DNA of 60,552 nt. Source: Lachnospiraceae bacterium (GTDB lineage Bacteria > Bacillota > Clostridia > Lachnospirales > Lachnospiraceae). Numbering within the stretch: position 1 is the first letter of the stretch; each line of letters opens with the position of its first letter. Below the pieces are notes generated by a model. That model made no database searches. It saw only the letters and a program-made list of their open reading frames with translations, and was not told where the DNA came from. Shown piece by piece: positions 1 to 60,552 of the stretch. The stretch lies in assembly GCA_014804355.1 (NCBI GenBank), contig JAAUZY010000098.1:1-60552 (forward strand), in the 5' to 3' direction. The translations under genes were made by a program, and so were the position numbers.

Positions 1-2099
1 AGTTGATATTCATTTTCTTCCTTGGTGAAAATATATCCGTCCCCACGGGAATACAGTTGACTGCCAAGTAGACTAATGAGCGACAGGGTGTTATAGGAAG
101 CTTTTTTCAGACCATGGAAATCCATAAGACCGGCGCCGCCTTGAAATAAACGGCTGTCTGGGAAAAAGTCCTCATAATTGTCATTCAAACACCAAAAGGA
201 AAGCCCTTTTACCTGAAATAAAGTTTGGTTTACCGTATGGCAGATATAGGGACCCATATAGCAGGTGTCACGGATCAAATCTGACGGAAGAAATGTAAGA
301 TTCCAGTCAGAAACGATGATATCTGTAAAATGGAAACCGTATCTATCCATAATATCTTGAATGGTTTGAATCCGTTCTAAAATAAGGGACTGATTTGCAA
401 TAGAGTAGTTATGGGCATTTTTTGTGAGATCCTTGGAAAAATTACCCTCACAGCCATATAGATGAGCAGAGACATAAGTTGGTGTGATATTTTTTTCGTT
501 GCAGAATTTGAAAAAAGCATCATACCATGGGAAACCGTTGATACTGGAAAAATTTGGGCTTCCCAGACGAAGCTCAGAATCTGTCTCCGTAAAAGCCTGG
601 TAAGTGGCCTCATAAAATTCGAAAAATGAATTCATATCTTCGTACCAGAAAGGTTCTTTGATCTGTAAATCTGGACCTGTCCAGAAATCAAAATACCAAC
701 TCCGTATTTCATCCATTCCATAACGGTCAATATAATGTGTCAGAAAATTCTTGATCAAATCTTTCCATTTAGTTAAGGATTTTGGAAAGCTGACATTTGG
801 ATGATACCGCCAGTTCGCATATTGTTTTTTGGATGCAAGGTCTGCGGGCATATATCCGATTTCAGGAAACGGTTTGAGGCCGACGGATAAAATGAAGTCA
901 AATACATTGTCTAAAGAAGCCCAGTTATAAAGCGGTGAACTGTTTTCTTTTTCATAGTAGATATAAAGGTCGTCTGAAAATATATCGCGGATGCGTAGAT
1001 AATTAAAGTTATAATCCGTTTTTACGGCAATAATCTGTTGTTGTACTTCACTTCTTAAGCAGGCGTAGGCACGTCCTACGGACAAAAAATGTTCCTGATG
1101 GTTTTTTCGGGCAGTTTTTCTAAGTTCAAAAGTATTTAAGTGCAGAGAACGTTGATTTTTAAACGAATGGCGGATAGAGGGGAGCTTCCGGTCTGTCAGT
1201 AAAAATTGACGAAAATAGGAAAAAGTTCCATCATCGGCCTGCAGTTTTTTCTGGGACAGTGTATAGGGATGATTCAGTGCTTCCCGTTCTCTTTTTCTAT
1301 ATTCAGTCGGAGAAATATGGTACAAACGTCGGAATGCGGCCGCATAAGTTTTGTGGTTGCTAAAACCGTGGTTAATGGCGATTTCAAGAATACTGTGTTC
1401 CGTGTAAAGCAGTTCGGAAAGAGAATGGTTAATTCGGAAAGTATTCAGATACTCTATAAAACCAACGTGAAAGTTTTTTTGGAAAAATGTAGAAAAATAT
1501 TGGGGATGGATTCCAAGGCTGGAGGCTATCCCGTTTAGTGTGACCCGGTTCATGTAGTTTTTGTTGATATATGTGAGAATTAATCCTATTCTTTCGCTGG
1601 AATAATCAGGGGAATAAGAGTTATCGTTTTTACTGCCATAGACATCAAGCAGTGCAGTAATCATATCATTTGCCGCTTGAAGTATTTTTAGGCGGGAGGT
1701 AACTTCATTTTTTTGATTATTGAAAATAATTGCAGCGAAATTCTGGCATAGGCGGTAATAAACAGGATTTGAGATATCACTGCTTATATGGTTCTGTTGC
1801 ATAGTGATTCTTTTAAAATCCGGGCACAAACGGTCAAGGTACTCGATATCTATCCGGATGGAAAATATCTGGGCATCAGGAGTAGACTCGACGATCGTGT
1901 ATGTCTCATAAGGAAGAAAGAAAAAGATATCATGGGCACGAAAATGACGGGTATGATTTTTGTAATGAATCTGTAAGGAGCCATTTAAAACAAATGCGAT
2001 TTCGAGGCGCGAAGTCCATTGTAATTCCGAGGTGAAATTCTGGGAGATAGATTGTTCAAATGGAAGGCCAAGAGAGTTACTGATATAGTCTAAAATCAT
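1..2099 (-). CDS. AraC-family regulator fused to a GH39-like (beta-xylosidase fold) domain, 3' end outside the window
   Basis: The reading frame is open from ATG at 2099 (preceded by GAGGA) to the window edge, at least 699 codons. An N-terminal sensor region (about residues 1-160) is followed by an AraC-type HTH pair (about 170-265), recognisable by LNGIASSLGIHPQYFSTFF and the second helix pair ending in ISPTEYRK. The rest resembles glycoside hydrolase family 39. The GH39 acid/base motif WNEPD reads WTGPD (residues 473-477) and the nucleophile motif TEWN reads SDWN (D598), so both catalytic glutamates are replaced. I infer a transcription factor that uses a dead GH39 fold to sense a sugar. 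It is divergent from the ABC/GH operon that starts at 2363, its probable target. The regulator call is firm; loss of catalysis rests on the two motifs. Confidence 0.88.
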   Translation of the reverse strand, partial: MILDYISNSLGLPFEQSISQNFTSELQWTSRLEIAFVLNGSLQIHYKNHTRHFRAHDIFFFLPYETYTIVESTPDAQIFSIRIDIEYLDRLCPDFKRITMQQNHISSDISNPVYYRLCQNFAAIIFNNQKNEVTSRLKILQAANDMITALLDVYGSKNDNSYSPDYSSERIGLILTYINKNYMNRVTLNGIASSLGIHPQYFSTFFQKNFHVGFIEYLNTFRINHSLSELLYTEHSILEIAINHGFSNHKTYAAAFRRLYHISPTEYRKREREALNHPYTLSQKKLQADDGTFSYFRQFLLTDRKLPSIRHSFKNQRSLHLNTFELRKTARKNHQEHFLSVGRAYACLRSEVQQQIIAVKTDYNFNYLRIRDIFSDDLYIYYEKENSSPLYNWASLDNVFDFILSVGLKPFPEIGYMPADLASKKQYANWRYHPNVSFPKSLTKWKDLIKNFLTHYIDRYGMDEIRSWYFDFWTGPDLQIKEPFWYEDMNSFFEFYEATYQAFTETDSELRLGSPNFSSINGFPWYDAFFKFCNEKNITPTYVSAHLYGCEGNFSKDLTKNAHNYSIANQSLILERIQTIQDIMDRYGFHFTDIIVSDWNLTFLPSDLIRDTCYMGPYICHTVNQTLFQVKGLSFWCLNDNYEDFFPDSRLFQGGAGLMDFHGLKKASYNTLSLISLLGSQLYSRGDGYIFTKEENEYQ

Positions 2100-2362
2100 A
2101 GTTATCCTCATTTCCGGCATTGTCAGCCTCAAGTTTATCCAATAATATCATATTTTCAATAGGAAAACTAGTTGAATAAGGGAAAGTGTCCAAAAAAATA
2201 ATGCCAGTCAATAAAAAGAGACCAAAAAAATAATAAAAAGAATCAATCAAATGAAAAAAAATTATAGATTAAGAACAATAAAAGCTTTATTTTGGACGAA
2301 GCAGAAGAACGCAGATGCTAAGATAAAAACAGACCACAGATACAGGATTGAGGAGGCAGGCT
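2100..2362. promoter_or_regulatory. Divergent intergenic region between the AraC-GH39 gene and the sugar transport operon
   Basis: This very A-rich 263-bp spacer must hold promoters and operators for both directions. I see no clean -35/-10 pair, which fits activator-dependent transcription. The SD AGGAGG at 2351-2356 belongs to the ATPase gene and selects the ATG at 2363. Confidence 0.45.
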
Positions 2363-3907
2363 ATGAGTAATACACATGAAATTGTCATGGAGTGTAAACA
2401 GATTACCAAAACCTTTGGCCCCGTTGTAGCTCTCGACCATGTCGATCTGATAGTGAAGAGGGGAGAAGTACGTGGACTGATTGGAGAGAATGGTTCCGGG
2501 AAGTCGACAATTACCTCTATTTTTTCGGGAATGCAGCCGGCAGATTCCGGTGAGATGTTTTATAAAGGCAATCCTTGGAATCCCTCTTCTATGGAGTGGG
2601 CAGGGACTCAAGGAGTCGGGATGATTGTGCAGGAAACGGGAACAGTTCCGGAGATTACGGTCGCTGAAAATATGTTTTTATGTGCAGCAGATAAGTTTGG
2701 CTGCTTCAAGCGGAAAGATGGAAGCCGGTGGGGATTTGTAAATGGAAGGGCGATGTACCAGGCGGCACAGAACGCATTGAATGAAATTGGAGCAGAGCAT
2801 ATCAGTGCAAGTGCGATGACGTATACGCTTGATATGCAGGACAGGAAACTTGTTGAAGTTGCAAAGGTGTGGATGCAGAATCCCGAAATTATTGTTGTGG
2901 ATGAAACTACAACTGCGCTTTCACAAAAGGGCCGTGATATTATTTACGATTTGATGGATAGGATGCGTAAAAGTAATCGCAGTGTTGTTTTTATTTCCCA
3001 TGACATGGATGAGATTAAGGAACGCTGCGACACATTGACGGTACTCCGTGACGGGCACATTATAAGGACTTTTGAGAAAGAAGAATATGATGATGATGCA
3101 ATTCGTACTTCCATGATCGGACGGGAACTGCAAGGGGATTATTACCGTGGTGACTATGATGGAAGTTATGGTGAAAAGGTTGTTCTGGAGATTCGTGGGG
3201 GAAACCTTTCCAATCAACTTGTGGATTTTAATTTACAAATCCACGAGGGTGAAATTTTAGGCATAGGGGGATTGTCACATTGCGGAATGCATACGCTTGG
3301 CAAAGTACTCTATGGAGATGTGAAGATGTCGAGCGGAGAGGTGCTTGTGTATTGTGAGAAAGAGGGCGGTGAACCAGTCGTTAATCCGGCGTTTGCCATG
3401 AAACGCAAGATTGGTTATGTTGCAAAGGACAGAGATGTGGAGTCATTAAATACACAGACGACAATTCGTGACAATATTTCAATTGCAGGACTTGATAAGA
3501 TTGCAATACATAATTTTCTGATAACGAACCGCAGGGAAAAGGCATATGTGGAAAACCAGCGTGAGACGATGCAGGTTAAATGCTATTCCATAGATCAGGA
3601 AGTTTCCCAGCTCTCGGGAGGAAATAAGCAAAAGGTTGTGTTCGGGAAATGGATAGGGTGTGATTCGCAGATACTGATTTTGGACTGTCCAACCCGTGGA
3701 ATTGATATTGGTGTGAAACAGGCGATGTATCAGATGATGTACCGGATGAAGCAGGAGGGCAGAACCATTATCATGATATCGGAAGAAATGTCGGAACTGA
3801 TCGGCATGTCAGACCGCCTTGTTATTATGAAAGACGGTCGAAAGACTGCCGAATTTGCTAGGAGCCAGGAACTGAATGATTCCATGGTAATCGGCTATAT
3901 GATTTAA
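2363..3907 (+). CDS. Sugar ABC transporter ATP-binding protein (RbsA/MglA type, two ATPase domains)
   Basis: Cytoplasmic ATPase of a CUT2-type sugar importer, 514 residues. The first nucleotide-binding domain has Walker A GENGSGKST and Walker B IIVVDETT, with a degenerate signature region (MQDRKLVEVAKVW). The second domain lacks a proper Walker A, as is normal for RbsA/MglA, but keeps a strong signature LSGGNKQKVVFGKW and Walker B LILDCPTRG. The start is ATG 2363, six bases after AGGAGG; a TTG further upstream (2348) has no such site. It is the first gene of an operon with two permeases and a binding lipoprotein. The substrate cannot be read from the sequence; the downstream rhamnosidase suggests a rhamnose-containing sugar or its aglycone. 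Confidence 0.93.
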   Translation: MSNTHEIVMECKQITKTFGPVVALDHVDLIVKRGEVRGLIGENGSGKSTITSIFSGMQPADSGEMFYKGNPWNPSSMEWAGTQGVGMIVQETGTVPEITVAENMFLCAADKFGCFKRKDGSRWGFVNGRAMYQAAQNALNEIGAEHISASAMTYTLDMQDRKLVEVAKVWMQNPEIIVVDETTTALSQKGRDIIYDLMDRMRKSNRSVVFISHDMDEIKERCDTLTVLRDGHIIRTFEKEEYDDDAIRTSMIGRELQGDYYRGDYDGSYGEKVVLEIRGGNLSNQLVDFNLQIHEGEILGIGGLSHCGMHTLGKVLYGDVKMSSGEVLVYCEKEGGEPVVNPAFAMKRKIGYVAKDRDVESLNTQTTIRDNISIAGLDKIAIHNFLITNRREKAYVENQRETMQVKCYSIDQEVSQLSGGNKQKVVFGKWIGCDSQILILDCPTRGIDIGVKQAMYQMMYRMKQEGRTIIMISEEMSELIGMSDRLVIMKDGRKTAEFARSQELNDSMVIGYMI

Positions 3908-3919
3908 GGAGGAGAGGAA

Positions 3920-4972
3920 ATGGAAAACAGTTCAGCTGCAGGGACAAACCTGTCAGAATCAGCAGAACAAAAAAGAAAATTAAAAAATGCGCTGTTGATG
4001 AAACGAATCATTAATATTATTCCAATTGTTGGGATGGCTGTTTTGGCGGTACTCTTTTTTTCAGTGTGTGCAGTTAAAGGCTATGACGTGAATTCAAATC
4101 TGGAAATTGTCATTAAGAAAGCTTTGATTGTAGGATTTCTGGCCACCGGAGCAACATTCATTTTTGCAATTGGTTCTTTTGACTTGTCACTTGGGGCAAA
4201 TATGCTGGTTAGTGCAGCAATTGGTGCGGCTGTATATGTAAAGACAAATAATCTCGTCCTTATGTTTATAGTGTGCATTGTAGTATGTGTAGTTCTTTCT
4301 TTAATTAATTCCACATTGGCATCAGTGTTTAATCTACCGGTATTCGTTATGACGATTGCGATGATGAGCGTATTTATGGCATTGTCAAGTGTGATCATAT
4401 CTAATGTGAATCCAAATGGGATTAATACACAGCTTTCCCGCCCAAGCAATCCAGGCAATGGAGCGTATCAGGTTCTCGGCAATATCTGGTTCCAGTTTTT
4501 GGTATTAGTGTTGTTCGTGTTATTATGCGGCTTCTTGTTTAATTATATGAAGATGGGCCGCAGACAGAAATTCATTGGAGGAAATCCGGTCTGTGCAAGG
4601 CTTACAGGTATTGCACCGAATGCAATTACTCTATTTTCTTTCTGTATTGCAGGAATTGGAATCGGGCTTGCCGCGTTTTTTACAATTATGCAGGATGTTT
4701 CTATCAGTTCTTCTTCCGGCGGGGGCGTGGGAATGAATATGATGATCGCAATCGTATTTGGCGGAATGGCTATTTCAGGGGGTCCCCGTTCTAAAGCGCT
4801 TGCCGCATTTATTGGAGGATTTTCACTTGCGTTTTTAGACCAGTTTATGACATTGCTGCTTTTGGACTCCGCAACGGGTTCCGCGGTTACCCAGATCGTA
4901 AAAGCAGGATTGTTCTTAATAGTAGTAACGGCACTTCAATTAAGCTATCGGACGAAACTACTGCCGCGTTAA
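3920..4972 (+). CDS. Sugar ABC transporter permease (RbsC type), first of two
   Basis: Integral membrane permease of the BPD_transp_2/RbsC family, 350 residues, with about eight to ten hydrophobic segments after a charged N-terminal tail. The family-typical segment GSFDLSLGANMLVSAAIGAA is present near residues 90-110, and the cytoplasmic coupling region (GRRQKFIGGNPVCARLTGI) follows in the middle. It lies 12 bp after the ATPase gene and has a strong GGAGAGG-type ribosome binding site. A second, different permease lies after the binding protein, so the pore is probably a heterodimer. Confidence 0.92.
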   Translation: MENSSAAGTNLSESAEQKRKLKNALLMKRIINIIPIVGMAVLAVLFFSVCAVKGYDVNSNLEIVIKKALIVGFLATGATFIFAIGSFDLSLGANMLVSAAIGAAVYVKTNNLVLMFIVCIVVCVVLSLINSTLASVFNLPVFVMTIAMMSVFMALSSVIISNVNPNGINTQLSRPSNPGNGAYQVLGNIWFQFLVLVLFVLLCGFLFNYMKMGRRQKFIGGNPVCARLTGIAPNAITLFSFCIAGIGIGLAAFFTIMQDVSISSSSGGGVGMNMMIAIVFGGMAISGGPRSKALAAFIGGFSLAFLDQFMTLLLLDSATGSAVTQIVKAGLFLIVVTALQLSYRTKLLPR

Positions 4973-5049
4973 AAGGTGATAAGCAGAAATGCTTAAATGA
5001 TATTTACATTTTAAAAGTTATTTTAAATTTCAAATCAGGAGGATGAAAA

Positions 5050-6423
5050 ATGAAAAAAAAGTATTTAAAAAAATTTGCTTGTGTATCATTAGCAGCGACT
5101 ATGGCACTCACATTGACTGCCTGCGGAGGTCAATCAAGCGGAAATTCCAATGATAATGCCGGCACAAATACAGAGAGCAGTACTGGCAATGATACTGACA
5201 CCAACACGGACAATAACGCCGGTGAAAGTGCGGCCGATAATGCCGAAGCGGCTGGTAACGTGAATTATAAAGGAAATGTAAATTATGTAGATATTGCGAA
5301 ACAGTTACAGGCAGATCAGACCGTGGATTTAAACGGGCTTTCTTCTGAAAAATACAGTATTACCGGATATGCACAGGGATATGATTTTGATGATGCATGG
5401 ATGGGGGCTATTACACAGATGGCATCCAGCGGTTGTGAGGTAATATTAGGTTCTGGTTCCAGTGACTTCGCATTTAACTTTGGAGGTGTGGACCGTACGA
5501 ATTCAGAACTTAAGGTTGGTGGTGTTGATTCACTTACACATGCTTTTCAAGATTTATTAGACGGCGGGGTATATACCTTCTGTGCTGGTTCTTATCCATC
5601 CATGATTGCACCAGCATATGCATCTGTGATCCGTGCCTTGGAGGGAAATAAGTTGATAGATGCAGACGGTAACCCGGCTTCTATAGGAATGAGCCATTGG
5701 ATTGCAACAAGCAGTGACGAGCTTGCTGATATGATCGCAAACGATTGTGCCGGAAACTATGCAGTTGATACAGGCCTGTTTTCACAAATGCTGACTTGTG
5801 ATTATGATACATTTATGAAACTTGCCGAGAACATTGACTATGACACCATGATGACAAATAAGGCGGCGTTTGCAGATACCGAGAAGGTATCTTTAAGTAA
5901 GGCTTATAAAATTGGTGTCTTGATAAATGATACCACCTCGGATGAATCTCTGTCATATCAGGAATATGCAAAATATCTTGCAGATGAATTTGGTTTTACA
6001 GTGACTTTCTCAGAATCCACAGGTGGTGCACCTACTGAAGAAACAAACCAGATCCAGACATGGGCATCTGCAGGCTATGACGCAGTAATCAGTATGTCAT
6101 CTGGAAGTATTTATGATCAGGCCGATTTATGTGCATCCAATGGAATGGTACTTGAGATGTATGCGGCACATCCGATGGCTGAAGATAAAGCTGATCTGGA
6201 TACTCTGGAGAGTTACTGCGGCGCAGTCGGGCCAACCACTTATAATGAGGCAGAAGTAGGATATAAGCTTGCTAAATACTATATTGAGCAAGGATATACC
6301 AAATATGCAATTTTTGGCGGTTCCATCGCATTTGGGGCAGAAACGCATGCTTATCGTGTTGCCGGTATTTTTGCAGCAATGATTGAAGATGAAACAGGAG
6401 TTACCTGTGAAGATTTTAATTAA
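5050..6423 (+). CDS. Sugar ABC transporter substrate-binding lipoprotein
   Basis: Lipoprotein of 457 residues. A lysine-rich signal peptide ends in a lipobox LTAC (Cys about residue 25), followed by a 45-residue Asn/Thr/Asp/Gly-rich linker that would hold the receptor away from the membrane. The body has a periplasmic-binding-protein type 1 feel, with a hinge-like segment KAYKIGVLINDTTSDESLS in the second half. It is longer than typical ribose-binding proteins (about 300 residues) even without the linker. It sits between the two permease genes in the same operon. The family is confident; the ligand is unknown. Confidence 0.88.
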   Translation: MKKKYLKKFACVSLAATMALTLTACGGQSSGNSNDNAGTNTESSTGNDTDTNTDNNAGESAADNAEAAGNVNYKGNVNYVDIAKQLQADQTVDLNGLSSEKYSITGYAQGYDFDDAWMGAITQMASSGCEVILGSGSSDFAFNFGGVDRTNSELKVGGVDSLTHAFQDLLDGGVYTFCAGSYPSMIAPAYASVIRALEGNKLIDADGNPASIGMSHWIATSSDELADMIANDCAGNYAVDTGLFSQMLTCDYDTFMKLAENIDYDTMMTNKAAFADTEKVSLSKAYKIGVLINDTTSDESLSYQEYAKYLADEFGFTVTFSESTGGAPTEETNQIQTWASAGYDAVISMSSGSIYDQADLCASNGMVLEMYAAHPMAEDKADLDTLESYCGAVGPTTYNEAEVGYKLAKYYIEQGYTKYAIFGGSIAFGAETHAYRVAGIFAAMIEDETGVTCEDFN

Positions 6424-6510
6424 GGAAGATTTCCGGTCATTTCCTTTATGAGGGGGAAGGAGGTTGGCTCCTTCCTCCTAAGGGAGAAAGAATGGGAGAG
6501 AGGTATTGAA

Positions 6511-7584
6511 ATGGAACAAACAGTGAAGAAAAGAAAGAGCGGAATAGTTAAAAGAGTGGTAGGAATCGCGATTATTCCGGTTATTTGTCTAATCATATCG
6601 TTGATTATGTGTGCGTCGTATCATACAGTTCTCTTTAAAGATGCCAATTCGATGTCAACCTATATGTATGGCACGGTATATCTGACGTTAATCGCATTTG
6701 CTGTATCTGTTAATCTGCATTCTGGGCGTTTTGACTTCTCAGTTGGTTCTATGGTTACGTTGACGAGCACGATTGTAATTGTTTTAGCTTGTAATGGTTG
6801 GGGAAATATGTGGATTCTTCTTCTGATTGCGCTTGTCTCAGGAGCAATAGCAGGATTGATCTCCGGTGGGCTGTACTTGGTTTTGCGGCTGCCGCCGATG
6901 ATCTGTTCATTAGGAGTAGCTTTGCTTTACGAGGCCGTTGCGTATGTAATTGCAGGAGGATCAGAACAAAATAATGTGATATTGAAAAATCAGGTAACAT
7001 CAAATGTCATGAAGACATTCGTCGGTGCCGGTGGTAAGAGTCCTGTTTATTTGTTGCTTATTCTGGCTGTCATGACAATATTTATGGTTGTTGTATTTCA
7101 TTATACAAAATTCGGGTATGATTACCGCGCCTTGCAGAGCGGACAGAAAATTGCGGTCAATACAGGTGCCAATGAATACCTAAATGCTCTGCTCTGCTAT
7201 GTTATTTCAGGAACTATGGCAGGTGCAGCAGGTATGCTGTTTGGATGCCAGATACAGTATACAAGGGTATCCGGTTATTTGGATTTTGGAACGGTAGATA
7301 AAATGTTTGTTGCTTTTTGCCCGTTGTTCTTCTCCGGTTTTGTTATGCGTTACTGCAATAAACAGATTGCGATTTTGATTTCAGTAGCGGGCTATGAGTT
7401 TTTACAGCTTGCATTCGGTAATATGAGCGCGGTAGATACCACATTTACAAGTACGATTTATGGAATTATCAATTCGGTTATTCTGGTATTGTTCCTGATT
7501 TATCTGAATAACGAAAATACGGTTATTGAGATTGTAACACTCAAGAAATTCCTGAAACAGAAAAAGGAGCCGGGGCATGTTTGA
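6511..7584 (+). CDS. Sugar ABC transporter permease (RbsC type), second of two
   Basis: Polytopic permease of the same superfamily as the product of 3920-4972 but clearly diverged, which suggests a heterodimeric pore. The segment SVNLHSGRFDFSVGSMVTL is the family-typical motif. I chose ATG 6511 because GAGAGAGG lies seven bases upstream. An in-frame ATG at 6448 would add 21 charged residues (MRGKEVGSFLL...) with a poorer site. That region, 6450-6490, also contains an inverted GGAAGGAG/CTCCTTCC arrangement that looks like leader RNA rather than coding sequence. The 3' end overlaps the GH3 gene by 8 bp, so the two are translationally linked. Confidence 0.9.
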   Translation: MEQTVKKRKSGIVKRVVGIAIIPVICLIISLIMCASYHTVLFKDANSMSTYMYGTVYLTLIAFAVSVNLHSGRFDFSVGSMVTLTSTIVIVLACNGWGNMWILLLIALVSGAIAGLISGGLYLVLRLPPMICSLGVALLYEAVAYVIAGGSEQNNVILKNQVTSNVMKTFVGAGGKSPVYLLLILAVMTIFMVVVFHYTKFGYDYRALQSGQKIAVNTGANEYLNALLCYVISGTMAGAAGMLFGCQIQYTRVSGYLDFGTVDKMFVAFCPLFFSGFVMRYCNKQIAILISVAGYEFLQLAFGNMSAVDTTFTSTIYGIINSVILVLFLIYLNNENTVIEIVTLKKFLKQKKEPGHV

Positions 7585-9274
7585 TTATAAATGTAGACCA
7601 TTTTACCTGGCAGATGAAGATATCGTCTGGCTGGAAGAAACATATCAGAATATGTCTTTATCAGAAAAAATCGGGCAGTTGTTCTGCCCGATTGTAGTTT
7701 CCGGTGATGAAGAAGTGCTGAGAGCCGTGGTTAAGAATAAGCACATAGGAGGCGTTCTTTATCACAAAGGAAAAGGCAAGGAGATACAGGAACACCACCA
7801 CATTCTGCAAACAGAAAGCAAGGTACCGCTGTTTATAGCGTCAAGTCTGGAAATGGGCGGTGTGGGTTCTGTGCAGGAAGGAACATATTATGGTCAGGAA
7901 ATGTTAGTTGCAGCAACGGACCGTGTAGAACATGCATACCGATTGGGAAAGGTTTCCTGTAGGGAAGGTGCAGCAGTCGGAGTAAATCTGGCATTTGCCC
8001 CGATTGTAGATATTGACGGCAATTTCCGTAATCCGGTAATGAATGTGCGGACCTTTGGTATGGATCAGGAACGTGTAAAGGTAATGGGGGCCGCATATTT
8101 GAAAGCAGCAATGGAGGAAGGAGTGGCGGCTGCCATTAAACATTTTCCAGGAGACGGCGTAGATGAAAGAAACCAGCATCTCCTGACCTCCATCAATTCC
8201 TTAAGTTGTAGGGAATGGGATGCGACTTATGGCGACATATATCAGGCGATGATTGATGAGGGAGTTATGGCTGTCATGGCAGGACATATAGCGCTGCCGG
8301 CATACGAGGAATATTATGATGGGAAACCTTGTGAGCGTGTCATACCGGCAACGCTTTCTGCTAATATTCTGAAACGGTTACTGAGGGAAAAACTAGGTTT
8401 TCAGGGTTTGATTATTACAAATGCTACACCAATGGCTGGCTTTTGTTGTGCAGAGGAACGGAAGAAAGCGGTTCCGCTGGCGATTGAAAACGGCTGCGAT
8501 ATGTTTCTGCTCAATAAGGATCTTGATGAAGATATTATGTACATGACAGAGGGCTATCATAGCGGCATATTGTCAGATGTGCGTCTGGAAGAGGCGGTAA
8601 AACGGATCCTTGCAACAAAGGCAGCATTAAAACTATGGAAGAAGAAGGAAAATGGAACATTGGTGCCGGATGAAGCAGCGTTATCTATATTACGATGTGA
8701 AGAACATGATAAGTGGGCAGAGGAATGTGCAGATGAGGGCGTGACACTTGTAAAAGATACCCAGCATCTGTTGCCAATACGCTTACAGCGTCATAAACGG
8801 GTTCTCTTAGAGATGATGGGAGATTTTCCTTCTAATGAGAAGGTATGCAGAAGCTTTCAAGTAAAATTGCACCAGGAAGGTTTTCAGGTAACGGTATATG
8901 AAAAGGAGCAGCTTGGGTTAGAGGGAAAGTTGTTTGATACGGTAGAAGAATTTAAAGAAAAGTATGATCTTGTTATCTATATTGGAAATATTGAAACTGT
9001 AGGTAATAAAGCAGTTTCCAGGTTGAATTGGCATACATTGTTTGGACTTGGCAACAATATGCCATGGTTTGTACACGAGGTTCCTACTATGTTCATCAGT
9101 GTAGGGAATCCCTATCATCTGTTGGATGTACCTATGATAAAAACCTATATTAATGGTTATTGTAATTCTGAATATGTCATCTCTGCCATTGTTAGAAAAA
9201 TTACGGGTAGGAGTACATTTAAGGGGAAAAGTCCCGTGGATGCTTTTTGCGGAAGATGGGATACCAGATTGTAA
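7577..9274 (+). CDS. Glycoside hydrolase family 3 protein with Asn at the expected nucleophile
   Basis: Cytoplasmic protein of 565 residues with no signal peptide. The NagZ-like GH3 barrel is marked by SEKIGQLFCPI near the N-terminus, AAIKHFPGDG with a following QHL (the histidine region), and GLIITNATPMAGF, where GH3 enzymes carry TD followed by the next strand. The Asp nucleophile position reads Asn (N282, codon AAT at 8420-8422), one base away from Asp. The C-terminal third resembles the alpha/beta domain of bacterial GH3 proteins. It is coupled to the upstream permease by an 8-bp overlap, so it probably acts on the imported sugar. It could be a binder, an impaired enzyme, or the change could be a sequencing or strain variant. 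Confidence 0.86.
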   Translation: MFDYKCRPFYLADEDIVWLEETYQNMSLSEKIGQLFCPIVVSGDEEVLRAVVKNKHIGGVLYHKGKGKEIQEHHHILQTESKVPLFIASSLEMGGVGSVQEGTYYGQEMLVAATDRVEHAYRLGKVSCREGAAVGVNLAFAPIVDIDGNFRNPVMNVRTFGMDQERVKVMGAAYLKAAMEEGVAAAIKHFPGDGVDERNQHLLTSINSLSCREWDATYGDIYQAMIDEGVMAVMAGHIALPAYEEYYDGKPCERVIPATLSANILKRLLREKLGFQGLIITNATPMAGFCCAEERKKAVPLAIENGCDMFLLNKDLDEDIMYMTEGYHSGILSDVRLEEAVKRILATKAALKLWKKKENGTLVPDEAALSILRCEEHDKWAEECADEGVTLVKDTQHLLPIRLQRHKRVLLEMMGDFPSNEKVCRSFQVKLHQEGFQVTVYEKEQLGLEGKLFDTVEEFKEKYDLVIYIGNIETVGNKAVSRLNWHTLFGLGNNMPWFVHEVPTMFISVGNPYHLLDVPMIKTYINGYCNSEYVISAIVRKITGRSTFKGKSPVDAFCGRWDTRL

Positions 9275-9300
9275 GCATAGAGATATGGAGTTATTTTAAA

Positions 9301-12123
9301 ATGAAAATAACAGGATTGAAAATCAATGGAATTCATAATCCATTTGGATTCTTTTATGAAAAACTGCTGTGCTCGTGGAAGGTAACTGAGACCCCTGCAA
9401 AAGAGCAAAAATATGCCTGTATAGAAATTAGCACAATGTCCGATTTTTCAGAAATCGTATATAGAAAAGAAGGTGCAGAACTTCATTCCTGTGAGACAGA
9501 GCTTTCTTTTTGGCCATTGCCCTACACAACCTATTACTGGAGAGTGACAGTTGAGGCTTTTGGAGGAGAGCGGGCGGTTAGTGATGCCGCTTTTTTTGAA
9601 ACAGCGAAAATGGGTATGTCGTGGGAAGCGAAATGGATTGGTACTTCTAAGGAGGATACATTTCATCCTGTTTTAAAGAAATCTTTTCGAATGGATGGGA
9701 AACCGGTCAGAGCACGGCTTTATATCTGTGGTCTTGGACTTTATGAAGCATATATCAATGGGGAGAAAGTTGGAAGTGACTATTTGGCGCCATTTTTGAA
9801 TGATTATTTGGAATGTTATCAGTATCAGACCTACGATGTGACTGATTTGCTTTCGAAAGAAAATGAATTTCAGATTTTACTTGGAAAAGGCTGGTATATG
9901 GGTGTCTTTGGTCTGCAGAACAAGCCCGGGCTTTTTGGAGATGAGATGATGGCAATCGCAGAACTTCATATGGAATATGAAGATGGGAAAAAAGAAGTGA
10001 TTGCAACTGATGATACGTGGCTTTATCGGGGAAGTGATATTGAAGAAAGCGGCATTTATTACGGCGAGATTTTTAACAGGCTTCTTTGGAAGAACAGGAA
10101 CAATCCATGGAAAAAGGTAAAAGTTAAGGAAATGCCGGGAAGACTGGTAGAGCGTTACAGCCTGCCTGTTCGTGTAAAAGAGGAACTGATACCCATTCAG
10201 ATTATTCATACGCCGGCAGGAGAACTGGTGTTGGACATGGGGCAGAATCATGCCGGATATATGGAATTTACGGCAGACTTTGCAGAAGGGACAAGAATTG
10301 TCATTGAATGCGGTGAGGTATTGCAGAACGGAAACTTTTATCATGAGAATTACCGTGATGCGCAGTCAGTCTTTATTTATATTTCTGATGGAAGAAAGGA
10401 AATTGTGCGTCCGCATTTTACATATTTCGGGTACAGGTATTTGAAGGTGACCGGATGGCCGGGAGAGCTTCAAAAAGAGGATATTCATGCAAAGGTGGTA
10501 TATTCGGACCTGGAACGTACCGGTTACATTGAGACATCCGACGAGAAAATTAACCGTTTGTATCAGAATTGTCTGTGGAGTCAGAAATCAAATTTTATTG
10601 ATCTGCCTACCGATTGTCCCCAGCGAAGTGAACGCCTTGGATGGACCGGAGATGCTCAGGTATTTTCGCCGACAGCATCCTACAATATGGATACCAGAGC
10701 TTTTTACAGGAAGTATTTAAGAGATTTACGAAGCGAACAGTTGCGTGCACAAGGGGCTGTACCAAATTATATTCCTTCTATTGGTGACCATGCCGGCGCT
10801 GCAAGTGTTTGGGGAGATGCTGCGGTCTTTATTCCAGAACAGCTTTACACAGCTTATGGCAATATAGAAGAGATGGAAGGCTATTATCCGCTGATGCGTG
10901 ACTGGGTAGATTATTTATATCGTGCGGACGAAGAGAATGGTGGAAAACGTTTGCTTCTGAATAGGTTTCAGTTTGGCGATTGGTTAGCCTTAGATGGAAT
11001 TACAGAGCAGAGTTTTAAAGGTGCAACGGAAGATGATTATATTGGGAGTATCTATTATTTCCGGTCGGTAAAGCTGACTGCACAGATGGCGGAGCGTTTG
11101 GGATATAGTGAAGACGCAGAGAAATATAAAAAGTTGGGAGAAGAAATTTATGCAGCAATTTTGACAGAGTATTTCGCTCCGAATGGGAGACTTGCCATGG
11201 ATACGCAGGCGGCTTATATCATCGCACTGAAATTTGGCATATATAGGGATAGAGAAAAGCTTATTGCACAGTTTAAGGAGCGTTTGCGAAAGGATTGCTA
11301 TCAGATTAGATGTGGTTTTGTTGGCGCACCGCTTCTATGCACCACACTTTGTGAAAATGGAATGGAAGATCTCGCCTATTATTTCTTATTTCAGGAGAGT
11401 TTTCCAAGTTGGCTTTATTGTGTGAATCTTGGTGCTACCACTATTTGGGAACGGTGGAATTCCCTACTGGAAGACGGTACTGTGAGCGGTACAGGAATGA
11501 ATTCCTTTAATCATTATTCTTATGGTTCTGTAGTTGAATTTCTTTATTCCTATATTGCGGGAATTCGTGCAGATGAACCGGGTTATCGGAGTGCAACGAT
11601 TGCTCCTATGCCGGATATGCGTTTCCGGTATTTTAACTGTACATACGATTCAGCAAGCGGGAAGTATGTATCAAACTGGGAAATTGCAGAGAATGGAATA
11701 ATTATGCTGCATGTGGAGATTCCATTTAACTGTAAAGCTAGGGTAGTCCTTCCGCGTTACAGCAAACAGCAGTTTACGGGATATACATATGAGGATGGAA
11801 GAAGAGAAAATATAGGAGGCAGAGTAACGGAGAATGGCAAAATAATGTTATGTTCCGGAAGCTATGAATTTTCCTATATGCCAGATAAAGATTACCGGCA
11901 AAGATATGATACCCATACAAGGTTGGTGGAAGTGGCAGAAGATGAAGAAGTTCTTGCTATTTTAAAAAAAGAGCTTCCAGCAGCTTATGAAATTATTTTA
12001 AAAAAAGATAAGGAAAATGAAAATCTGACATTTGGTGAATTAGGTACTATGTTCTTTTTGGGATTTACGGAAGAAATGGTAAATTCCGCAACAAAGAAAA
12101 TATATACGCTAAAACGTTGGTAA
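9301..12123 (+). CDS. Alpha-L-rhamnosidase, glycoside hydrolase family 78
   Basis: Intracellular enzyme of 940 residues expected to release terminal L-rhamnose. Domains in order: an N-terminal fibronectin-like region, the Bac_rhamnosid_N beta domain (residues about 115-290, with LYEAYINGEKVGSDYLAP), a concanavalin-like domain, and the (alpha/alpha)6 barrel. The barrel carries the family signature DCPQRSERLGWTGDAQ, which holds acidic catalytic-site residues, and ATTIWERWNSL with the general base region. After the usual C-terminal beta domain there is an extra tail of about 80 residues rich in Lys/Glu. The start is ATG 9301, 10 bases after ATGGAG; an upstream TTG (9247) would overlap the GH3 gene. 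It is the best substrate clue for this operon. Confidence 0.9.
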   Translation: MKITGLKINGIHNPFGFFYEKLLCSWKVTETPAKEQKYACIEISTMSDFSEIVYRKEGAELHSCETELSFWPLPYTTYYWRVTVEAFGGERAVSDAAFFETAKMGMSWEAKWIGTSKEDTFHPVLKKSFRMDGKPVRARLYICGLGLYEAYINGEKVGSDYLAPFLNDYLECYQYQTYDVTDLLSKENEFQILLGKGWYMGVFGLQNKPGLFGDEMMAIAELHMEYEDGKKEVIATDDTWLYRGSDIEESGIYYGEIFNRLLWKNRNNPWKKVKVKEMPGRLVERYSLPVRVKEELIPIQIIHTPAGELVLDMGQNHAGYMEFTADFAEGTRIVIECGEVLQNGNFYHENYRDAQSVFIYISDGRKEIVRPHFTYFGYRYLKVTGWPGELQKEDIHAKVVYSDLERTGYIETSDEKINRLYQNCLWSQKSNFIDLPTDCPQRSERLGWTGDAQVFSPTASYNMDTRAFYRKYLRDLRSEQLRAQGAVPNYIPSIGDHAGAASVWGDAAVFIPEQLYTAYGNIEEMEGYYPLMRDWVDYLYRADEENGGKRLLLNRFQFGDWLALDGITEQSFKGATEDDYIGSIYYFRSVKLTAQMAERLGYSEDAEKYKKLGEEIYAAILTEYFAPNGRLAMDTQAAYIIALKFGIYRDREKLIAQFKERLRKDCYQIRCGFVGAPLLCTTLCENGMEDLAYYFLFQESFPSWLYCVNLGATTIWERWNSLLEDGTVSGTGMNSFNHYSYGSVVEFLYSYIAGIRADEPGYRSATIAPMPDMRFRYFNCTYDSASGKYVSNWEIAENGIIMLHVEIPFNCKARVVLPRYSKQQFTGYTYEDGRRENIGGRVTENGKIMLCSGSYEFSYMPDKDYRQRYDTHTRLVEVAEDEEVLAILKKELPAAYEIILKKDKENENLTFGELGTMFFLGFTEEMVNSATKKIYTLKRW

Positions 12124-12155
12124 GAGAAGTTTAAGAAAGGAGTATGGTTATTAAA

Positions 12156-13640
12156 ATGATGGATACAAGTACAACAGTGCAGGAAGCATTTGGAACATTT
12201 GAGAACTGGAAATATGATGAAAACACATGGTTTATAACTGGTTTGGGCGGGAGCTTATATATGTATCTTCTGGAAGGAAGTGAAAAAGCACTTCTCATTG
12301 ATACAGCATATGGTCTTTGCGACATGAAGGCCTATTGTGAAAAGCTGACTGATAAACCGGTAATTGTGGCCAATACGCATGGACATTTAGACCATGCAGG
12401 AGGAAATGGCTTTTTTACGGAGGTTTATATGCATGAAAATGCACCGATTGATTATAAAACTTTTGAGGGAGGCCCTTGCGACATCACAAAACTGCCCCAT
12501 TCTGACTTTAAAAAACGGTATTTAAAGGATGGTGATACGATTGATTTAGGAGATCGATGTATTGAAGTAATTGATATTACCTCCCATTCAAACGGAAGTC
12601 TTGCTTTTTTGGACAAAGATCATCGGCTTCTCTTTTGTGGTGATGAATTAGAATCTTCACAGGTGCTTATGTATGAAATCGTGGAGGCGAAAAAGAATCC
12701 ATATGATTTAGAAATGCGTGTCAGAAAACATAAGGTAAATATGGAGAAACTTTGGAATCGGAGGGAAGAGTTTGATTTTTGCTGTCCCGGGCATAATGGA
12801 GCGCCAATTGCAAAGGAATACATACAGGATTTCATAGGACTTTCGGAAGCAATTTTATCTGGAACAGTGAAGGTAGAGGATAAGCTGAACCATCCGCATA
12901 TTGAGGCTGATCCAATTGGGGCATATCTATGCAGAACACGATATAAAAAAGCCTCTTTTTTTGTAAAAAAAGAGCAGTTATTAAGTATGGGGAAAAGGAT
13001 GGATATGAAAGCAGTAATATTTGATTTAGATGGCGTACTGGTCTTTACTGACAAATTTCACTATCAGGCATGGAAGAAAATGGCAGATGGGATGGGGATT
13101 TATTTTGATGAAGAAATCAATAACCGTTTGCGCGGAGTAAGTCGTATGGCAAGTCTTGAGATTATTTTAGAACGTTATGAAGGAGAGCCATTGACTTTAC
13201 AGAAAAAGGAAGAATTGGCAGAGCAGAAAAACGAAGTCTATAAGGAATTGTTAAAGACAATGACGCCTGAAGATGTATCAAAAGAGGTTAGGGAAACACT
13301 GATTGAATTAAAAAAGCGAGGGTATGTAATCGCACTTGGTTCTTCCAGTAAGAATGCAAAATTTATTTTACAGCAGGTAGATTTGCTAGATGCTTTTGAT
13401 GCAATTTCCGATGGAACCAATATTACTCATTCAAAGCCAGATCCGGAAGTATTTTTAAAGGGGGCGGAATTTCTTGGCAGGAATCCTGCAGAGTGTTTGG
13501 TTGTTGAGGATGCCGAAGCTGGTATTGATGCGGGAATTGCAGGTGGGATGAAGACCGCGGCAATTGGCGATGCAGTAAATTGTAAAAAGGCAGATTATGT
13601 ACTAGAGACTTTTTCAGATTTGTTGAGAATTCTTATATGA
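12156..13640 (+). CDS. Fusion protein: metallo-beta-lactamase-fold hydrolase plus beta-phosphoglucomutase-like HAD domain
   Basis: One uninterrupted frame encodes two enzymes. Residues about 15-265 form a metallo-beta-lactamase fold with the zinc motif THGHLDH (H75, H77, D79, H80) and later ligand regions ITSHSNGS, FCGDE and CPGHNG. Residues about 284-494 form a HAD phosphatase/mutase of the beta-phosphoglucomutase type, with motif I DLDGVLV (nucleophile D290, D292), the cap motif LRGVSRMASLE, motif II GSSS, the lysine in SKPDPE and motif IV VVEDAEAG. The join holds an internal GGGGAAAAGG site followed by ATG at 12999 and 13005, the natural start of a free HAD protein. The start is uncertain: AAAGGAG (12136-12142) is too close to ATG 12144 and a little far from ATG 12156 or 12159. 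As the last gene of the operon it may convert a sugar-1-phosphate. Confidence 0.87.
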   Translation: MMDTSTTVQEAFGTFENWKYDENTWFITGLGGSLYMYLLEGSEKALLIDTAYGLCDMKAYCEKLTDKPVIVANTHGHLDHAGGNGFFTEVYMHENAPIDYKTFEGGPCDITKLPHSDFKKRYLKDGDTIDLGDRCIEVIDITSHSNGSLAFLDKDHRLLFCGDELESSQVLMYEIVEAKKNPYDLEMRVRKHKVNMEKLWNRREEFDFCCPGHNGAPIAKEYIQDFIGLSEAILSGTVKVEDKLNHPHIEADPIGAYLCRTRYKKASFFVKKEQLLSMGKRMDMKAVIFDLDGVLVFTDKFHYQAWKKMADGMGIYFDEEINNRLRGVSRMASLEIILERYEGEPLTLQKKEELAEQKNEVYKELLKTMTPEDVSKEVRETLIELKKRGYVIALGSSSKNAKFILQQVDLLDAFDAISDGTNITHSKPDPEVFLKGAEFLGRNPAECLVVEDAEAGIDAGIAGGMKTAAIGDAVNCKKADYVLETFSDLLRILI

Positions 13641-14017
13641 TAGTGTGCCTAAAAGTCATTGTAAGTAATAGGAATGGTGATTTTTGAAATAGGAGTAACA
13701 GAGTCAATGGATTTGTGAAATTATTCGCAGAACATTGACTTTGTTTTTTATCTTAATTTATTTTTGAAAATTATAATTTATATACAGTATAAAGAAGGTT
13801 AATAAAAAATACATATAAAAAATCGTTCGACAAAATCAGGGAAATGTTTGCGGAAATAAGCAAATAATGATGACAAAGGGCGGATGGTGTAAGCGAAAAA
13901 GAGCGGAAACAGTTGAAAGGCTTGAATTGTCCCGTTTACGAAAAAAAGGACACAACCAGTCCCTTTTCAAATAACAATTACAACTTTATAATGGACACAC
14001 CAGTCAGGAGGGACAGG
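13641..14017. other. AT-rich gap between the glycoside operon and the recombinase element
   Basis: No convincing gene is visible in 377 bp. The first half is AT-rich. A weak stem (AAAAGGAC with GTCCCTTTT, about 13945-13975) with a run of A on its left side could stop transcription coming from the right. SD AGGAGG at 14006-14011 serves the XRE gene. The left boundary of the mobile element must lie in this gap, but I could not find its repeat. Confidence 0.4.
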
Positions 14018-14353
14018 ATGATAAGTATGGAAGGTACGAATTTAGGGGTAACAGTTAAAAAACTGCGGGAAACAAGGGGCATGAGCAGGATCGAACTATC
14101 GGAGGCAGTCGGTATCAATGAATCCTATCTGAAAAAGATTGAGGCCGGGAACCGGCAGCCCGGAATCCAGACATACCGGAAGATGATAGCAGTGCTGGAG
14201 GCGGATATTGTCATAAGGGATATGACAGGAACCGTAATGGGGGACTGTACAGCAAGGGCGCAGAAGGTTTTTATGGAAAGTACGGAGGCACAGGCAGTGT
14301 TTTTGGTGCAGGTTCTGGAGTATATGGCACAGACCATGAAATTGATCAAGTAA
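14018..14353 (+). CDS. XRE-family helix-turn-helix regulator of the recombinase element
   Basis: Small DNA-binding protein (111 residues from ATG 14018). An HTH_3 domain covers about residues 8-64: VKKLRETRGMSRIELSEAVG then INESYLKKIEAGNRQPGIQ, the typical Cro/cI layout with a Lys/Glu-rich recognition helix. The C-terminal tail is short and mostly helical. The start is set by AGGAGG six bases upstream. The frame is open for 35 codons further upstream, but those codons look non-coding. It probably controls the element's own genes, as such regulators do in clostridial transposons. Confidence 0.85.
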   Translation: MISMEGTNLGVTVKKLRETRGMSRIELSEAVGINESYLKKIEAGNRQPGIQTYRKMIAVLEADIVIRDMTGTVMGDCTARAQKVFMESTEAQAVFLVQVLEYMAQTMKLIK

Positions 14354-15031
14354 AAAGAGGACCGGCTGTTGCGGGTCTGCCCGGAATGATCTGTTTTGGA
14401 GATGGTTCCGGGCAGGCCTGTAACTAAAGGATATAAGGTAAAATACGATGAAGATAAATGCCGCGTGGCAGACTATGAACCTTGACAACAAATGTTTCGG
14501 CAGTTTTTATCCGCCGGAGCAGAATATCAGTATGTAAGGACACAAAACATCCGGAACATTGGAAGATGATGAGGGGAGAGCTTCGCGGAGAAATATTTGC
14601 CTGCTTAAGAGTTAGTGGCAGGACTTTGATGCAGGTGGAACAAGGAATCGTAACAGAAGAAGGAAAAATATGAGCGGCATTCCTGGCATGGGGCAGCGTT
14701 GGCAGGCTGCCTTGAAGATCCGGGTGATAATGATACCTTTGCCGGAGAACACGGCAGCCGGAGCGGCGTCCGGGGTATGCTGTGGCATGAAAGGGTGCTG
14801 CAGGGTATCAGGCGGCTATGCCGGGCGGTCCTTACATATTCCGTCCCACACCGGGGGAGAGAAAATAAAAATCCATGGCAGGGCATTATGCCCTGTCGTG
14901 GCGTGTGGGGATTACTTTTTGTGGAAGAGAAGGGAAACACCGGAGAAAGAGTGCATATCAGGCAGGATAAGATACATTGGGGAATAGGACATACTTTGTG
15001 TCAAATATAATGTAACATTGGAGGGCTTCAT
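14354..15031. other. Probable decayed coding region upstream of the DUF6870 gene
   Basis: No intact gene with a good start is visible in 678 bp. A frame without a Met start runs from 14654 to 15010 and has protein-like stretches (for example DNDTFAGEHGSRSG and LWHERVLQGIRRLCRAVL), as if a gene lost its 5' end by a frameshift or deletion. A 29-codon frame from ATG 14449 (MKINAAWQTM...) ends at 14538. I do not recognise either. The GC content is high, like the recombinases that follow. Confidence 0.35.
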
Positions 15032-15301
15032 ATGCATTTATCAAAGGAAGAGTTACAGAAGATGGAGCAGATGGACATAAGGGATGCGGTGCCGGAAGAA
15101 CTGGTGGATATCAGCGGGATCGAGATTGATATGAAGAAACCCGTCCCCGCCAGAGTGGAGGAGTATGTGCAGAAAGTAGGGAACCCTTTCCTTGTGAGAG
15201 TTGGGGAATATGTGGTGAAGACCGGCTATTCGGATCAGGCAGGGACACTGAACGACAGGATGAAGCAGTATATCAGGAAGGTTGCTGAGATAAAATATTA
15301 G
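15032..15301 (+). CDS. DUF6870-like small accessory protein
   Basis: 89 residues, hydrophilic, with a clear GGAGGGC ribosome site just upstream. The pattern VPEELVDISGIEID, then a conserved GNPFLVRVGEYVVKTGYSD and a C-terminal ATL-like region with RMKQYI, matches the small DUF6870 proteins found beside serine recombinases and in clostridial conjugative transposons. The function is unknown. It precedes the recombinase operon by 141 bp and is part of the same element. Confidence 0.75.
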   Translation: MHLSKEELQKMEQMDIRDAVPEELVDISGIEIDMKKPVPARVEEYVQKVGNPFLVRVGEYVVKTGYSDQAGTLNDRMKQYIRKVAEIKY

Positions 15302-15407
15302 CAAAAGCCTTTACAGACAGTGGAAGTTGTGATAATTTATAAGCAGGACAAAAATTAACGGAATCCTGACTTTATCAAATGGTACAGACCTCGTAGGACA
15401 GGTTTTG

Positions 15408-15432
15408 CTAACTTAAAAATCAATAAAGTTAG
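15408..15432 (+). promoter_or_regulatory. Leader hairpin overlapping the ribosome site of the first recombinase
   Basis: CTAACTT at 15408-15414 pairs with AAGTTAG at 15426-15432 across an 11-base loop. The right arm includes the first half of the Shine-Dalgarno sequence TTAGGAG (15429-15435). If it forms in RNA it would dampen translation of the whole overlapping recombinase operon. Confidence 0.5.
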
Positions 15433-15442
15433 GAGACGCGCT

Positions 15443-17104
15443 ATGATTAAGAAACACCTTTTTTTTGTTGCAGTCTATCTCCGTCTGTCAAGGGACGATG
15501 AAGATATTGACGGAAGCACGAAAGCAGAAAGCAACAGCATCAGCTCCCAGAGGGAGCTGATCCGTTCTTATGTCAGGGAACAGGAAGATATGGAATTATT
15601 TGATATCTATGTGGACGACGGGTATTCCGGGGCAAATTTTGACAGGCCGGAATTTAAGCGGATGATGGCTGACATTGAAGCGGGAAACGTAAACTGTGTG
15701 ATTGTAAAGGACTTGTCCAGACTGGGACGAGATTATATAGAAGCCGGGCGGTTGATCCAGAAGACCTTCCCGGCTTTTCATGTGCGCTTTATTGCGCTGA
15801 CAGACAATTATGACAGCCAGACGGCGGACAATAACACGAAATCCCTTGTCCTGCCGGTAAAGAATTTTATCAACGATTCCTACTGCCGGGATATTTCCCA
15901 GAAGGTTAAAAGTCACCAGAAGGCAAAGAGGGAGCAGGGGAAGTTCATAGGGTCTTTTGCCATGTACGGATATCTGAAGTCCGCGGAAGACAGGAACCGG
16001 CTGACACCGGACGGGTATGCCGCCGGGATCGTCAGGAAAATATTTGCGTGGAAGATTGATGGGATGAGCGCACAGGCCATCGCGCAGCGACTTGACGGGC
16101 TTGGGGTGCTTTCCCCGATGGAATATAAAAAATCCCTTGGCGAACATTATTCCACCGGCTTCCAGACAAAGACGACTGCGAAATGGTCGGCGGTGGCAGT
16201 GATCAGGATACTCACCAATGAAGTGTATACGGGGGTAATGGTACAGGGGAAGAGTGAGAAGGTCAATTATAAGGTAAAGAAGACCGTGACGAAGCCAAAA
16301 GAAGAGTGGGTACGGGTGGAAGGGACACACGAAGCCATTGTTTCCCGTGAAGATTTTGGGATCGTGCAGGAACTTCTTAAAGTGGATACCAGGGCTAGAG
16401 CGGGAGGTGCGTGTTCCCATCTGTTTTCCGGACTGCTGTTCTGCGGGGACTGTAAGGAGCCTATGTACCGTAGGGTAAACCGTTATAAAGGTGTGTCGAA
16501 GATTCATTTTATCTGTTCCACAAGGAACAGCGGGCAGGGCTGCACCAGACACAGCATTCCGGAGGAGGAACTGAAGGAGACCGTATTCCGGACGCTGCAG
16601 ATGCATGTATCCGTTTTTCTGGATGTATGCGGCCAGCTTGAGGATATCCAGAAGATGGAGGTGGATTTCGGGGAGATCGCCCGGTTTGATAAGGAAATCG
16701 AAAGGCTTCATAAGGAGCAGGAAAAATATCTGGAACTGCGGGCAGGGCTTCACGAGGACTTAAAGACTGGCCTGATCACGGAAACGGATTTCAAGAATTT
16801 CCGTGCCATTTATGAGCAGAAATATGAGGAGGCAGAGCAGGCCCTGCTAAAGCAGGAGGAGATGCTGAAACGGATGTTTAAGAACGGCGTTTCTTCCGGC
16901 ATGAAGCTGGAACGGTTCAAGGAGGCAATGGAACTTACGGAGCTTGACCGGGATACGCTCTTATGCTTTGTCAGACGGATAGAAGTGTTTGAAGAGAAAA
17001 AGGTTTACGTGGAATTCCGGTGGCAGGAGGAATTTAACAAGATGCTCATCCTGCAGGAGTATATGGCGTCAAGGGCGGAAAGCAGAGAGGGGGCGCTTAC
17101 ATAA
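15443..17104 (+). CDS. Large serine recombinase 1 of 3
   Basis: Site-specific recombinase of 553 residues. The N-terminal resolvase domain (about 8-150) has catalytic Ser16 in VYLRLSRDD and the conserved VKDLSRLGRDY region. A Recombinase domain (about 165-280) follows, then a zinc ribbon with CGDC and a second Cys pair (about 330-370), then a coiled coil rich in Glu/Lys and a short C-terminal domain. The length is normal for a complete family member. It shares one base with the next gene (TAATG), so the three recombinases are translated as a unit. Such triplets are known from some integrative elements of Firmicutes; which of the three cuts DNA is not evident. Confidence 0.93.
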   Translation: MIKKHLFFVAVYLRLSRDDEDIDGSTKAESNSISSQRELIRSYVREQEDMELFDIYVDDGYSGANFDRPEFKRMMADIEAGNVNCVIVKDLSRLGRDYIEAGRLIQKTFPAFHVRFIALTDNYDSQTADNNTKSLVLPVKNFINDSYCRDISQKVKSHQKAKREQGKFIGSFAMYGYLKSAEDRNRLTPDGYAAGIVRKIFAWKIDGMSAQAIAQRLDGLGVLSPMEYKKSLGEHYSTGFQTKTTAKWSAVAVIRILTNEVYTGVMVQGKSEKVNYKVKKTVTKPKEEWVRVEGTHEAIVSREDFGIVQELLKVDTRARAGGACSHLFSGLLFCGDCKEPMYRRVNRYKGVSKIHFICSTRNSGQGCTRHSIPEEELKETVFRTLQMHVSVFLDVCGQLEDIQKMEVDFGEIARFDKEIERLHKEQEKYLELRAGLHEDLKTGLITETDFKNFRAIYEQKYEEAEQALLKQEEMLKRMFKNGVSSGMKLERFKEAMELTELDRDTLLCFVRRIEVFEEKKVYVEFRWQEEFNKMLILQEYMASRAESREGALT

Positions 17105-18774
17105 TGGCAAGGACATCCAAGAAAAAGCAGGAGATAAAAAGGAAGCCTGTGAAGATATATTATGTGGGCATTTATGCAAGGCTCTCTGTTGATTCCGGGG
17201 ACAGGAAAAATGAATCCATTGAAACGCAGGTGGAGATCGTAAAGGCGTTCATCGCACAGCACGATGATATGGTGGTATATGGCGTTTATACAGATCTGGG
17301 GAAGACCGGCACCAGCTTTGAGCGTGAAGGGTTTGAGCGCATGATGCGCGACGTGCGGGCGCGTAAGATCGACTGCATTATTGTAAAGGACCTGTCAAGA
17401 TTTGGCAGGAACCATATTGAGACGGGGAATTATATTGAGAAAATATTCCCTTTCATGGGTGTACGTTTTATCGCCGTCACCGACAACTTTGACAGTATGG
17501 ATATATCCGGACAGAATGAGACCATGAGCGTAAACCTCAAAAATCTGGTAAACGAGATGTACGCAAGGGACATAGCGGTGAAGGTAAAAGCCAGCAAGAG
17601 GGCGAAATGGGAGCAGGGGAGTTACACCGGCGGCATACCGCCTTATGGGTATAGGGCTGAGTGGATAGACGGGAAAAAGTATCTTTTTATTGAAGAGACT
17701 ACCTCGGATATCGTGAGAAAAATATACGGCCTGTTCCTTTCCGGCAGCAATATGAATGAGATTGTTGCATGGCTTTATGAAAATAAGGTAGCAAGGCCTA
17801 CTGAATACCATAAGACAGGGCAGGTTTTTTGTGCTGATGGGCAGGAGCTTTTTCAGTGGTCCAGGGCAACGGTCAGGATGATCCTCTCTAACCCGGTGTA
17901 TGTGGGGAACCTTGTGCAGGGCTGCACCTGCGGGAAAGATTATAAGACGCGCAGGCGGCATGACGTTGATGCCAGCGACTGGTCAGTGAAAGAGCATACC
18001 CATGAGGCCATCGTCAGTGAAGAACTTTTTCTGGAAGCGGCACAGAAGTTTGAAAAATCCGCCGTATACTGCAACAGGGACGGGTTTTCCAAGGCTGTCC
18101 CCACGGAAGAGGACCTGTTTACAGATGTGATTTACTGCGGGGAATGCGGCTCGAAGATGAGGAGGGTTGCGGTCATCAAGAAGTTCAGTTCAAGGGACAT
18201 GGTCAGGACATACAGTTATAAATGCCCGAAATCCGGCAGGATAGACAGCCTTAACTGTCCGGGCAGGAGTATCACCATGGGGGCGCTCACGGATATCGTG
18301 AAGGAAACGATCCGGCAGGAATTTACCCTGTCCGGCATGCGTCCGAAGGACCTTGTGGAGATGAATGAACGGGAAATGGAGACGCTGAAAGAGAAATGGA
18401 ACGGGCAGCTTGCCATGATCGAAAGGAAACTGGAAGGGATAACAAAGGCCGGAAGTGAACAGTACCTGAAGTACCGCAGCGGGGAGATAGATGAAAAGGG
18501 ATTCAGGATGGCGAAGGAAGAGAATGACAAAAAAGCAGATTCCCTTCGCGCGGAGAGCAGGGATATTACAGAGAAATTAAGGGAGATTGATTCTGAAACG
18601 GCAAGGAAGAACCACTTTCTGCGTACCTTGATGAAGGGAAGCAAAAAGGGGGAACTGACGGCGGAGATCGTCAGGACGCTGTTTGAGAGGATAGAAGTTT
18701 ATCCGGGACACAGGGTAAAAACGGTCTTTGCTTTTAAGCGGAGTGAGTTTTTGTCGGGAGGGGTGGCAGAATGA
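17104..18774 (+). CDS. Large serine recombinase 2 of 3
   Basis: 556 residues with the same architecture as its neighbour but diverged. A basic N-terminal extension (SKKKQEIKRK) precedes catalytic Ser28 in IYARLSVDS. Then come the resolvase core with VKDLSRFGRNH, the Recombinase domain, a zinc ribbon (CGECGSKM with a later C...C pair) and a long Lys/Glu coiled coil (about 420-510). It starts in the stop codon of recombinase 1 and ends overlapping recombinase 3 by four bases (ATGA). Confidence 0.93.
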   Translation: MARTSKKKQEIKRKPVKIYYVGIYARLSVDSGDRKNESIETQVEIVKAFIAQHDDMVVYGVYTDLGKTGTSFEREGFERMMRDVRARKIDCIIVKDLSRFGRNHIETGNYIEKIFPFMGVRFIAVTDNFDSMDISGQNETMSVNLKNLVNEMYARDIAVKVKASKRAKWEQGSYTGGIPPYGYRAEWIDGKKYLFIEETTSDIVRKIYGLFLSGSNMNEIVAWLYENKVARPTEYHKTGQVFCADGQELFQWSRATVRMILSNPVYVGNLVQGCTCGKDYKTRRRHDVDASDWSVKEHTHEAIVSEELFLEAAQKFEKSAVYCNRDGFSKAVPTEEDLFTDVIYCGECGSKMRRVAVIKKFSSRDMVRTYSYKCPKSGRIDSLNCPGRSITMGALTDIVKETIRQEFTLSGMRPKDLVEMNEREMETLKEKWNGQLAMIERKLEGITKAGSEQYLKYRSGEIDEKGFRMAKEENDKKADSLRAESRDITEKLREIDSETARKNHFLRTLMKGSKKGELTAEIVRTLFERIEVYPGHRVKTVFAFKRSEFLSGGVAE

Positions 18775-20003
18775 AGAGATACATCATTGCAATTTATATC
18801 CGCTTATCGAAGGAAGATGATAAATGGAAAGAAGAAAGCAACAGTATCACCATGCAGAGGGTGCTTTTGAAAAAGTATATAGAGGAAAACTTTGCAGACT
18901 GTGAGGTAATCGAGTTCTGTGATGACGGTTATACAGGCACAAACTTTGAGCGTCCGGGTATGCAGGAAATGCTTGGCAGGATAAGGGACGGTGAGATAGA
19001 CTGTGTCATTGTAAAGGATTTTTCAAGGTTTGCAAGGGATTATGTTGAGCTTGGCTCTTATCTGGAACAGATATTCCCATTCCTTGGCGTCCGTTTCATT
19101 TCCGTAAATGACGGTTATGACAGTATCAATTATCAGGGGAGCATTGCCGATATTGACGTGAATTTCAAGAACCTGCTGTATGACCTGTACAGCAAGGACT
19201 TGTCGGAGAAGGTGCGCTCTTCCCTTGCCATAAGGAAGGAAAAGGGGCAGTATGTGAGTGGGAACAGCCCGTTTGGTTATGAGAAAGATCCGGAGGACAG
19301 GCATGCCCTGTTAATTGCGGAAGATGAAGCGGAGGTTGTCAGGCGGATATTTTCCCTTACTCTGGACGGGTGGACGTCAGTGCAGGTCGCAAAGCTCTTT
19401 AATAAGGAAGGGGTTAAAACACCGGTTGAATTTAAGATAGAAAAGGGGCGGACCAGCAGACAGCCAAAAGGGGAAAGGTTCCTGTGGAGCAGCAGTACGA
19501 TCTGCCAGATATTACGGAATGAGATTTATATCGGAAATATCGTGCAGAAAAAGTATGTAAAGGATTTTGTGGGTGGGAAGAACCACATAAAACCCCGGGA
19601 AGAGTGGCTGGTTTCCTACGGGCATCATGAGCCTATTATAAATAAGGAAGATTTTGATAAGGTGCAGGAGGGCAGGGGGCAGAAAAGACCACCGCAGTAC
19701 AACCAGACACATCCGCTTGTGGGGAAGCTGGTATGCGGCTGCTGTAAGAAAAACCTGCATTACCGCAGGAGATTAAACCCATATTTCACCTGTGGGCAGC
19801 GTTATTCCAATACAATGGAAAACTGCGTCAGCAAAGTAAACGCAATGTTTATGGAGCAGTATATCCTTTGGATGATGCAGGATAAGCTGGAGATGGACGG
19901 GGATCTGTCGAAAGAGATGATAGAGGGTTATATTGATAAGATTGAAGTTTATGATGAGCAGCATATAGAAATCCAGTGGAAGGAAAATGCGGGGCAGTAT
20001 TAG
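18771..20003 (+). CDS. Large serine recombinase 3 of 3, short form lacking the coiled coil
   Basis: 410 residues, about 140 shorter than the other two. The resolvase domain with catalytic Ser13 (IYIRLSKED), VKDFSRFARDY, the Recombinase domain and a compact zinc ribbon (CGCCKKN with TCGQ and a final Cys) are all present. The long coiled coil that normally follows the ribbon is absent and the protein ends with a short segment similar to the usual C-terminus (MIEGYIDKIEVYDEQHIEI). The gap therefore looks internal rather than a simple truncation. In other serine integrases the coiled coil controls synapsis direction, so this subunit may play an accessory role. Confidence 0.91.
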   Translation: MKRYIIAIYIRLSKEDDKWKEESNSITMQRVLLKKYIEENFADCEVIEFCDDGYTGTNFERPGMQEMLGRIRDGEIDCVIVKDFSRFARDYVELGSYLEQIFPFLGVRFISVNDGYDSINYQGSIADIDVNFKNLLYDLYSKDLSEKVRSSLAIRKEKGQYVSGNSPFGYEKDPEDRHALLIAEDEAEVVRRIFSLTLDGWTSVQVAKLFNKEGVKTPVEFKIEKGRTSRQPKGERFLWSSSTICQILRNEIYIGNIVQKKYVKDFVGGKNHIKPREEWLVSYGHHEPIINKEDFDKVQEGRGQKRPPQYNQTHPLVGKLVCGCCKKNLHYRRRLNPYFTCGQRYSNTMENCVSKVNAMFMEQYILWMMQDKLEMDGDLSKEMIEGYIDKIEVYDEQHIEIQWKENAGQY

Positions 20004-20138
20004 GCAGCATGGAGTGTTTTGCAGTAATTTTACAAAGGATATTGTATTTTGAAGCAATAGCTTAACAGCAGGTGGCTTTTTAGTAGGAAAAAGCGGTATA
20101 ATCATTGAAAATAGGGTAAAAAAATTGCTTGCAAAGGC

Positions 20139-21518
20139 TTGACATTAGAGGGAATACGCTATGAACTGGATGTATTTAGGCGGGAGGACGGCAGCAGCCG
20201 GATTATGGCGATCTGGGATCAGACGATTCAGGACGGAGAGCCACCGGAGGGATTTCTTTACGGCACGGAATATAGACGGGCGGACATTGATCTTGCCTTA
20301 CAGACATCGGTGCCGAAGCAGCTTGTGCCCACGACAGACACAAACGGTCATGGTACCCAGATTGCTTCCGTAGCAGCGGGCAGTATATTGAATCAGGGCT
20401 TAACATTCAGGGGTGCGGCACCGCTTGCGGATATCGCGGTAGTTAAAGTCAAGGAGGCAAAGCAGTATCTGAGAGATTACTACCTGATTGCAGACGATGC
20501 AGTCGCTTATCAGGAGAATGATATTATGGAGGCTGTCAGCTATCTGGAGCGGATGGCAATCGCCATGCGTAGACCGGTGGTGATCGTGCTTGGGATCGGT
20601 ACGAATCTGGGCAGTCATAACGGGACGTCACCGCTTGCCTCCTACCTGAATATTGTGGCGGGACGGAGAAGCCGCGCTGTTGTCGTGTGCGGCGGTAATG
20701 AAGGTGATAAGGAACATCACTACGTGAGTGCGGTTCCGGATGTCGTGGAAGTGCGTGTGGCGGAGGAGACGAAGGGATTCTGTCTCGAACTTTGGGGAAC
20801 GCTGCCGGAAACTTATGCGGTGAGGGTTCGTTCTCCCGGTGGAGAGACATCTCAGGAAATCGACTTTCGAAGCAGACGGGACAGGGAGATCGAATTTATT
20901 TTCGAGAAGACACGGATCATGGTAAGCAATTTAATCGTGGAGCGCGATGCGGGAGAACCGCTTATCTTTTTTAGATTTGAAGACCCGACGCCGGGTATAT
21001 GGAATCTTCGCATTTTTTCCTCGGAGGACGGTGCGGAGCGGGGGACGGGAGTGTTTCACTTATGGCTTCCGATCAGGGAGTTTCTGGATACCGAAGTGGT
21101 CTTTCTGTCGCCGAGTCCGGATGTCACGCTGACAGAACCATCTAACGCGGAGCGGGTTATTACGATATCATCCTACGACGCAGCTTCCGGAAGCTGGTTC
21201 CCGCAGTCAGGCAGGGGATATGCAAAAAACGGGATGATCAAGCCGGATCTGTGTGCACCGGGAGTACAGGTCTCCACAGCGCTCGGAGTAAAAACCGGCG
21301 CCTGTATGGCAGCAGCCCTTGCGGCAGGCTGTGCGGCGCAGTTTATGGAATGGGCGGTGGTAGACGGCTATGTGCCCGCAGTGGAGAGCAGGGGGGTTAA
21401 GAGCTATCTGATTCGCGGGGCCGACCGGTCGGAGAACATCGTGTATCCGGACCGACGGTGGGGATTCGGTAAGATCGATATTATTGGCACATTTGAGAAT
21501 TTAGCAAAACTGGAGTAA
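20139..21518 (+). pseudogene. Headless S8 subtilisin-like protease (clostridial Csp type)
   Basis: The frame opens only after a stop at 20112, and homology to Csp-type subtilases starts at once in mid-domain (EGIRYELDVFRREDGSSRI, where intact relatives read DTGIDY...). The prodomain and the strand carrying the catalytic Asp are therefore missing. The catalytic His is present (NGHGT, H71 from TTG 20139). The catalytic Ser motif GTS reads GAC (C389 in TGACMAAA). Nothing resembling a start codon with a ribosome site precedes it. Family members process spore-germination factors or act as pseudoproteases. This copy looks like a 3' relic left by the neighbouring element. The 5' half is not in the window. 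Confidence 0.82.
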
Positions 21519-21539
21519 AGGTTGCGGAAGGCACTGAAT

Positions 21540-22526
21540 ATGGATAACACCTGCAAAACAACTCTTATGAATAAGCGCGAGACAGACTGGTTTCGCGGAA
21601 TTGCTGCATTCATGGTAGTAGTATCACATTATGGAAATTGGATCAATATATTAGTGTCATTAGAAGGGAATGCTGAGACTTTTAGATTTGCCCTGACCAA
21701 ACTGGGGGTATACGGTGTAGATATATTTTTCCTCTTTTCAGGGTATGCCATGGTAAAGTCTCTCGGTAACGACAAAATGAGCCGGCAATTCATATGGAAA
21801 AGGATAAAAAATGTTTTTATTCCGTATGTAATCGTAGCAGGCACCATTGAACTGATTTCCGGGGCCTTGACTTCATTTCATGACTTTTGGCTTCTTATAA
21901 CCGGTTATAATTACTGGTATATGTGCGTATTATTCATGTTCTATATAGGATTTATAGTGATCTATGCGCTCATACGGGTTAAGGGCATCCGGGCAATCGC
22001 TTTTTCCGTGTTCACATACGCGATGTCTTATAAGCTTTATCAATCCGGGCTGTCACCGTTCTGGTATGTATCTAATATTGCATTTGCCATAGGCGTAATC
22101 GCAGGAGAATATGAAGAAGCTGTTACAAAGATCGTAGACAAGGTGTGGATTCCTATGATTGTCCTTTTGACAATAGGAATGGCATTCGTTACAAGATGGG
22201 GGCTTACAGGCGGTGTCAATTGGGGCGGTGACCCTAAAGAATATCAGGTATGGGTTCAAATCGGCGCAACCGTAGTGTGGACATTGCTTGTTCTGATTCT
22301 CGCGTCAAAATGCCGGATTAGGGAAAAAATATTCGCGTTTTTGGGAAGAAATTCCCTCTATATTTATCTTACACATACATTTGTATTTATGAGATGCATC
22401 AATAACCTGACGTGTAATATGTACGTGCGATTCATTATCAGCCCGATGTGCATTATTGCGCTATCATTTTTATGCAATTTAATCATATCCGGTATGTGGA
22501 AACTGGTATCTACTTGCAAAAATTAA
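21540..22526 (+). CDS. Membrane-bound acyltransferase (acyltransferase family 3)
   Basis: 328 residues from ATG 21540 (GGAAGG eight bases upstream; a TTG at 21522 is less likely). The N-terminal motif RETDWFRGIAAFMVVVSHYG is the acyltransferase-3 signature with the conserved Arg and His. About ten transmembrane helices follow. These proteins transfer acetyl or other acyl groups from cytoplasmic donors to extracellular polysaccharide or peptidoglycan. The next gene encodes a secreted SGNH-type esterase/transferase lipoprotein, the usual partner for moving the acyl group outside, so the two probably act together. Confidence 0.86.
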   Translation: MDNTCKTTLMNKRETDWFRGIAAFMVVVSHYGNWINILVSLEGNAETFRFALTKLGVYGVDIFFLFSGYAMVKSLGNDKMSRQFIWKRIKNVFIPYVIVAGTIELISGALTSFHDFWLLITGYNYWYMCVLFMFYIGFIVIYALIRVKGIRAIAFSVFTYAMSYKLYQSGLSPFWYVSNIAFAIGVIAGEYEEAVTKIVDKVWIPMIVLLTIGMAFVTRWGLTGGVNWGGDPKEYQVWVQIGATVVWTLLVLILASKCRIREKIFAFLGRNSLYIYLTHTFVFMRCINNLTCNMYVRFIISPMCIIALSFLCNLIISGMWKLVSTCKN

Positions 22527-22625
22527 TTTTACATTGTATACTTCCGTCTGTAATATAATTTGTAGTAATCGATTAAGGTCATTTTCTATAGAATCAGAAT
22601 AACTACTATAAGGAGTACATACAAG

Positions 22626-23756
22626 ATGAAAAAACGATTGATAATCCTCATGTTAATACTTGCTCTCTCATTGTATGGCTGCGGCAAACAGGATACAGCA
22701 GTTGATGAAGTATCTTCAGACGCAGTCGCAGAATCCGATTCTTCCGATATCATGGATGAGCAGGCGGAAGAACAAACACAAGATGATAGCGAAGAAGTCG
22801 AAAATGCGGATTCGGATAACAGTGATCAGACAGAAACGACCGATGAAAATAAGGATACGAATGCGGAAAGTGCTGCAACTGACAATGAAACAACCGACAG
22901 TGAAACAGTAGACAATGAAGAAACAGAAGAACAATCTTTTCCGGAATATACAGTAACGGAATATGATGAATCACAGGTTATGTATGCAACCAGTGCCGTA
23001 AATGTAAGGAAAGGACCTTCCACTGACTTTGAAAGAGTCGGAGGATTGGCATACGGACAGGAAGTCACTGTTACCGGACAGGCTGACACTGAGTGGTATG
23101 AAATCATGTATGGTGAAGAAAAGGCATATGTCAGCAATAAATATCTGCAGAATGATCAGCCAGCCGATGAATCTCCGGCTGCTGCAGTAGATGATCCGCA
23201 GACAGAATCAGATGCACAATCTCAGGCACAGCAGACAACCCCTGAAATACAGCCCGTTACCGAAGTAAAAAATGTAGCCGGTGTGATTCTCGTAGGAGAT
23301 TCCAGATTTGTACAGATGCAGGCAAGCGTAGACGCTAACTCCTGTACATGGATTGCGGAGAGCGCCAAGGGTTACACGTGGTTCGAGGAAAAAGCGATTC
23401 CGCGAATAGACGGCTGCGTGGGCAGCGGCTCCAAAATATTGATTAATCTTGGTGTAAATGACACGAGAAATGTTCAAAAATATATAACGCTTGTGAATGC
23501 AAAAGCTGCAGAATGGACAGCTTTGGGAGCAACCGTTTACTATGCTTCCGTAAATCCGGTCTGGGAAAATCCATATGTTTCAGAAGAACTGGTAGAAAAT
23601 TTTAACACGCAGATGCTAAGCGGGTTAAGCTCCGATGTACACTGGATAGACAGCCACAGCTATCTTACTTCTGTCGGATACAGACTGGTAGACGGACTTC
23701 ATTATAGTACGGAAACCTATCAGACTCTATACGCTTACTTTATGAGTTGTATGTAA
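22626..23756 (+). CDS. Lipoprotein with SH3 domain and SGNH-hydrolase domain
   Basis: 376 residues. The signal peptide ends at the lipobox LYGC (Cys19). A 90-residue Asp/Glu/Thr/Ser-rich linker leads to a bacterial SH3 domain (about 118-178, SAVNVRKGPSTDFERVGGL and WYEIMYGEEKAYV), then a second linker. The C-terminal SGNH/GDSL fold has block I GDSR, the Asn block LGVND and the His block DGLHYS. It is an extracellular, membrane-anchored esterase or acetyl transferase. The SH3 domain suggests binding to the cell wall. It lies 99 bp after the membrane acyltransferase gene. Start ATG 22626 follows AAGGAG. Confidence 0.87.
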   Translation: MKKRLIILMLILALSLYGCGKQDTAVDEVSSDAVAESDSSDIMDEQAEEQTQDDSEEVENADSDNSDQTETTDENKDTNAESAATDNETTDSETVDNEETEEQSFPEYTVTEYDESQVMYATSAVNVRKGPSTDFERVGGLAYGQEVTVTGQADTEWYEIMYGEEKAYVSNKYLQNDQPADESPAAAVDDPQTESDAQSQAQQTTPEIQPVTEVKNVAGVILVGDSRFVQMQASVDANSCTWIAESAKGYTWFEEKAIPRIDGCVGSGSKILINLGVNDTRNVQKYITLVNAKAAEWTALGATVYYASVNPVWENPYVSEELVENFNTQMLSGLSSDVHWIDSHSYLTSVGYRLVDGLHYSTETYQTLYAYFMSCM

Positions 23757-23760
23757 AAAG

Positions 23761-23816
23761 ACATGAAGTTATACTAATGCGGCATAGAACGCCGCCTAAG
23801 TATAACTAAATCATGT
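23761..23816. terminator. Long bidirectional stem-loop between converging genes
   Basis: ACATGA-AGTTATACT-GCGGC on the left pairs with GCCGC-AGTATAACT-TCATGT on the right, around the loop ATAGAAC, with small internal bulges. It sits between the stops of the SGNH gene (+) and the membrane protein gene (-). There is no long T run, so termination efficiency is unclear. Confidence 0.7.
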
Positions 23817-23824
23817 GTGGGAAA

Positions 23825-25897
23825 TTAAAAGGTAACAAGCTCCTGCAAATAGTAGTACAGCTGCGGATTTGAAGTCCGTACGTTCACACTTAAATCTCCG
23901 TTTCCCAATATTACTCCGAATCCGTAGGCAGCCTGCAGCAAGCAGACTGCCATTATGAACAGCATTAATGTTCTTAGTGTGCCATGTTTTACGGTATATT
24001 CTGTCCATGCTAATAGGAGCAGTGTAGCGGCAAACCAGATCCCCCATGTCATATCCACAGTATACCGCTGTAAGATCCCGGCTCCGGTCACATCTACAAT
24101 ACCCAGAATAACCGAAATAATTGCAGAAGATAATGATAAAACGTAAAGCTTTTTTTCTTTTAATAGATCCCGTCCCCGATTGACAGATAACAGAATCCAT
24201 AGGAAAGCATTGCATGCAAAGATACCGCCATAAGTATATTCCGCGTTCAGTTTTCCCATATAGGAACCGGACGCAATCTGAATCCCTTGTAAAAAGGGAA
24301 AGTCGCTTTCAATGACCGGGGGACGCAGAAAGTAATGCCATAACCCCAACACCGCCTGAGACAGATTGAAACTGCGCTTCGTCATGTCATTGCTGGTCAG
24401 GCTGTAGGTTGCCCCGAAATCAAAAGGAGAACCAAAACGCGCAGCGTTATAATACATAATCCCTGCCGCTACAAACAGATAAGGAAGACAGATACTGGCA
24501 GCGTCCTTAACAGTTTCCGCCATGTTCTGCGTTGTTTTCGATAGCCCGCCTGGCTGCAAACTGCTCAGACGGCATTTTGGAAAAAAAACACCTATGAAAA
24601 GCGGAATTGCCAGAAAAGAAAACAAAAGCATCTGCGGGCGGCAGCCGGCAACTAACGCCATACACAAAGAACCCAGAAACAGGCATGTCCGCCGGGTTAC
24701 TGTCTTGACGGTATATTTTCCTTTGATCCATAGCCACAGGCCTGCAACGGTAAACATATTTGCTGCCATAATCGGTGTGTCGTACAAATCAGGTCTTGCA
24801 ATCACAAACAGATAATTTCCGCAGCATACGGTCAGGACACAAATCATCAGATACAGAAAATATGGGGTGCGCATAAACCACCTTCTGATGATTTCCCGGT
24901 ATAGGGCAAAGACCGCCAGGATGAAGCCGCAGTAAAAAAGAAAAACCGCCGCATAATTGGGGATATGGTGACCTGTTAGCAGGTATGTCGGCAGATAGAG
25001 CAGCAGCTCCGGAACGACACCGAAATAAACATAATATTTCCCGTCATAATAAGCGTAGTCCGCGAGATAGTCGATGCCGTTTGCCTGAAGATAGATCGTA
25101 TCATAAGGATTTTCGGCGCCAACCAGACCTTCCGAGGGCTCTGTGTCCAGATAAAGATGCCCCTGCGCCATGACTTCCACCAGTTCCTGATATTGTTTGT
25201 GGTGAGGCCATGGGGAAGTAACGCATATCGGATTGACATGCGCAAGAGCCCATGCCATTCCGATTAACAGTAAAATTATAACAGTGGTAATCAAATACTG
25301 TTTTTTCGTTTTTCCACACGAGATATTCTGCCATCTTTCCACATGTCTTGCATAATCAAATAAGAGGAAAAAACCTAAGAGCAGAAGGAATCTTCCGAGA
25401 CTGAATAAAAAAGGAATACGGGCGTTGGCGCAGATTCCGTTTACTGTGACGAAACTTCCGGCAGGAACGGAGAATTGCACGTCTATCGTTCCGGTTTTTC
25501 CGGAGGGGTAGAGGTTTGTATAAAAGCTTCTTTTAATTCCCGGCATCAGTACTTTTTCAGGCAGGGTATAAGGGTAATAATTCCCTTCATCGGTCAGCGT
25601 TACCGTATAAGAAACAGGACTCGGTTCTGAGAAGTCCAGCGCAAAAAAAAGATTATGTATCATGGTATCCGCCTTCGCGATATGCAAAGTCAGGGTGCCG
25701 TCCGGTACAATGTATTGCCCGATATGTCCGTCTGAGTCCTCACCCGTCGGAGTGCCTCCCTCAACGGTTACATCTTCGAAGAGGATTCGATTCTGATAAA
25801 ACAGGCTTTTCCAGGATGAAAAGTTACATACAATCAGTTCTATGATAAGCGCCCCGGCGGCAAGCCGAAGGAAGGAGATCCATTTTCTTTTGTCCAT
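23825..25897 (-). CDS. Large polytopic membrane protein, probable GT-C type glycosyltransferase
   Basis: 690 residues with one N-terminal transmembrane helix, an extracytoplasmic beta-rich region (about 35-165), then about ten to twelve helices. The first loop after the second helix (NPICVTSPWPHHKQYQELVE, then ENPYDTIYLQANGIDYLADYAYYDGKYYVYFG) and the PTYLLTGHHIPN segment resemble membrane proteins annotated as glycosyltransferase family 39-like in Clostridia. I see no decisive catalytic motif. It is divergent from another membrane glycosyltransferase (26123-27694), suggesting both work on surface glycans with the acyltransferase pair upstream. Confidence 0.72.
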   Translation of the reverse strand: MDKRKWISFLRLAAGALIIELIVCNFSSWKSLFYQNRILFEDVTVEGGTPTGEDSDGHIGQYIVPDGTLTLHIAKADTMIHNLFFALDFSEPSPVSYTVTLTDEGNYYPYTLPEKVLMPGIKRSFYTNLYPSGKTGTIDVQFSVPAGSFVTVNGICANARIPFLFSLGRFLLLLGFFLLFDYARHVERWQNISCGKTKKQYLITTVIILLLIGMAWALAHVNPICVTSPWPHHKQYQELVEVMAQGHLYLDTEPSEGLVGAENPYDTIYLQANGIDYLADYAYYDGKYYVYFGVVPELLLYLPTYLLTGHHIPNYAAVFLFYCGFILAVFALYREIIRRWFMRTPYFLYLMICVLTVCCGNYLFVIARPDLYDTPIMAANMFTVAGLWLWIKGKYTVKTVTRRTCLFLGSLCMALVAGCRPQMLLFSFLAIPLFIGVFFPKCRLSSLQPGGLSKTTQNMAETVKDAASICLPYLFVAAGIMYYNAARFGSPFDFGATYSLTSNDMTKRSFNLSQAVLGLWHYFLRPPVIESDFPFLQGIQIASGSYMGKLNAEYTYGGIFACNAFLWILLSVNRGRDLLKEKKLYVLSLSSAIISVILGIVDVTGAGILQRYTVDMTWGIWFAATLLLLAWTEYTVKHGTLRTLMLFIMAVCLLQAAYGFGVILGNGDLSVNVRTSNPQLYYYLQELVTF

Positions 25898-25964
25898 TAT
25901 AAAAATTACTCCGTTGCATTTTTACTATTCTTTACCAGAAGAATGCCGCATTTTGGCATTGTTC

Positions 25965-26032
25965 AATGCGAAGCTTTAGAAGTTCTTGACGAAGCAGCCT
26001 TTGCTGCGAGTTTTAGAACTTCTCTTCGCATT
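25965..26032. repeat. 68-bp inverted repeat in a divergent promoter region
   Basis: AATGCGAAG, AGAAGTTCT and GCAGC on the left pair with GCTGC, AGAACTTCT and CTTCGCATT on the right, with CTTT in the loop. A smaller hairpin AATGCC/GGCATT (about 25942-25960) lies beside it. It could be a terminator-like barrier between divergent genes or a miniature mobile repeat. Confidence 0.65.
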
Positions 26033-26056
26033 ATTATACAAAAAAAACAGTAATTA

Positions 26057-26065
26057 TGCTATAAT
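26057..26065 (+). promoter_or_regulatory. Extended -10 promoter for the 26123 gene
   Basis: TGCTATAAT is an extended -10 (TGn-TATAAT) placed about 58 bp before the start codon. The -35 position is weak, as is common for extended -10 promoters. Confidence 0.55.
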
Positions 26066-26122
26066 GCCCTTGTAAATAATTATTTAAAATATCATTTCGA
26101 GGAAAGGTTTTCATTATATACC

Positions 26123-27694
26123 ATGAATTTACAAAAGATAAAAATTTCTATCAATCAAGCAATCGTGTTAATGATTATTTTCTTATGCCTTATTACGACA
26201 CTGATCCAAGGAACCTTTTTATCCGCTGCGATTCCCGAAAACGTTATCCTGTTCGGCTGCATCTTAACCGTTCTTGGCGTTTGGCTATTTATTTGGTATT
26301 GCTATAAAAAGGATAAGCTGACAGAAGAAAAAGTCGTGTTTGCAATTATTTTCTCCGGAATGCTTTTTCATTGCTGTTACGTGCTTTTATCCGGTATTCA
26401 CGACAGGCAGCATGACGAAGGTACTTACACCGGAATTGCCACGGATCAGATTAACATCGGACATCTTGGTTATATTGAATATATCTATAAATTTCGCAAG
26501 CTGCCCGATATGAATCCCTATGAAATTTTTTCGTATTATCATCCGCCTCTGCATCATATAATATCCGGATCATGGCTGATCTTACTGACATCATTAGGTA
26601 TGGCGGAGGATTTGGCTTTCGAAAATTTACAGGCGCTTCCGCTGCTTTATTCGGGACTGCTCATGCTCCTTACTTATTGGATTTTGAAAAAGACAGGTGC
26701 CAGAGGAAAGGCAATTTATGCAGGATTGTTTCTTGTAACGATGCACCCGGCGCTTACCCTTATGTCCGGCAGTATTAATAATGATATGCTCGCCAACTTG
26801 CTGCTTGCATGCTGCATTTATTTTGCACTGTGTTTTATTCAGGAAAGAAGCTTTAAAAACTTATTATGGATAGCGTTGTCCATAGGCTTCGGGATGTTGA
26901 GTAAACTCAATGTCGCGGTCATTGCATTTCCGATCGCTCTTGTCTTTTTGATGGATTTTATAGAAAAGATTCGCTCCATGGACAAAAAGATCATCCTTAG
27001 ATGGATCAGAAACTATATTGTGTTTGGGGTGATTTCCGGTGCGATCGGTTTGGCTTGGATTGGCCGGAATCTGATACGTTTTCATGTAAAACCCGGAGTT
27101 CCCGTCCCGGGGGAGAAGTCAGTGCTGTATACGGGGGATTACGGCTTATGGGCGATGTTTGGCCTCCCTTCCTTAGGAGACTGGCATTTTGAGTTTCCGT
27201 TCCATGTCTTAAGCGGGAAAGTGATTCATAATACCTGGGTAATTATGTTTCAAACTTCTTTGTTTGGGGAGGAATACCCTGCGGGAATGAACGGAATACC
27301 TCTTATGTTATGCCAGACTGCTTATGTGATGGCAATTCTGGCGGCTGTCTGTTCCGCCGTTGTGTTTTGTATCACGCAAATTCAAAAGAGGAAGCTCGGC
27401 GGACAAAAAAACGTATACGAGGCAGTTTTCTTCTTTACCGGTTACTTAATTTTTTTGGCAAGCTTTGTCGCCTTTGTTATAAAGTATCCCTATACATGCA
27501 GCAGTGATTTTCGTTACATTGTAATCTGTCTTGTATATATGGCAGTGGGATTAGCTGACAGCGTGATGATTGTTCCGGAAAAAACAAAAACGGCAGCGGT
27601 ATTTCGTGCTGTTAGGATTTTAGTATGTGTTACGATTATTTTGATGGCTATCATATATGTGGCATGGCCGCAGTGGGGCAGCATGATGACATAA
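26123..27694 (+). CDS. Polytopic membrane glycosyltransferase (PMT/ArnT-like)
   Basis: 523 residues with about twelve transmembrane helices. After the second or third helix comes an extracytoplasmic loop with HDEGTYTGIATDQ (acidic residues at the place of the catalytic Asp/Glu in GT39-type enzymes) and SYYHPPLHHIISGSW, a segment common in lipid-linked-sugar transferases. The substrate is unknown. A long hairpin and an extended -10 promoter lie upstream, and a strong terminator follows at 27702-27735, so it is a single-gene unit. Confidence 0.78.
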   Translation: MNLQKIKISINQAIVLMIIFLCLITTLIQGTFLSAAIPENVILFGCILTVLGVWLFIWYCYKKDKLTEEKVVFAIIFSGMLFHCCYVLLSGIHDRQHDEGTYTGIATDQINIGHLGYIEYIYKFRKLPDMNPYEIFSYYHPPLHHIISGSWLILLTSLGMAEDLAFENLQALPLLYSGLLMLLTYWILKKTGARGKAIYAGLFLVTMHPALTLMSGSINNDMLANLLLACCIYFALCFIQERSFKNLLWIALSIGFGMLSKLNVAVIAFPIALVFLMDFIEKIRSMDKKIILRWIRNYIVFGVISGAIGLAWIGRNLIRFHVKPGVPVPGEKSVLYTGDYGLWAMFGLPSLGDWHFEFPFHVLSGKVIHNTWVIMFQTSLFGEEYPAGMNGIPLMLCQTAYVMAILAAVCSAVVFCITQIQKRKLGGQKNVYEAVFFFTGYLIFLASFVAFVIKYPYTCSSDFRYIVICLVYMAVGLADSVMIVPEKTKTAAVFRAVRILVCVTIILMAIIYVAWPQWGSMMT

Positions 27695-27701
27695 AAATAT
27701 A

Positions 27702-27735
27702 AAGGGATTGTCGGAAAATAGACAGTCCCTTTTTC
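27702..27735 (+). terminator. Intrinsic terminator after the membrane glycosyltransferase
   Basis: AAGGGATTGTC pairs with GACAGTCCCTT across GGAAAATA, followed by TTTTT. It could also serve the converging AraC gene in the other direction. Confidence 0.85.
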
Positions 27736-27781
27736 TGCTAATATAAAGGTAGTTCACGAAGTGTGCTTTGATAGTTGCCAT

Positions 27782-28666
27782 TCACGATTCATTTCTTGTC
27801 TCATCTGTATTCCGGCCCGTGCGGTAACTTTTCGGGCTAACCCCGAATTTCTTTTTAAACGCTTTGGAAAATACAAGCTGATCATGATATCCGACCTGAT
27901 TTGAAATCTCTTTAATGGACAGCGTAGTGCTGACAAGGAGATTGGCGGATTTATGCATGCGGAAGTCTATCAGAAAATTCTGGATGGAAATATTAAGTTC
28001 CTGCTGAAACACATGATTCAGATGGGAACGGGTAATACCGATACTGTCGGCAATATCAGATACGCCGATTCCCTGCATATACATTTTGTTAATGTAATCA
28101 ACCGCGAGGTTTACATAAGTATTATCGCTGAAACCGGTCTGCACATGACTGTCCTTTTGGGTATGCGTGGCATGATGGTTGGCAAGGATGGCAAACAGTT
28201 TAAGCAGAATGGACTCACGGTAAAGATCATCGGAAAAGCCCGTATCTCTATGTGTAAATAAATCATCAAAGCAGCTCATGTACTCATCGGGAGCAGGAGC
28301 CGGAAGCGTTAAATGATTCTTGGAAAAACCACAATTCTTTAATATCGTATCAACCCTTATGCCTTTGAAACCAATCCATACATAGGCCCATGGGTTGTTT
28401 ACATCCGCACAATAAACGATAGGTTCATTGGGATAGACTAAGAACATCTGACCGGGACCGAGATAATATGTATTGCCGTTTGCCGAATAAAACCCTTCAC
28501 CTGACAAAATAAAATGAAGAATATATTCATCACGGGCAGCAGAGACCGCATGATAAGGTTTGCAGTATTCTCTGCCTGCATGTACTAAGGTTATTTCCAT
28601 GGAGGTTTCGCTGAAGTCTTCCATACAAATGAATTCACCGGCTTGCATAGGAGTCTCTTCCTGCAT
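27782..28666 (-). CDS. AraC-family regulator of the alpha-galactoside locus
   Basis: 294 residues. The N-terminal cupin (about 20-150) includes ILSGEGFYSANGNTYYLGPGQMF, the AraC_binding pattern. The C-terminal double HTH (about 190-285) has VSDIADSIGITRSHLNHVFQ and SIKEISNQVGYHDQLVFSKAFKKKFGVSPKSYR, which closely matches the family. Start ATG 28666 lies eight bases after AAGGAG. It is divergent from the GH27 alpha-galactosidase gene and most likely activates it and the transporter operon in response to an alpha-galactoside. Confidence 0.92.
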   Translation of the reverse strand: MQEETPMQAGEFICMEDFSETSMEITLVHAGREYCKPYHAVSAARDEYILHFILSGEGFYSANGNTYYLGPGQMFLVYPNEPIVYCADVNNPWAYVWIGFKGIRVDTILKNCGFSKNHLTLPAPAPDEYMSCFDDLFTHRDTGFSDDLYRESILLKLFAILANHHATHTQKDSHVQTGFSDNTYVNLAVDYINKMYMQGIGVSDIADSIGITRSHLNHVFQQELNISIQNFLIDFRMHKSANLLVSTTLSIKEISNQVGYHDQLVFSKAFKKKFGVSPKSYRTGRNTDETRNES

Positions 28667-28706
28667 ATCAATATCTCCTTCCCGTCAAGATATAAAATAT
28701 AATTTC

Positions 28707-28815
28707 ATTTTACCATATAATCTGCGATTTTGACATATTAATATTCGCATATAATCATTTTTTCAGGTTATTTTTTCCCGATAATTAAAATCATATAATA
28801 ATTTCATCATAAATG
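28707..28815 (+). promoter_or_regulatory. Conserved promoter module, copy 1 (upstream of GH27)
   Basis: A 109-bp block closely matching 32508-32616. Three direct CATATAAT repeats begin at 28714, 28748 and 28792 (spacing 34 and 44). The last contains a perfect -10 TATAAT (28794-28799) with only a weak T-rich -35. This is what an activator-dependent AraC promoter should look like. The two upstream repeats flank the shared segment CTGCGATTTTGACATAT and are the probable binding region. Confidence 0.75.
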
Positions 28816-28847
28816 CTTCGGAATTAAGTGCGAAAGGAGTAATGCAG

Positions 28848-29993
28848 ATGAGTAGAAAAGCAATGTGTGCAGTTCCGCCTATGGGTTGGAATTCATGGAA
28901 TACGTTTACGGAGAATATTAATGAAGATTTAGTGAAAGAAACCGTAGATTCAATGAAAGAGCAGGGATTTCCGGAAGCCGGATATGAATATGTGGTAATG
29001 GATGACTGCTGGAGTCTGAAAGAGCGTGATTCGGAAGGAAGACTGGTGGCAGATCCTGAGAAATTCCCGAATGGAATCAAAGCGCTGGCGGATTATATTC
29101 ATGAAAAAGGATTCAAATTCGGCATGTATAGCTGTTGCGGGACCAGAACCTGTGCAAACTATCCGGGGAGCTTCGAACATGAATTTGAAGACGCAAAGCA
29201 GTTTGCCCAGTGGGGTGTTGATTATTTAAAGTATGATAATTGCTTTAAACCGCAAAATCAAGATGGAAGAACACTGTATCGCAGAATGGGGATGGCGCTT
29301 GCGAATTCCGGCAGGGACATTGTGTTCTCAGCGTGTCAGTGGGGAACAGATTCTGTACACGAATGGATTCGTTCGTCAGGAGCACACTTATTCCGGTCTA
29401 CAGAGGACATTAACGATTCCTGGAATTCCATCAAAGACATTGCTCTTTCACAGCTTGATAAACAAGCATTTTCGGGATCTTACTGCCACAATGACATGGA
29501 TATGCTGGTAGTCGGAATGTATGGAAAAGGCGGCAATGAATATATTTCCGCCGGGGGATGTACCGATGAGGAATATCAGACCCATTTTTCCCTCTGGGCA
29601 ATGATGAATTCACCTTTGATGATCGGATGTGATGTCAGAAAAATTAACGATGAGACCAGAAAGATTCTGCTGAATCAGGATATCATTGCGATCAATCAGG
29701 ATATAGAGTGCAGGTCGCCGTTCCAGTTAAACTGTGTGTCAAACAGTATTGATACATTTGTGTTAGTAAAGTTTTTATCGAATGGAGACATAGCGGTCGG
29801 CATGTTTAATTTGGGAGATGTTCCGGCTATGGTCACGGTAGATTTCTGGGATATGGGACTTACTGCCGGATCGGGCAGAGCCTTAGAGTTCTATGACTGT
29901 ATTGAACATAAAAATATAGGTGTGAAGAAAGAAATATTCTCAGAGACAGTGGCAGCACATGGTTCCAAAGTATACAGATGTAAGATGGTGTAA
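28848..29993 (+). CDS. Alpha-galactosidase, glycoside hydrolase family 27
   Basis: Intracellular enzyme of 381 residues with no signal peptide. PPMGWNSWNTF opens the barrel, the nucleophile Asp is in YLKYDNC, and the acid/base Asp region is RSTEDINDSW. A C-terminal beta domain follows (about 290-381). It removes terminal alpha-galactose from melibiose, raffinose-type or galactomannan fragments. ATG 28848 is eight bases after AAAGGAG; ATG 28842 would be too close to it. It is the first gene of the positive-strand locus and lies behind the CATATAAT promoter module. Confidence 0.94.
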   Translation: MSRKAMCAVPPMGWNSWNTFTENINEDLVKETVDSMKEQGFPEAGYEYVVMDDCWSLKERDSEGRLVADPEKFPNGIKALADYIHEKGFKFGMYSCCGTRTCANYPGSFEHEFEDAKQFAQWGVDYLKYDNCFKPQNQDGRTLYRRMGMALANSGRDIVFSACQWGTDSVHEWIRSSGAHLFRSTEDINDSWNSIKDIALSQLDKQAFSGSYCHNDMDMLVVGMYGKGGNEYISAGGCTDEEYQTHFSLWAMMNSPLMIGCDVRKINDETRKILLNQDIIAINQDIECRSPFQLNCVSNSIDTFVLVKFLSNGDIAVGMFNLGDVPAMVTVDFWDMGLTAGSGRALEFYDCIEHKNIGVKKEIFSETVAAHGSKVYRCKMV

Positions 29994-30052
29994 AAAATCG
30001 AGCAAGCTCGATTGCGAGATTTGTGTCTGCGCACTGCTTGACACAAACTCGT
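29993..30052 (-). repeat. Composite stem-loop/terminator element, copy 1 (minus orientation)
   Basis: Read on the minus strand: ACGAGTTTGTG, a variable top, then CACAAATCTCGCAA, directly followed by a second hairpin CGAGCTTGCTCG and T6. The same architecture recurs at 39066-39148 and 47382-47474. Here the T run faces against both flanking genes, which are on the plus strand. Confidence 0.7.
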
Positions 30053-30086
30053 TCAGGCGCAGAAGACAGCGCAGAAATGAGGAAAA

Positions 30087-30296
30087 ATGACAGATCATTA
30101 TTGCAAAACATGCAAAGCAGAATTGATGTCTGATGAGATTGCCTTGCATATGAAGCTGTTTAACAGGGCGGCAAAGGAGTTCCTGTGCCTTGATTGTCAG
30201 GCAGCGTATTTAAATGTGGAACGCAGCAAGTTGGAAGAGGTAATAGAAAGATATCATCAAAGCGGTACATGCGTTCTTTTTGCGAAGCGAGCATGA
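30087..30296 (+). CDS. Small zinc-ribbon-like protein in the alpha-galactoside locus
   Basis: 69 residues with two Cys pairs: YCKTCKAEL near the N-terminus and LCLDCQAAYLN in the middle, the spacing of a small zinc-binding knuckle or treble-clef fold. A helical, charged tail follows. GAGG lies upstream of ATG 30087. It ends 24 bp before the next glycoside hydrolase start, so it is co-transcribed with GH27 and the GH36-like gene. I do not know its function. It may be a regulator or chaperone of the locus. Confidence 0.72.
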   Translation: MTDHYCKTCKAELMSDEIALHMKLFNRAAKEFLCLDCQAAYLNVERSKLEEVIERYHQSGTCVLFAKRA

Positions 30297-30320
30297 TTAA
30301 ACATGATTGGAGTATCAGAT

Positions 30321-32357
30321 ATGGGAGATAAGAAAAATATAAGATGTCAGATTCATTGCCAAAAAGGGAAAGAGATAAATGCTGAGTTTTCCATAGATAC
30401 AGGCATATATGAACAGGACGGCATTCGTATTGAAGTGAACGATCGTGTCACAGGCGGATGCAGATGTGGGGAGATCCGTCTGCACATGAAAAATGAGTCC
30501 TGCAGGGAAAACTTTAATTTGAGAATGGAAAAGCCGATCAGGGTATATCTGCCGGTGGCAGAGTGTCCGGAAAAGATCACGGCAATGTATCTTTATAATG
30601 AATGGTGGACCAGACCGGCGTTTGTCAGTAGTTTTCGGGATATTCCCGATTTCACGCAGGTGGCTTTTTTCAAATATCAAAATCGGTTTGCGTGTTTCTT
30701 GCCGATGGTAGGCCGGGAATTCAAAGCATATATGGTAAGCGGGACAGAGTCGGAAATTTGTCTGGAAATGACATCCTATTTAGGCGGTCAGAAAGAAGTT
30801 GACGAACCATTATATTTACTGGCAGAGGCGCCTGCATTGGAAGAAGCGGTACATAGGGCTTTTACATGGCTGGTTGAATATAAGGGAATCCGGGTGAGGG
30901 AAAAACGAAGAATTCCGGAAATGTTCCGCTATCTGGGATGGTGCAGCTGGGATGCATTTTACAGGGAAGTATCGGAAGAAAATATCCGTCGGAAGGCGGA
31001 GGAACTGATGGAAAAGAACGTTCCGGTAAAATGGATGATCATTGATGACGGATGGCTTTCCGTACAGGATGAACTGCTTTATGATTTCGCTCCTGATCAA
31101 GAGAAATTCCCTAACGGATTTAAAAATATGATAAGGGATATTAAGGCAAAAGGCGATATCAGATGGTTTGGCGTCTGGCATGCGCTTGGCGGTTATTGGG
31201 GCGGTATCTTACAGGGAAGTGATCTGGACTCTAAAGAGCGCTCTTATCTTTATAGAACAGTAAATGGAAAACTCGTTCCGAGCCCGCAAAGCGGAGAAGG
31301 TTTTTACAGAGACTGGTATAAGGAACTGCGGCATGAAGAGATCGATTTTGTAAAGGTAGATGGACAGAGTGCGGTCCCGTATTATTTTGAAAACAGCCTG
31401 CCGGTCTGTGAAGCCGCAAGAGGCATGAATCAGGCTTTAGAAAGCGGTGCGTCATACATGGACGGGGCGATCATCAACTGTATGGGAATGGCGATGGAGA
31501 GCATTCTGGCCAGACCGACTTCCGCGATTTCAAGAAACAGTGATGACTTCGTACCTGATAAAGAAAACGGTTTTGCAGAACACCTGTTACAGAATGCATA
31601 TAATGCGCTGTATCATAACGAATTATACTGTTGCGACTGGGATATGTTCTGGACGAAACATGAGGACAGCGTGAAACATAGTCTGTTACGGGCAATCAGC
31701 GGAGGTCCAATATATGTCAGCGACAAGATTGGGGATACGAATCCGGAAGTGCTGAAGCCGTTGACATATGAGGATGGCAGAATCCTGATGATGGATCGTG
31801 CGGCAAAACCTACGGCAGACTGTATTTTTTCTAATCCGATGGAAAACGGAGTTTTGAAGCTGCATAATGTGGGATCATGGGGTGAATGCGGAAAAGGCGG
31901 AGGAATCGCCGCATACAACCTGACCGGCTTAAGGCAGTCATATGCGTTCAAACCGGCGGATATACCGGATATAGAGATGGCAGATGCGTACTGGGTTTAT
32001 GACTTTTTCGGCAAAAAGGTTTTTGCTCTGGACCGGAATGAAAGCTATGAGGGGATTCTGGAAGCAGACGGCTTTGCGTGGTTTGTGATACTTCCGAAGA
32101 AAAAGACAGGCTCCTGTCTGGGACTTCTGAATAAATACGCTGGATTTACGGCAGTTGAAAGTATGCAGGATAATGATGATACACTGATCGCAGTCGTCGC
32201 GGAATCAGGAACGTTGGGATGGTTATCTAAAAGAGAACCGAGGAAAGTAACGGCGGGTAGCGCCGATGTCACAGGGAAAGTGCTAAAAGATGGTAATTTG
32301 TATTCTGTACTACTCCCCGAGAGCTCTTCGAAAACAGTACTCTCCATCGTATGGTAA
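30321..32357 (+). CDS. GH36 protein of the raffinose synthase/Sip1 type (alpha-galactosidase-like)
   Basis: 678 residues, cytoplasmic. An N-terminal beta-sandwich (about 1-200) is followed by the barrel with LGWCSWDAFY, MIIDDGW, nucleophile Asp in DFVKVDGQS and acid/base Asp in SRNSDDFVPD. These are the hallmarks of the raffinose synthase/seed imbibition subgroup rather than classical bacterial AgaA. ATG 30321 is preferred because GGAG sits eight bases upstream; ATG 30303 has no clear site. In bacteria such proteins probably cleave or transfer galactose from raffinose-family sugars. A terminator follows. Confidence 0.88.
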   Translation: MGDKKNIRCQIHCQKGKEINAEFSIDTGIYEQDGIRIEVNDRVTGGCRCGEIRLHMKNESCRENFNLRMEKPIRVYLPVAECPEKITAMYLYNEWWTRPAFVSSFRDIPDFTQVAFFKYQNRFACFLPMVGREFKAYMVSGTESEICLEMTSYLGGQKEVDEPLYLLAEAPALEEAVHRAFTWLVEYKGIRVREKRRIPEMFRYLGWCSWDAFYREVSEENIRRKAEELMEKNVPVKWMIIDDGWLSVQDELLYDFAPDQEKFPNGFKNMIRDIKAKGDIRWFGVWHALGGYWGGILQGSDLDSKERSYLYRTVNGKLVPSPQSGEGFYRDWYKELRHEEIDFVKVDGQSAVPYYFENSLPVCEAARGMNQALESGASYMDGAIINCMGMAMESILARPTSAISRNSDDFVPDKENGFAEHLLQNAYNALYHNELYCCDWDMFWTKHEDSVKHSLLRAISGGPIYVSDKIGDTNPEVLKPLTYEDGRILMMDRAAKPTADCIFSNPMENGVLKLHNVGSWGECGKGGGIAAYNLTGLRQSYAFKPADIPDIEMADAYWVYDFFGKKVFALDRNESYEGILEADGFAWFVILPKKKTGSCLGLLNKYAGFTAVESMQDNDDTLIAVVAESGTLGWLSKREPRKVTAGSADVTGKVLKDGNLYSVLLPESSSKTVLSIVW

Positions 32358-32384
32358 CGAAGACAGACATTTATTTAACGACAT

Positions 32385-32415
32385 AAAGAAGGGCCGCATA
32401 TGCAGTCCTTCTTTT
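32385..32415 (+). terminator. Intrinsic terminator after the GH36-like gene
   Basis: AAAGAAGG pairs with CCTTCTTTT around a central GCATATGC that can itself pair, followed by T4. It ends the GH27 transcription unit before the transporter operon. Confidence 0.75.
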
Positions 32416-32480
32416 CAAGACATGACTTATCATGTGATATTACCGTAATTTCGTGCGATTTAGCGCACATGGAATCCAAA

Positions 32481-32507
32481 GTTGACACAATATATTTGGG
32501 TGTCAAC
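32481..32507. promoter_or_regulatory. Perfect 8-bp-arm palindrome upstream of the transporter promoter
   Basis: GTTGACAC and GTGTCAAC flank 11 bp of AT-rich DNA. It directly abuts the second copy of the conserved promoter module and is absent from the first copy, so it could be an operator specific to the transporter operon. Confidence 0.5.
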
Positions 32508-32616
32508 ATTTTGCCATATAATCTGCGATTTTGACATATCAATATTCTCATATAATTGCTTTTTGGGGTTATTTTTTTACTATGTTCAAAGTCATATAAT
32601 ATTCCCATAGTAAATG
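32508..32616 (+). promoter_or_regulatory. Conserved promoter module, copy 2 (upstream of the ABC transporter)
   Basis: This matches 28707-28815 over its whole length. CATATAAT repeats begin at 32515, 32549 and 32593, with the same 34 and 44 spacing as copy 1. The third provides -10 TATAAT (32595-32600) about 110 bp before the binding-protein start. The region 32358-32713 holds no gene, only the terminator, the palindrome, this module and a leader of about 100 bp. Confidence 0.75.
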
Positions 32617-32713
32617 ATTCAGCGACGGATATGGAGCAGACATATATAAATAATCAGGATTCAATTAAGGGAATCAAATATAAATATAGAAAAACAGATA
32701 GGAGGAAATGGAG

Positions 32714-34354
32714 ATGTGGGACAAAAAAGTAATAGCTCTGGCAATTGCTGCGGTTTTGATACTGTGCTTTCCGGGATTTGTGGGCAGAGGCGCAGGAGCG
32801 GTCGGCAATTCGGGAGGAGGCAGTGCGGCGGAAGCAGTGCCGGTTCCGGAAGGCTTATGGGATCCGTATGAGCAGGAATTGACTCTGACAACCGTTATGG
32901 AGGAAAACTCAGGAACGAGTTTCCAGAATGGCGATACTTATGACGATAATCCATGGTATCGGGCATTCAAGGACAGATTCAACATTAATCTCAAGAATAT
33001 GTGGATAAGCAACGACTATGGAACCAAGTTAAATCTGGCGATTGCCGACAGAGATCTGCCGGATTTCTGCTATGTTAATGCTTCACAGCTTGCATCACTG
33101 GAGAAATCCGGATTGATTATGGATTTGACCGATCTTTTTGATACTTATGCGTCGGATACTTTAAAAAGCTACTTTGAAATAGAAAGTGACACCTATGAGA
33201 CGGGATGTCTCGGTGGAAGATTGTACGGCATTCCTCAGCTTAGTTACGGTAATATAGATAAGTTCAATTATGTGTGGATCAGAAAGGACTGGAAAGATCA
33301 GCTTGGACTGGCAGACCCGCAGACTATGGATGATGTACTTGCCATTGCACAGGCCTTTAAAGAGAATTTCGGCGGATATGCCATGGGAGAAATGCAGAAC
33401 TTAGATAATATGAACCGTCTGGCTGTTGCCTATGGCGCACATCCCGGTATCTGGATTGAACTGGAGGATGGTACACTTGGGTATGGCACTGTTCAGCCGG
33501 AGATGAAAGAGGTGATTGCAGCCTATGCAGAGTGGTATGCGGAGGGAATTATCAATCCTAACTTTACGACTACCAATCAGGATAAGCTGTTTCAGGATGC
33601 AATCAATGGTGAGGTCGGTGTAGTTCCGTGGGCACAATGGTTTGGGTATAATCCGGGACCGCAGATCATAGAAAACCTTGGACCGGAAGCAATTTTTGAG
33701 CCTTATCCAATCCCTTCAGCCAATGGTGCAGAAGTAGAGGGAAATGTCGGATTTGGAAATATCGGTTATATTGTAATCAGCAATAACTGCAAGAATCCGG
33801 AAGGGGTATTTAAGCTGATTAATTTCTGGTGTTACATGATGGATGATGCGGCAGGAAACGAGGATTTGGAGTTTATCAGTTCCCTTTATGATAATAACTA
33901 TCCGAACTGTGTTCGTTGTTTGACGGTAATCAACCCTATGACTGACTATAACCAGTACACGAAAGTAACGGATGCGCTGGCGAAAGGATTAGATGTGGAT
34001 GTGACGGAGCTGGGTAAAGACGCATCGAAATATAACAGTTGTGTTGCCTGGCTGACCAAGCAGGATCCCGATGGTGTGGGCGACTGGCTCCAGCAGGGGA
34101 ATGACAAATCCGCTTATGGCATTGCAAAAGAATATCTGGACAGCGGAACTTATCTGAAGGATGCCAAATGGGGACAGGATACCGCCACACTGCAAAGCGT
34201 CGGTTCTACTTTAAATGATATTCTGGTGGAAGGTTTCACGCAGATCATTATCGGCGAGAAGGATATCGACTATTTTGACACGCTGGTAGAGCAGTGGTGG
34301 AAAGCAGGCGGAGAAATGGCTACAGCCGAGATTAATGAAACATACGGAAATTAG
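32714..34354 (+). CDS. Extracellular sugar-binding protein of a CUT1 ABC transporter
   Basis: 546 residues, in the size range of the large LplA-like binding proteins. The signal peptide (VIALAIAAVLILCF) runs into GFVGRGAGAVGNSGGGS, where relatives usually carry a lipobox ending in GCG. The Cys appears as Arg, so lipidation is doubtful. The body has the family's alternating alpha/beta pattern and a conserved LPQLSYGN-like binding region (GIPQLSYGNIDKFNYVWIRKDW). ATG 32714 is eight bases after AGGAGG; ATG 32708 is too close. Two permease genes follow. No ATPase is encoded nearby, so a shared MsmX-type ATPase elsewhere probably powers the system. Confidence 0.9.
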   Translation: MWDKKVIALAIAAVLILCFPGFVGRGAGAVGNSGGGSAAEAVPVPEGLWDPYEQELTLTTVMEENSGTSFQNGDTYDDNPWYRAFKDRFNINLKNMWISNDYGTKLNLAIADRDLPDFCYVNASQLASLEKSGLIMDLTDLFDTYASDTLKSYFEIESDTYETGCLGGRLYGIPQLSYGNIDKFNYVWIRKDWKDQLGLADPQTMDDVLAIAQAFKENFGGYAMGEMQNLDNMNRLAVAYGAHPGIWIELEDGTLGYGTVQPEMKEVIAAYAEWYAEGIINPNFTTTNQDKLFQDAINGEVGVVPWAQWFGYNPGPQIIENLGPEAIFEPYPIPSANGAEVEGNVGFGNIGYIVISNNCKNPEGVFKLINFWCYMMDDAAGNEDLEFISSLYDNNYPNCVRCLTVINPMTDYNQYTKVTDALAKGLDVDVTELGKDASKYNSCVAWLTKQDPDGVGDWLQQGNDKSAYGIAKEYLDSGTYLKDAKWGQDTATLQSVGSTLNDILVEGFTQIIIGEKDIDYFDTLVEQWWKAGGEMATAEINETYGN

Positions 34355-34374
34355 TAATTGAGGGAGGGAGAAAA

Positions 34375-35286
34375 ATGCCAAGTAAGAAAAAGATAGACAA
34401 GACGAAATTGAGAAATCAAGCGCAGTACCATTTGATGTTGTTGCCTGGGGTCATTATAACTTTAATCTTCTGTTATATCCCATTATATGGACTGATTATA
34501 GCATTTGAGGATTATAACCCCGGGCTGGGATTTGCGTCCCCGTGGGTAGGTTTGGACAATTTCAAGTTTCTGTTTAACCAGCCGAACTTTGTCAGAACCA
34601 TTTGGAATACCTTATACATAGCGGTGTTTAAGCTACTTCTGGGAATTATCGTTCCTGTCACTTTTGCGGTACTGCTCAATGAGATGATTTCCAATAAGGT
34701 AAAGAGAGTTTATCAGACCCTGATCTATATTCCAAACTTCATGTCATGGGTTATTCTGGCAGGTGTTATGATGGATTTGCTGGGATCGGACGGGGCTATC
34801 AACGTCCTGCTCGGAAAGCTGGGAATTGAAGCAATTTCATTTCTCGGAAATGCCAAGGTCTTCCCATGGACTATGATCATCAGTGATGTCTGGAAAGGTT
34901 TCGGATACGGCACTATTGTATATTTGGCAGCTCTTACGGGAATTGATCCGGGACTGTATGAATCGGCAACACTGGATGGGGCGACGCGTTGGCAGAAAAT
35001 ACGCTATATAACCGTTCCGCTGTTAAAACCTACGATCGTGCTGATGCTGGTACTGGCGCTGGGTGGTGTGCTGAATGCAGGATTTGATCAGGTATTCAAC
35101 CTGTATTCGCCGGTAGTATATTCAACAGGTGATATTATTGATACTTATGTGTATCGTCTCGGTATTCAGCAGGCGCAGTATTCTATCGGTGCAGCAGTAG
35201 GTCTGTTTAAATCGCTTGTATCCTGCATTCTGGTATGTGTGTCCTATTACATGGCGGATAAGCTTGCCGGATACAAAATATTCTAG
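34375..35286 (+). CDS. CUT1 ABC transporter permease (LplB type)
   Basis: 303 residues with six transmembrane helices. The cytoplasmic EAA loop reads ESATLDGATRWQKIRYITVPLL, the expected coupling motif for the ATPase. The N-terminus is basic (KKKIDKTKLRNQ). GGGAGGGAG provides the ribosome site. It lies between the binding protein and the second permease, with a spacing of 12 bp to that gene. Confidence 0.93.
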   Translation: MPSKKKIDKTKLRNQAQYHLMLLPGVIITLIFCYIPLYGLIIAFEDYNPGLGFASPWVGLDNFKFLFNQPNFVRTIWNTLYIAVFKLLLGIIVPVTFAVLLNEMISNKVKRVYQTLIYIPNFMSWVILAGVMMDLLGSDGAINVLLGKLGIEAISFLGNAKVFPWTMIISDVWKGFGYGTIVYLAALTGIDPGLYESATLDGATRWQKIRYITVPLLKPTIVLMLVLALGGVLNAGFDQVFNLYSPVVYSTGDIIDTYVYRLGIQQAQYSIGAAVGLFKSLVSCILVCVSYYMADKLAGYKIF

Positions 35287-35298
35287 GAGGGGATGACG

Positions 35299-36183
35299 AT
35301 GGAAACGAAAAAATATGGAGTTTTTGATGTAGTATTGCTTATCGTTTTAGGAATTGCATGTGTGACATGTGTACTCCCGTTTATCAACCTTCTTGCGGTT
35401 TCCTTCAGCGGCAGCACGGCAGTAGCGGCAGGAAAAGTAGGATTTGTACCGGTTGATTTTACACTAGCCTCTTATAAGTATATTCTGGAAGATGGTAGTT
35501 TCTTCCGAGCAATGGCAGTTTCGATAGAGAGGACAGTGAAAGGAACACTGTTAAATCTGATTTTGATGGTGCTGACGGCATATCCGTTGGCAAAACCTAA
35601 AGGAGAACTGATCGGCAGAAGGTTTTATGTAGTGTTTTTTGTAATTACAATGCTCATAGGCGGCGGTATGATCCCTACATATTTGCTGGTATCGGGTTTG
35701 GGATTAAAGGATACGATATGGGCGCTGATCCTGCCTGGGGCACTTCCGGTTTCTAATATGGTTATCCTGATGAACTTTATCCGGGAATTGCCGGCGGAAT
35801 TGGAGGAAGCAGCATCCCTTGACGGGGCAACTCCTTTCCAGACGCTCGTCATGATTATTCTGCCTCTGTTAAAACCGGCGCTTGCCACAGTCGGACTGTT
35901 CTGCATGGTAGGTCACTGGAATGAGTGGTTTAACGGTATGCTGTATATGAGTAACCCGTCCAACTATCCTTTGCAGACTTACCTACAGTCTCTGCTTGTG
36001 AACTTTGAAAACATGCTGCAAGGAGACTCTACTTATGATATCAAAGCATTGCTGTCCATGATGAATGTCAGGACAGGACGCGCGGCACAGTTATTTTTGG
36101 GTGCCATACCGATCATGCTGGTATATCCCTTCCTTCAGAAGTATTTTACAAAGGGACTTGTACTGGGTAGCGTAAAGGGTTAA
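35299..36183 (+). CDS. CUT1 ABC transporter permease (LplC/YtcP type)
   Basis: 294 residues with six transmembrane helices. The EAA loop reads EAASLDGATPFQTLVMIILPLL. ATG 35299 lies six bases after AGGAGGGG; ATG 35293 directly touches that site and is unlikely. With the preceding permease it forms the heterodimeric channel of the alpha-galactoside importer. The substrate is inferred from the surrounding GH27 and GH36 genes. Confidence 0.93.
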   Translation: METKKYGVFDVVLLIVLGIACVTCVLPFINLLAVSFSGSTAVAAGKVGFVPVDFTLASYKYILEDGSFFRAMAVSIERTVKGTLLNLILMVLTAYPLAKPKGELIGRRFYVVFFVITMLIGGGMIPTYLLVSGLGLKDTIWALILPGALPVSNMVILMNFIRELPAELEEAASLDGATPFQTLVMIILPLLKPALATVGLFCMVGHWNEWFNGMLYMSNPSNYPLQTYLQSLLVNFENMLQGDSTYDIKALLSMMNVRTGRAAQLFLGAIPIMLVYPFLQKYFTKGLVLGSVKG

Positions 36184-36215
36184 AATTCAATTGATGAAAT
36201 TGTTGCAGTAATAAG

Positions 36216-36243
36216 AGTAGCCACTGGGAAACTGGTGGCTGCT
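36216..36243 (+). terminator. Weak stem-loop between the permease and GH36 genes
   Basis: AGTAGCCAC pairs with GTGGCTGCT (one G-U pair) and is followed only by TTT. It could partly terminate or protect the transporter mRNA, lowering expression of the GH36 gene behind it. Confidence 0.45.
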
Positions 36244-36282
36244 TTGATAAACAGTGAATGAAATATATGGAGGATCATGATC

Positions 36283-38550
36283 ATGCCGATTGTAATAGAT
36301 GCGGAGAAGAAGCTTTTTACTTTGCACACGGAAAATACAACCTATCAGATGAAGGCGGACAGACTTGGAACTTTGCTTCATGTATATTATGGGAATCGGA
36401 CGGATGACAGTGATAAGTCTTACACGATCTGCTATAAAGACAGAGGATTTTCAGGCAATCCTTATGAGATGGGAAAAGAAAACAAAGATTATTCTTTAGA
36501 TGTTCTTCCGCAGGAATACAGCTGTTATGGTACGGGAGATTACCGTATCAGCGCATTCAAAGTACAAAATGAGGATGGCAGCTTAGCTGCGGCGCTTCGG
36601 TATAAAGGGTATCAGGTCAATAAGGGGAAGTATTCCATACAGGGGCTGCCCGCGGTATATGCCGAAGAGAACGAGGCGGACACGCTTGAGATCATTTTGG
36701 AAGATTCAGTTTCCAAGGTGGAAGTGCGTTTGATGTACGGGGTACTTGCGGACAATGATATTATCACCCGTGCCGCGAAGATTATCAATCAGGGAACGAA
36801 CAGGATCGTATTGCAGAAAGCCGCCAGCATGAATCTGGACTGGATAAACGGCGAGTATGAGTGGACGACATTCTATGGCGGTCATGTGACGGAAAGAAGT
36901 GTGCAGAGAAGCGAGCTTGGTCATGGTATTCATTCCATAGGCAGTGTGAGAGGTACTTCTAGTCATCATTATAATCCGTTTGTCATGGTCAGTGATAAGA
37001 ACACGGATGAAGAAAAGGGCGGGTGCTATGGCTTTTCTTTCCTTTACAGTGGAGAATTTCTGATGGAGGCTGAAAAGGATCAGGTAGATCAGACACGATT
37101 GATCTGTGGCATTCATCCGGATAATTTTGCGTGGAATCTTCAGCCGGGCGAACAATTTGATACACCGGAAGTAATGATGACATACAGTGCGCAGGGATTC
37201 GGCACTTTGAGCAGGAACCTGCATAAGACCATTCGGCAGAACATTTGCCGCGGAGAATGGAAAGCAAAACGCCGGCCCGTACTTATTAACAACTGGGAAG
37301 CTACCTATTTCAACTTTACAGGGGAACAGTTAGTGACAATAGCAAAGAATGCCGCGGAATTAGGCGTTGAGCTTTTTGTGCTGGATGACGGGTGGTTCGG
37401 AAAGCGTGACAATGATCATTCGGGGCTTGGCGACTGGTTCCCTAATGAAAAGAAACTGGGGTGTACGCTGAAAGAGCTGGCGGAGAAGATCGTGGAGTGT
37501 GGCATGATGTTCGGGATTTGGTTTGAGCCGGAGTGTATCTCGGAGGACAGTGATCTGTATCGGGACCATCCCGACTGGGCAGTCGTAATACCGGGGAGAA
37601 AGCCTAATCTGAGCAGAGACCAATTGATACTTGACTTTTCCAGAGAGGACGTGCAGGATTATATCATAGGACGGATGTCCGCTATTTTCGCAGAAACGCC
37701 TATCAGCTATGTAAAGTGGGATTTTAACAGAAGTATTTGTGATAAGTACAGTATGGCGCTTGCTGCGCAGAGTCAGGGAGAATTCTCTCACCGGTATGTG
37801 TTAGGACTCTACCGTGTGTTAGAGACGCTGACTGCGAAGTTTCCTCATATTTTATTTGAGGGCTGCAGCGGCGGCGGCGGACGTTTTGATGCGGGTATGC
37901 TGTACTACACTCCGCAGATATGGTGCAGTGATAATACGGATGCTATAGCGAGACTTAAGATTCAGTATGGGACTTCCTTTGGCTATCCGGTATCCACTAT
38001 GGGCTCCCATGTTTCAGCGGTACCCAATCATCAGACCAGGCGTATTACGCCATTTTCCACCAGAAGCTGTGTGGCTATGGCGGGAACCTTCGGCTATGAG
38101 CTGGATGCCACGAAATTGTCTGAAGAAGAGAAAGCAAAGGTGCGGCAGCAGATCAGTAAGTTCAAAGAGTATTATGATTTGATTCAGTATGGTGAATATT
38201 ACCGGTTACAGGCTCCCTCGGATAAGCAGTGTACCGTATGGGAAACGGCTGACCCCGAAGGCAGGGAAGCATTGGTAAGCGCCGTATATCATCATGTGGA
38301 AGCAAATGCGGCTCCGGTTATTGTCAAAGTGCAGGGATTAGACGCGGAAGCATATTATCAGCTGCATTTGAATATGGAGGGTATTGCGGATTTACCGGAG
38401 CAGACAAGGGAATGGTTTGTAAGTTGTTTGCCTTACGGATACAAAGACGGAGAAAAGATTACCGGAGCGGCATTACAGCAGTGCGGACTGGTAATTCCCG
38501 AGGCGTTACAGGAATTTCAGGCGTGGCAGATTCATCTTATTGCAATCTAA
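36283..38550 (+). CDS. Alpha-galactosidase, glycoside hydrolase family 36
   Basis: 755 residues, cytoplasmic, with the full length of bacterial AgaA/RafA. An N-terminal beta-sandwich (about 1-320) precedes the barrel with LINNWEATYFNF, ELFVLDDGWFG and the nucleophile Asp in SYVKWDFNRS. The signature FEGCSGGGGRFD follows, and the acid/base Asp is in WCSDNTDA. A small C-terminal beta domain closes the chain. ATG 36283 is nine bases after GGAGG; ATG 36277 is only three away. Together with GH27 and the importer it would degrade imported raffinose, stachyose or melibiose. Confidence 0.93.
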   Translation: MPIVIDAEKKLFTLHTENTTYQMKADRLGTLLHVYYGNRTDDSDKSYTICYKDRGFSGNPYEMGKENKDYSLDVLPQEYSCYGTGDYRISAFKVQNEDGSLAAALRYKGYQVNKGKYSIQGLPAVYAEENEADTLEIILEDSVSKVEVRLMYGVLADNDIITRAAKIINQGTNRIVLQKAASMNLDWINGEYEWTTFYGGHVTERSVQRSELGHGIHSIGSVRGTSSHHYNPFVMVSDKNTDEEKGGCYGFSFLYSGEFLMEAEKDQVDQTRLICGIHPDNFAWNLQPGEQFDTPEVMMTYSAQGFGTLSRNLHKTIRQNICRGEWKAKRRPVLINNWEATYFNFTGEQLVTIAKNAAELGVELFVLDDGWFGKRDNDHSGLGDWFPNEKKLGCTLKELAEKIVECGMMFGIWFEPECISEDSDLYRDHPDWAVVIPGRKPNLSRDQLILDFSREDVQDYIIGRMSAIFAETPISYVKWDFNRSICDKYSMALAAQSQGEFSHRYVLGLYRVLETLTAKFPHILFEGCSGGGGRFDAGMLYYTPQIWCSDNTDAIARLKIQYGTSFGYPVSTMGSHVSAVPNHQTRRITPFSTRSCVAMAGTFGYELDATKLSEEEKAKVRQQISKFKEYYDLIQYGEYYRLQAPSDKQCTVWETADPEGREALVSAVYHHVEANAAPVIVKVQGLDAEAYYQLHLNMEGIADLPEQTREWFVSCLPYGYKDGEKITGAALQQCGLVIPEALQEFQAWQIHLIAI

Positions 38551-38565
38551 AAAAGGAGATATGAC

Positions 38566-39027
38566 ATGAGTGTCATAGTGTGTACATTACTTGCAGCAGC
38601 GGTGTTTGCCGTGGATCTGCTGATCAAGAACCATATAGAGAAAAACGGCAGGGAAGGAGCGGAGGAGCCTGTCTGCGGAGGCAGGCTTCTGATCCGTAAG
38701 TACCATAACAAGGGCGCATTTCTGGATATAGGACAGCGCAGGCGGGGGATCGTGGCAGTTTTATCGCTTATACTGACGCTTAGTGCGACTGTGTTGTTTC
38801 TTCTGACGTTTACTTATCGGGGAAACGGGCTGCTGAGGGCAGGGCTGGCACTTTTGTTAGGCGGCGCGTACAGCAATACTTATGACCGCCTCGTCCGCAA
38901 GTATGTGGTGGATTATGTGAGTTTCCCGGTAAAAAATCAAAAAATCAGAAATATTGTATTCAATATTTCTGATTTCTGTATCATGATCGGCGCGCTTCTT
39001 ATGGTACTCGGAAGCGTAGAAAAATAA
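38566..39027 (+). CDS. lspA: Signal peptidase II (lipoprotein signal peptidase)
   Basis: 153 residues, four transmembrane helices. The two catalytic Asp motifs of LspA are present in divergent form: GGAYSNTYDRLVRKYVVDYV (family GG..GN..DR...G.V.D) and FNISDFCI (family FN.AD). LKNH/NKGAFL near residues 45-52 matches the conserved Asn-x-Gly-x-x-F region. It cleaves the signal peptide of prolipoproteins in the membrane. It starts 16 bp after the GH36 gene with AAGGAG, so it may be transcribed from the sugar locus. Because it is rather divergent, it may be a second copy next to a housekeeping lspA elsewhere. Confidence 0.8.
   Translation: MSVIVCTLLAAAVFAVDLLIKNHIEKNGREGAEEPVCGGRLLIRKYHNKGAFLDIGQRRRGIVAVLSLILTLSATVLFLLTFTYRGNGLLRAGLALLLGGAYSNTYDRLVRKYVVDYVSFPVKNQKIRNIVFNISDFCIMIGALLMVLGSVEK
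38942..38975 (+). repeat. Perfect 15-bp inverted repeat inside the lspA coding region
   Basis: AAATCAGAAATATTG at 38942-38956 and its exact complement at 38961-38975 flank TATT. The right arm codes for the FNISDF active-site segment. It is very AT-rich, and an RNA hairpin here could slow or attenuate translation. Confidence 0.7.
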
Positions 39028-39065
39028 GAAGCGCACGGAGTTCGCGAAGCGATTTAATTTTTTTA

Positions 39066-39148
39066 CGCTATAGGAAATTACTCGGATTGCCACGAGTTTG
39101 TGAAGCGTAAGCGAACAAATCTCGCAAACGAGCTTTGCTCGTTTTTTT
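39066..39148 (+). repeat. Composite stem-loop/terminator element, copy 2
   Basis: ACGAGTTTGTGAAGC...GCGAACAAATCTCG forms the first stem-loop. AAACGAGC-TTT-GCTCGTTT followed by T3 forms the second, an intrinsic terminator. The 39-bp core at 39090-39128 is identical to 47406-47444. The T run touches the stop codon of the converging arcC gene. Confidence 0.75.
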
Positions 39149-40082
39149 ATACTGTGATAACCGTGCCGCATTTTCCTTTGATCGCATCCGTCACGTCCGT
39201 GATTGAGGTGATCAGCACGCTGCCGGAGGGACATTTTTCCAGATAATCAATGGCAGCCTCAATCTTGGGAAGCATGGTGCCTTCTTCAAACTCTCCGCGG
39301 GCGATCAGTTCCTTGGCTTCGGCGGTAGTCAGTGCATCTAATGCTTCCTGCTTCGGTGTGCCGAAACTCTTATATACGCAAGGAACGCCGGTTAGGATAA
39401 TCAGCATGTCGGCATGCAAATCGGCAGCCAGTTTACCTGCGATAGAGTCTTTTTCAATCACGGCGGAGGCACCTTTCAGCGCATGGCTCTGTTCGATTAC
39501 GGGTATACCGCCGCCTCCGCAGGCGATGACGACCTGACCCGCATCTGCAAGGGTGCGGATGGCATCGATCTCTACAATATCAATAGGCTTGGGAGCGGCA
39601 ACTACACGGAGAAATCCCTTGCCGGGCTCCTCTTTTACATAATTTCCCTTCTTGATTTCAATCTCAGCATCTTCGGCGGACATATAACGTCCGATCGTCT
39701 TCGTGGGCTCATAGAACGCTTCGTCATAAGGATCTACCGTTACCTGTGTCAGAATCGTGCTGACGGCTTTCGAGATGCCGCGGCTGAGCAGTTCCGCCCG
39801 CAGAGCATTCTGGATATCATAACCCACATACCCCTGACTCATGGCGGAGCACACACACATGGGAGCGGGTGTGTAATCGATATAGATGCGGCGCAGCTCT
39901 GTCATGGCCTTATGGATCATGCTGACCTGCGGACCATTGCTGTGAGTGATGGTAAGCTGGTAGTCGGCTTCCACAAGATCTGCAAGTGCTTTGGCGGTGA
40001 CTTTTACGGCGTCCCATTGTTCTAATATTGTATAACCAAGCGTCTCGTGTCCGAGTGATACGACTGCCCGTTTTCTACTCAT
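39147..40082 (-). CDS. arcC: Carbamate kinase
   Basis: 311 residues, full length for the family. Motifs include ALGHETLGYTI-like N-terminus, HSNGPQVSMI for substrate binding, IACGGGGIPVI and the ADLHADMLIILTGVP segment near residues 220-240, all typical of ArcC. It makes ATP and ammonium carbamate from carbamoyl phosphate and ADP in arginine or agmatine fermentation, or in allantoin or purine breakdown. No arcA, arcB or allantoin genes accompany it here. GGAGG lies about 12 bases upstream of the ATG. Confidence 0.93.
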   Translation of the reverse strand: MSRKRAVVSLGHETLGYTILEQWDAVKVTAKALADLVEADYQLTITHSNGPQVSMIHKAMTELRRIYIDYTPAPMCVCSAMSQGYVGYDIQNALRAELLSRGISKAVSTILTQVTVDPYDEAFYEPTKTIGRYMSAEDAEIEIKKGNYVKEEPGKGFLRVVAAPKPIDIVEIDAIRTLADAGQVVIACGGGGIPVIEQSHALKGASAVIEKDSIAGKLAADLHADMLIILTGVPCVYKSFGTPKQEALDALTTAEAKELIARGEFEEGTMLPKIEAAIDYLEKCPSGSVLITSITDVTDAIKGKCGTVITV

Positions 40083-40288
40083 ACGATTCTGTTTCCTCCG
40101 ATTTCATGTTATGAGAACAGTATACCAAAAAGCATAGATTTTGTATAGGAAAGTTTTCGTATGCATAGATGATGTATTTGTCAAAAAGAAAACTAATAAA
40201 CTACAAAAATAAATAGTAATATTCAACAAATGTGCTGTAAAATAAACGAAAAAAAGCGAAAAAATTATGCAGAATTAATAACGATTGT

Positions 40289-40317
40289 TTGACAATTTAT
40301 AGGGGGACGAGTATAAT
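40289..40317 (+). promoter_or_regulatory. Consensus sigma-70 promoter for the PAS-GGDEF-EAL gene
   Basis: TTGACA (40289-40294), a 17-bp spacer and TATAAT (40312-40317) form a perfect vegetative promoter 36 bp before the ATG at 40354. The very short leader suggests constitutive expression. Confidence 0.85.
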
Positions 40318-40353
40318 AGTATACAACTTATTTTGAGGGAAGGGCGTGAAAAC

Positions 40354-42042
40354 ATGGAGTATGCACAGATATTACAGAATATGTCATTGGAAGAGATTCG
40401 TGCGGTAGTCGAAATACTGCAGAAATCGTCGGATTCGTATATTTATATATTTGATTTAGATACGGATACATTTATGATGACGAGCAGAATGCAGGTGCGG
40501 TTTCCCTTCGAGGAAGATGTTATTGAGAATGCTACGGCCGCGTTGCAGAAAGTAATATATCCCTCTGACTATAATAAAGTGCGAGACGACATTGTGCGGT
40601 GCACCTCGGGAGAGCAGGAGTTTCATGCCATAGAATACCGCTGGATGGATCGGGATAATCGGATCGTCTGGATTAGCAGCAAAAGCACGGTGATCAAGGG
40701 TGCCGGCGGGCACAGGCTGTTGGTCGGAAGGGTGACAGAGCTTGGTAAAGAGGCGAAGGCGGATAATATTACGGGACTGCGCAGAGAGATCAGGTTCCAG
40801 TATGATGCGGAGGAAATCCTGCGTGACAGACCGGAGACGATCAGATACATGATGCGGATCGGCATCGATAATTTTAAAGAGATCAATGAGAAGGAAGGCC
40901 CGGAGGCGGGGGACAATGTGCTGAGGGAGCTTGCGGACTGTATCGTGGCGGCAGTAGACCCGAAGGTGGATGTCTATCGCCTGATGGCGGATGAATTTAT
41001 TATAGTGGATGCTTTTTCGACCGCAGAGGTGGATGTACAGGCAATTTATAATGAAATCAGGAACAATGTGGCGGAGACGGTACGAAAAAAGGAATACAGC
41101 TGTTTTTACACAGTATCTGCCGGCGTAATGCAGGACGGATTCGAGAGCAGGAGTGCGGAGGAAATCCTGAAATTGACGGAGTTTGCGTTGAACCAGGCGA
41201 AACGCAACGGCAAGAACCAGATGGCGCTGTTTGACCGTGAGGCCTACGACGGATATCTGCGACGGCTGAATATACGCAGACTGATGAGACAGGATATAAA
41301 CGACAATTTCAGAGGTTTTCAGGTGTTCTTCCAACCGATCATTTCGACGAAAGACTATACGCTGATCGGAGCGGAGGCATTACTCAGGTGGGGATGTGAG
41401 CAGTACGGCAATGTATCTCCGGCAGTGTTCATTCCGATTCTGGAGGAGAGCGGTCTGATCATTCCGGTCGGAAGATATGTTATGTGGCAGGCGGCTCGGA
41501 CATGCCGGAAATGGAGGGAGGTCATCCCGCACTTCCATGTCAATGTGAATCTGTCTTATGTTCAGATGCACAAGAGCGATCTGATCGAGGATGTGGAGAG
41601 ATGTATCAAAGAAGTAGGTATTCCGCCGGAAAGTCTGGTGCTGGAGCTGACGGAGAGCGGCTATATTGAGACAGACGGCAGAATCAAGAACCTGTTTAAA
41701 GATCTGAAGGAGAAAAACATTGATCTGGCGCTGGATGATTTCGGGACAGGTTATTCCAATATGCGTTATCTGAAGGAGATAGAAGCGACTACGGTCAAGA
41801 TCGACAGAAGTTTTGTTGTGCAGGCGCTTAAGAACGACCATGACTATAATATTATCAATCATATTATAGACATGGTGCACAGTCTGGGATTTTCCGTATG
41901 TATGGAGGGCATAGAGGAAGAAGATGAGCTGAACAAGATGATGGAGACGAAGCCGGATATGATACAGGGATATTTCTTCGGAAAGCCCTCTCCAGCCGAT
42001 CAGTTTGAGGAGCAGTTCCTACATACTACAAGTTTTCTTTGA
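40354..42042 (+). CDS. PAS-GGDEF-EAL protein, probable cyclic-di-GMP phosphodiesterase
   Basis: 562 residues, soluble. A PAS-like sensor (about 20-135, with YRWMDRDNRIVWISS) precedes a GGDEF domain whose signature reads MADEF instead of GGDEF (about 215-220), so cyclase activity is unlikely. The EAL domain (about 315-560) keeps GAEALLRW, ELTESGY, DDFGTGYSN, VKIDRSF and EGIEEEDEL, the catalytic and metal-binding set. I expect it to hydrolyse c-di-GMP under control of the PAS domain. ATG 40354 is chosen over a TTG at 40333. Its 3' end overlaps the converging LacI gene by 17 bp. Confidence 0.9.
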   Translation: MEYAQILQNMSLEEIRAVVEILQKSSDSYIYIFDLDTDTFMMTSRMQVRFPFEEDVIENATAALQKVIYPSDYNKVRDDIVRCTSGEQEFHAIEYRWMDRDNRIVWISSKSTVIKGAGGHRLLVGRVTELGKEAKADNITGLRREIRFQYDAEEILRDRPETIRYMMRIGIDNFKEINEKEGPEAGDNVLRELADCIVAAVDPKVDVYRLMADEFIIVDAFSTAEVDVQAIYNEIRNNVAETVRKKEYSCFYTVSAGVMQDGFESRSAEEILKLTEFALNQAKRNGKNQMALFDREAYDGYLRRLNIRRLMRQDINDNFRGFQVFFQPIISTKDYTLIGAEALLRWGCEQYGNVSPAVFIPILEESGLIIPVGRYVMWQAARTCRKWREVIPHFHVNVNLSYVQMHKSDLIEDVERCIKEVGIPPESLVLELTESGYIETDGRIKNLFKDLKEKNIDLALDDFGTGYSNMRYLKEIEATTVKIDRSFVVQALKNDHDYNIINHIIDMVHSLGFSVCMEGIEEEDELNKMMETKPDMIQGYFFGKPSPADQFEEQFLHTTSFL

Positions 42043-43054
42043 TCCGGATATCGATGTCCACGTAATCATTGCAGACAACGGGAAGTTCGCCGGTGGTCAG
42101 ATAGGTAAACAGAATAGCAAGGGGCTTAGAACCCTGCAAGAAGGGCTGTTGGCAGATAGTAGCTGCGATCAGTCCTTTTTCTATATATTCTCTTGTAGTA
42201 TCGACAATATCGTTGGTGATGACGGTAATTTCGTTCTGACGTCCTGAATCGGTCACAGCACGACAGCCGCCGTAGACGCCGCCGGCGGTAAAATAGAGCG
42301 CATTGATCTCGGGATGCCTGGCCAGCAGCGAGGCAGTAAGGTCGTAGCTTTCCGATTCATTGTCATTATTATTGACGATATCCACTATGCTGATATTGCC
42401 GTAGGCAGCCGTGGCATGGCGAAAGCCTGCGATACGTTCGGTGTGGCACAGGATATCCCGGGAACCGGATATGATGCCTACACGAACATCACCCTGAATG
42501 CGATTGCAGGTCATCAGGTGCATGAGACCGCCGGCAGTCTCTCCCGAACGATAGAAATGACAGCCGATATAAGCGATACGTCTGGAGTTCTCGATATCCG
42601 TATTCAGAGTAACTACGGGGATGCCAATGGCATGAAGTTCATCGATTTTCTCCCGTACTGCAGGATCATTGTAGGGGGAGAGTGCGAGGCCGTTGATGCC
42701 TTCGGCGACAAGTTCGTCTATGGCGTGTAACTGCTGTTGCAGATCATAGTCCGTCTGACGGACCAGCACGGAACAGTTATAGTCGGCAAGTTCCTCCGCC
42801 TTGGCGTTGACACCCGCCAGAATGTCATCATAGAAGACAGTTCCCAGTCCCAGCAGGACGACTCCGAGTTTCAGATTCTTCTTGCGGGCGGCGAGAACGA
42901 TTCCGGCCTTATTGGGCTTATAGTCCAGTGCCTGTGCGATTTCCAGCACTTTCTGCCGCGTCTGTGCATTGACGGAACCGCGGTGGTTCAGTACGCGGTC
43001 CACCGTGCCGCGGGATACGCCTGCAAGGGCGGCGATCTCTTTGATGGTTGCCAT
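42026..43054 (-). CDS. LacI-family transcriptional regulator
   Basis: 342 residues. The N-terminal HTH reads TIKEIAALAGVSRGTVDRVLNHRGSVN with the hinge helix near residues 48-58. A periplasmic-binding-like sensor domain follows (about 60-330, with GINGLALSPYND and VTLNTDI). It is divergent from the sugar kinase operon that starts at 43591 and most likely represses it. A 14-bp perfect palindrome at 43525-43538 is a good operator candidate. The sensor type resembles regulators that bind sugars such as ribose or xylose relatives. Confidence 0.92.
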   Translation of the reverse strand: MATIKEIAALAGVSRGTVDRVLNHRGSVNAQTRQKVLEIAQALDYKPNKAGIVLAARKKNLKLGVVLLGLGTVFYDDILAGVNAKAEELADYNCSVLVRQTDYDLQQQLHAIDELVAEGINGLALSPYNDPAVREKIDELHAIGIPVVTLNTDIENSRRIAYIGCHFYRSGETAGGLMHLMTCNRIQGDVRVGIISGSRDILCHTERIAGFRHATAAYGNISIVDIVNNNDNESESYDLTASLLARHPEINALYFTAGGVYGGCRAVTDSGRQNEITVITNDIVDTTREYIEKGLIAATICQQPFLQGSKPLAILFTYLTTGELPVVCNDYVDIDIRIKENL

Positions 43055-43195
43055 GGGGAGTTCCTTTCTATAGAGCAGTCGTGTGATAATTTGGCTGCAT
43101 TTAGAGTAGCATAATGGGGGTGGGAAGTCAAATGCGGGGGAGTGTATCCGCTGCGTTTGACTATGTCTGTTTTTTTCATATGTTCGTCAAGGGAC

Positions 43196-43332
43196 GCCTG
43201 AACAGATAGATAATTCTACGTCGGCCCGCTTTCGCTCCTTTCACAGCGTAGCAGGCACTAAGCTCGTGATAAACCTCGCTAAGTGCTGACGCTGTTCCAG
43301 GGCCTACTTAAGAATTATCTATCTATTCAGGC
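43196..43332. repeat. 137-bp inverted-repeat element with nested stems
   Basis: The outer arms of 22 bp (43196-43217 and 43311-43332) match with one mismatch; they begin GCCTGAACAG and end ATTCAGGC. Inside, GGCCC/GGGCC, CAGCGT/ACGCTG and GCACTAAGC/GCTAAGTGC are nested in order, giving a long rod. It could be a MITE-like insertion or a structured RNA. No target duplication is obvious. Confidence 0.75.
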
Positions 43333-43524
43333 TGATTATTGGCGTGGGTGCAAAAAGCATCTATTGCTACGTAGCTGTTTAAAGGTTATCTATAACGGAC
43401 GCGCAGATGGGCTGAACAGTAATAAATAGACAATACGGAAGGCTACGTTTTGTATAATGTTACGAAAAAATTTTATGGTCTTGATTTTGTGTGCGGCAAA
43501 GATTATCATGAAATTAATAGGTAG

Positions 43525-43538
43525 CGTGCACGTGCACG
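43525..43538. promoter_or_regulatory. Perfect 14-bp palindrome, candidate LacI operator
   Basis: CGTGCACGTGCACG is a perfect palindrome with the central CG typical of LacI/GalR operators. It lies 53 bp before the kinase start and downstream of the only TATAAT seen, where a bound repressor would block transcription. Confidence 0.6.
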
Positions 43539-43590
43539 GTCAAGGCGCGTGGGGATAAATTTGCAGGATGAGCAAGAATGGAGGGTTACC

Positions 43591-45066
43591 ATGTTGTATA
43601 TTGGTGTAGACTTAGGAACCAGCGCCGTGAAACTTCTGCTGATGGAGGGAAACGGTAAGATCGTAAATATTGTATCAAAGGAATATCCGCTCTATTTCCC
43701 ACATCCGGGTTGGTCGGAACAGAAGCCGGAGGATTGGTATGAGCAGAGCATGGCAGGAATCAAAGAATTGATTGCCGGTGTGGACAGAAGTCAGATTGCG
43801 GGAATCAGTTTCGGTGGACAGATGCACGGACTTGTCATTCTGGACGAGAATGATGAAGTAATCCGGCCGGCCATCCTGTGGAATGATGGGAGAACTACGG
43901 AGGAATGCGATTATCTGAATCAGGTGATCGGCAAGGACAAATTGTCGGCTTATACAGCCAATATATCTTTTACGGGATTTACTGCGCCGAAGGTACTCTG
44001 GGTGAAGAATAAGGAGCCAGAGAATTTTGCCAGAATCAGGAAGATCATGCTTCCCAAGGATTACATAGCCTATAAACTTACGGGAGTCCACTGCACCGAT
44101 GTGTCAGATGCGTCCGGTATGCTCTTATTCGATGTGAAGGACCGTTGCTGGTCTAAGGAGATGTGCGAGATCTGCGGGGTAAAGGAAGAACAGCTTGCGA
44201 AAGTGTATGAGAGCTATGAGACGGTGGGAATGTTACTTCCCGAAATTGCGGAAGAGCTGGGTATCCCTGCAACTGTAAAAGTGGCGGCCGGAGGCGGTGA
44301 CAATGCGGCGGCAGCCGTTGGAACCGGTACGGTGGGTGACGGTATGTGTAATATTTCGCTGGGCACCAGCGGTACGATCTTTATTTCTTCCGGAAAGTTC
44401 GGCGTGGATAAATATAATGCGCTTCATGCTTTTGCCCACGCAGACGGACATTATCATCTGATGGGGTGTATGTTAAGTGCGGCATCCTGTAATAAATGGT
44501 GGATGGATGAAATCATCGGCACCACGGATTATGCGGCGGAGCAGAAAGCGATAACCGATGATAAGCTGGGGGAGAATCACGTGTATTTCCTGCCTTATCT
44601 GATGGGAGAGCGTTCTCCGCATAATGATCCTAATGCACGGGGCACTTTTATCGGTATGACGATGGATACCACCAGAGCGGATATGACGCAGGCGGTATTG
44701 GAGGGTGTGGCTTACGCCCTGCGGGATTCTCTGGAAGTGGCGAAGTCTCTGGGGATTAAGATAGAACGGACGAAGATCTGCGGTGGCGGTGCGAAGAGCC
44801 CTCTGTGGAAAAAGATGATTGCCAACATCATGAACCTGAAGGTGGATGTGATCGAGAGCGAGGAGGGACCCGCTATGGGCGGCGCGATGCTTGCGGCAGT
44901 TGCCTGCGGCGAGTATGCAAGCGTGGAAGAAGCGGCGGCGAAGATCGTCAAAGTAGTGGATACGGTAGAACCCACGCCTGAACTTGTGGAGAAGTATGAG
45001 GCGCGGTATCAGAAATTCAAGAAGATCTATCCGGCGTGTAAGGAACTGTTCGGCGCTATCATGTAA
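43591..45066 (+). CDS. xylB: FGGY-family sugar kinase, probable xylulokinase
   Basis: 491 residues. YIGVDLGTSAVKLLLM begins the actin-like fold, FGGQMHGLVILDE matches the xylulokinase substrate region, and ALRDSLEVAKSLGIKIERTKICGGGAKSPLWKKM is the C-terminal FGGY signature and adenosine site. ATG 43591 follows GGAGGG by five bases; an upstream start (43549) is not supported. It phosphorylates a ketopentose or related ketose. The operon also has a DUF4867 protein and a fucose/arabinose-isomerase-like enzyme, giving an isomerase-kinase pair. The exact sugar is not certain. Confidence 0.88.
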   Translation: MLYIGVDLGTSAVKLLLMEGNGKIVNIVSKEYPLYFPHPGWSEQKPEDWYEQSMAGIKELIAGVDRSQIAGISFGGQMHGLVILDENDEVIRPAILWNDGRTTEECDYLNQVIGKDKLSAYTANISFTGFTAPKVLWVKNKEPENFARIRKIMLPKDYIAYKLTGVHCTDVSDASGMLLFDVKDRCWSKEMCEICGVKEEQLAKVYESYETVGMLLPEIAEELGIPATVKVAAGGGDNAAAAVGTGTVGDGMCNISLGTSGTIFISSGKFGVDKYNALHAFAHADGHYHLMGCMLSAASCNKWWMDEIIGTTDYAAEQKAITDDKLGENHVYFLPYLMGERSPHNDPNARGTFIGMTMDTTRADMTQAVLEGVAYALRDSLEVAKSLGIKIERTKICGGGAKSPLWKKMIANIMNLKVDVIESEEGPAMGGAMLAAVACGEYASVEEAAAKIVKVVDTVEPTPELVEKYEARYQKFKKIYPACKELFGAIM

Positions 45067-45112
45067 AAGCGTTATTTAAAATAGTAACTGTTCAGAAAGG
45101 AGCATATTACCA

Positions 45113-45736
45113 ATGGAGATCAAAAAAATTACAGATTCCGCATTTCGTAAATACGGCAGAGTCGTACAGGGAATCGACTTCAGCGATCTGGTGGAGGCTA
45201 TTAAGAAGGAAACGCCGCTGCCGGAAGGCGTTGCCTATGAACCTTCGGTTAAGGTGTTAGAGGAGACGGCTGCGGCGAAAGAATTACAGAGGAGAACATA
45301 CGGAGAACTGCCCATTGAGGTGGGATATTGCAATGGGCATAATTATAAGCTGAACGCGGCAGAGTACCACAGAAACTCCGAGATCAATGTGGCGGCTACG
45401 GATGCGATTTTAATCGTCGGCATGCAGCAGGATATTACGGATGATTTTACATACGACACATCCTTAATGGAGGCATTTCTGGTACCGGCGGGCACAGCGG
45501 TAGAGATTTATGCCACAACGCTTCACTATGCACCCTGCAGTGCAAACGAGGATGGATTTCAGGTGGGAATCGTACTGCCTGCGGGCACGAACTGCCCCTT
45601 GGACGAAGCGCACGCAGATTGGGAGGATGCCCTGCTTACGGCGAAGAATAAGTGGCTGATCGGGCATGCGGAAGGCGGACTGGATGCGGGAGCACATATC
45701 GGACTGATCGGAAAGAATCTTGATATCAGAGAGTGA
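45113..45736 (+). CDS. DUF4867 family protein (cupin-like)
   Basis: 207 residues. It matches the DUF4867 pattern: ITDSAFRKYGRVV at the start, then VGYCNGHNYKLNAAEYHRNSEINVAATDAI and AFLVPAGTAVEIYATTLHYAPC, followed by a conserved LLTAKNKWLIGHAEGG end. The His and Glu residues in NGHN.K..AEYHRNSE suggest a metal-binding cupin fold. The family regularly lies beside sugar kinases and isomerases in Firmicutes; it may be a sugar mutarotase or lyxose-isomerase-like enzyme, which is inference. It is third-codon co-directional with xylB, 46 bp behind. Confidence 0.82.
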   Translation: MEIKKITDSAFRKYGRVVQGIDFSDLVEAIKKETPLPEGVAYEPSVKVLEETAAAKELQRRTYGELPIEVGYCNGHNYKLNAAEYHRNSEINVAATDAILIVGMQQDITDDFTYDTSLMEAFLVPAGTAVEIYATTLHYAPCSANEDGFQVGIVLPAGTNCPLDEAHADWEDALLTAKNKWLIGHAEGGLDAGAHIGLIGKNLDIRE

Positions 45737-45829
45737 TGTGGGAAGTGCGCAGACAGATGAGACATCAAGCTTGAAACGGCAGAAATATTGTATTGAAACC
45801 GGGCAATCCGGATAAAGGAGGAAAATAAT

Positions 45830-47314
45830 ATGAACAATTTACCCAAAGTAAAAATTGGTATCGTAGCCGTAAGCCGCGACTGCTTCCCGGCATCGCTGGC
45901 GGTAGGCAGAAGAAAAGCTCTTGTGGAGGCATACAAGGCAAAATATGATGCGGCGGATATCTATGAGTGTCCTGTCTGCATTATCGAGAGCGAGATCGAC
46001 ATGGTGAACGCGCTCAAGGATATTAAAGATAACGGGTGTAATGCTTTGTGCGTATATCTGGGTAACTTCGGACCGGAGATTTCGGAGACATTGCTGGCGA
46101 AGCACTTTGAAGGACCGAAGATGTTTGTGGCAGCTGCGGAGGAATCTCAGGGAGACTTGATTCAGGGACGCGGTGACGCATACTGCGGTATGCTGAATGC
46201 AAGCTATAACTTAAAACTGCGCAATGTGAGAGCGTATATCCCGGAATATCCGGTAGGCGATGCAGAGGACTGTGCGGATATGATCCATGAGTTTATTCCG
46301 ATTGCACGCGCTGTTGTGGCGCTTGCAGGATTGAAGATCATTTCCTTCGGCCCCAGACCGCTTAATTTCCTTGCTTGTAATGCGCCGATCAAGCAGCTCT
46401 ATAATCTGGGTGTTGAGATTGAGGAAAACTCTGAGCTGGATCTGTTTGAGGCCTTTAATAAACATGAAAATGATCCGCGAATCCCTGACGTGGTAAAAGA
46501 TATGGAGGCGGAGCTTGGCGATGGCAACAATAAGCCCACCATTCTGCCGAAGCTGGCGCAGTACGAGCTGACACTTCTAGACTGGATCGAGGAACACAAA
46601 GGATACCGTGAATATGTGGCGATTGCCGGAAAATGCTGGCCTGCATTCCAGACACAGTTCGGATTCGTGCCATGCTATGTGAACAGCCGCTTGGCGGGAA
46701 GAGGCATTCCGGTATCCTGTGAGGTGGATATCTACGGCTGCTTAAGTGAGTTTATCGGCGAGGCGGTCAGCGATGATATCGTAACGCTTCTGGATATCAA
46801 TAACTCCGTACCGAAGGATATGTATAAAGAATCTATCGAATGTAAGTTTGATTATAAATTTACCGATACTTTCATGGGATTCCACTGTGGCAATACCTGC
46901 TCTAAGAAACTGTCCAAGTGCAGCATGGAATATCAGATGATCATGGCGAGAACGCTTCCGGAAGAAGTGACACAGGGCACGCTGGAGGGCGATATCATTC
47001 CCGGCGATATCACATTCTATCGTCTGCAGAGTACGGCTGACAATATCCTGCGGGCTTATGTGGCAGAGGGTGAGGTTCTGCCGGTAGCTACCAGATCATT
47101 CGGCGGTATCGGCGTATTCGCGATTCCGGAGATGGGCAGATTTTACCGTCACGTGCTGATCGAGAAAAATTATCCTCATCACGGTGCGGTTGCATTCGGT
47201 CACTATGGCAAGGCATTGTTTGAGGTATTCAAGTATATCGGCGTGGAAGTGAGCGAGATCGGTTATAATCAGCCGAAGAACATCCCCTATCCGACTGAGA
47301 ATCCGTTTGCTTAA
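45830..47314 (+). CDS. L-fucose/L-arabinose isomerase family protein
   Basis: 494 residues, cytoplasmic. The N-terminal half has Rossmann-like domains (KIGIVAVSRDCFPASLA and ALCVYLGNFGPE). The active-site half includes AGKCWPAFQTQFGFVPC, VSCEVDIYGCLSEF (metal-binding Glu/Asp) and FMGFHCGNTC, and a C-terminal beta barrel with the HH of NYPHHGAVAFGHYGK. It interconverts an aldose and a ketose for the neighbouring kinase. The substrate could be L-arabinose, L-fucose or a related sugar. A strong terminator follows, so this is the last gene of the operon. Confidence 0.87.
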   Translation: MNNLPKVKIGIVAVSRDCFPASLAVGRRKALVEAYKAKYDAADIYECPVCIIESEIDMVNALKDIKDNGCNALCVYLGNFGPEISETLLAKHFEGPKMFVAAAEESQGDLIQGRGDAYCGMLNASYNLKLRNVRAYIPEYPVGDAEDCADMIHEFIPIARAVVALAGLKIISFGPRPLNFLACNAPIKQLYNLGVEIEENSELDLFEAFNKHENDPRIPDVVKDMEAELGDGNNKPTILPKLAQYELTLLDWIEEHKGYREYVAIAGKCWPAFQTQFGFVPCYVNSRLAGRGIPVSCEVDIYGCLSEFIGEAVSDDIVTLLDINNSVPKDMYKESIECKFDYKFTDTFMGFHCGNTCSKKLSKCSMEYQMIMARTLPEEVTQGTLEGDIIPGDITFYRLQSTADNILRAYVAEGEVLPVATRSFGGIGVFAIPEMGRFYRHVLIEKNYPHHGAVAFGHYGKALFEVFKYIGVEVSEIGYNQPKNIPYPTENPFA

Positions 47315-47336
47315 TTAACAGGCCATCATAAAATAA

Positions 47337-47380
47337 AACTGCCGCTTCACGAAAATATATTCGTTGAAGCGGCAGTTGTT
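47337..47380 (+). terminator. Terminator of the kinase-isomerase operon
   Basis: AACTGCCGCTTCA pairs with TGAAGCGGCAGTT across a loop that can extend by CGAA/TTCG. It is followed by GTTTAATT. Confidence 0.85.
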
Positions 47381-47381
47381 T

Positions 47382-47474
47382 AATTATAGAAAATTGTTCG
47401 GGCTACCACGAGTTTGTGAAGCGTAAGCGAACAAATCTCGCAAAGTTAATTTGCGAAGCAAATTTACTTTTTTT
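47382..47474 (+). repeat. Composite stem-loop/terminator element, copy 3
   Basis: The 39-bp core (47406-47444) is identical to copy 2. The following hairpin is a different sequence (AATTTGC-GAA-GCAAATT) but keeps the T-rich tail, so the architecture is conserved while the terminator stem varies. It ends at the stop codon of the converging FliD-like gene. Confidence 0.75.
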
Positions 47475-48696
47475 ACATGGTCGTATCTAATACAGAACCG
47501 GTGCTTGCGGCATTATAGCTGCCCTGACTCGTGTAGATCTGATTACTCAGAGATTCACCCTGCGTAGCATAGCGGTAGATCTGGTTGACACGATCTGTCA
47601 TTTTCTCTGCAAAAGAATACGCGCCGGAATACAGACCCTTCACGTTGCTCATATCGGATTCCATAAATTTCTCTTTATCAATGGATAAAGATTTGTCGGA
47701 ACCTACTGTGATACCCATCTTGGCAAGAGCGCTCTTGTTGTCGGATATCAGACTCTTCAAATAGTCAGTCTGCTTGATGACATTGGAGTTTTCACTCTCG
47801 GAAGACTTCTTAATCAGCTCATTGTAGTCTTTCACAAGCCCGGACAGAGCATCAAATATATTGCTTTTATTGTCATTACTGATCGTCATGCTGCCTAAGT
47901 TCTCTACGGACTTGTAAAGTGCGCTTGCCAGTTTGGCCGAAGCAGCGTCCTTGGCAGTCTTGGAAGTTCCTTTGTTGGAAGAAGTGCTGTCCGTTTTGTC
48001 GCTTGAAGAAATACTGCCCGTTGTGCCGGCATATTTTGCTTTGGAAGAGGTAACTGATTCGCCTTCCCCTGCCTCACGGTAAATCTTGCTCGCTCTGTCA
48101 GCCGCCTTATCCGCGAAAGAACCGATACCCTTAAACAGAGTAGTCAGCGTAGGCACGTTGGTTGCACCCGTCTTATCATTTACTTTCTTGAAAGTGTCTT
48201 CATCAATTGATAATGTACGGTCTGAATTCATCGTGATTCCGATTTTGGCCAATACTTTGTAATTCTGATAAGTATAGTCGTTCAGTGCGTCAGCCTGCGC
48301 CTGGACCTTAGAGTTCTTACTATTGGAAGCACTCTTTATCATGGCATTGTAATCCTTGACGAATGCGGATACACTGTCATACAGCTTGTCGATGTTATCT
48401 GCGCTGTAGTCGAGACCGTTCATGCTTGATGCGGTTTCATAGAATTTCCTTGCTGCGCTGGCAGATGCGCCATCTGTCTCCTTTGTCTTGGAGCTACTCT
48501 TAGAAGAGGTTTCATCTTCCTCGTCTACCTTAGCATAGTAAGATTTCATCATCTTGCCATAGCTGCCGTTCTTGATGGAAGCGTAGTCTGATAATAAGGA
48601 AGACATGTCTGATGAACCAGAACCTGATCCCCCGCCCAGCAGACTGGAATAAATGTCTGTCATACCGGAGCCTAAACCGTTTAATCCAATACCCAT
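47473..48696 (-). CDS. FliD-like protein with two internal repeats
   Basis: 407 residues from ATG 48696 (GGAGGG seven bases upstream). The N-terminus MGIGLNGLGSGMTDIYSSLL recalls flagellar cap proteins. Two copies of a helix-rich module follow (about 90-200 and 265-375), each with VKDYN..IK.S..S.NS and K.GIT..SD..LSID...F, the pattern of the FliD C-terminal domain. Ser/Gly/Thr-rich linkers lie between. No signal peptide is seen and no flagellar genes are nearby. It may be a filament-associated or secreted structural protein; the FliD link is by eye. Confidence 0.68.
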   Translation of the reverse strand: MGIGLNGLGSGMTDIYSSLLGGGSGSGSSDMSSLLSDYASIKNGSYGKMMKSYYAKVDEEDETSSKSSSKTKETDGASASAARKFYETASSMNGLDYSADNIDKLYDSVSAFVKDYNAMIKSASNSKNSKVQAQADALNDYTYQNYKVLAKIGITMNSDRTLSIDEDTFKKVNDKTGATNVPTLTTLFKGIGSFADKAADRASKIYREAGEGESVTSSKAKYAGTTGSISSSDKTDSTSSNKGTSKTAKDAASAKLASALYKSVENLGSMTISNDNKSNIFDALSGLVKDYNELIKKSSESENSNVIKQTDYLKSLISDNKSALAKMGITVGSDKSLSIDKEKFMESDMSNVKGLYSGAYSFAEKMTDRVNQIYRYATQGESLSNQIYTSQGSYNAASTGSVLDTTM

Positions 48697-48882
48697 ATGA
48701 TATCCCTCCATGTTGTGAAATAAAATAGTGACATCCGTGTCCTATTATTACGTTAATGTGTTCTGTTATGCCGATGATGACGGCGCGAAGACATAGATAG
48801 TCTTACATATATTATCTCGGCATTTCTTTGAATTTGTAAAGAGGAAAATCGAAAAAATTTAAGATTTTTATGACAAAAATAT

Positions 48883-48917
48883 GCCGTCTCACAACATTCC
48901 GTGAGACGGCTTTTTGC
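48883..48917. terminator. Bidirectional terminator
   Basis: GCCGTCTCAC and GTGAGACGGC flank AACATTCC, with TTTTT on one side and AAAAATAT on the other. It terminates the PTS_IIC-type gene coming from the right. Confidence 0.85.
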
Positions 48918-48943
48918 GGGCGGGATAGAAGATGTCCGTTTGT

Positions 48944-49996
48944 CTAATTGTCTAATTTTAAGTCGTTTTCTTTGATCCAGCCGATCTTGCGCAGGAAATT
49001 GCCTACAAACAGAGAGATAAGGGCAGGCAGGATAAAACTGATCATGATCAGACTGATCCAGTCCATGGCGGTGATGGATATTTTATTGCCCAGCGCCATG
49101 TCGTTTAACCATCCCGTGTAGACACCGATCTGGCCTACCAGACCGCAGGTGCCCATGCCGGAGGCGACGGGAGTGCCGTTCATCTGTAATTTGAATACAC
49201 AGGTTGCGAGAGGACCGGTGGCGGCGGAAGCAATGATCGGCGGAATCCAGATTCTGGGGTTCTTAATGATATTGCCCATCTGGAGCATGGAAGTGCCCAG
49301 CCCTTGAGAAACCAGACCGCTCCATTTGTTTTCTTTGAAGCTCATCACTGCGAAACCTACCATATTAGCGCAACAGCCGGCCACGGCAGCACCGCCTGCC
49401 AGACCGGTGAGTGACAGCGCGGCGCAGATTGCGGCGGAGGAGATCGGCAGAGTCAGCGCGATGCCGACCACCACGGATACGATGATGCCCATAAGGAAGG
49501 GCTGCAAATCCGTCGCCCACATGATCAGACGTCCGAGAGAGCTTGCCACAGTGCCGATGCCCGGAGCTAACAGGGTGGAGAACGCCACACCGACGAAAAT
49601 TGTTACAAAAGGCGTAACGAGAATATCGACCTTGGTCTCTTTAGAGACCAGTTTGCCACATTCCGCAGCCAGAATCGCTATGATCAGGACTGCAAGAGGG
49701 CCGCCCGCACCGCCCAGCTCGTTGGCGGCGCCGCCCACTGCAGCAAGGGAGAAGAGTACAAGCGGCGGTGCCTGCAGGGCGAATCCGATGGAGATCGCCA
49801 TAGCCGGACCGGCCATATTGGTGGCGTAGGTGCCGATAGTCACCAGATACTCCAGACCGGTCTGCTGCCCCAGCGTTTTAATGATCGTACCGATCAGCAG
49901 GGAGCAGAACAGACCCTGCGCCATAGCGCCCAGACAGTCTACACCGTATCGTTTCATAGAGAAGATAATGTTTTTGCGTTTGAGAAATTCTTTCAT
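48944..49996 (-). CDS. PTS_IIC-type membrane protein (PF13303-like)
   Basis: 350 residues from ATG 49996, with about ten transmembrane helices. Glycine-rich segments (AAVGGAANELGGAGGPLAVL and GLAGGAAVAGCCANMVGFAVMS) and the C-terminal GTPVASGMGTCGLVGQIG match the predicted membrane proteins grouped as PTS transporter subunit IIC family 2. No EIIA or EIIB gene is nearby, so it may not be a true PTS. ATG 50023 would add nine residues, but the better-placed GGAAAGGA favours 49996. Confidence 0.8.
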   Translation of the reverse strand: MKEFLKRKNIIFSMKRYGVDCLGAMAQGLFCSLLIGTIIKTLGQQTGLEYLVTIGTYATNMAGPAMAISIGFALQAPPLVLFSLAAVGGAANELGGAGGPLAVLIIAILAAECGKLVSKETKVDILVTPFVTIFVGVAFSTLLAPGIGTVASSLGRLIMWATDLQPFLMGIIVSVVVGIALTLPISSAAICAALSLTGLAGGAAVAGCCANMVGFAVMSFKENKWSGLVSQGLGTSMLQMGNIIKNPRIWIPPIIASAATGPLATCVFKLQMNGTPVASGMGTCGLVGQIGVYTGWLNDMALGNKISITAMDWISLIMISFILPALISLFVGNFLRKIGWIKENDLKLDN

Positions 49997-50181
49997 GACG
50001 GTTGATTCCTTTCCTGGAAACATGGATGAATGACGAGACAGGTGTAAATACTACTGTCTTGTCAGCGGTATTACATCATATTGTAATGGAATGTGGGGGA
50101 ATGTCAAGGGGATTTACACGACGCGCAAAATCAGATATACTGAGTGTAGACACAGGAAGACGTGAGCTATGGAGGTATGGG

Positions 50182-50670
50182 ATGAAGAAAGCAAGAAACG
50201 AATTACTGCAGTTCCTGGCGGGGCTGGCGATGCTGATCGCCGGGCTGTTTATTTTTTCACAGAAAGTCATGGTATCTTCCGGATTCTTCGGATCCGGACT
50301 CAGACTTGGCGGTTTTCATATGGGCAATGGTCTGATTATGGTGCCTTTTATCATCGGGGTAGTCTGGATGTTTGCCTCCGAGGGGAGTATCGCGTCGAAG
50401 CTGTTTACGGCGGCGGGGGTATTTATCGTTGTCGTGGCGATCATTATGACTACACATATTTCTCTGGTACGTGTTACTCTGTACGAGTGGGTAGTGATCT
50501 TGGTGCTGATCTTCGGCGGCGCAGGATTGCTTGCGAGGATTCTTTTCAGGGCAAGGCCCACATCGGACGATAGACGGCAGGAGGATTCCAATCGTCAGAT
50601 CGAGGAGACGAAAGCCCGAGTCAACGCGATTGAGGATGAACTGGAGCGTATGAAAAGGGAGAAGAGATAA
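50182..50670 (+). CDS. Small membrane protein with C-terminal coiled coil
   Basis: 162 residues. Four hydrophobic helices lie at about residues 9-28, 45-65, 70-90 and 98-120. A hydrophilic tail (RPTSDDRRQEDSNRQIEETK to the end) should form a coiled coil. ATG 50182 is set by GGAGG six bases upstream. It has no recognised domain. It is divergent from the PTS_IIC-type gene and precedes the interrupted deacetylase gene. Confidence 0.78.
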   Translation: MKKARNELLQFLAGLAMLIAGLFIFSQKVMVSSGFFGSGLRLGGFHMGNGLIMVPFIIGVVWMFASEGSIASKLFTAAGVFIVVVAIIMTTHISLVRVTLYEWVVILVLIFGGAGLLARILFRARPTSDDRRQEDSNRQIEETKARVNAIEDELERMKREKR

Positions 50671-50683
50671 TATAAAATATGAC

Positions 50684-50721
50684 ACCCTGCATATACTTGT
50701 AATAACAATAGTATGCAGGGT
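50684..50721 (+). terminator. Stem-loop whose right arm contains the deacetylase ribosome site
   Basis: ACCCTGCATA at 50684-50693 pairs with TATGCAGGGT at 50712-50721. The AGGG of the right arm (50717-50720) is the only SD for the ATG at 50728, so the stem would hide it. The tail is only weakly T-rich, so termination is a second possibility. Confidence 0.55.
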
Positions 50722-50727
50722 ATTATT

Positions 50728-51170
50728 ATGCGTAAAAAGAAGACACATTGGAACGATAAGATTAAACTTGCGATGTGTGAATTAGAGGGTAAAATGCAGA
50801 AGGATTTCATGGCAGGCGGGAATGAGCGGGTATGGCCGGCACCGGATCAGGTAGAAGCATGGACAGCACAGCGACAGAGAGAGAAAAGCAGCGGCCGGTA
50901 TTGCGGCAGTCAGCACTGTGGCAGCAGTGTACCCTCCGAATACCGGACGAAGGAGGAGCAGAAACGGAAGGGATTTGTGCAGAATGTATTGATGCAGGTG
51001 GCGAAGTCGGCGGCATTCGCGCTGGCAACCGTTGCGTTGATACAGGGTGTGGTTAAAGTGCTGCCGGATTCCATTACGGTCAGCAGTTCCGTGGGCGGTC
51101 GGGAACTGCCGATCTACTGTGTGGAGACGGATAAAAAGCAGGTGGCTCTCAGCTTCGATGCTGCTTGGGG
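50728..51170 (+). pseudogene. 5' part of a polysaccharide deacetylase gene interrupted by a mobile element
   Basis: The reading frame starts at ATG 50728. It encodes a basic cytoplasmic tail, one transmembrane helix (NVLMQVAKSAAFALATVALI) and the beginning of a PdaB-like deacetylase domain (GRELPIYCVETDKKQVALSFDAAWGN). At 51166-51176 it runs into foreign sequence and stops at 51234 after 20 unrelated residues. The missing remainder begins at 56606 with the next codons in the same frame. The truncated product lacks most of the metal-binding and catalytic motifs. Confidence 0.9.
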
Positions 51171-51176
51171 GAATGA
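51166..51176. mobile_element. Left attachment junction (attL)
   Basis: TGGGGGAATGA here and TGGGGCAATGA at 56601-56611 are the only common sequence at the two breaks of the deacetylase gene. They differ at one base, as expected for short serine-recombinase cores. Confidence 0.8.
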
Positions 51177-51252
51177 TTGGTTGATGGAACGGAATTTCCG
51201 TGATAGAGTGCATATTTGTGTAGCAGGGAAATAAGGATTTGTGACTTGCAGG

Positions 51253-51288
51253 AAGGTATCGACGAAAAATATTCGTTGATACCTTTTT
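51253..51288 (+). terminator. Terminator near the left end of the element
   Basis: AAGGTATC-GACGAA pairs with TTCGTT-GATACCTT, followed by TTTTG. It stops transcription entering from the broken deacetylase gene. Confidence 0.8.
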
Positions 51289-51331
51289 GTGTTTCCCTGC
51301 TTTTCCGTTCCTGCCCTTCCTCATGTACAAA

Positions 51332-51359
51332 GCACAGTCACTGTGCCGGGTACTCCCGG
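51332..51359 (+). promoter_or_regulatory. Leader hairpins before the 51377 gene
   Basis: GCACAGT-C-ACTGTGC is followed at once by CCGGG-TACTC-CCGGG and then AAAGGAGG. A similar GCACAGG-GAA-CCTGTGC plus CCGG precedes the next gene. Confidence 0.6.
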
Positions 51360-51376
51360 GAAAGGAGGGCTAAAAG

Positions 51377-51565
51377 ATGAATGACACAGCAAAAAGAAGG
51401 CTCAGGCTGAAAGAAATCCATAATAACACCTACGACACGGACGAGGTTCTGGAACTGCTTAAAGGCTTTGAGGGAACGGACCATTATGGTGGTGCTGCAG
51501 CATTCGTATGTGCGTTGCTGAACATACAGCCCGAACATATCTGGTCGCTATTTGAATACGTATAG
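51377..51565 (+). CDS. Small element-encoded protein of unknown function
   Basis: 62 residues, hydrophilic at the start (NDTAKRRLRLKEIHNN) and more hydrophobic near the end (GGAAAFVCALLNIQPEHIWSLF). AAAGGAGG sits eight bases before the ATG. A terminator follows. Similar short proteins occur in clostridial transposons, but I do not recognise a domain. Confidence 0.7.
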   Translation: MNDTAKRRLRLKEIHNNTYDTDEVLELLKGFEGTDHYGGAAAFVCALLNIQPEHIWSLFEYV

Positions 51566-51580
51566 GAAAAATAGGAATTC

Positions 51581-51605
51581 CCCGGCAGATATGTCGGGCT
51601 TTTTT
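51581..51605 (+). terminator. Terminator after the 62-residue gene
   Basis: CCCGGCA pairs with TGTCGGG across four bases (one G-U pair), followed by CTTTTTT. Confidence 0.8.
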
Positions 51606-51646
51606 CCTGTATCCTCTTCCTCGCTATACGTCTTTTTGCACTTTAT

Positions 51647-51663
51647 GCACAGGGAACCTGTGC
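51647..51663 (+). promoter_or_regulatory. Leader hairpin before the 51695 gene
   Basis: GCACAGG-GAA-CCTGTGC followed by CGG and, after a short spacer, AAAGGAGG. It repeats the design seen at 51332-51359. Confidence 0.6.
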
Positions 51664-51694
51664 CGGTTGCCATTCTGAAAGGAGGACTGATTTA

Positions 51695-52162
51695 ATGGAC
51701 AAAATAGACGGTTATGAGGTTCAAAAGAGCATACTGCTTGAAACAGGGTATGGCTTCGCTTTAGGACGTATGCTGAGAACCCCGGAAAGGTTTGCGGTCT
51801 GGAATTTCACGGAAACTGCCTATGGGCGTGATTACTACTGGAAAAGCTGCCATGACAGTCGTGATGTTGCGGAAGAAAATTTTCAAAAAAGGGCGGAACG
51901 TTGGCGCATGATGTACGGAATGCAGGAAAAGCCGGAACATAGCACGGCTGTCTTCTACCGCTATTATTCTACACAGCGTCCAGTGGATATTGCCACTTTT
52001 CCGCAGCCGGAGGGGAACAGACCTGTCGTGATTATCAATTATGACGAGGACAGGAGACGTCCGGTTGCGGGAGGGAAGTTATACGCATGGGGTGAGATAC
52101 TGTATCCCCATCCGCTGACAAAAGAGCAGATGGAAGACTACAAACTGAAGCCTGCCCCTTAG
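51695..52162 (+). CDS. Stand-alone copy of a transposon domain (antirestriction/LPD-like, uncertain)
   Basis: 155 residues. The order LETGYGFALGRMLRTPERFAV, then YGRDYYWKSCHDSRDVAEENF, then YYSTQRPVDIATFPQ and GGKLYAWGEILYPHPLT matches a region I know from the N-terminal part of large accessory proteins of clostridial conjugative transposons (often DUF4316 or LPD-type annotations). The function is not established. It is complete here, with a good ribosome site, so it is probably expressed. The exact domain name is uncertain. Confidence 0.72.
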   Translation: MDKIDGYEVQKSILLETGYGFALGRMLRTPERFAVWNFTETAYGRDYYWKSCHDSRDVAEENFQKRAERWRMMYGMQEKPEHSTAVFYRYYSTQRPVDIATFPQPEGNRPVVIINYDEDRRRPVAGGKLYAWGEILYPHPLTKEQMEDYKLKPAP

Positions 52163-52249
52163 AAATCCCGTAAAAATGGAGATTCTATCCGGACGAGTGG
52201 ATAAATATGGAAATCCCGTACACAGCATAGAAAGGAGACTATTACACAA

Positions 52250-52507
52250 ATGAGCAACATAAAGTATTACAGTATCAATGAAGACGCAGCCCGCCGTGCC
52301 AAAGAGATGAACAGCTTTATGGATTATATACCTGGAAGCGCGACCGAGGAATATAAGATGATGGTGGATAATGCTGCAAAAATTGCAACAAACCAGAAAG
52401 AGTGTATAAGGTGGTCAATGACCCCGTGCGGCAGTTCCTTGAAGATTTTGAAGACCAGTTCGCATGGGACCTGCTCCCCTATGGATTCCTGTATGACCTG
52501 TACTTGA
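52250..52507 (+). pseudogene. 5' remnant of a transposon protein (DUF3849-like N-terminus)
   Basis: The ATG at 52250 with AAAGGAG is a good start, and the first 50 residues (KYYSINEDAARRAKEMNSF, GSATEEYKMMVDNAAKIA) look like the beginning of a large transposon protein. From about 52400 the frame continues into sequence whose real coding frame is another one and stops at 52507. A deletion has therefore fused two genes out of frame. The DUF3849 label is tentative. Confidence 0.65.
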
Positions 52508-52815
52508 AGTGGCTGGAAAAGAACGTACCCAGCACAAGGCCGCTGGGAAAGACCAAGTTCAGCAATGCCATCGCGCAGGCCGCCCGGAACAACCCCATAT
52601 GGACTGTGCCGCCGCGTAACCCGAAAGACGGAAGGCCCATGCTTATCAAGACAGGGAAGCTCATGGACGGGCCGGAGATGCTTATCAAGGAGTACAAGCT
52701 GGACAAATGGAAGGATGACACCTACAACGGCCTGGACGAGGCACGGAAGTACACCCCCCAGGAAAGCCATATCCTACCGCGGGCTTATCCGCACAACGGC
52801 TGTCCGGAAATATAG
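52402..52815 (+). pseudogene. 3' remnant of a primase-helicase-like transposon gene
   Basis: From GTG 52402 the frame reads VNDPVRQFLEDFEDQFAWDLLPYGFLYDLYLKWLEKN, which resembles the winged-helix C-terminus of D5/DUF5906 primase-helicases of mobile elements. Conserved-looking residues follow to SHILPRAYPHNG. There is no ribosome site or ATG, and the upstream helicase domain is absent. It is the far side of the deletion described for 52250-52507. Confidence 0.6.
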
Positions 52816-53314
52816 CATAAAGCTGAACGGCGGTGCTGGCCAGCAGGCTACAGCGGATTGCGACAGACATATCGAAGCAACGACAGAACAGCAGGTATCC
52901 CCAGAACTGGCACCGGAACCTGAAATGTAGGTCTCTGGACAGCGGCATAAGCATGGCACCGGTGTTGCCATGTTTATGCCGTTAAGGCTGCTGTGCTGTC
53001 CGCAGAGGTTCCGTAACGCAATATACAGGGAATCTTACACAGGCAGAATTTCCATGAGGGCAGCTAAGAGTGGTAGCCGCATCCGCGGCCGGTGGAATGT
53101 CTGAAAGGAGGATTTCCGGTAAGCAGGAACTGAGCACAGGTAAAATACAGAATGATATCGGTCTGTTCCATGAGACTTTGAATACTATTTCTAAAAAAGA
53201 CGGTATGATTGCGTGACCGATATTGAGTAAAAATATATGTGATTGCAGACTATACAGTTCGCATATAAATAACAAAACGGAACCTGCTACAAAATCAAAT
53301 AAGGAGGTTAACAG
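52816..53314 (+). other. Gap with a possible small relic gene
   Basis: About 500 bp without a clear gene. A frame after GAAAGGAGG (about 53104-53112) runs about 34 codons to a stop at 53214-53216 and looks protein-like (KQELSTGKIQNDIGLFHETL) but lacks a start codon at the right distance. SD AAGGAGG at 53301-53307 belongs to the next gene. Confidence 0.4.
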
Positions 53315-53491
53315 ATGAAAGAGCCAAGCACATATAAGGTCATCAGGGAATATGGCAATCAATACGGGCTGGAAGAACTAATGCGGCGGATTATACGTTG
53401 TCATCTCGGGGAAAGTAATTATGCCGAAAGGGCAGGTGTGCAATTCCCGGAATCCAAGGTAGATGATTATGGCGTGCAGCTTACCGGATAA
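53315..53491 (+). CDS. 58-residue protein preceding the serine recombinase
   Basis: ATG 53315 follows AAGGAGG by seven bases. The product is 58 residues (MKEPSTYKVIREYGNQYGLE ... DDYGVQLTG), basic in the middle (ELMRRIIRCHLGES). It overlaps or nearly touches the recombinase start, so it is translationally linked to it. It might be a recombination directionality factor or an excisionase-like helper, which is inference from size and place only. Confidence 0.7.
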   Translation: MKEPSTYKVIREYGNQYGLEELMRRIIRCHLGESNYAERAGVQFPESKVDDYGVQLTG

Positions 53492-55091
53492 AGAGCATAT
53501 GCCTGAAAACAGTAACCAGTTAAAAACAGCATTATACATTCGTCTTTCGAGAGAAGACGGCGACAAATCGGAGAGCCTGAGTATAAGCAATCAGCGTTTG
53601 CAGCTGATGGAATTTGTCAGCAGGGAGACGGATTTGTACCTGTATGATACATACATAGACGATGGCTATACAGGAACTAATTTTAATCGTCCTGCTTTCG
53701 AACGGATGATTAAGGACATTGAGTCCAGAAATGTACAGTGTGTGGTTGTCAAAGATTTGTCCAGACTGGGCAGAAACATGCCGGAGGTTTCAAGGTACAT
53801 AAACGAGTATTTCCCGGTTAAAAAAGTTCGCTTTATTGCCATAAACGACAGTGTGGATAGAAAGTATTACGATATCGACGCCAGTGAAGATATGATGATT
53901 GATGTCAAAAATATGTTCAATGGTTTTTATCCAAAAGATATATCCAAAAAGGTACGTTCGACTTTCAGAACCAAACAAAGCAATGGTCAGTTTATAGGTG
54001 CGTTTGCCAGCTTTGGATATGTTAAGTCGGCCAAGGACCATAACAAACTGGAAGTTGATGAATATGCGGCCGATATCGTAAGGCGTATTTTTGCCATGTA
54101 TGTCAAAGGCATAGGACAGAATACAATCGCCAAAATTCTAAATGAGGAGAACATACCATGTCCGTCAGAATACAAGAAGCAGCAAGGGCTCAACTATCAT
54201 AACAGCAACCGGCTTGATGCAACCTCTTATTGGACATATTCTACGATAAGAAATATTTTAAAGAATGAAATTTATATTGGAAATATGGTGCAGAATAAGA
54301 GCTTTAGGCAGATGTGCAAGAAAAGTGCGGTAAGTCTTCCCAAGGAGAAGTGGATTGTTGTTGAGAACACGCACGAGCCGATTATAGACAGAGATACATG
54401 GGATAAAGTTCAGGACTTGTTGAAGAGGAATACAAGGCATACCAGTCTTACAGAAAATGTCCACATGTTTGCAGGTTATTTGAAGTGCGGTGACTGTGGG
54501 CGTGCCATGGTTAAAATTAGACGTAAAGGTGTCTGCTTCTTTAACTGCGGCAGTTATAACCGGTACGGAAAGAAATTCTGCAGCATTCACAGTATCACGG
54601 AACAGGAGCTGGAGGGAATCGTACTGGATGATTTGAATCTGATTATCAGCTCTGTAAAGGATATTAGCCGGCTGATTGAAGAAGAAAACCAGAAGCAAAG
54701 AAAGAATCATGCAGATTTCCTGGGAGATATCTCTAAGTATCAGGCAGAAATTGACCGACTCGTAATGAAGAAGGAACGTGCCTACGACGATTATTCAGAT
54801 GGTCTCATTACAAGAGATGACTACATGAGGTACAGAGATAAATATGAGCAGCAGATTAGCGCTGCCCGCTCTGCGATTGAAAAAATCAATCAGTTGAAAA
54901 GCCAGGTGCCTGCAAAGAATCCATGGATTGAAAAACTGCTGCAATATGAGAAGCTGTACCGCCTTGACAGGGATATAGTAGTGGAAATGATTTCCATGAT
55001 TTACATCTATGAGAACAATACGATTAAGATTGTCTATAACTTCTCTAACGAATTGGAAGCATTATTAAACCGGCATGCCTGCAGTGATTAG
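53463..55091 (+). CDS. Large serine recombinase of the 5.4-kb element
   Basis: 542 residues if translation starts at 53463. ATG 53469 or ATG 53502 (10 bases after the stop of the 58-residue gene) are equally possible. The resolvase domain has catalytic Ser in LYIRLSRED (S29 in the long form) and VKDLSRLGRNM. The Recombinase domain follows, then the zinc ribbon (CGDCGRAMVKI and FNCGSY...C), a Lys/Glu coiled coil and the C-terminal MISMIYIYENNTIKIVYNF. All domains are intact, so it is the probable integrase that recognised the deacetylase target. It is unlike the triplet at 15443-20003 in context. Confidence 0.93.
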   Translation: MIMACSLPDKEHMPENSNQLKTALYIRLSREDGDKSESLSISNQRLQLMEFVSRETDLYLYDTYIDDGYTGTNFNRPAFERMIKDIESRNVQCVVVKDLSRLGRNMPEVSRYINEYFPVKKVRFIAINDSVDRKYYDIDASEDMMIDVKNMFNGFYPKDISKKVRSTFRTKQSNGQFIGAFASFGYVKSAKDHNKLEVDEYAADIVRRIFAMYVKGIGQNTIAKILNEENIPCPSEYKKQQGLNYHNSNRLDATSYWTYSTIRNILKNEIYIGNMVQNKSFRQMCKKSAVSLPKEKWIVVENTHEPIIDRDTWDKVQDLLKRNTRHTSLTENVHMFAGYLKCGDCGRAMVKIRRKGVCFFNCGSYNRYGKKFCSIHSITEQELEGIVLDDLNLIISSVKDISRLIEEENQKQRKNHADFLGDISKYQAEIDRLVMKKERAYDDYSDGLITRDDYMRYRDKYEQQISAARSAIEKINQLKSQVPAKNPWIEKLLQYEKLYRLDRDIVVEMISMIYIYENNTIKIVYNFSNELEALLNRHACSD

Positions 55092-55188
55092 CGGGCTGCC
55101 GGTTTTGTGTGAATCCGTTAGTGGAAATATTAACGGCTTTTGCATAACAGAATCAATGAAATAAGATATCCATAGTGAGGTAAAGCGG

Positions 55189-55217
55189 TTGTATTTGCAG
55201 TGAATATTGCCTATAAT
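55189..55217 (+). promoter_or_regulatory. Promoter for the DUF3791-DUF3990 operon
   Basis: TTGTAT (55189-55194), a 17-bp spacer and TATAAT (55212-55217), about 69 bp before the first start codon. Confidence 0.7.
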
Positions 55218-55285
55218 AGAATCAAGAGCGGAGGTTTTTGTATACTTGTTATAGGACAAAGTTAATTCGTATGAGGAGGTTATGC

Positions 55286-55501
55286 ATGAATAAAGAGTCT
55301 TTTTCGTTTGTCGTGTATATGATTCATGCTTGTGCCAATAAATGGAATATGATGCCTTCCGAAGTGTATCGGAAGATGCAGAGTGTAGGATGTATTAGCG
55401 GTTATCTTGTGCCCCATTATGATATTTTGCATACACAGGGGACTGGATATATTGTGGAGGATATTAAACAATATCTGGAAGTGCGGGGTGTGGCAGTATG
55501 A
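55286..55501 (+). CDS. DUF3791 protein, putative antitoxin-like partner
   Basis: 71 residues. SFVVYMIHACANKWNMMPSEVYRKMQ and LVPHYDILHTQGTGYIVEDIKQYLEVRG match DUF3791 almost end to end. ATG 55286 is six bases after AGGAGG. It overlaps the DUF3990 gene by four bases (ATGA). In many Firmicutes these two families are neighbours; a toxin-antitoxin-like role is inferred from that linkage and from the ART-like fold of the partner. Confidence 0.85.
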   Translation: MNKESFSFVVYMIHACANKWNMMPSEVYRKMQSVGCISGYLVPHYDILHTQGTGYIVEDIKQYLEVRGVAV

Positions 55502-55977
55502 TTGTTTACCATGGTTCAACAGAGGTTGTGGAGATGCCGAATGTAAAACATTCCTATCGGCTGCTTGATTTTGGTATGGGATTCTATGTGACTACGGTCA
55601 GAGAGCAGGCAGAAAGATGGGCAAGGCGAAAGGCGGATATTCTTGGGAAAGATAATGCAATCGTGAATATTTATCAGATGAATGATGATACCAATGGATT
55701 TTTGGTAAAAACTTTTGATGAAGATTTGATAGAATGGATTGATTTTGTGTGCAAATGTCGGGATGGAGAGAAGGACTATCTGAAGTATGATTTGATACAT
55801 GGAAAGGTGGCAAATGACAAAGTGTTTCGGGTAGTGGATATGTACCATACAGGAATCTGGGATAAGGAGCGTGCTCTCAAAGAAATCAAAGTCTATCCGT
55901 CCTATGACCAGATAGCTTTTATTAATCAGAGAGCCGTAGATAGGCTATTGAAATTTGAATCCTTTGAGGGGGTATAG
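55498..55977 (+). CDS. DUF3990 protein with ADP-ribosyltransferase-like features
   Basis: 159 residues. The N-terminal YHGS, the segment LLDFGMGFYVTTVREQAERWARRKA and the C-terminal DQIAFINQRAVDRLL match DUF3990. The order His - Tyr - Gln/Glu resembles the H-Y-[EQ] layout of ADP-ribosyltransferases, with Gln instead of Glu at the last position. The possible reaction is transfer of ADP-ribose from NAD to a cellular target, which is inference. Start ATG 55498 overlaps the DUF3791 gene; a third gene follows three bases later. Confidence 0.85.
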   Translation: MIVYHGSTEVVEMPNVKHSYRLLDFGMGFYVTTVREQAERWARRKADILGKDNAIVNIYQMNDDTNGFLVKTFDEDLIEWIDFVCKCRDGEKDYLKYDLIHGKVANDKVFRVVDMYHTGIWDKERALKEIKVYPSYDQIAFINQRAVDRLLKFESFEGV

Positions 55978-55980
55978 TTG

Positions 55981-56268
55981 ATGGATGGGGAAGCATTAGA
56001 AAGAGTGTATCAGGAGAATTTGGAAGAGAGGATAATTGCGTATCTGTCTGAGACAAAGGATATTTCATTAGAGACGGCAATGGATGTTTACTATCACAGC
56101 AAGCTGGCAGATAAGATACATCGTGGAGTTGAAGGGATACAGTATCTTGATTATAAGGTGCTTGTTCAGATACTGTGTGAAACGGAAAGGGAATTATTTT
56201 GTGAAATACCGGCAGACATCGCTGAAACTGATGCAGCAATTTCAGAATCAGAAAACGAGTATGCCTAG
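55981..56268 (+). CDS. Third gene of the DUF3791-DUF3990 cassette
   Basis: 95 residues, acidic and helical, with a Tyr/His-rich middle (AMDVYYHSKLADKIHRG) and an acidic tail ending ISESENEYA. It starts three bases after the DUF3990 stop, with GAGGGGG upstream, so it is co-translated. Similar short proteins often follow DUF3990 genes and may be a second small partner. I do not recognise a named family with confidence. Confidence 0.7.
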   Translation: MDGEALERVYQENLEERIIAYLSETKDISLETAMDVYYHSKLADKIHRGVEGIQYLDYKVLVQILCETERELFCEIPADIAETDAAISESENEYA

Positions 56269-56277
56269 AAATGTATA

Positions 56278-56315
56278 ACTCCATGATGTCAGAAGCGTAT
56301 TGACATCATGGAGTG
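56278..56315 (+). terminator. Perfect 13-bp inverted repeat after the cassette
   Basis: ACTCCATGATGTC and GACATCATGGAGT flank 11 bases. There is no T run behind it, so it may be an RNA stabiliser or operator rather than a classical terminator. Confidence 0.6.
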
Positions 56316-56331
56316 AAATGGAGGGGTAAAT

Positions 56332-56535
56332 ACGAGAACAGATACTGTGGTTAAGCAGGAAGGTATAAATGCGTTAGTTGCCCAATTAGGTTATGTTGAT
56401 GCGGAACGTTTTATTGCTTTGATAAACAGCGAGTCTTTTGATTATACAAAATGGCGAGAACAGTTTTTGGATGCAGAATCTAGTGTGCGTGAACTAAGCC
56501 GAAAGGCTATGATGTATTCTGAAAAAAATGTTTAA
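56332..56535 (+). CDS. Small element protein with a non-canonical or lost start codon
   Basis: The coding frame starts best at ACG 56332, five bases after GGAGGGG, giving TRTDTVVKQEGINALVAQLG and so on. The first standard codon in frame is GTG 56347, with no site at the right distance. The product (62-67 residues) has YVDAERFIALINSESFDYTKW and ELSRKAMMYSE, a pattern I associate with short accessory proteins next to toxin-like genes. Either ACG is used as a start, or an ATG has mutated and the gene is weakly expressed. Confidence 0.6.
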   Translation, partial: TRTDTVVKQEGINALVAQLGYVDAERFIALINSESFDYTKWREQFLDAESSVRELSRKAMMYSEKNV

Positions 56536-56600
56536 CTGTTAGTTTGGAAAAAGGACAGTGTCATGGGGTCCTGTCCTTTTCCATTAACAGTCCATCACCG

Positions 56601-56611
56601 TGGGGCAATGA
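56601..56611. mobile_element. Right attachment junction (attR)
   Basis: TGGGGCAATGA, matching the left junction except for one base. Sequence to the right continues the deacetylase coding frame at once. Confidence 0.8.
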
Positions 56612-57182
56612 GGATACAGGCCGGATTCTGGAGATTCTAAGGAAACATAACGTGAAGGTGACATTCTTTATGACCGGCGGGTGGGTGGAGAGCTACCCCG
56701 ATGACGTGAAGGCGATTCTGGCAGACGGGCACGACCTGGGTAACCACAGCGAGAATCATAAAAATATGTCCCAGCTTTCCGACGAACAGTGTCAGGAAGA
56801 GCTGATGAAAGTACATACTAAGGTGCAGGAGCTTACCGGTTATGAGATGTGCCTATTCAGACCGCCTTATGGAGATTATGACAATCATGTCATAACAAAT
56901 GCACATAAATGCGGTTATTATCCGATTCAATGGTCGATCGATTCTCTCGATTGGAAGGACTACGGAGTGGACGATATCGTCAAGCGCGTGGTGGAGTCTG
57001 ATAAGCTGAATAATGGGGCGATTATACTTATGCATAATGGGGCAAAATACACGGCGGACGCGCTGGAGTCGGTCATTACCGGACTGCAGGATAAAGGGTA
57101 TGAGCTGGTGCCGATCTCACAGCTGATTTACAAAGACAAATATCACATGAAGGCGGACGGGACGCAGGTGTCCGGGCAGTAA
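56606..57182 (+). pseudogene. 3' part of the interrupted polysaccharide deacetylase gene
   Basis: From the junction the frame reads GNEDTGRILEILRKHNVKVTFFMTGGWVESYPDDVKA, then the metal-binding motif GHDLGNHSENH, RPPYGDYDNHV and ILMHNG, the NodB-domain motifs 1-5. It ends in a short hydrophilic tail. An ATG at 56544 opens the frame upstream, but its first 20 residues come from the element. The free fragment lacks the membrane anchor and the first strand. In the intact gene it would be a membrane-anchored PdaB-like deacetylase of peptidoglycan or other surface glycan. Confidence 0.9.
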
Positions 57183-57204
57183 AGGAGTGCAAACGGCACT
57201 CTAT

Positions 57205-57249
57205 GAAAGAGGTTGTGCATTAAGCATACTTAGTGCGCAGCTTCTTTTC
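57205..57249 (+). terminator. Terminator after the deacetylase gene
   Basis: AAGAGGTTGTGCATTAAG pairs with CTTAGTGCGCAGCTTCTTTT allowing G-U pairs. A short hairpin GAGTGC/GCACTC sits just before it. Confidence 0.75.
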
Positions 57250-57422
57250 GGTTAACGGAATGCTACCGCGGAAGATACTTTAATCAAATCCCATTATATA
57301 CAAAATACACATAATTTTTTCGCTGCTCATAAATTTTCTGCATAAATTTAACAATTTTTCTGTAAATATTCTCCAGTATGTTATATAATCTGTTTATCAA
57401 GAAAAATAGGAGGAATCGTATT

Positions 57423-58628
57423 ATGGCAAAAGAAATGATTGCAATGCTTCTTGCCGGTGGACAAGGTTCGCGCCTTTATGCACTTACAGAGAAACTTGCA
57501 AAACCTGCAGTTCCTTTTGGCGGCAAATATCGTATCATCGACTTCCCGCTTTCTAACTGCGTCAATTCAGGTATTGATACCGTAGGTATCCTGACCCAGT
57601 ATCAGCCGCTGGAGTTAAACGAATATATCGGCAACGGTCAGCCGTGGGATCTGGATCGTCTCTATGGTGGTGTGCATGTACTGCCGCCTTATCAGAAAGC
57701 GCATGGGTCAGACTGGTATAAAGGCACGGCAAATGCGATTTATCAGAATATATCGTTTATCGAGCGCTATGACCCGAAATACGTTATTATTCTTTCCGGT
57801 GATCAGATCTGCAAACAGGACTACAGTGATTTCCTTGAATTCCACAAAGCGAAAAACGCGGAATTCAGTGTTGCCGTTATGGAAGTTCCGTGGGAGGAGG
57901 CATCCCGTCTCGGTCTGATGGTAGCGGACGAGAACGATAAGATCACGGAATTTCAGGAGAAACCGAAAAATCCTAAGTCCAATCTGGCTTCCATGGGTAT
58001 CTATATTTTCAACTGGGATATTCTGAAAAAATATCTGGAAGAGGATGAGGCTGATCCGGAATCCGATAACGACTTCGGTAAAAACATTATTCCGAATCTG
58101 CTCCGTGATAATCGTCAGATGTATGCTTATCATTTCGGCGGATACTGGAAAGATGTAGGAACCATCTCTTCCCTGTGGGAAGCGAACATGGAAGTTCTGG
58201 ACCCTGAGCACAGCGGTATTAACCTTTTTGACGAGGGTTGGAAGATCTACAGCCGCAATGCAGGTATGACAGGACACAAGATCAGTGCAGGCGCAGTTGT
58301 GGAGAATGCCATGATCACCGATGGGTGCCGGGTCAAGGGCACGGTAAAGCACTCCATTCTTTTTGCCGGCGTAAAGGTAGAAGCCGGTGCGGTTGTGGAA
58401 GACGCTGTTATCATGGGCGGCACGACGATCAAATCCGGAGCGGTTGTGAAGCACTGTATCGTGGCGGAGAATGTGACGATCGGTGAAAATGCCGTAGTAG
58501 GTGCAATGCCCACCGGGGACGAAAAGGGCGTGGCGATCATCGCTTCGGGTGTCACCATAGGTGAGAATGTCGTGGTAGGTCCTAATGCTATGGTGAATAA
58601 TAATGTAGAAGGTGGTGAAGTACAATGA
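57423..58628 (+). CDS. glgC: Glucose-1-phosphate adenylyltransferase, catalytic subunit
   Basis: 401 residues. The nucleotide-binding [32 protein letters not shown] and the glucose-1-phosphate loop ([11 protein letters not shown]) are intact. The C-terminal left-handed beta-helix repeats (about 300-395) complete the family architecture. It makes ADP-glucose for glycogen synthesis. ATG 57423 is nine bases after AGGAGG. It overlaps glgD by four bases. A TATAAT at 57384-57389 is a possible -10. Confidence 0.96.
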
Positions 58629-59770
58629 TAAAATCAAGCACAAATGTAATCGGTATTATTTTCCCTAACAGTTATGACGCTCTGGTTCCGGAGCTGGTCA
58701 GTGTGCGTTTGATGGCTTCTATTCCTTTTGCCAGTCGTTATCGTATCATTGATTTTATCCTGTCCAGTATGACGCATTCCGGCATTGACAATATTTCCGT
58801 TATCGTAAATCAGAACTATCATTCATTGATGGATCACCTTGGTTCCGGCCGTGAGTGGGATCTGGTTCGAAAGAATGGCGGTCTGCATATTTTCCCTCCA
58901 TTTGCAGAGAAAAAAGTAGACGGGCCTTATGTCGGACGTGCCGGTGCTTTGGCGAATATTCTGAATTTCTTAAAAGCACAGAAGGAAAAATATGTGGTCA
59001 TGTCAGACACCAATGTTGTGGTCAATTTTGATTTCAATGCTATGCTTCAGGCACATGCAGACAGCGGTGCGGATATCACGATCGCATACAACGAACAGGA
59101 ACTGCCGAAGGAGCTGCTGGATTATCAGACAAACGACAGAGTCTTCTATTACACTTTTGATGTGGAACAGGGACGTATCCGTAAAGTATACATTAATCCG
59201 AAGACAGACGGTGTACAGAATACTTCCATGAATATTTTTGTCATGGAGCGTGAACTGCTGATCGACCTTGTCAGCAATGCATATATGCAGGGACGATCCT
59301 TCTTTATGCGTGATGTTATCATGCCCCAGCTTGGCAAGCTGAACGTACAGGCTTACAAGTATACGGGTTATGTAGCGCGTATCAGCGGTATGAAGAGTTA
59401 CTTCGAAGAGAATATGAAACTTCTGGATGACTATAATCTGGATGCGCTGTTTTCGGGAGCTCCTATTTATACGAAGATTCGTGGCGATAACCCGACTCAT
59501 TACAAGGACGGCGCAAAGGTTCAGAACGCGATGATGGCGGACGGCTGCGTGATTGAAGGCGAAGTGGAGAACAGCGTGATCTTCCGTGGCGTTAAGATCG
59601 GCAAAGGCGCTAAGATCAAGAATTGTATCCTGATGCAGGATACAGTGGTGGAGGCCGGTGCGAACGTGGAATACCTCATCACTGACAAGAATGTTACCAT
59701 CACAGCGGGCAAAGAGATGAAGGGTACTGATACTTTCCCGGTTTATATTGAGAAGTTTAAGACGGTATAG
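58625..59770 (+). CDS. glgD: Glucose-1-phosphate adenylyltransferase, GlgD regulatory subunit
   Basis: 381 residues. It is homologous to GlgC but lacks the AGGxG nucleotide loop (the N-terminus reads [20 protein letters not shown]), as GlgD proteins do. [20 protein letters not shown] aligns with the GlgC substrate region. A beta-helix follows (about 290-370). It forms a heterotetramer with GlgC and modulates activity; this pair is characteristic of Firmicutes. Its start overlaps the glgC stop. Confidence 0.95.
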
Positions 59771-59813
59771 GTGAGCGTGGTTTCATCAGCGTGGCTTTAT
59801 TTAAAAAGTAAGA

Positions 59814-59863
59814 GAGCGTTGCTTCATAACCGCATTGGTTAGTTATGAGGCAACGCTCCCTTT
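59814..59863 (+). terminator. Terminator of glgCD
   Basis: GAGCGTTGC-TTCATAAC and GTTATGA-GGCAACGCTC form a 17-bp stem with one mismatch, followed by CCTTTG. It lies between converging genes. Confidence 0.8.
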
Positions 59864-59877
59864 GCTGTATAATTATA

Positions 59878-60339
59878 TTACAATTCGCTGGCTGAGGGTA
59901 AACTTGTATATATTTCTGCAATATACGCCGCCTTATCGGGGAAGTTATCTTTCAGATACATCAGGTATTGAAGCGAGCTTCCCTCATAAGGGTGTGTATC
60001 TCCAAGCAGACCGACTTCATAGCAGCTGCGGATCACGTTAATAATGCAGTCCTCCGTATGATCTTCTTTACAGTCTTTACATTCTTTTAGGATATGCGCG
60101 ATGGCTGTTTCCAATTCGATTTCATTAAACACACGGAAATCGGTGGTGGGAATTCCGTCTGTGCCACCGTCAACTTCCTTCTTGGGTGCTTTCTTATAAT
60201 CTGAGACACATTGTTTCGCAAAACCTATGAGACATGCGTTTCCCCGACATTGCTGGCACAGGTCTTCGCCCCGGCAGCAGTTTTCCAAATCGTTTTCAAT
60301 TAAATCTGCATTCATGCCTTTCTTATGTACGTCCCCCAT
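59878..60339 (-). CDS. Cys-rich conserved hypothetical protein
   Basis: 153 residues. A Cys cluster CCRGEDLCQQCRGNACLIGFAKQC (about residues 21-44), shown here only for its Cys spacing, and a second Cys group (ECKDCKEDHTEDC) suggest zinc or iron-sulfur binding. The C-terminal helical part contains YEGSSLQYLMYLKDNFPDKA. ATG 60339 is six bases after AGGAGG. I recognise it only as a recurrent small protein of Lachnospiraceae with no known function. Confidence 0.75.
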   Translation of the reverse strand: MGDVHKKGMNADLIENDLENCCRGEDLCQQCRGNACLIGFAKQCVSDYKKAPKKEVDGGTDGIPTTDFRVFNEIELETAIAHILKECKDCKEDHTEDCIINVIRSCYEVGLLGDTHPYEGSSLQYLMYLKDNFPDKAAYIAEIYTSLPSASEL

Positions 60340-60360
60340 AAGTTACCTCCTCGTATGATT

Positions 60361-60399
60361 CTTCAAGAATGATCTTGAAGGCCGTTTTGAGACAGTATA
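60361..60399 (-). promoter_or_regulatory. Promoter and leader palindrome of the Cys-rich gene
   Basis: On the minus strand an extended -10 (TGC-TATACT, -10 at 60394-60399) is followed by an inverted repeat CTTCAAGA/TCTTGAAG (60361-60380) in the early leader, which could be an operator or RNA hairpin. Confidence 0.5.
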
Positions 60400-60488
60400 G
60401 CATATAGAATGTACATTTTCCATATCAAATTGAATTTGAGTTTCCCCATTTTTTCACATAAAAAAATGCAAAAACACAGAACCTTTGG

Positions 60489-60494
60489 TATAAT
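60489..60494 (+). promoter_or_regulatory. -10 element for the gene at the window end
   Basis: TATAAT 41 bp before ATG 60535; the -35 is poor. AAAGGAG at 60519-60525 is the ribosome site. Confidence 0.5.
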
Positions 60495-60534
60495 TGAATC
60501 ACCACAAAACAACAAAACAAAGGAGTGTTTTTGC

Positions 60535-60552
60535 ATGATTAATTATAACAGA
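60535..60552 (+). CDS. First six codons of a gene running off the window
   Basis: ATG 60535 with AAAGGAG nine bases upstream starts MINYNR. The rest lies outside. The A-rich leader and strong signals are reminiscent of insertion-sequence transposase genes in these bacteria, but six residues cannot show this. Confidence 0.4.

Follow-up and report, generated by a model that had tools for sequence, protein, structure and literature searches.

Insertion of a large serine recombinase element into a PdaB-like deacetylase gene, a repeated target of such elements in a Lachnospiraceae genus

Described elements that split genes

Among the closest described systems, the gin element of Bacillus cereus ATCC10987 (28.6 kb) interrupts gerE, and its excision has been proven (PMC5595907). 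Like the element analyzed herein, gin employs serine recombinases and splits its gene at a short core that both ends share and that lies in an inverted repeat; it is a non-phage element, as ours probably is, and interrupts what is a sporulation gene, as our target also appears to be; its small accessory factor GirX is a further likeness, and its three recombinases have a counterpart in the elements at one insertion place of the present genus (site C). It differs in gene, host and size, and in that our element is known from sequence comparison (PMC5595907). The skin elements of B. subtilis and C. difficile interrupt sigK, a mother-cell gene, as our target probably is, with a large serine recombinase (LSR) and a directionality factor in C. 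difficile, and two insertions at separate sites of sigK have been recorded as independent, as against five places and different LSR lines in the genus studied here (PMC5025042). SPbeta, which occupies the polysaccharide-related spore gene spsM of B. subtilis and in this respect resembles the deacetylase case, differs in being a full prophage; its excision is controlled by the 58-aa SprB, whose promoter has a good -10 and an imperfect -35, as is found before a 58-aa ORF in our element, the likeness being one of size and promoter (PMC4191935). The yin element in yabG of C. botulinum is also an intervening element of a clostridial sporulation gene, and differs in having been found in one strain only (PMC10747680). 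Convergence of several distant LSR clusters on one gene was described by Durrant et al. for LSR target-gene clusters; the genes given as examples there are other ones, encoding a magnesium chelatase and, with one site, a prolyl isomerase, and the word "deacetylase" does not occur in the main text of that paper (PMC10083194). The sporulation elements found in print are separate cases in different genes; new here are the PdaB-like target and the convergence of several LSR lines upon a single gene.

Insertion site and content of the element

An earlier note on the present window, a stretch of 60,552 nucleotides from a Lachnospiraceae bacterium, had described a deacetylase gene split by a serine-recombinase element. 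This was confirmed, with the break at 51166/56601 and the features summarized in Table 1. The 5' ORF reads FDAAWGN up to 51174 and runs on inside the element to a stop at 51234, and the 3' part resumes with WGNEDTGRILE at 56601-56606. In the related genome G101 the gene was unbroken over the same site, and the open, family-consistent frame that the note had expected from joining the two parts was seen at this empty site. Because G101 carries one continuous gene across the site, neither objection anticipated in the note (no continuous homologue in related genomes, or fragments from non-adjacent parts of the family) holds. A Pfam scan of the 5' part alone matched no family, while the 3' part matched PF01522 (E 1.2e-31) and, as its best family, NCBIfam TIGR02764 (PdaB).

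Table 1. Features of the split gene and of the inserted element (window positions).
Feature	Position	Strand	Basis
-10-like GCATATACT ahead of the deacetylase gene	50689..50697	+	conserved pattern across the genus
5' part of PdaB-like deacetylase gene, to FDAAW	50713..51167	+	96.1% identity to intact G101 protein
Left junction (attL): TG core + right arm GGGGAATGATTGGTTGATGG	51166..51187	+	G101 comparison, symmetry of element ends
Inserted element, 5,435 bp between two TG cores	51166..56600	+	junction positions
ORF with DarA_C domain	51695..52162	+	PF18789 E 2.6e-24
Primase-like remnant (Pox_D5-like)	52402..52815	+	PF03288 E 7.2e-10; phrog_864 DNA primase E 1.3e-7
-10-like GCATATAAAT, 54 bp before the small ORF	53261..53270	+	CATATA core
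58-aa ORF overlapping LSR start; candidate recombination directionality factor	53315..53491	+	position, size, conservation
LSR, 542 aa	53463..55091	+	Pfam domains; phrog_95 integrase E 4e-105
DUF3791 protein	55238..55501	+	PF12668 E 8.1e-21; PADLOC PDC-M13A
DUF3990 protein	55498..55977	+	PF13151 E 1.1e-45; PADLOC PDC-M13B
Third ORF of PDC-M13-like set	55978..56268	+	PDC-M13C E 7.2e-8
62-aa ORF	56347..56535	+	G080 comparison; without PHROG match
Right junction (attR): left arm CCATTAACAGTCCATCACCG + TG core	56581..56602	+	G101 comparison, symmetry of element ends
3' part of deacetylase gene	56601..57182	+	98.4% identity to G101

Of the sequence TGGGG(G/C)AATGA, pointed out earlier as common to both breaks, the window contained just two copies, one at 51166 and the other at 56601 (0.15 copies expected by chance per window; two or more copies in 2 of 100 shuffles). 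The best position for the crossover was the TG of a Trp codon, which forms the symmetric centre of the element ends; 12 of the 20 arm positions of the window element are symmetric around this TG (P 0.0008), and the same TG was the best centre in all seven site-A elements tried, site A being the place occupied in the window. The Trp codon lies within the first conserved motif of the PdaB-like deacetylase. Comparison with the empty site thus showed the window element to be a site-specific insertion at this TG, with an LSR inside and both gene parts open.

The recombinase carries PF00239, PF07508 and PF13408 (Resolvase, Recombinase and zinc-ribbon), all above the cut-offs, which places it in the LSR class. 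Among the ORFs scanned (Pfam; PHROGs on five ORFs) no phage structural family was found. A related element in genome G080 holds about 6.4 kb absent from that of the window; the G080 homologue of the 62-aa ORF comes after a 145-aa ORF that appears PIN-like by eye. The missing 6.4 kb, together with the gene remnants within the window element, would fit an irreversible insertion whose fragments are decaying and whose target gene is dead, yet the LSR, the att site at each end and the 5' and 3' gene parts are all either open or intact and sister pairs bearing related elements are under purifying selection (see below), and we regard this explanation as very improbable.

The 58-aa ORF had a homologue in 14 of 15 site-A elements, with five invariant residues across nine sequences. 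It showed no match to PHROGs at 0.1, and in Pfam and NCBIfam sub-cut-off matches to unrelated names only; it is a candidate directionality factor by position, size and conservation. The core CATATA was located 48-55 bp upstream of the small ORF in all six elements of the window's LSR subfamily, which represent only about three independent lines, and a -10 core was found in none of eight elements of the other site-A subfamily. With a matrix derived from spoIVA promoters, only 1 of 34 sequences upstream of LSRs reached P < 0.01 (G065, 0.0065), the window element giving a non-significant P of 0.18; general sigma-E-type control of the LSRs was thus unsupported.

Sporulation link and repeated interruption of the gene

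The intact G101 homologue scored 219.3 bits against TIGR02764, still its best family, and falls below the curated cut-off of the PdaB equivalog (237.4 bits); the equivalog label was therefore dropped in favor of "PdaB-like". The PdaB gene of B. subtilis is listed in the sigma-E regulon (PMC4703394). In the genus, SpoIVA was present in 71 of 77 genomes, and the pattern [GC]CATATA[CT] preceded the deacetylase gene in 65 of 66 (0.89 expected from mononucleotide shuffles), while spoIVA itself is preceded by GCATATACATT in 15 of 20 genomes and by CATACAT in the other five. Judged from these sequence features, the split gene looks like a spore-wall enzyme whose nearest family is the sporulation deacetylase PdaB. 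The earlier note had proposed a reversible phase-type switch. Switching of a surface deacetylase in vegetative cells, whether stochastic or driven by a signal, would be permitted by a serine recombinase with symmetric att arms, and a membrane segment readable by eye in the 5' part is in agreement with it. Considering the PdaB affinity, the presence of SpoIVA in most genomes and the sporulation-type -10 before the gene, such a switch appeared improbable, and less likely than sporulation-linked excision.

When the 77 genomes were sorted by hand, the deacetylase gene was interrupted in 32, uninterrupted in 40, at a contig edge in two and without a match in three. Five places, all within the catalytic domain, are occupied by insertions. 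Their LSRs differ, with 16-33% identity from one place to another; 34 of the 37 occupied sites yielded an LSR, and in the LSR tree places A, B and D each formed one group. The mouse-gut isolate 1xD42-87 (G034) carries an element of 11.1 kb at site A, whose LSR belongs to the other site-A subfamily and is 48% identical to that of the window. Copies of the gene that look split were also seen outside the genus. The occupation of four places besides that of the window, by other recombinases, went beyond the view of the earlier reader. In 19 of the 32 genomes with an interruption, including that of a cultured strain, a single contig holds both sides of the break, and an assembly artefact was rejected on this ground. 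In contrast to the deacetylase gene (32/72), SpoIVA was whole wherever found (0/71 interrupted; Fisher P 5e-12), and a close paralogue was interrupted in none of 14 genomes, a count that left out two partial paralogue-like matches (P 0.0015 vs the deacetylase gene). The comparison thus showed that, in this SpoIVA-bearing genus, several LSR lines have repeatedly targeted the same gene. A whole paralogue serving as backup was unsupported as the reason for tolerance, since by hand count only three of those 14 genomes belong to the 32 interrupted ones.

Inheritance, selection and possible excision

In two sister pairs bearing relatives of the window element, the split looks vertically inherited: LSR and gene dS were 0.33 and 0.31 for G062-G065 (gene dN 0.009; collinear at 91-92%) and 0.42 and 0.31 for G011-G102 (gene dN 0.010; available stretches collinear at 90-91%). 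Both gene parts in these pairs were under strong purifying selection, with dN/dS of about 0.03. Median dN/dS between nearest neighbours was 0.034 for split pairs (n 16), 0.042 for mixed (n 26) and 0.025 for intact ones (n 11); the pooled values for split (0.100) and mixed pairs (0.087) were somewhat above that for intact pairs (0.063). For the window's own insertion, vertical inheritance was rejected, as its LSR was far less diverged from those of G027 and G080 (dS 0.04-0.07) than were the neighbouring gene parts and glgC (0.16-0.48). This insertion may be recent, and the selection on the window's own gene parts may therefore predate it. Movement of elements between species was indicated by G010-G012, with an LSR dS of 0.03 vs a gene dS of 0.90.

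We consider it fairly probable that the insertion is a gene-intervening element comparable to skin and gin, which would leave the gene in the mother cell of sporulating bacteria. Its LSR, assisted by the candidate directionality factor of 58 aa, would carry out this excision and restore the deacetylase for spore-wall formation; the mother-cell genome is then discarded, whereas the element would be handed on by the forespore. During vegetative growth the gene would be off and need not be on. That many relatives have the same gene cut elsewhere by other elements suggests that it is spliced back when needed. A wider reading, to which we would give slightly less than an even chance, is that LSR elements in Lachnospiraceae use the pdaB-like gene as a general landing ground because only the mother cell needs it, with at least five LSR lines each using its own conserved stretch and elements stacked two deep; in a large share of species, maturation of the spore wall would then need excision in every mother cell.

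The skin-type comparison of the earlier note stood along with the site-specific insertion, the uninterrupted homologue and the open frame, while no sign of the suggested reversibility was seen: the pattern of joined element ends, with three mismatches allowed, was found in none of the 77 genomes, and viral contigs contained neither this pattern, nor one element end of the second subfamily, nor relatives of the window LSR. The same outcome favors an ordinary mobile element parked in a dispensable gene, which would be off in carriers until element or gene is lost over time. The movement between species, the differing cargoes of the elements read and five further deacetylase-like matches in the window's own genome are in line with this explanation, and the interruption frequency itself could reflect dispensability. 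Against it stand the two splits that look vertically inherited, in which dN/dS of the gene is near 0.03, the scarcity of whole close paralogues in interrupted genomes, and the presence of stop codons in only one of 68 genomes mapped (G008), where the affected stretch runs past the insertion. We thus judge the parked element rather unlikely, though distinctly less so than a phase switch, and favor sporulation-linked excision.

The 32 natural interruptions of one gene in one gut genus lie at five places and involve several recombinase lines. Together with the two splits that look vertically inherited and with 40 uninterrupted controls, they allow the distinction between a tolerated parasite and a working developmental switch to be tested, both by comparison and in the cultured strain 1xD42-87. 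The genus also yields a collection of LSRs whose attachment sites can be read. In G009 and G106 an unbroken gene was found alongside a stray 3' copy, so that the gene may be regained in another way in some lineages.

Structure of the interrupted gene and its junctions

The source genome of the window comprises 3.85 Mb in 115 contigs, and the relatives compared herein are Lachnospiraceae, mostly metagenome bins, several of them labelled as animal gut samples. As summarized in the table below, the 5' part of the deacetylase gene is open as far as FDAAWGN, beyond which the reading frame enters foreign DNA, and the ORF next after the 3' part was read by eye as glgC. The 3' part matched PF01522 (E 1.2e-31), and its best NCBIfam match was the sporulation deacetylase PdaB. 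Because the intact homologue in the relative G101 scored 219.3 bits, under the PdaB cut-off of 237.4, a full PdaB assignment was ruled out and the gene is named PdaB-like.

The earlier note had proposed that TGGGG(G/C)AATGA is shared by both breaks; the motif was indeed found at both and nowhere else in the window. The uninterrupted homologue expected in a relative was likewise recovered, the G101 gene being continuous through the insertion site. Twelve dinucleotides were tried as the centre of symmetry between the two element ends, and TG came out best in 7/7 elements tried at place A, the insertion position of the window element (window, G032, G062, G034, G010, G067, and G102). Matches covered 12 to 17 of the 20 arm positions, the window element having 12/20 (P 0.0008). 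According to PMC5595907, the attP sites of serine recombinases are generally built in this way, with symmetric arms around a core. The TG core lies at a Trp codon in the first conserved motif of the deacetylase.

Coordinates of the features discussed (window nucleotides unless stated; LSR, large serine recombinase)
Feature	Position	Remark
Deacetylase 5' part	50713-51174	stop at 51234 in foreign DNA
Deacetylase 3' part	56601-57182	
Deacetylase upstream inverted repeat	50685-50725	CCCTGCATA...TATGCAGGG
DarA_C-domain ORF		in window element
Primase-like remnant		in window element
58-aa ORF		in window element, overlaps LSR
LSR		in window element
DUF3791-DUF3990 pair and third ORF	55238-56268	PADLOC candidate defence set PDC-M13
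62-aa ORF		in window element
Second recombinase island	1-20150	
Three LSRs in a row	15443-20003	in second island
Place A	near residue 152	15 genomes
Place B	near residue 180	9 genomes
Place C	residue 194	3 genomes
Place D	near residues 265-270	9 genomes
Place E	near residue 298	1 genome
G062 element	L067, 2369-4375	stretch within the 4.1-kb element
G009 gene and stray 3' copy	L082, 2187-5067	
G106 gene and stray 3' copy	L083, 2023-4982	

Insertion places across the genus

All 77 genomes of the window's genus were searched with the 3' part and with the 5' part (matches in 73 each), and the fetched stretches were mapped onto the 344-aa G101 protein, after which the classes were sorted by hand. 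The gene was interrupted in 32 genomes and uninterrupted in 40, lay at a contig edge in two (G004 and G064), and gave no match in either search in three (G075, G077, and G108). Both gene sides stood on one contig in 19 of the 32 interrupted genomes; G001 and G071 yielded just the 5' side and G026 just the 3' side, and in the others the gene is spread over different contigs. The gene is an insertion hotspot, with 37 occupied sites at five places and double insertions in G003, G008, G061, G065, and G082.

An LSR was present at 34 of these sites (all at A, B, C, and E, and 6/9 at D), that of G066 being recognised by sequence. The tree placed the LSRs from each of the places A, B, and D in a single group, and the three in a row at place C, two of which are visible before the contig end in G001, fell into three separate pairs, each beside one of the window's three other LSRs. 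Identity was 16-33% between representatives of different places and at least 42% within A, B, and D.

As a control, the sporulation gene SpoIVA was found in 71 of the 77 genomes with one full-length match each, and the frequencies of interruption (32/72 for the deacetylase versus 0/71 for SpoIVA) differed at a Fisher P of 5e-12. A close paralogue (63-69% identity) was whole in all 14 genomes listing a full-length copy (P 0.0015), a count made without two partial matches, in G102 (65%, contig end) and G010 (a 63-65% stretch), which could be broken paralogues. Among the GlgC matches listed, a single one was partial, and it belonged to a paralogue in G081. A wider scan covered 250 genomes, almost every one standing for a different genus of the family; as read from the match table, other genera gave partial matches at A, B, and D and perhaps at an additional place near residue 240 (for example G136, G160, G203, G343, G220, G332, G180, and G201).

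Gene-intervening elements are known as a kind, those in sigK, spsM, spoVFB, spoVR, gerE, and yabG being recorded in PMC4191935, PMC5595907, and PMC10747680. Our search of mostly open-access literature found none for a deacetylase gene or pdaB. What is new is that this gene is a target, that several LSR lines have converged on it at five places, and that some genomes carry two insertions.

G009 and G106, counted among the 40 uninterrupted genomes, carry the whole gene and a second 3' copy 1.4-1.7 kb further on; these stray copies begin at places C and D and may reflect repair after an earlier insertion. Among close relatives of the window, G066 (L079/L118) harbors another element of about 42 kb in the same gene at place E, and G068 (L090/L091) a triple-LSR element at place C. 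Two contigs of G110 (L070 and L119) bear the site-A 5' part with different LSRs (81% identity), and this bin is perhaps two strains. The LSR row in the second island of the window abuts a subtilase gene without roughly its first 117 codons; the gene is broken off at its DTG motif, the window does not contain the 5' part, and in G066, G068, G027, and G080 the gene is open (571-578 aa).

Selection on the interrupted gene

In two sister pairs, the divergence of the element was about that of the gene: LSR dS was 0.33 and gene dS 0.31 (dN 0.009) for G062-G065, and 0.42 and 0.31 (dN 0.010) for G011-G102, with trimmed rows giving a gene dS of 0.34 (dN 0.004) and 0.33 (dN 0.009), respectively. G062 and G065 were collinear through the element at 91-92%, and G011 and G102 at 89.8 and 91.3% in a comparison excluding about 1.9 kb in the middle of the G011 element. 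Two independent insertions of diverged elements are possible; the simplest account of each pair is a single insertion predating their divergence, with purifying selection on both gene parts since.

The dN/dS set covered 66 genomes (32 split and 34 intact, leaving out six uninterrupted and both contig-edge genomes) over residues 86-344 with the insertion-site columns trimmed. Nearest-neighbour dN/dS was low in every class, with medians of 0.034 for split (n=16), 0.042 for mixed (n=26), and 0.025 for intact pairs (n=11); the pooled ratios of 0.100, 0.087, and 0.063, in which distant and partial pairs weigh, speak slightly against equal constraint. Stop codons occurred in 1/68 mapped genomes (G008), in a stretch running past the insertion, and those in search matches of G105, G030, G082, G011, and G102 are taken, from their position, to lie at the junction or where the match extends beyond it, as seen in the G102 sequence.

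Against G027 and G080, the window LSR showed a dS of 0.04-0.07, and the gene parts and glgC 0.16-0.48. The window insertion thus looks recent, and the selection argument therefore fails for the window itself.

Element content and putative sporulation control

The element of G080 at the same site (A) measures 11.3 kb. Since the window element is without about 6.4 kb of it near 52405-52417, and its own stretch from ~55235 to ~56312 has no counterpart there, it is related to the G080 element but shortened and altered. The G062 element has three main ORFs, one for a 668-aa protein (a chemotaxis receptor by eye), one with the small protein, and the LSR. Homologues of the 58-aa ORF, a candidate recombination directionality factor, were present in 14/15 site-A elements (that of G067 was not located), and Y, R, E, I, and H were kept in nine aligned sequences. 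PMC4191935 describes the SPbeta protein SprB as likewise 58 aa long, with a good -10 and an imperfect -35 in its promoter; the resemblance noted is one of layout.

A GCATATA-type -10 element stood upstream of the deacetylase in 65/66 genomes (0.89 expected), the exact pattern being absent in G024. Among 20 spoIVA upstreams, GCATATACATT was carried by 15 and CATACAT, at about the same distance, by 5, with GAATAG- or GTCATAA-like -35 elements. PMC4703394 includes pdaB of B. subtilis in the sigma-E regulon, and SpoIIID is reported to bind DNA upstream of ybaN (PMC517825), whose equation with pdaB rests on the NCBIfam model name. The -10 core was found 48-55 bp 5' of the small ORF in 6/6 elements of the window LSR subfamily (about three independent lines) versus 0/8 in the other site-A subfamily, and a spoIVA-type matrix hit 1/34 LSR upstreams at P < 0.01. 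Given these counts, mother-cell control is plausible for the window subfamily and unproven for the remaining LSRs. The inverted repeat upstream of the deacetylase is formed by its -10 and ribosome-binding regions; its two sides vary in step in some relatives, and a similar repeat is found upstream of spoIVA.
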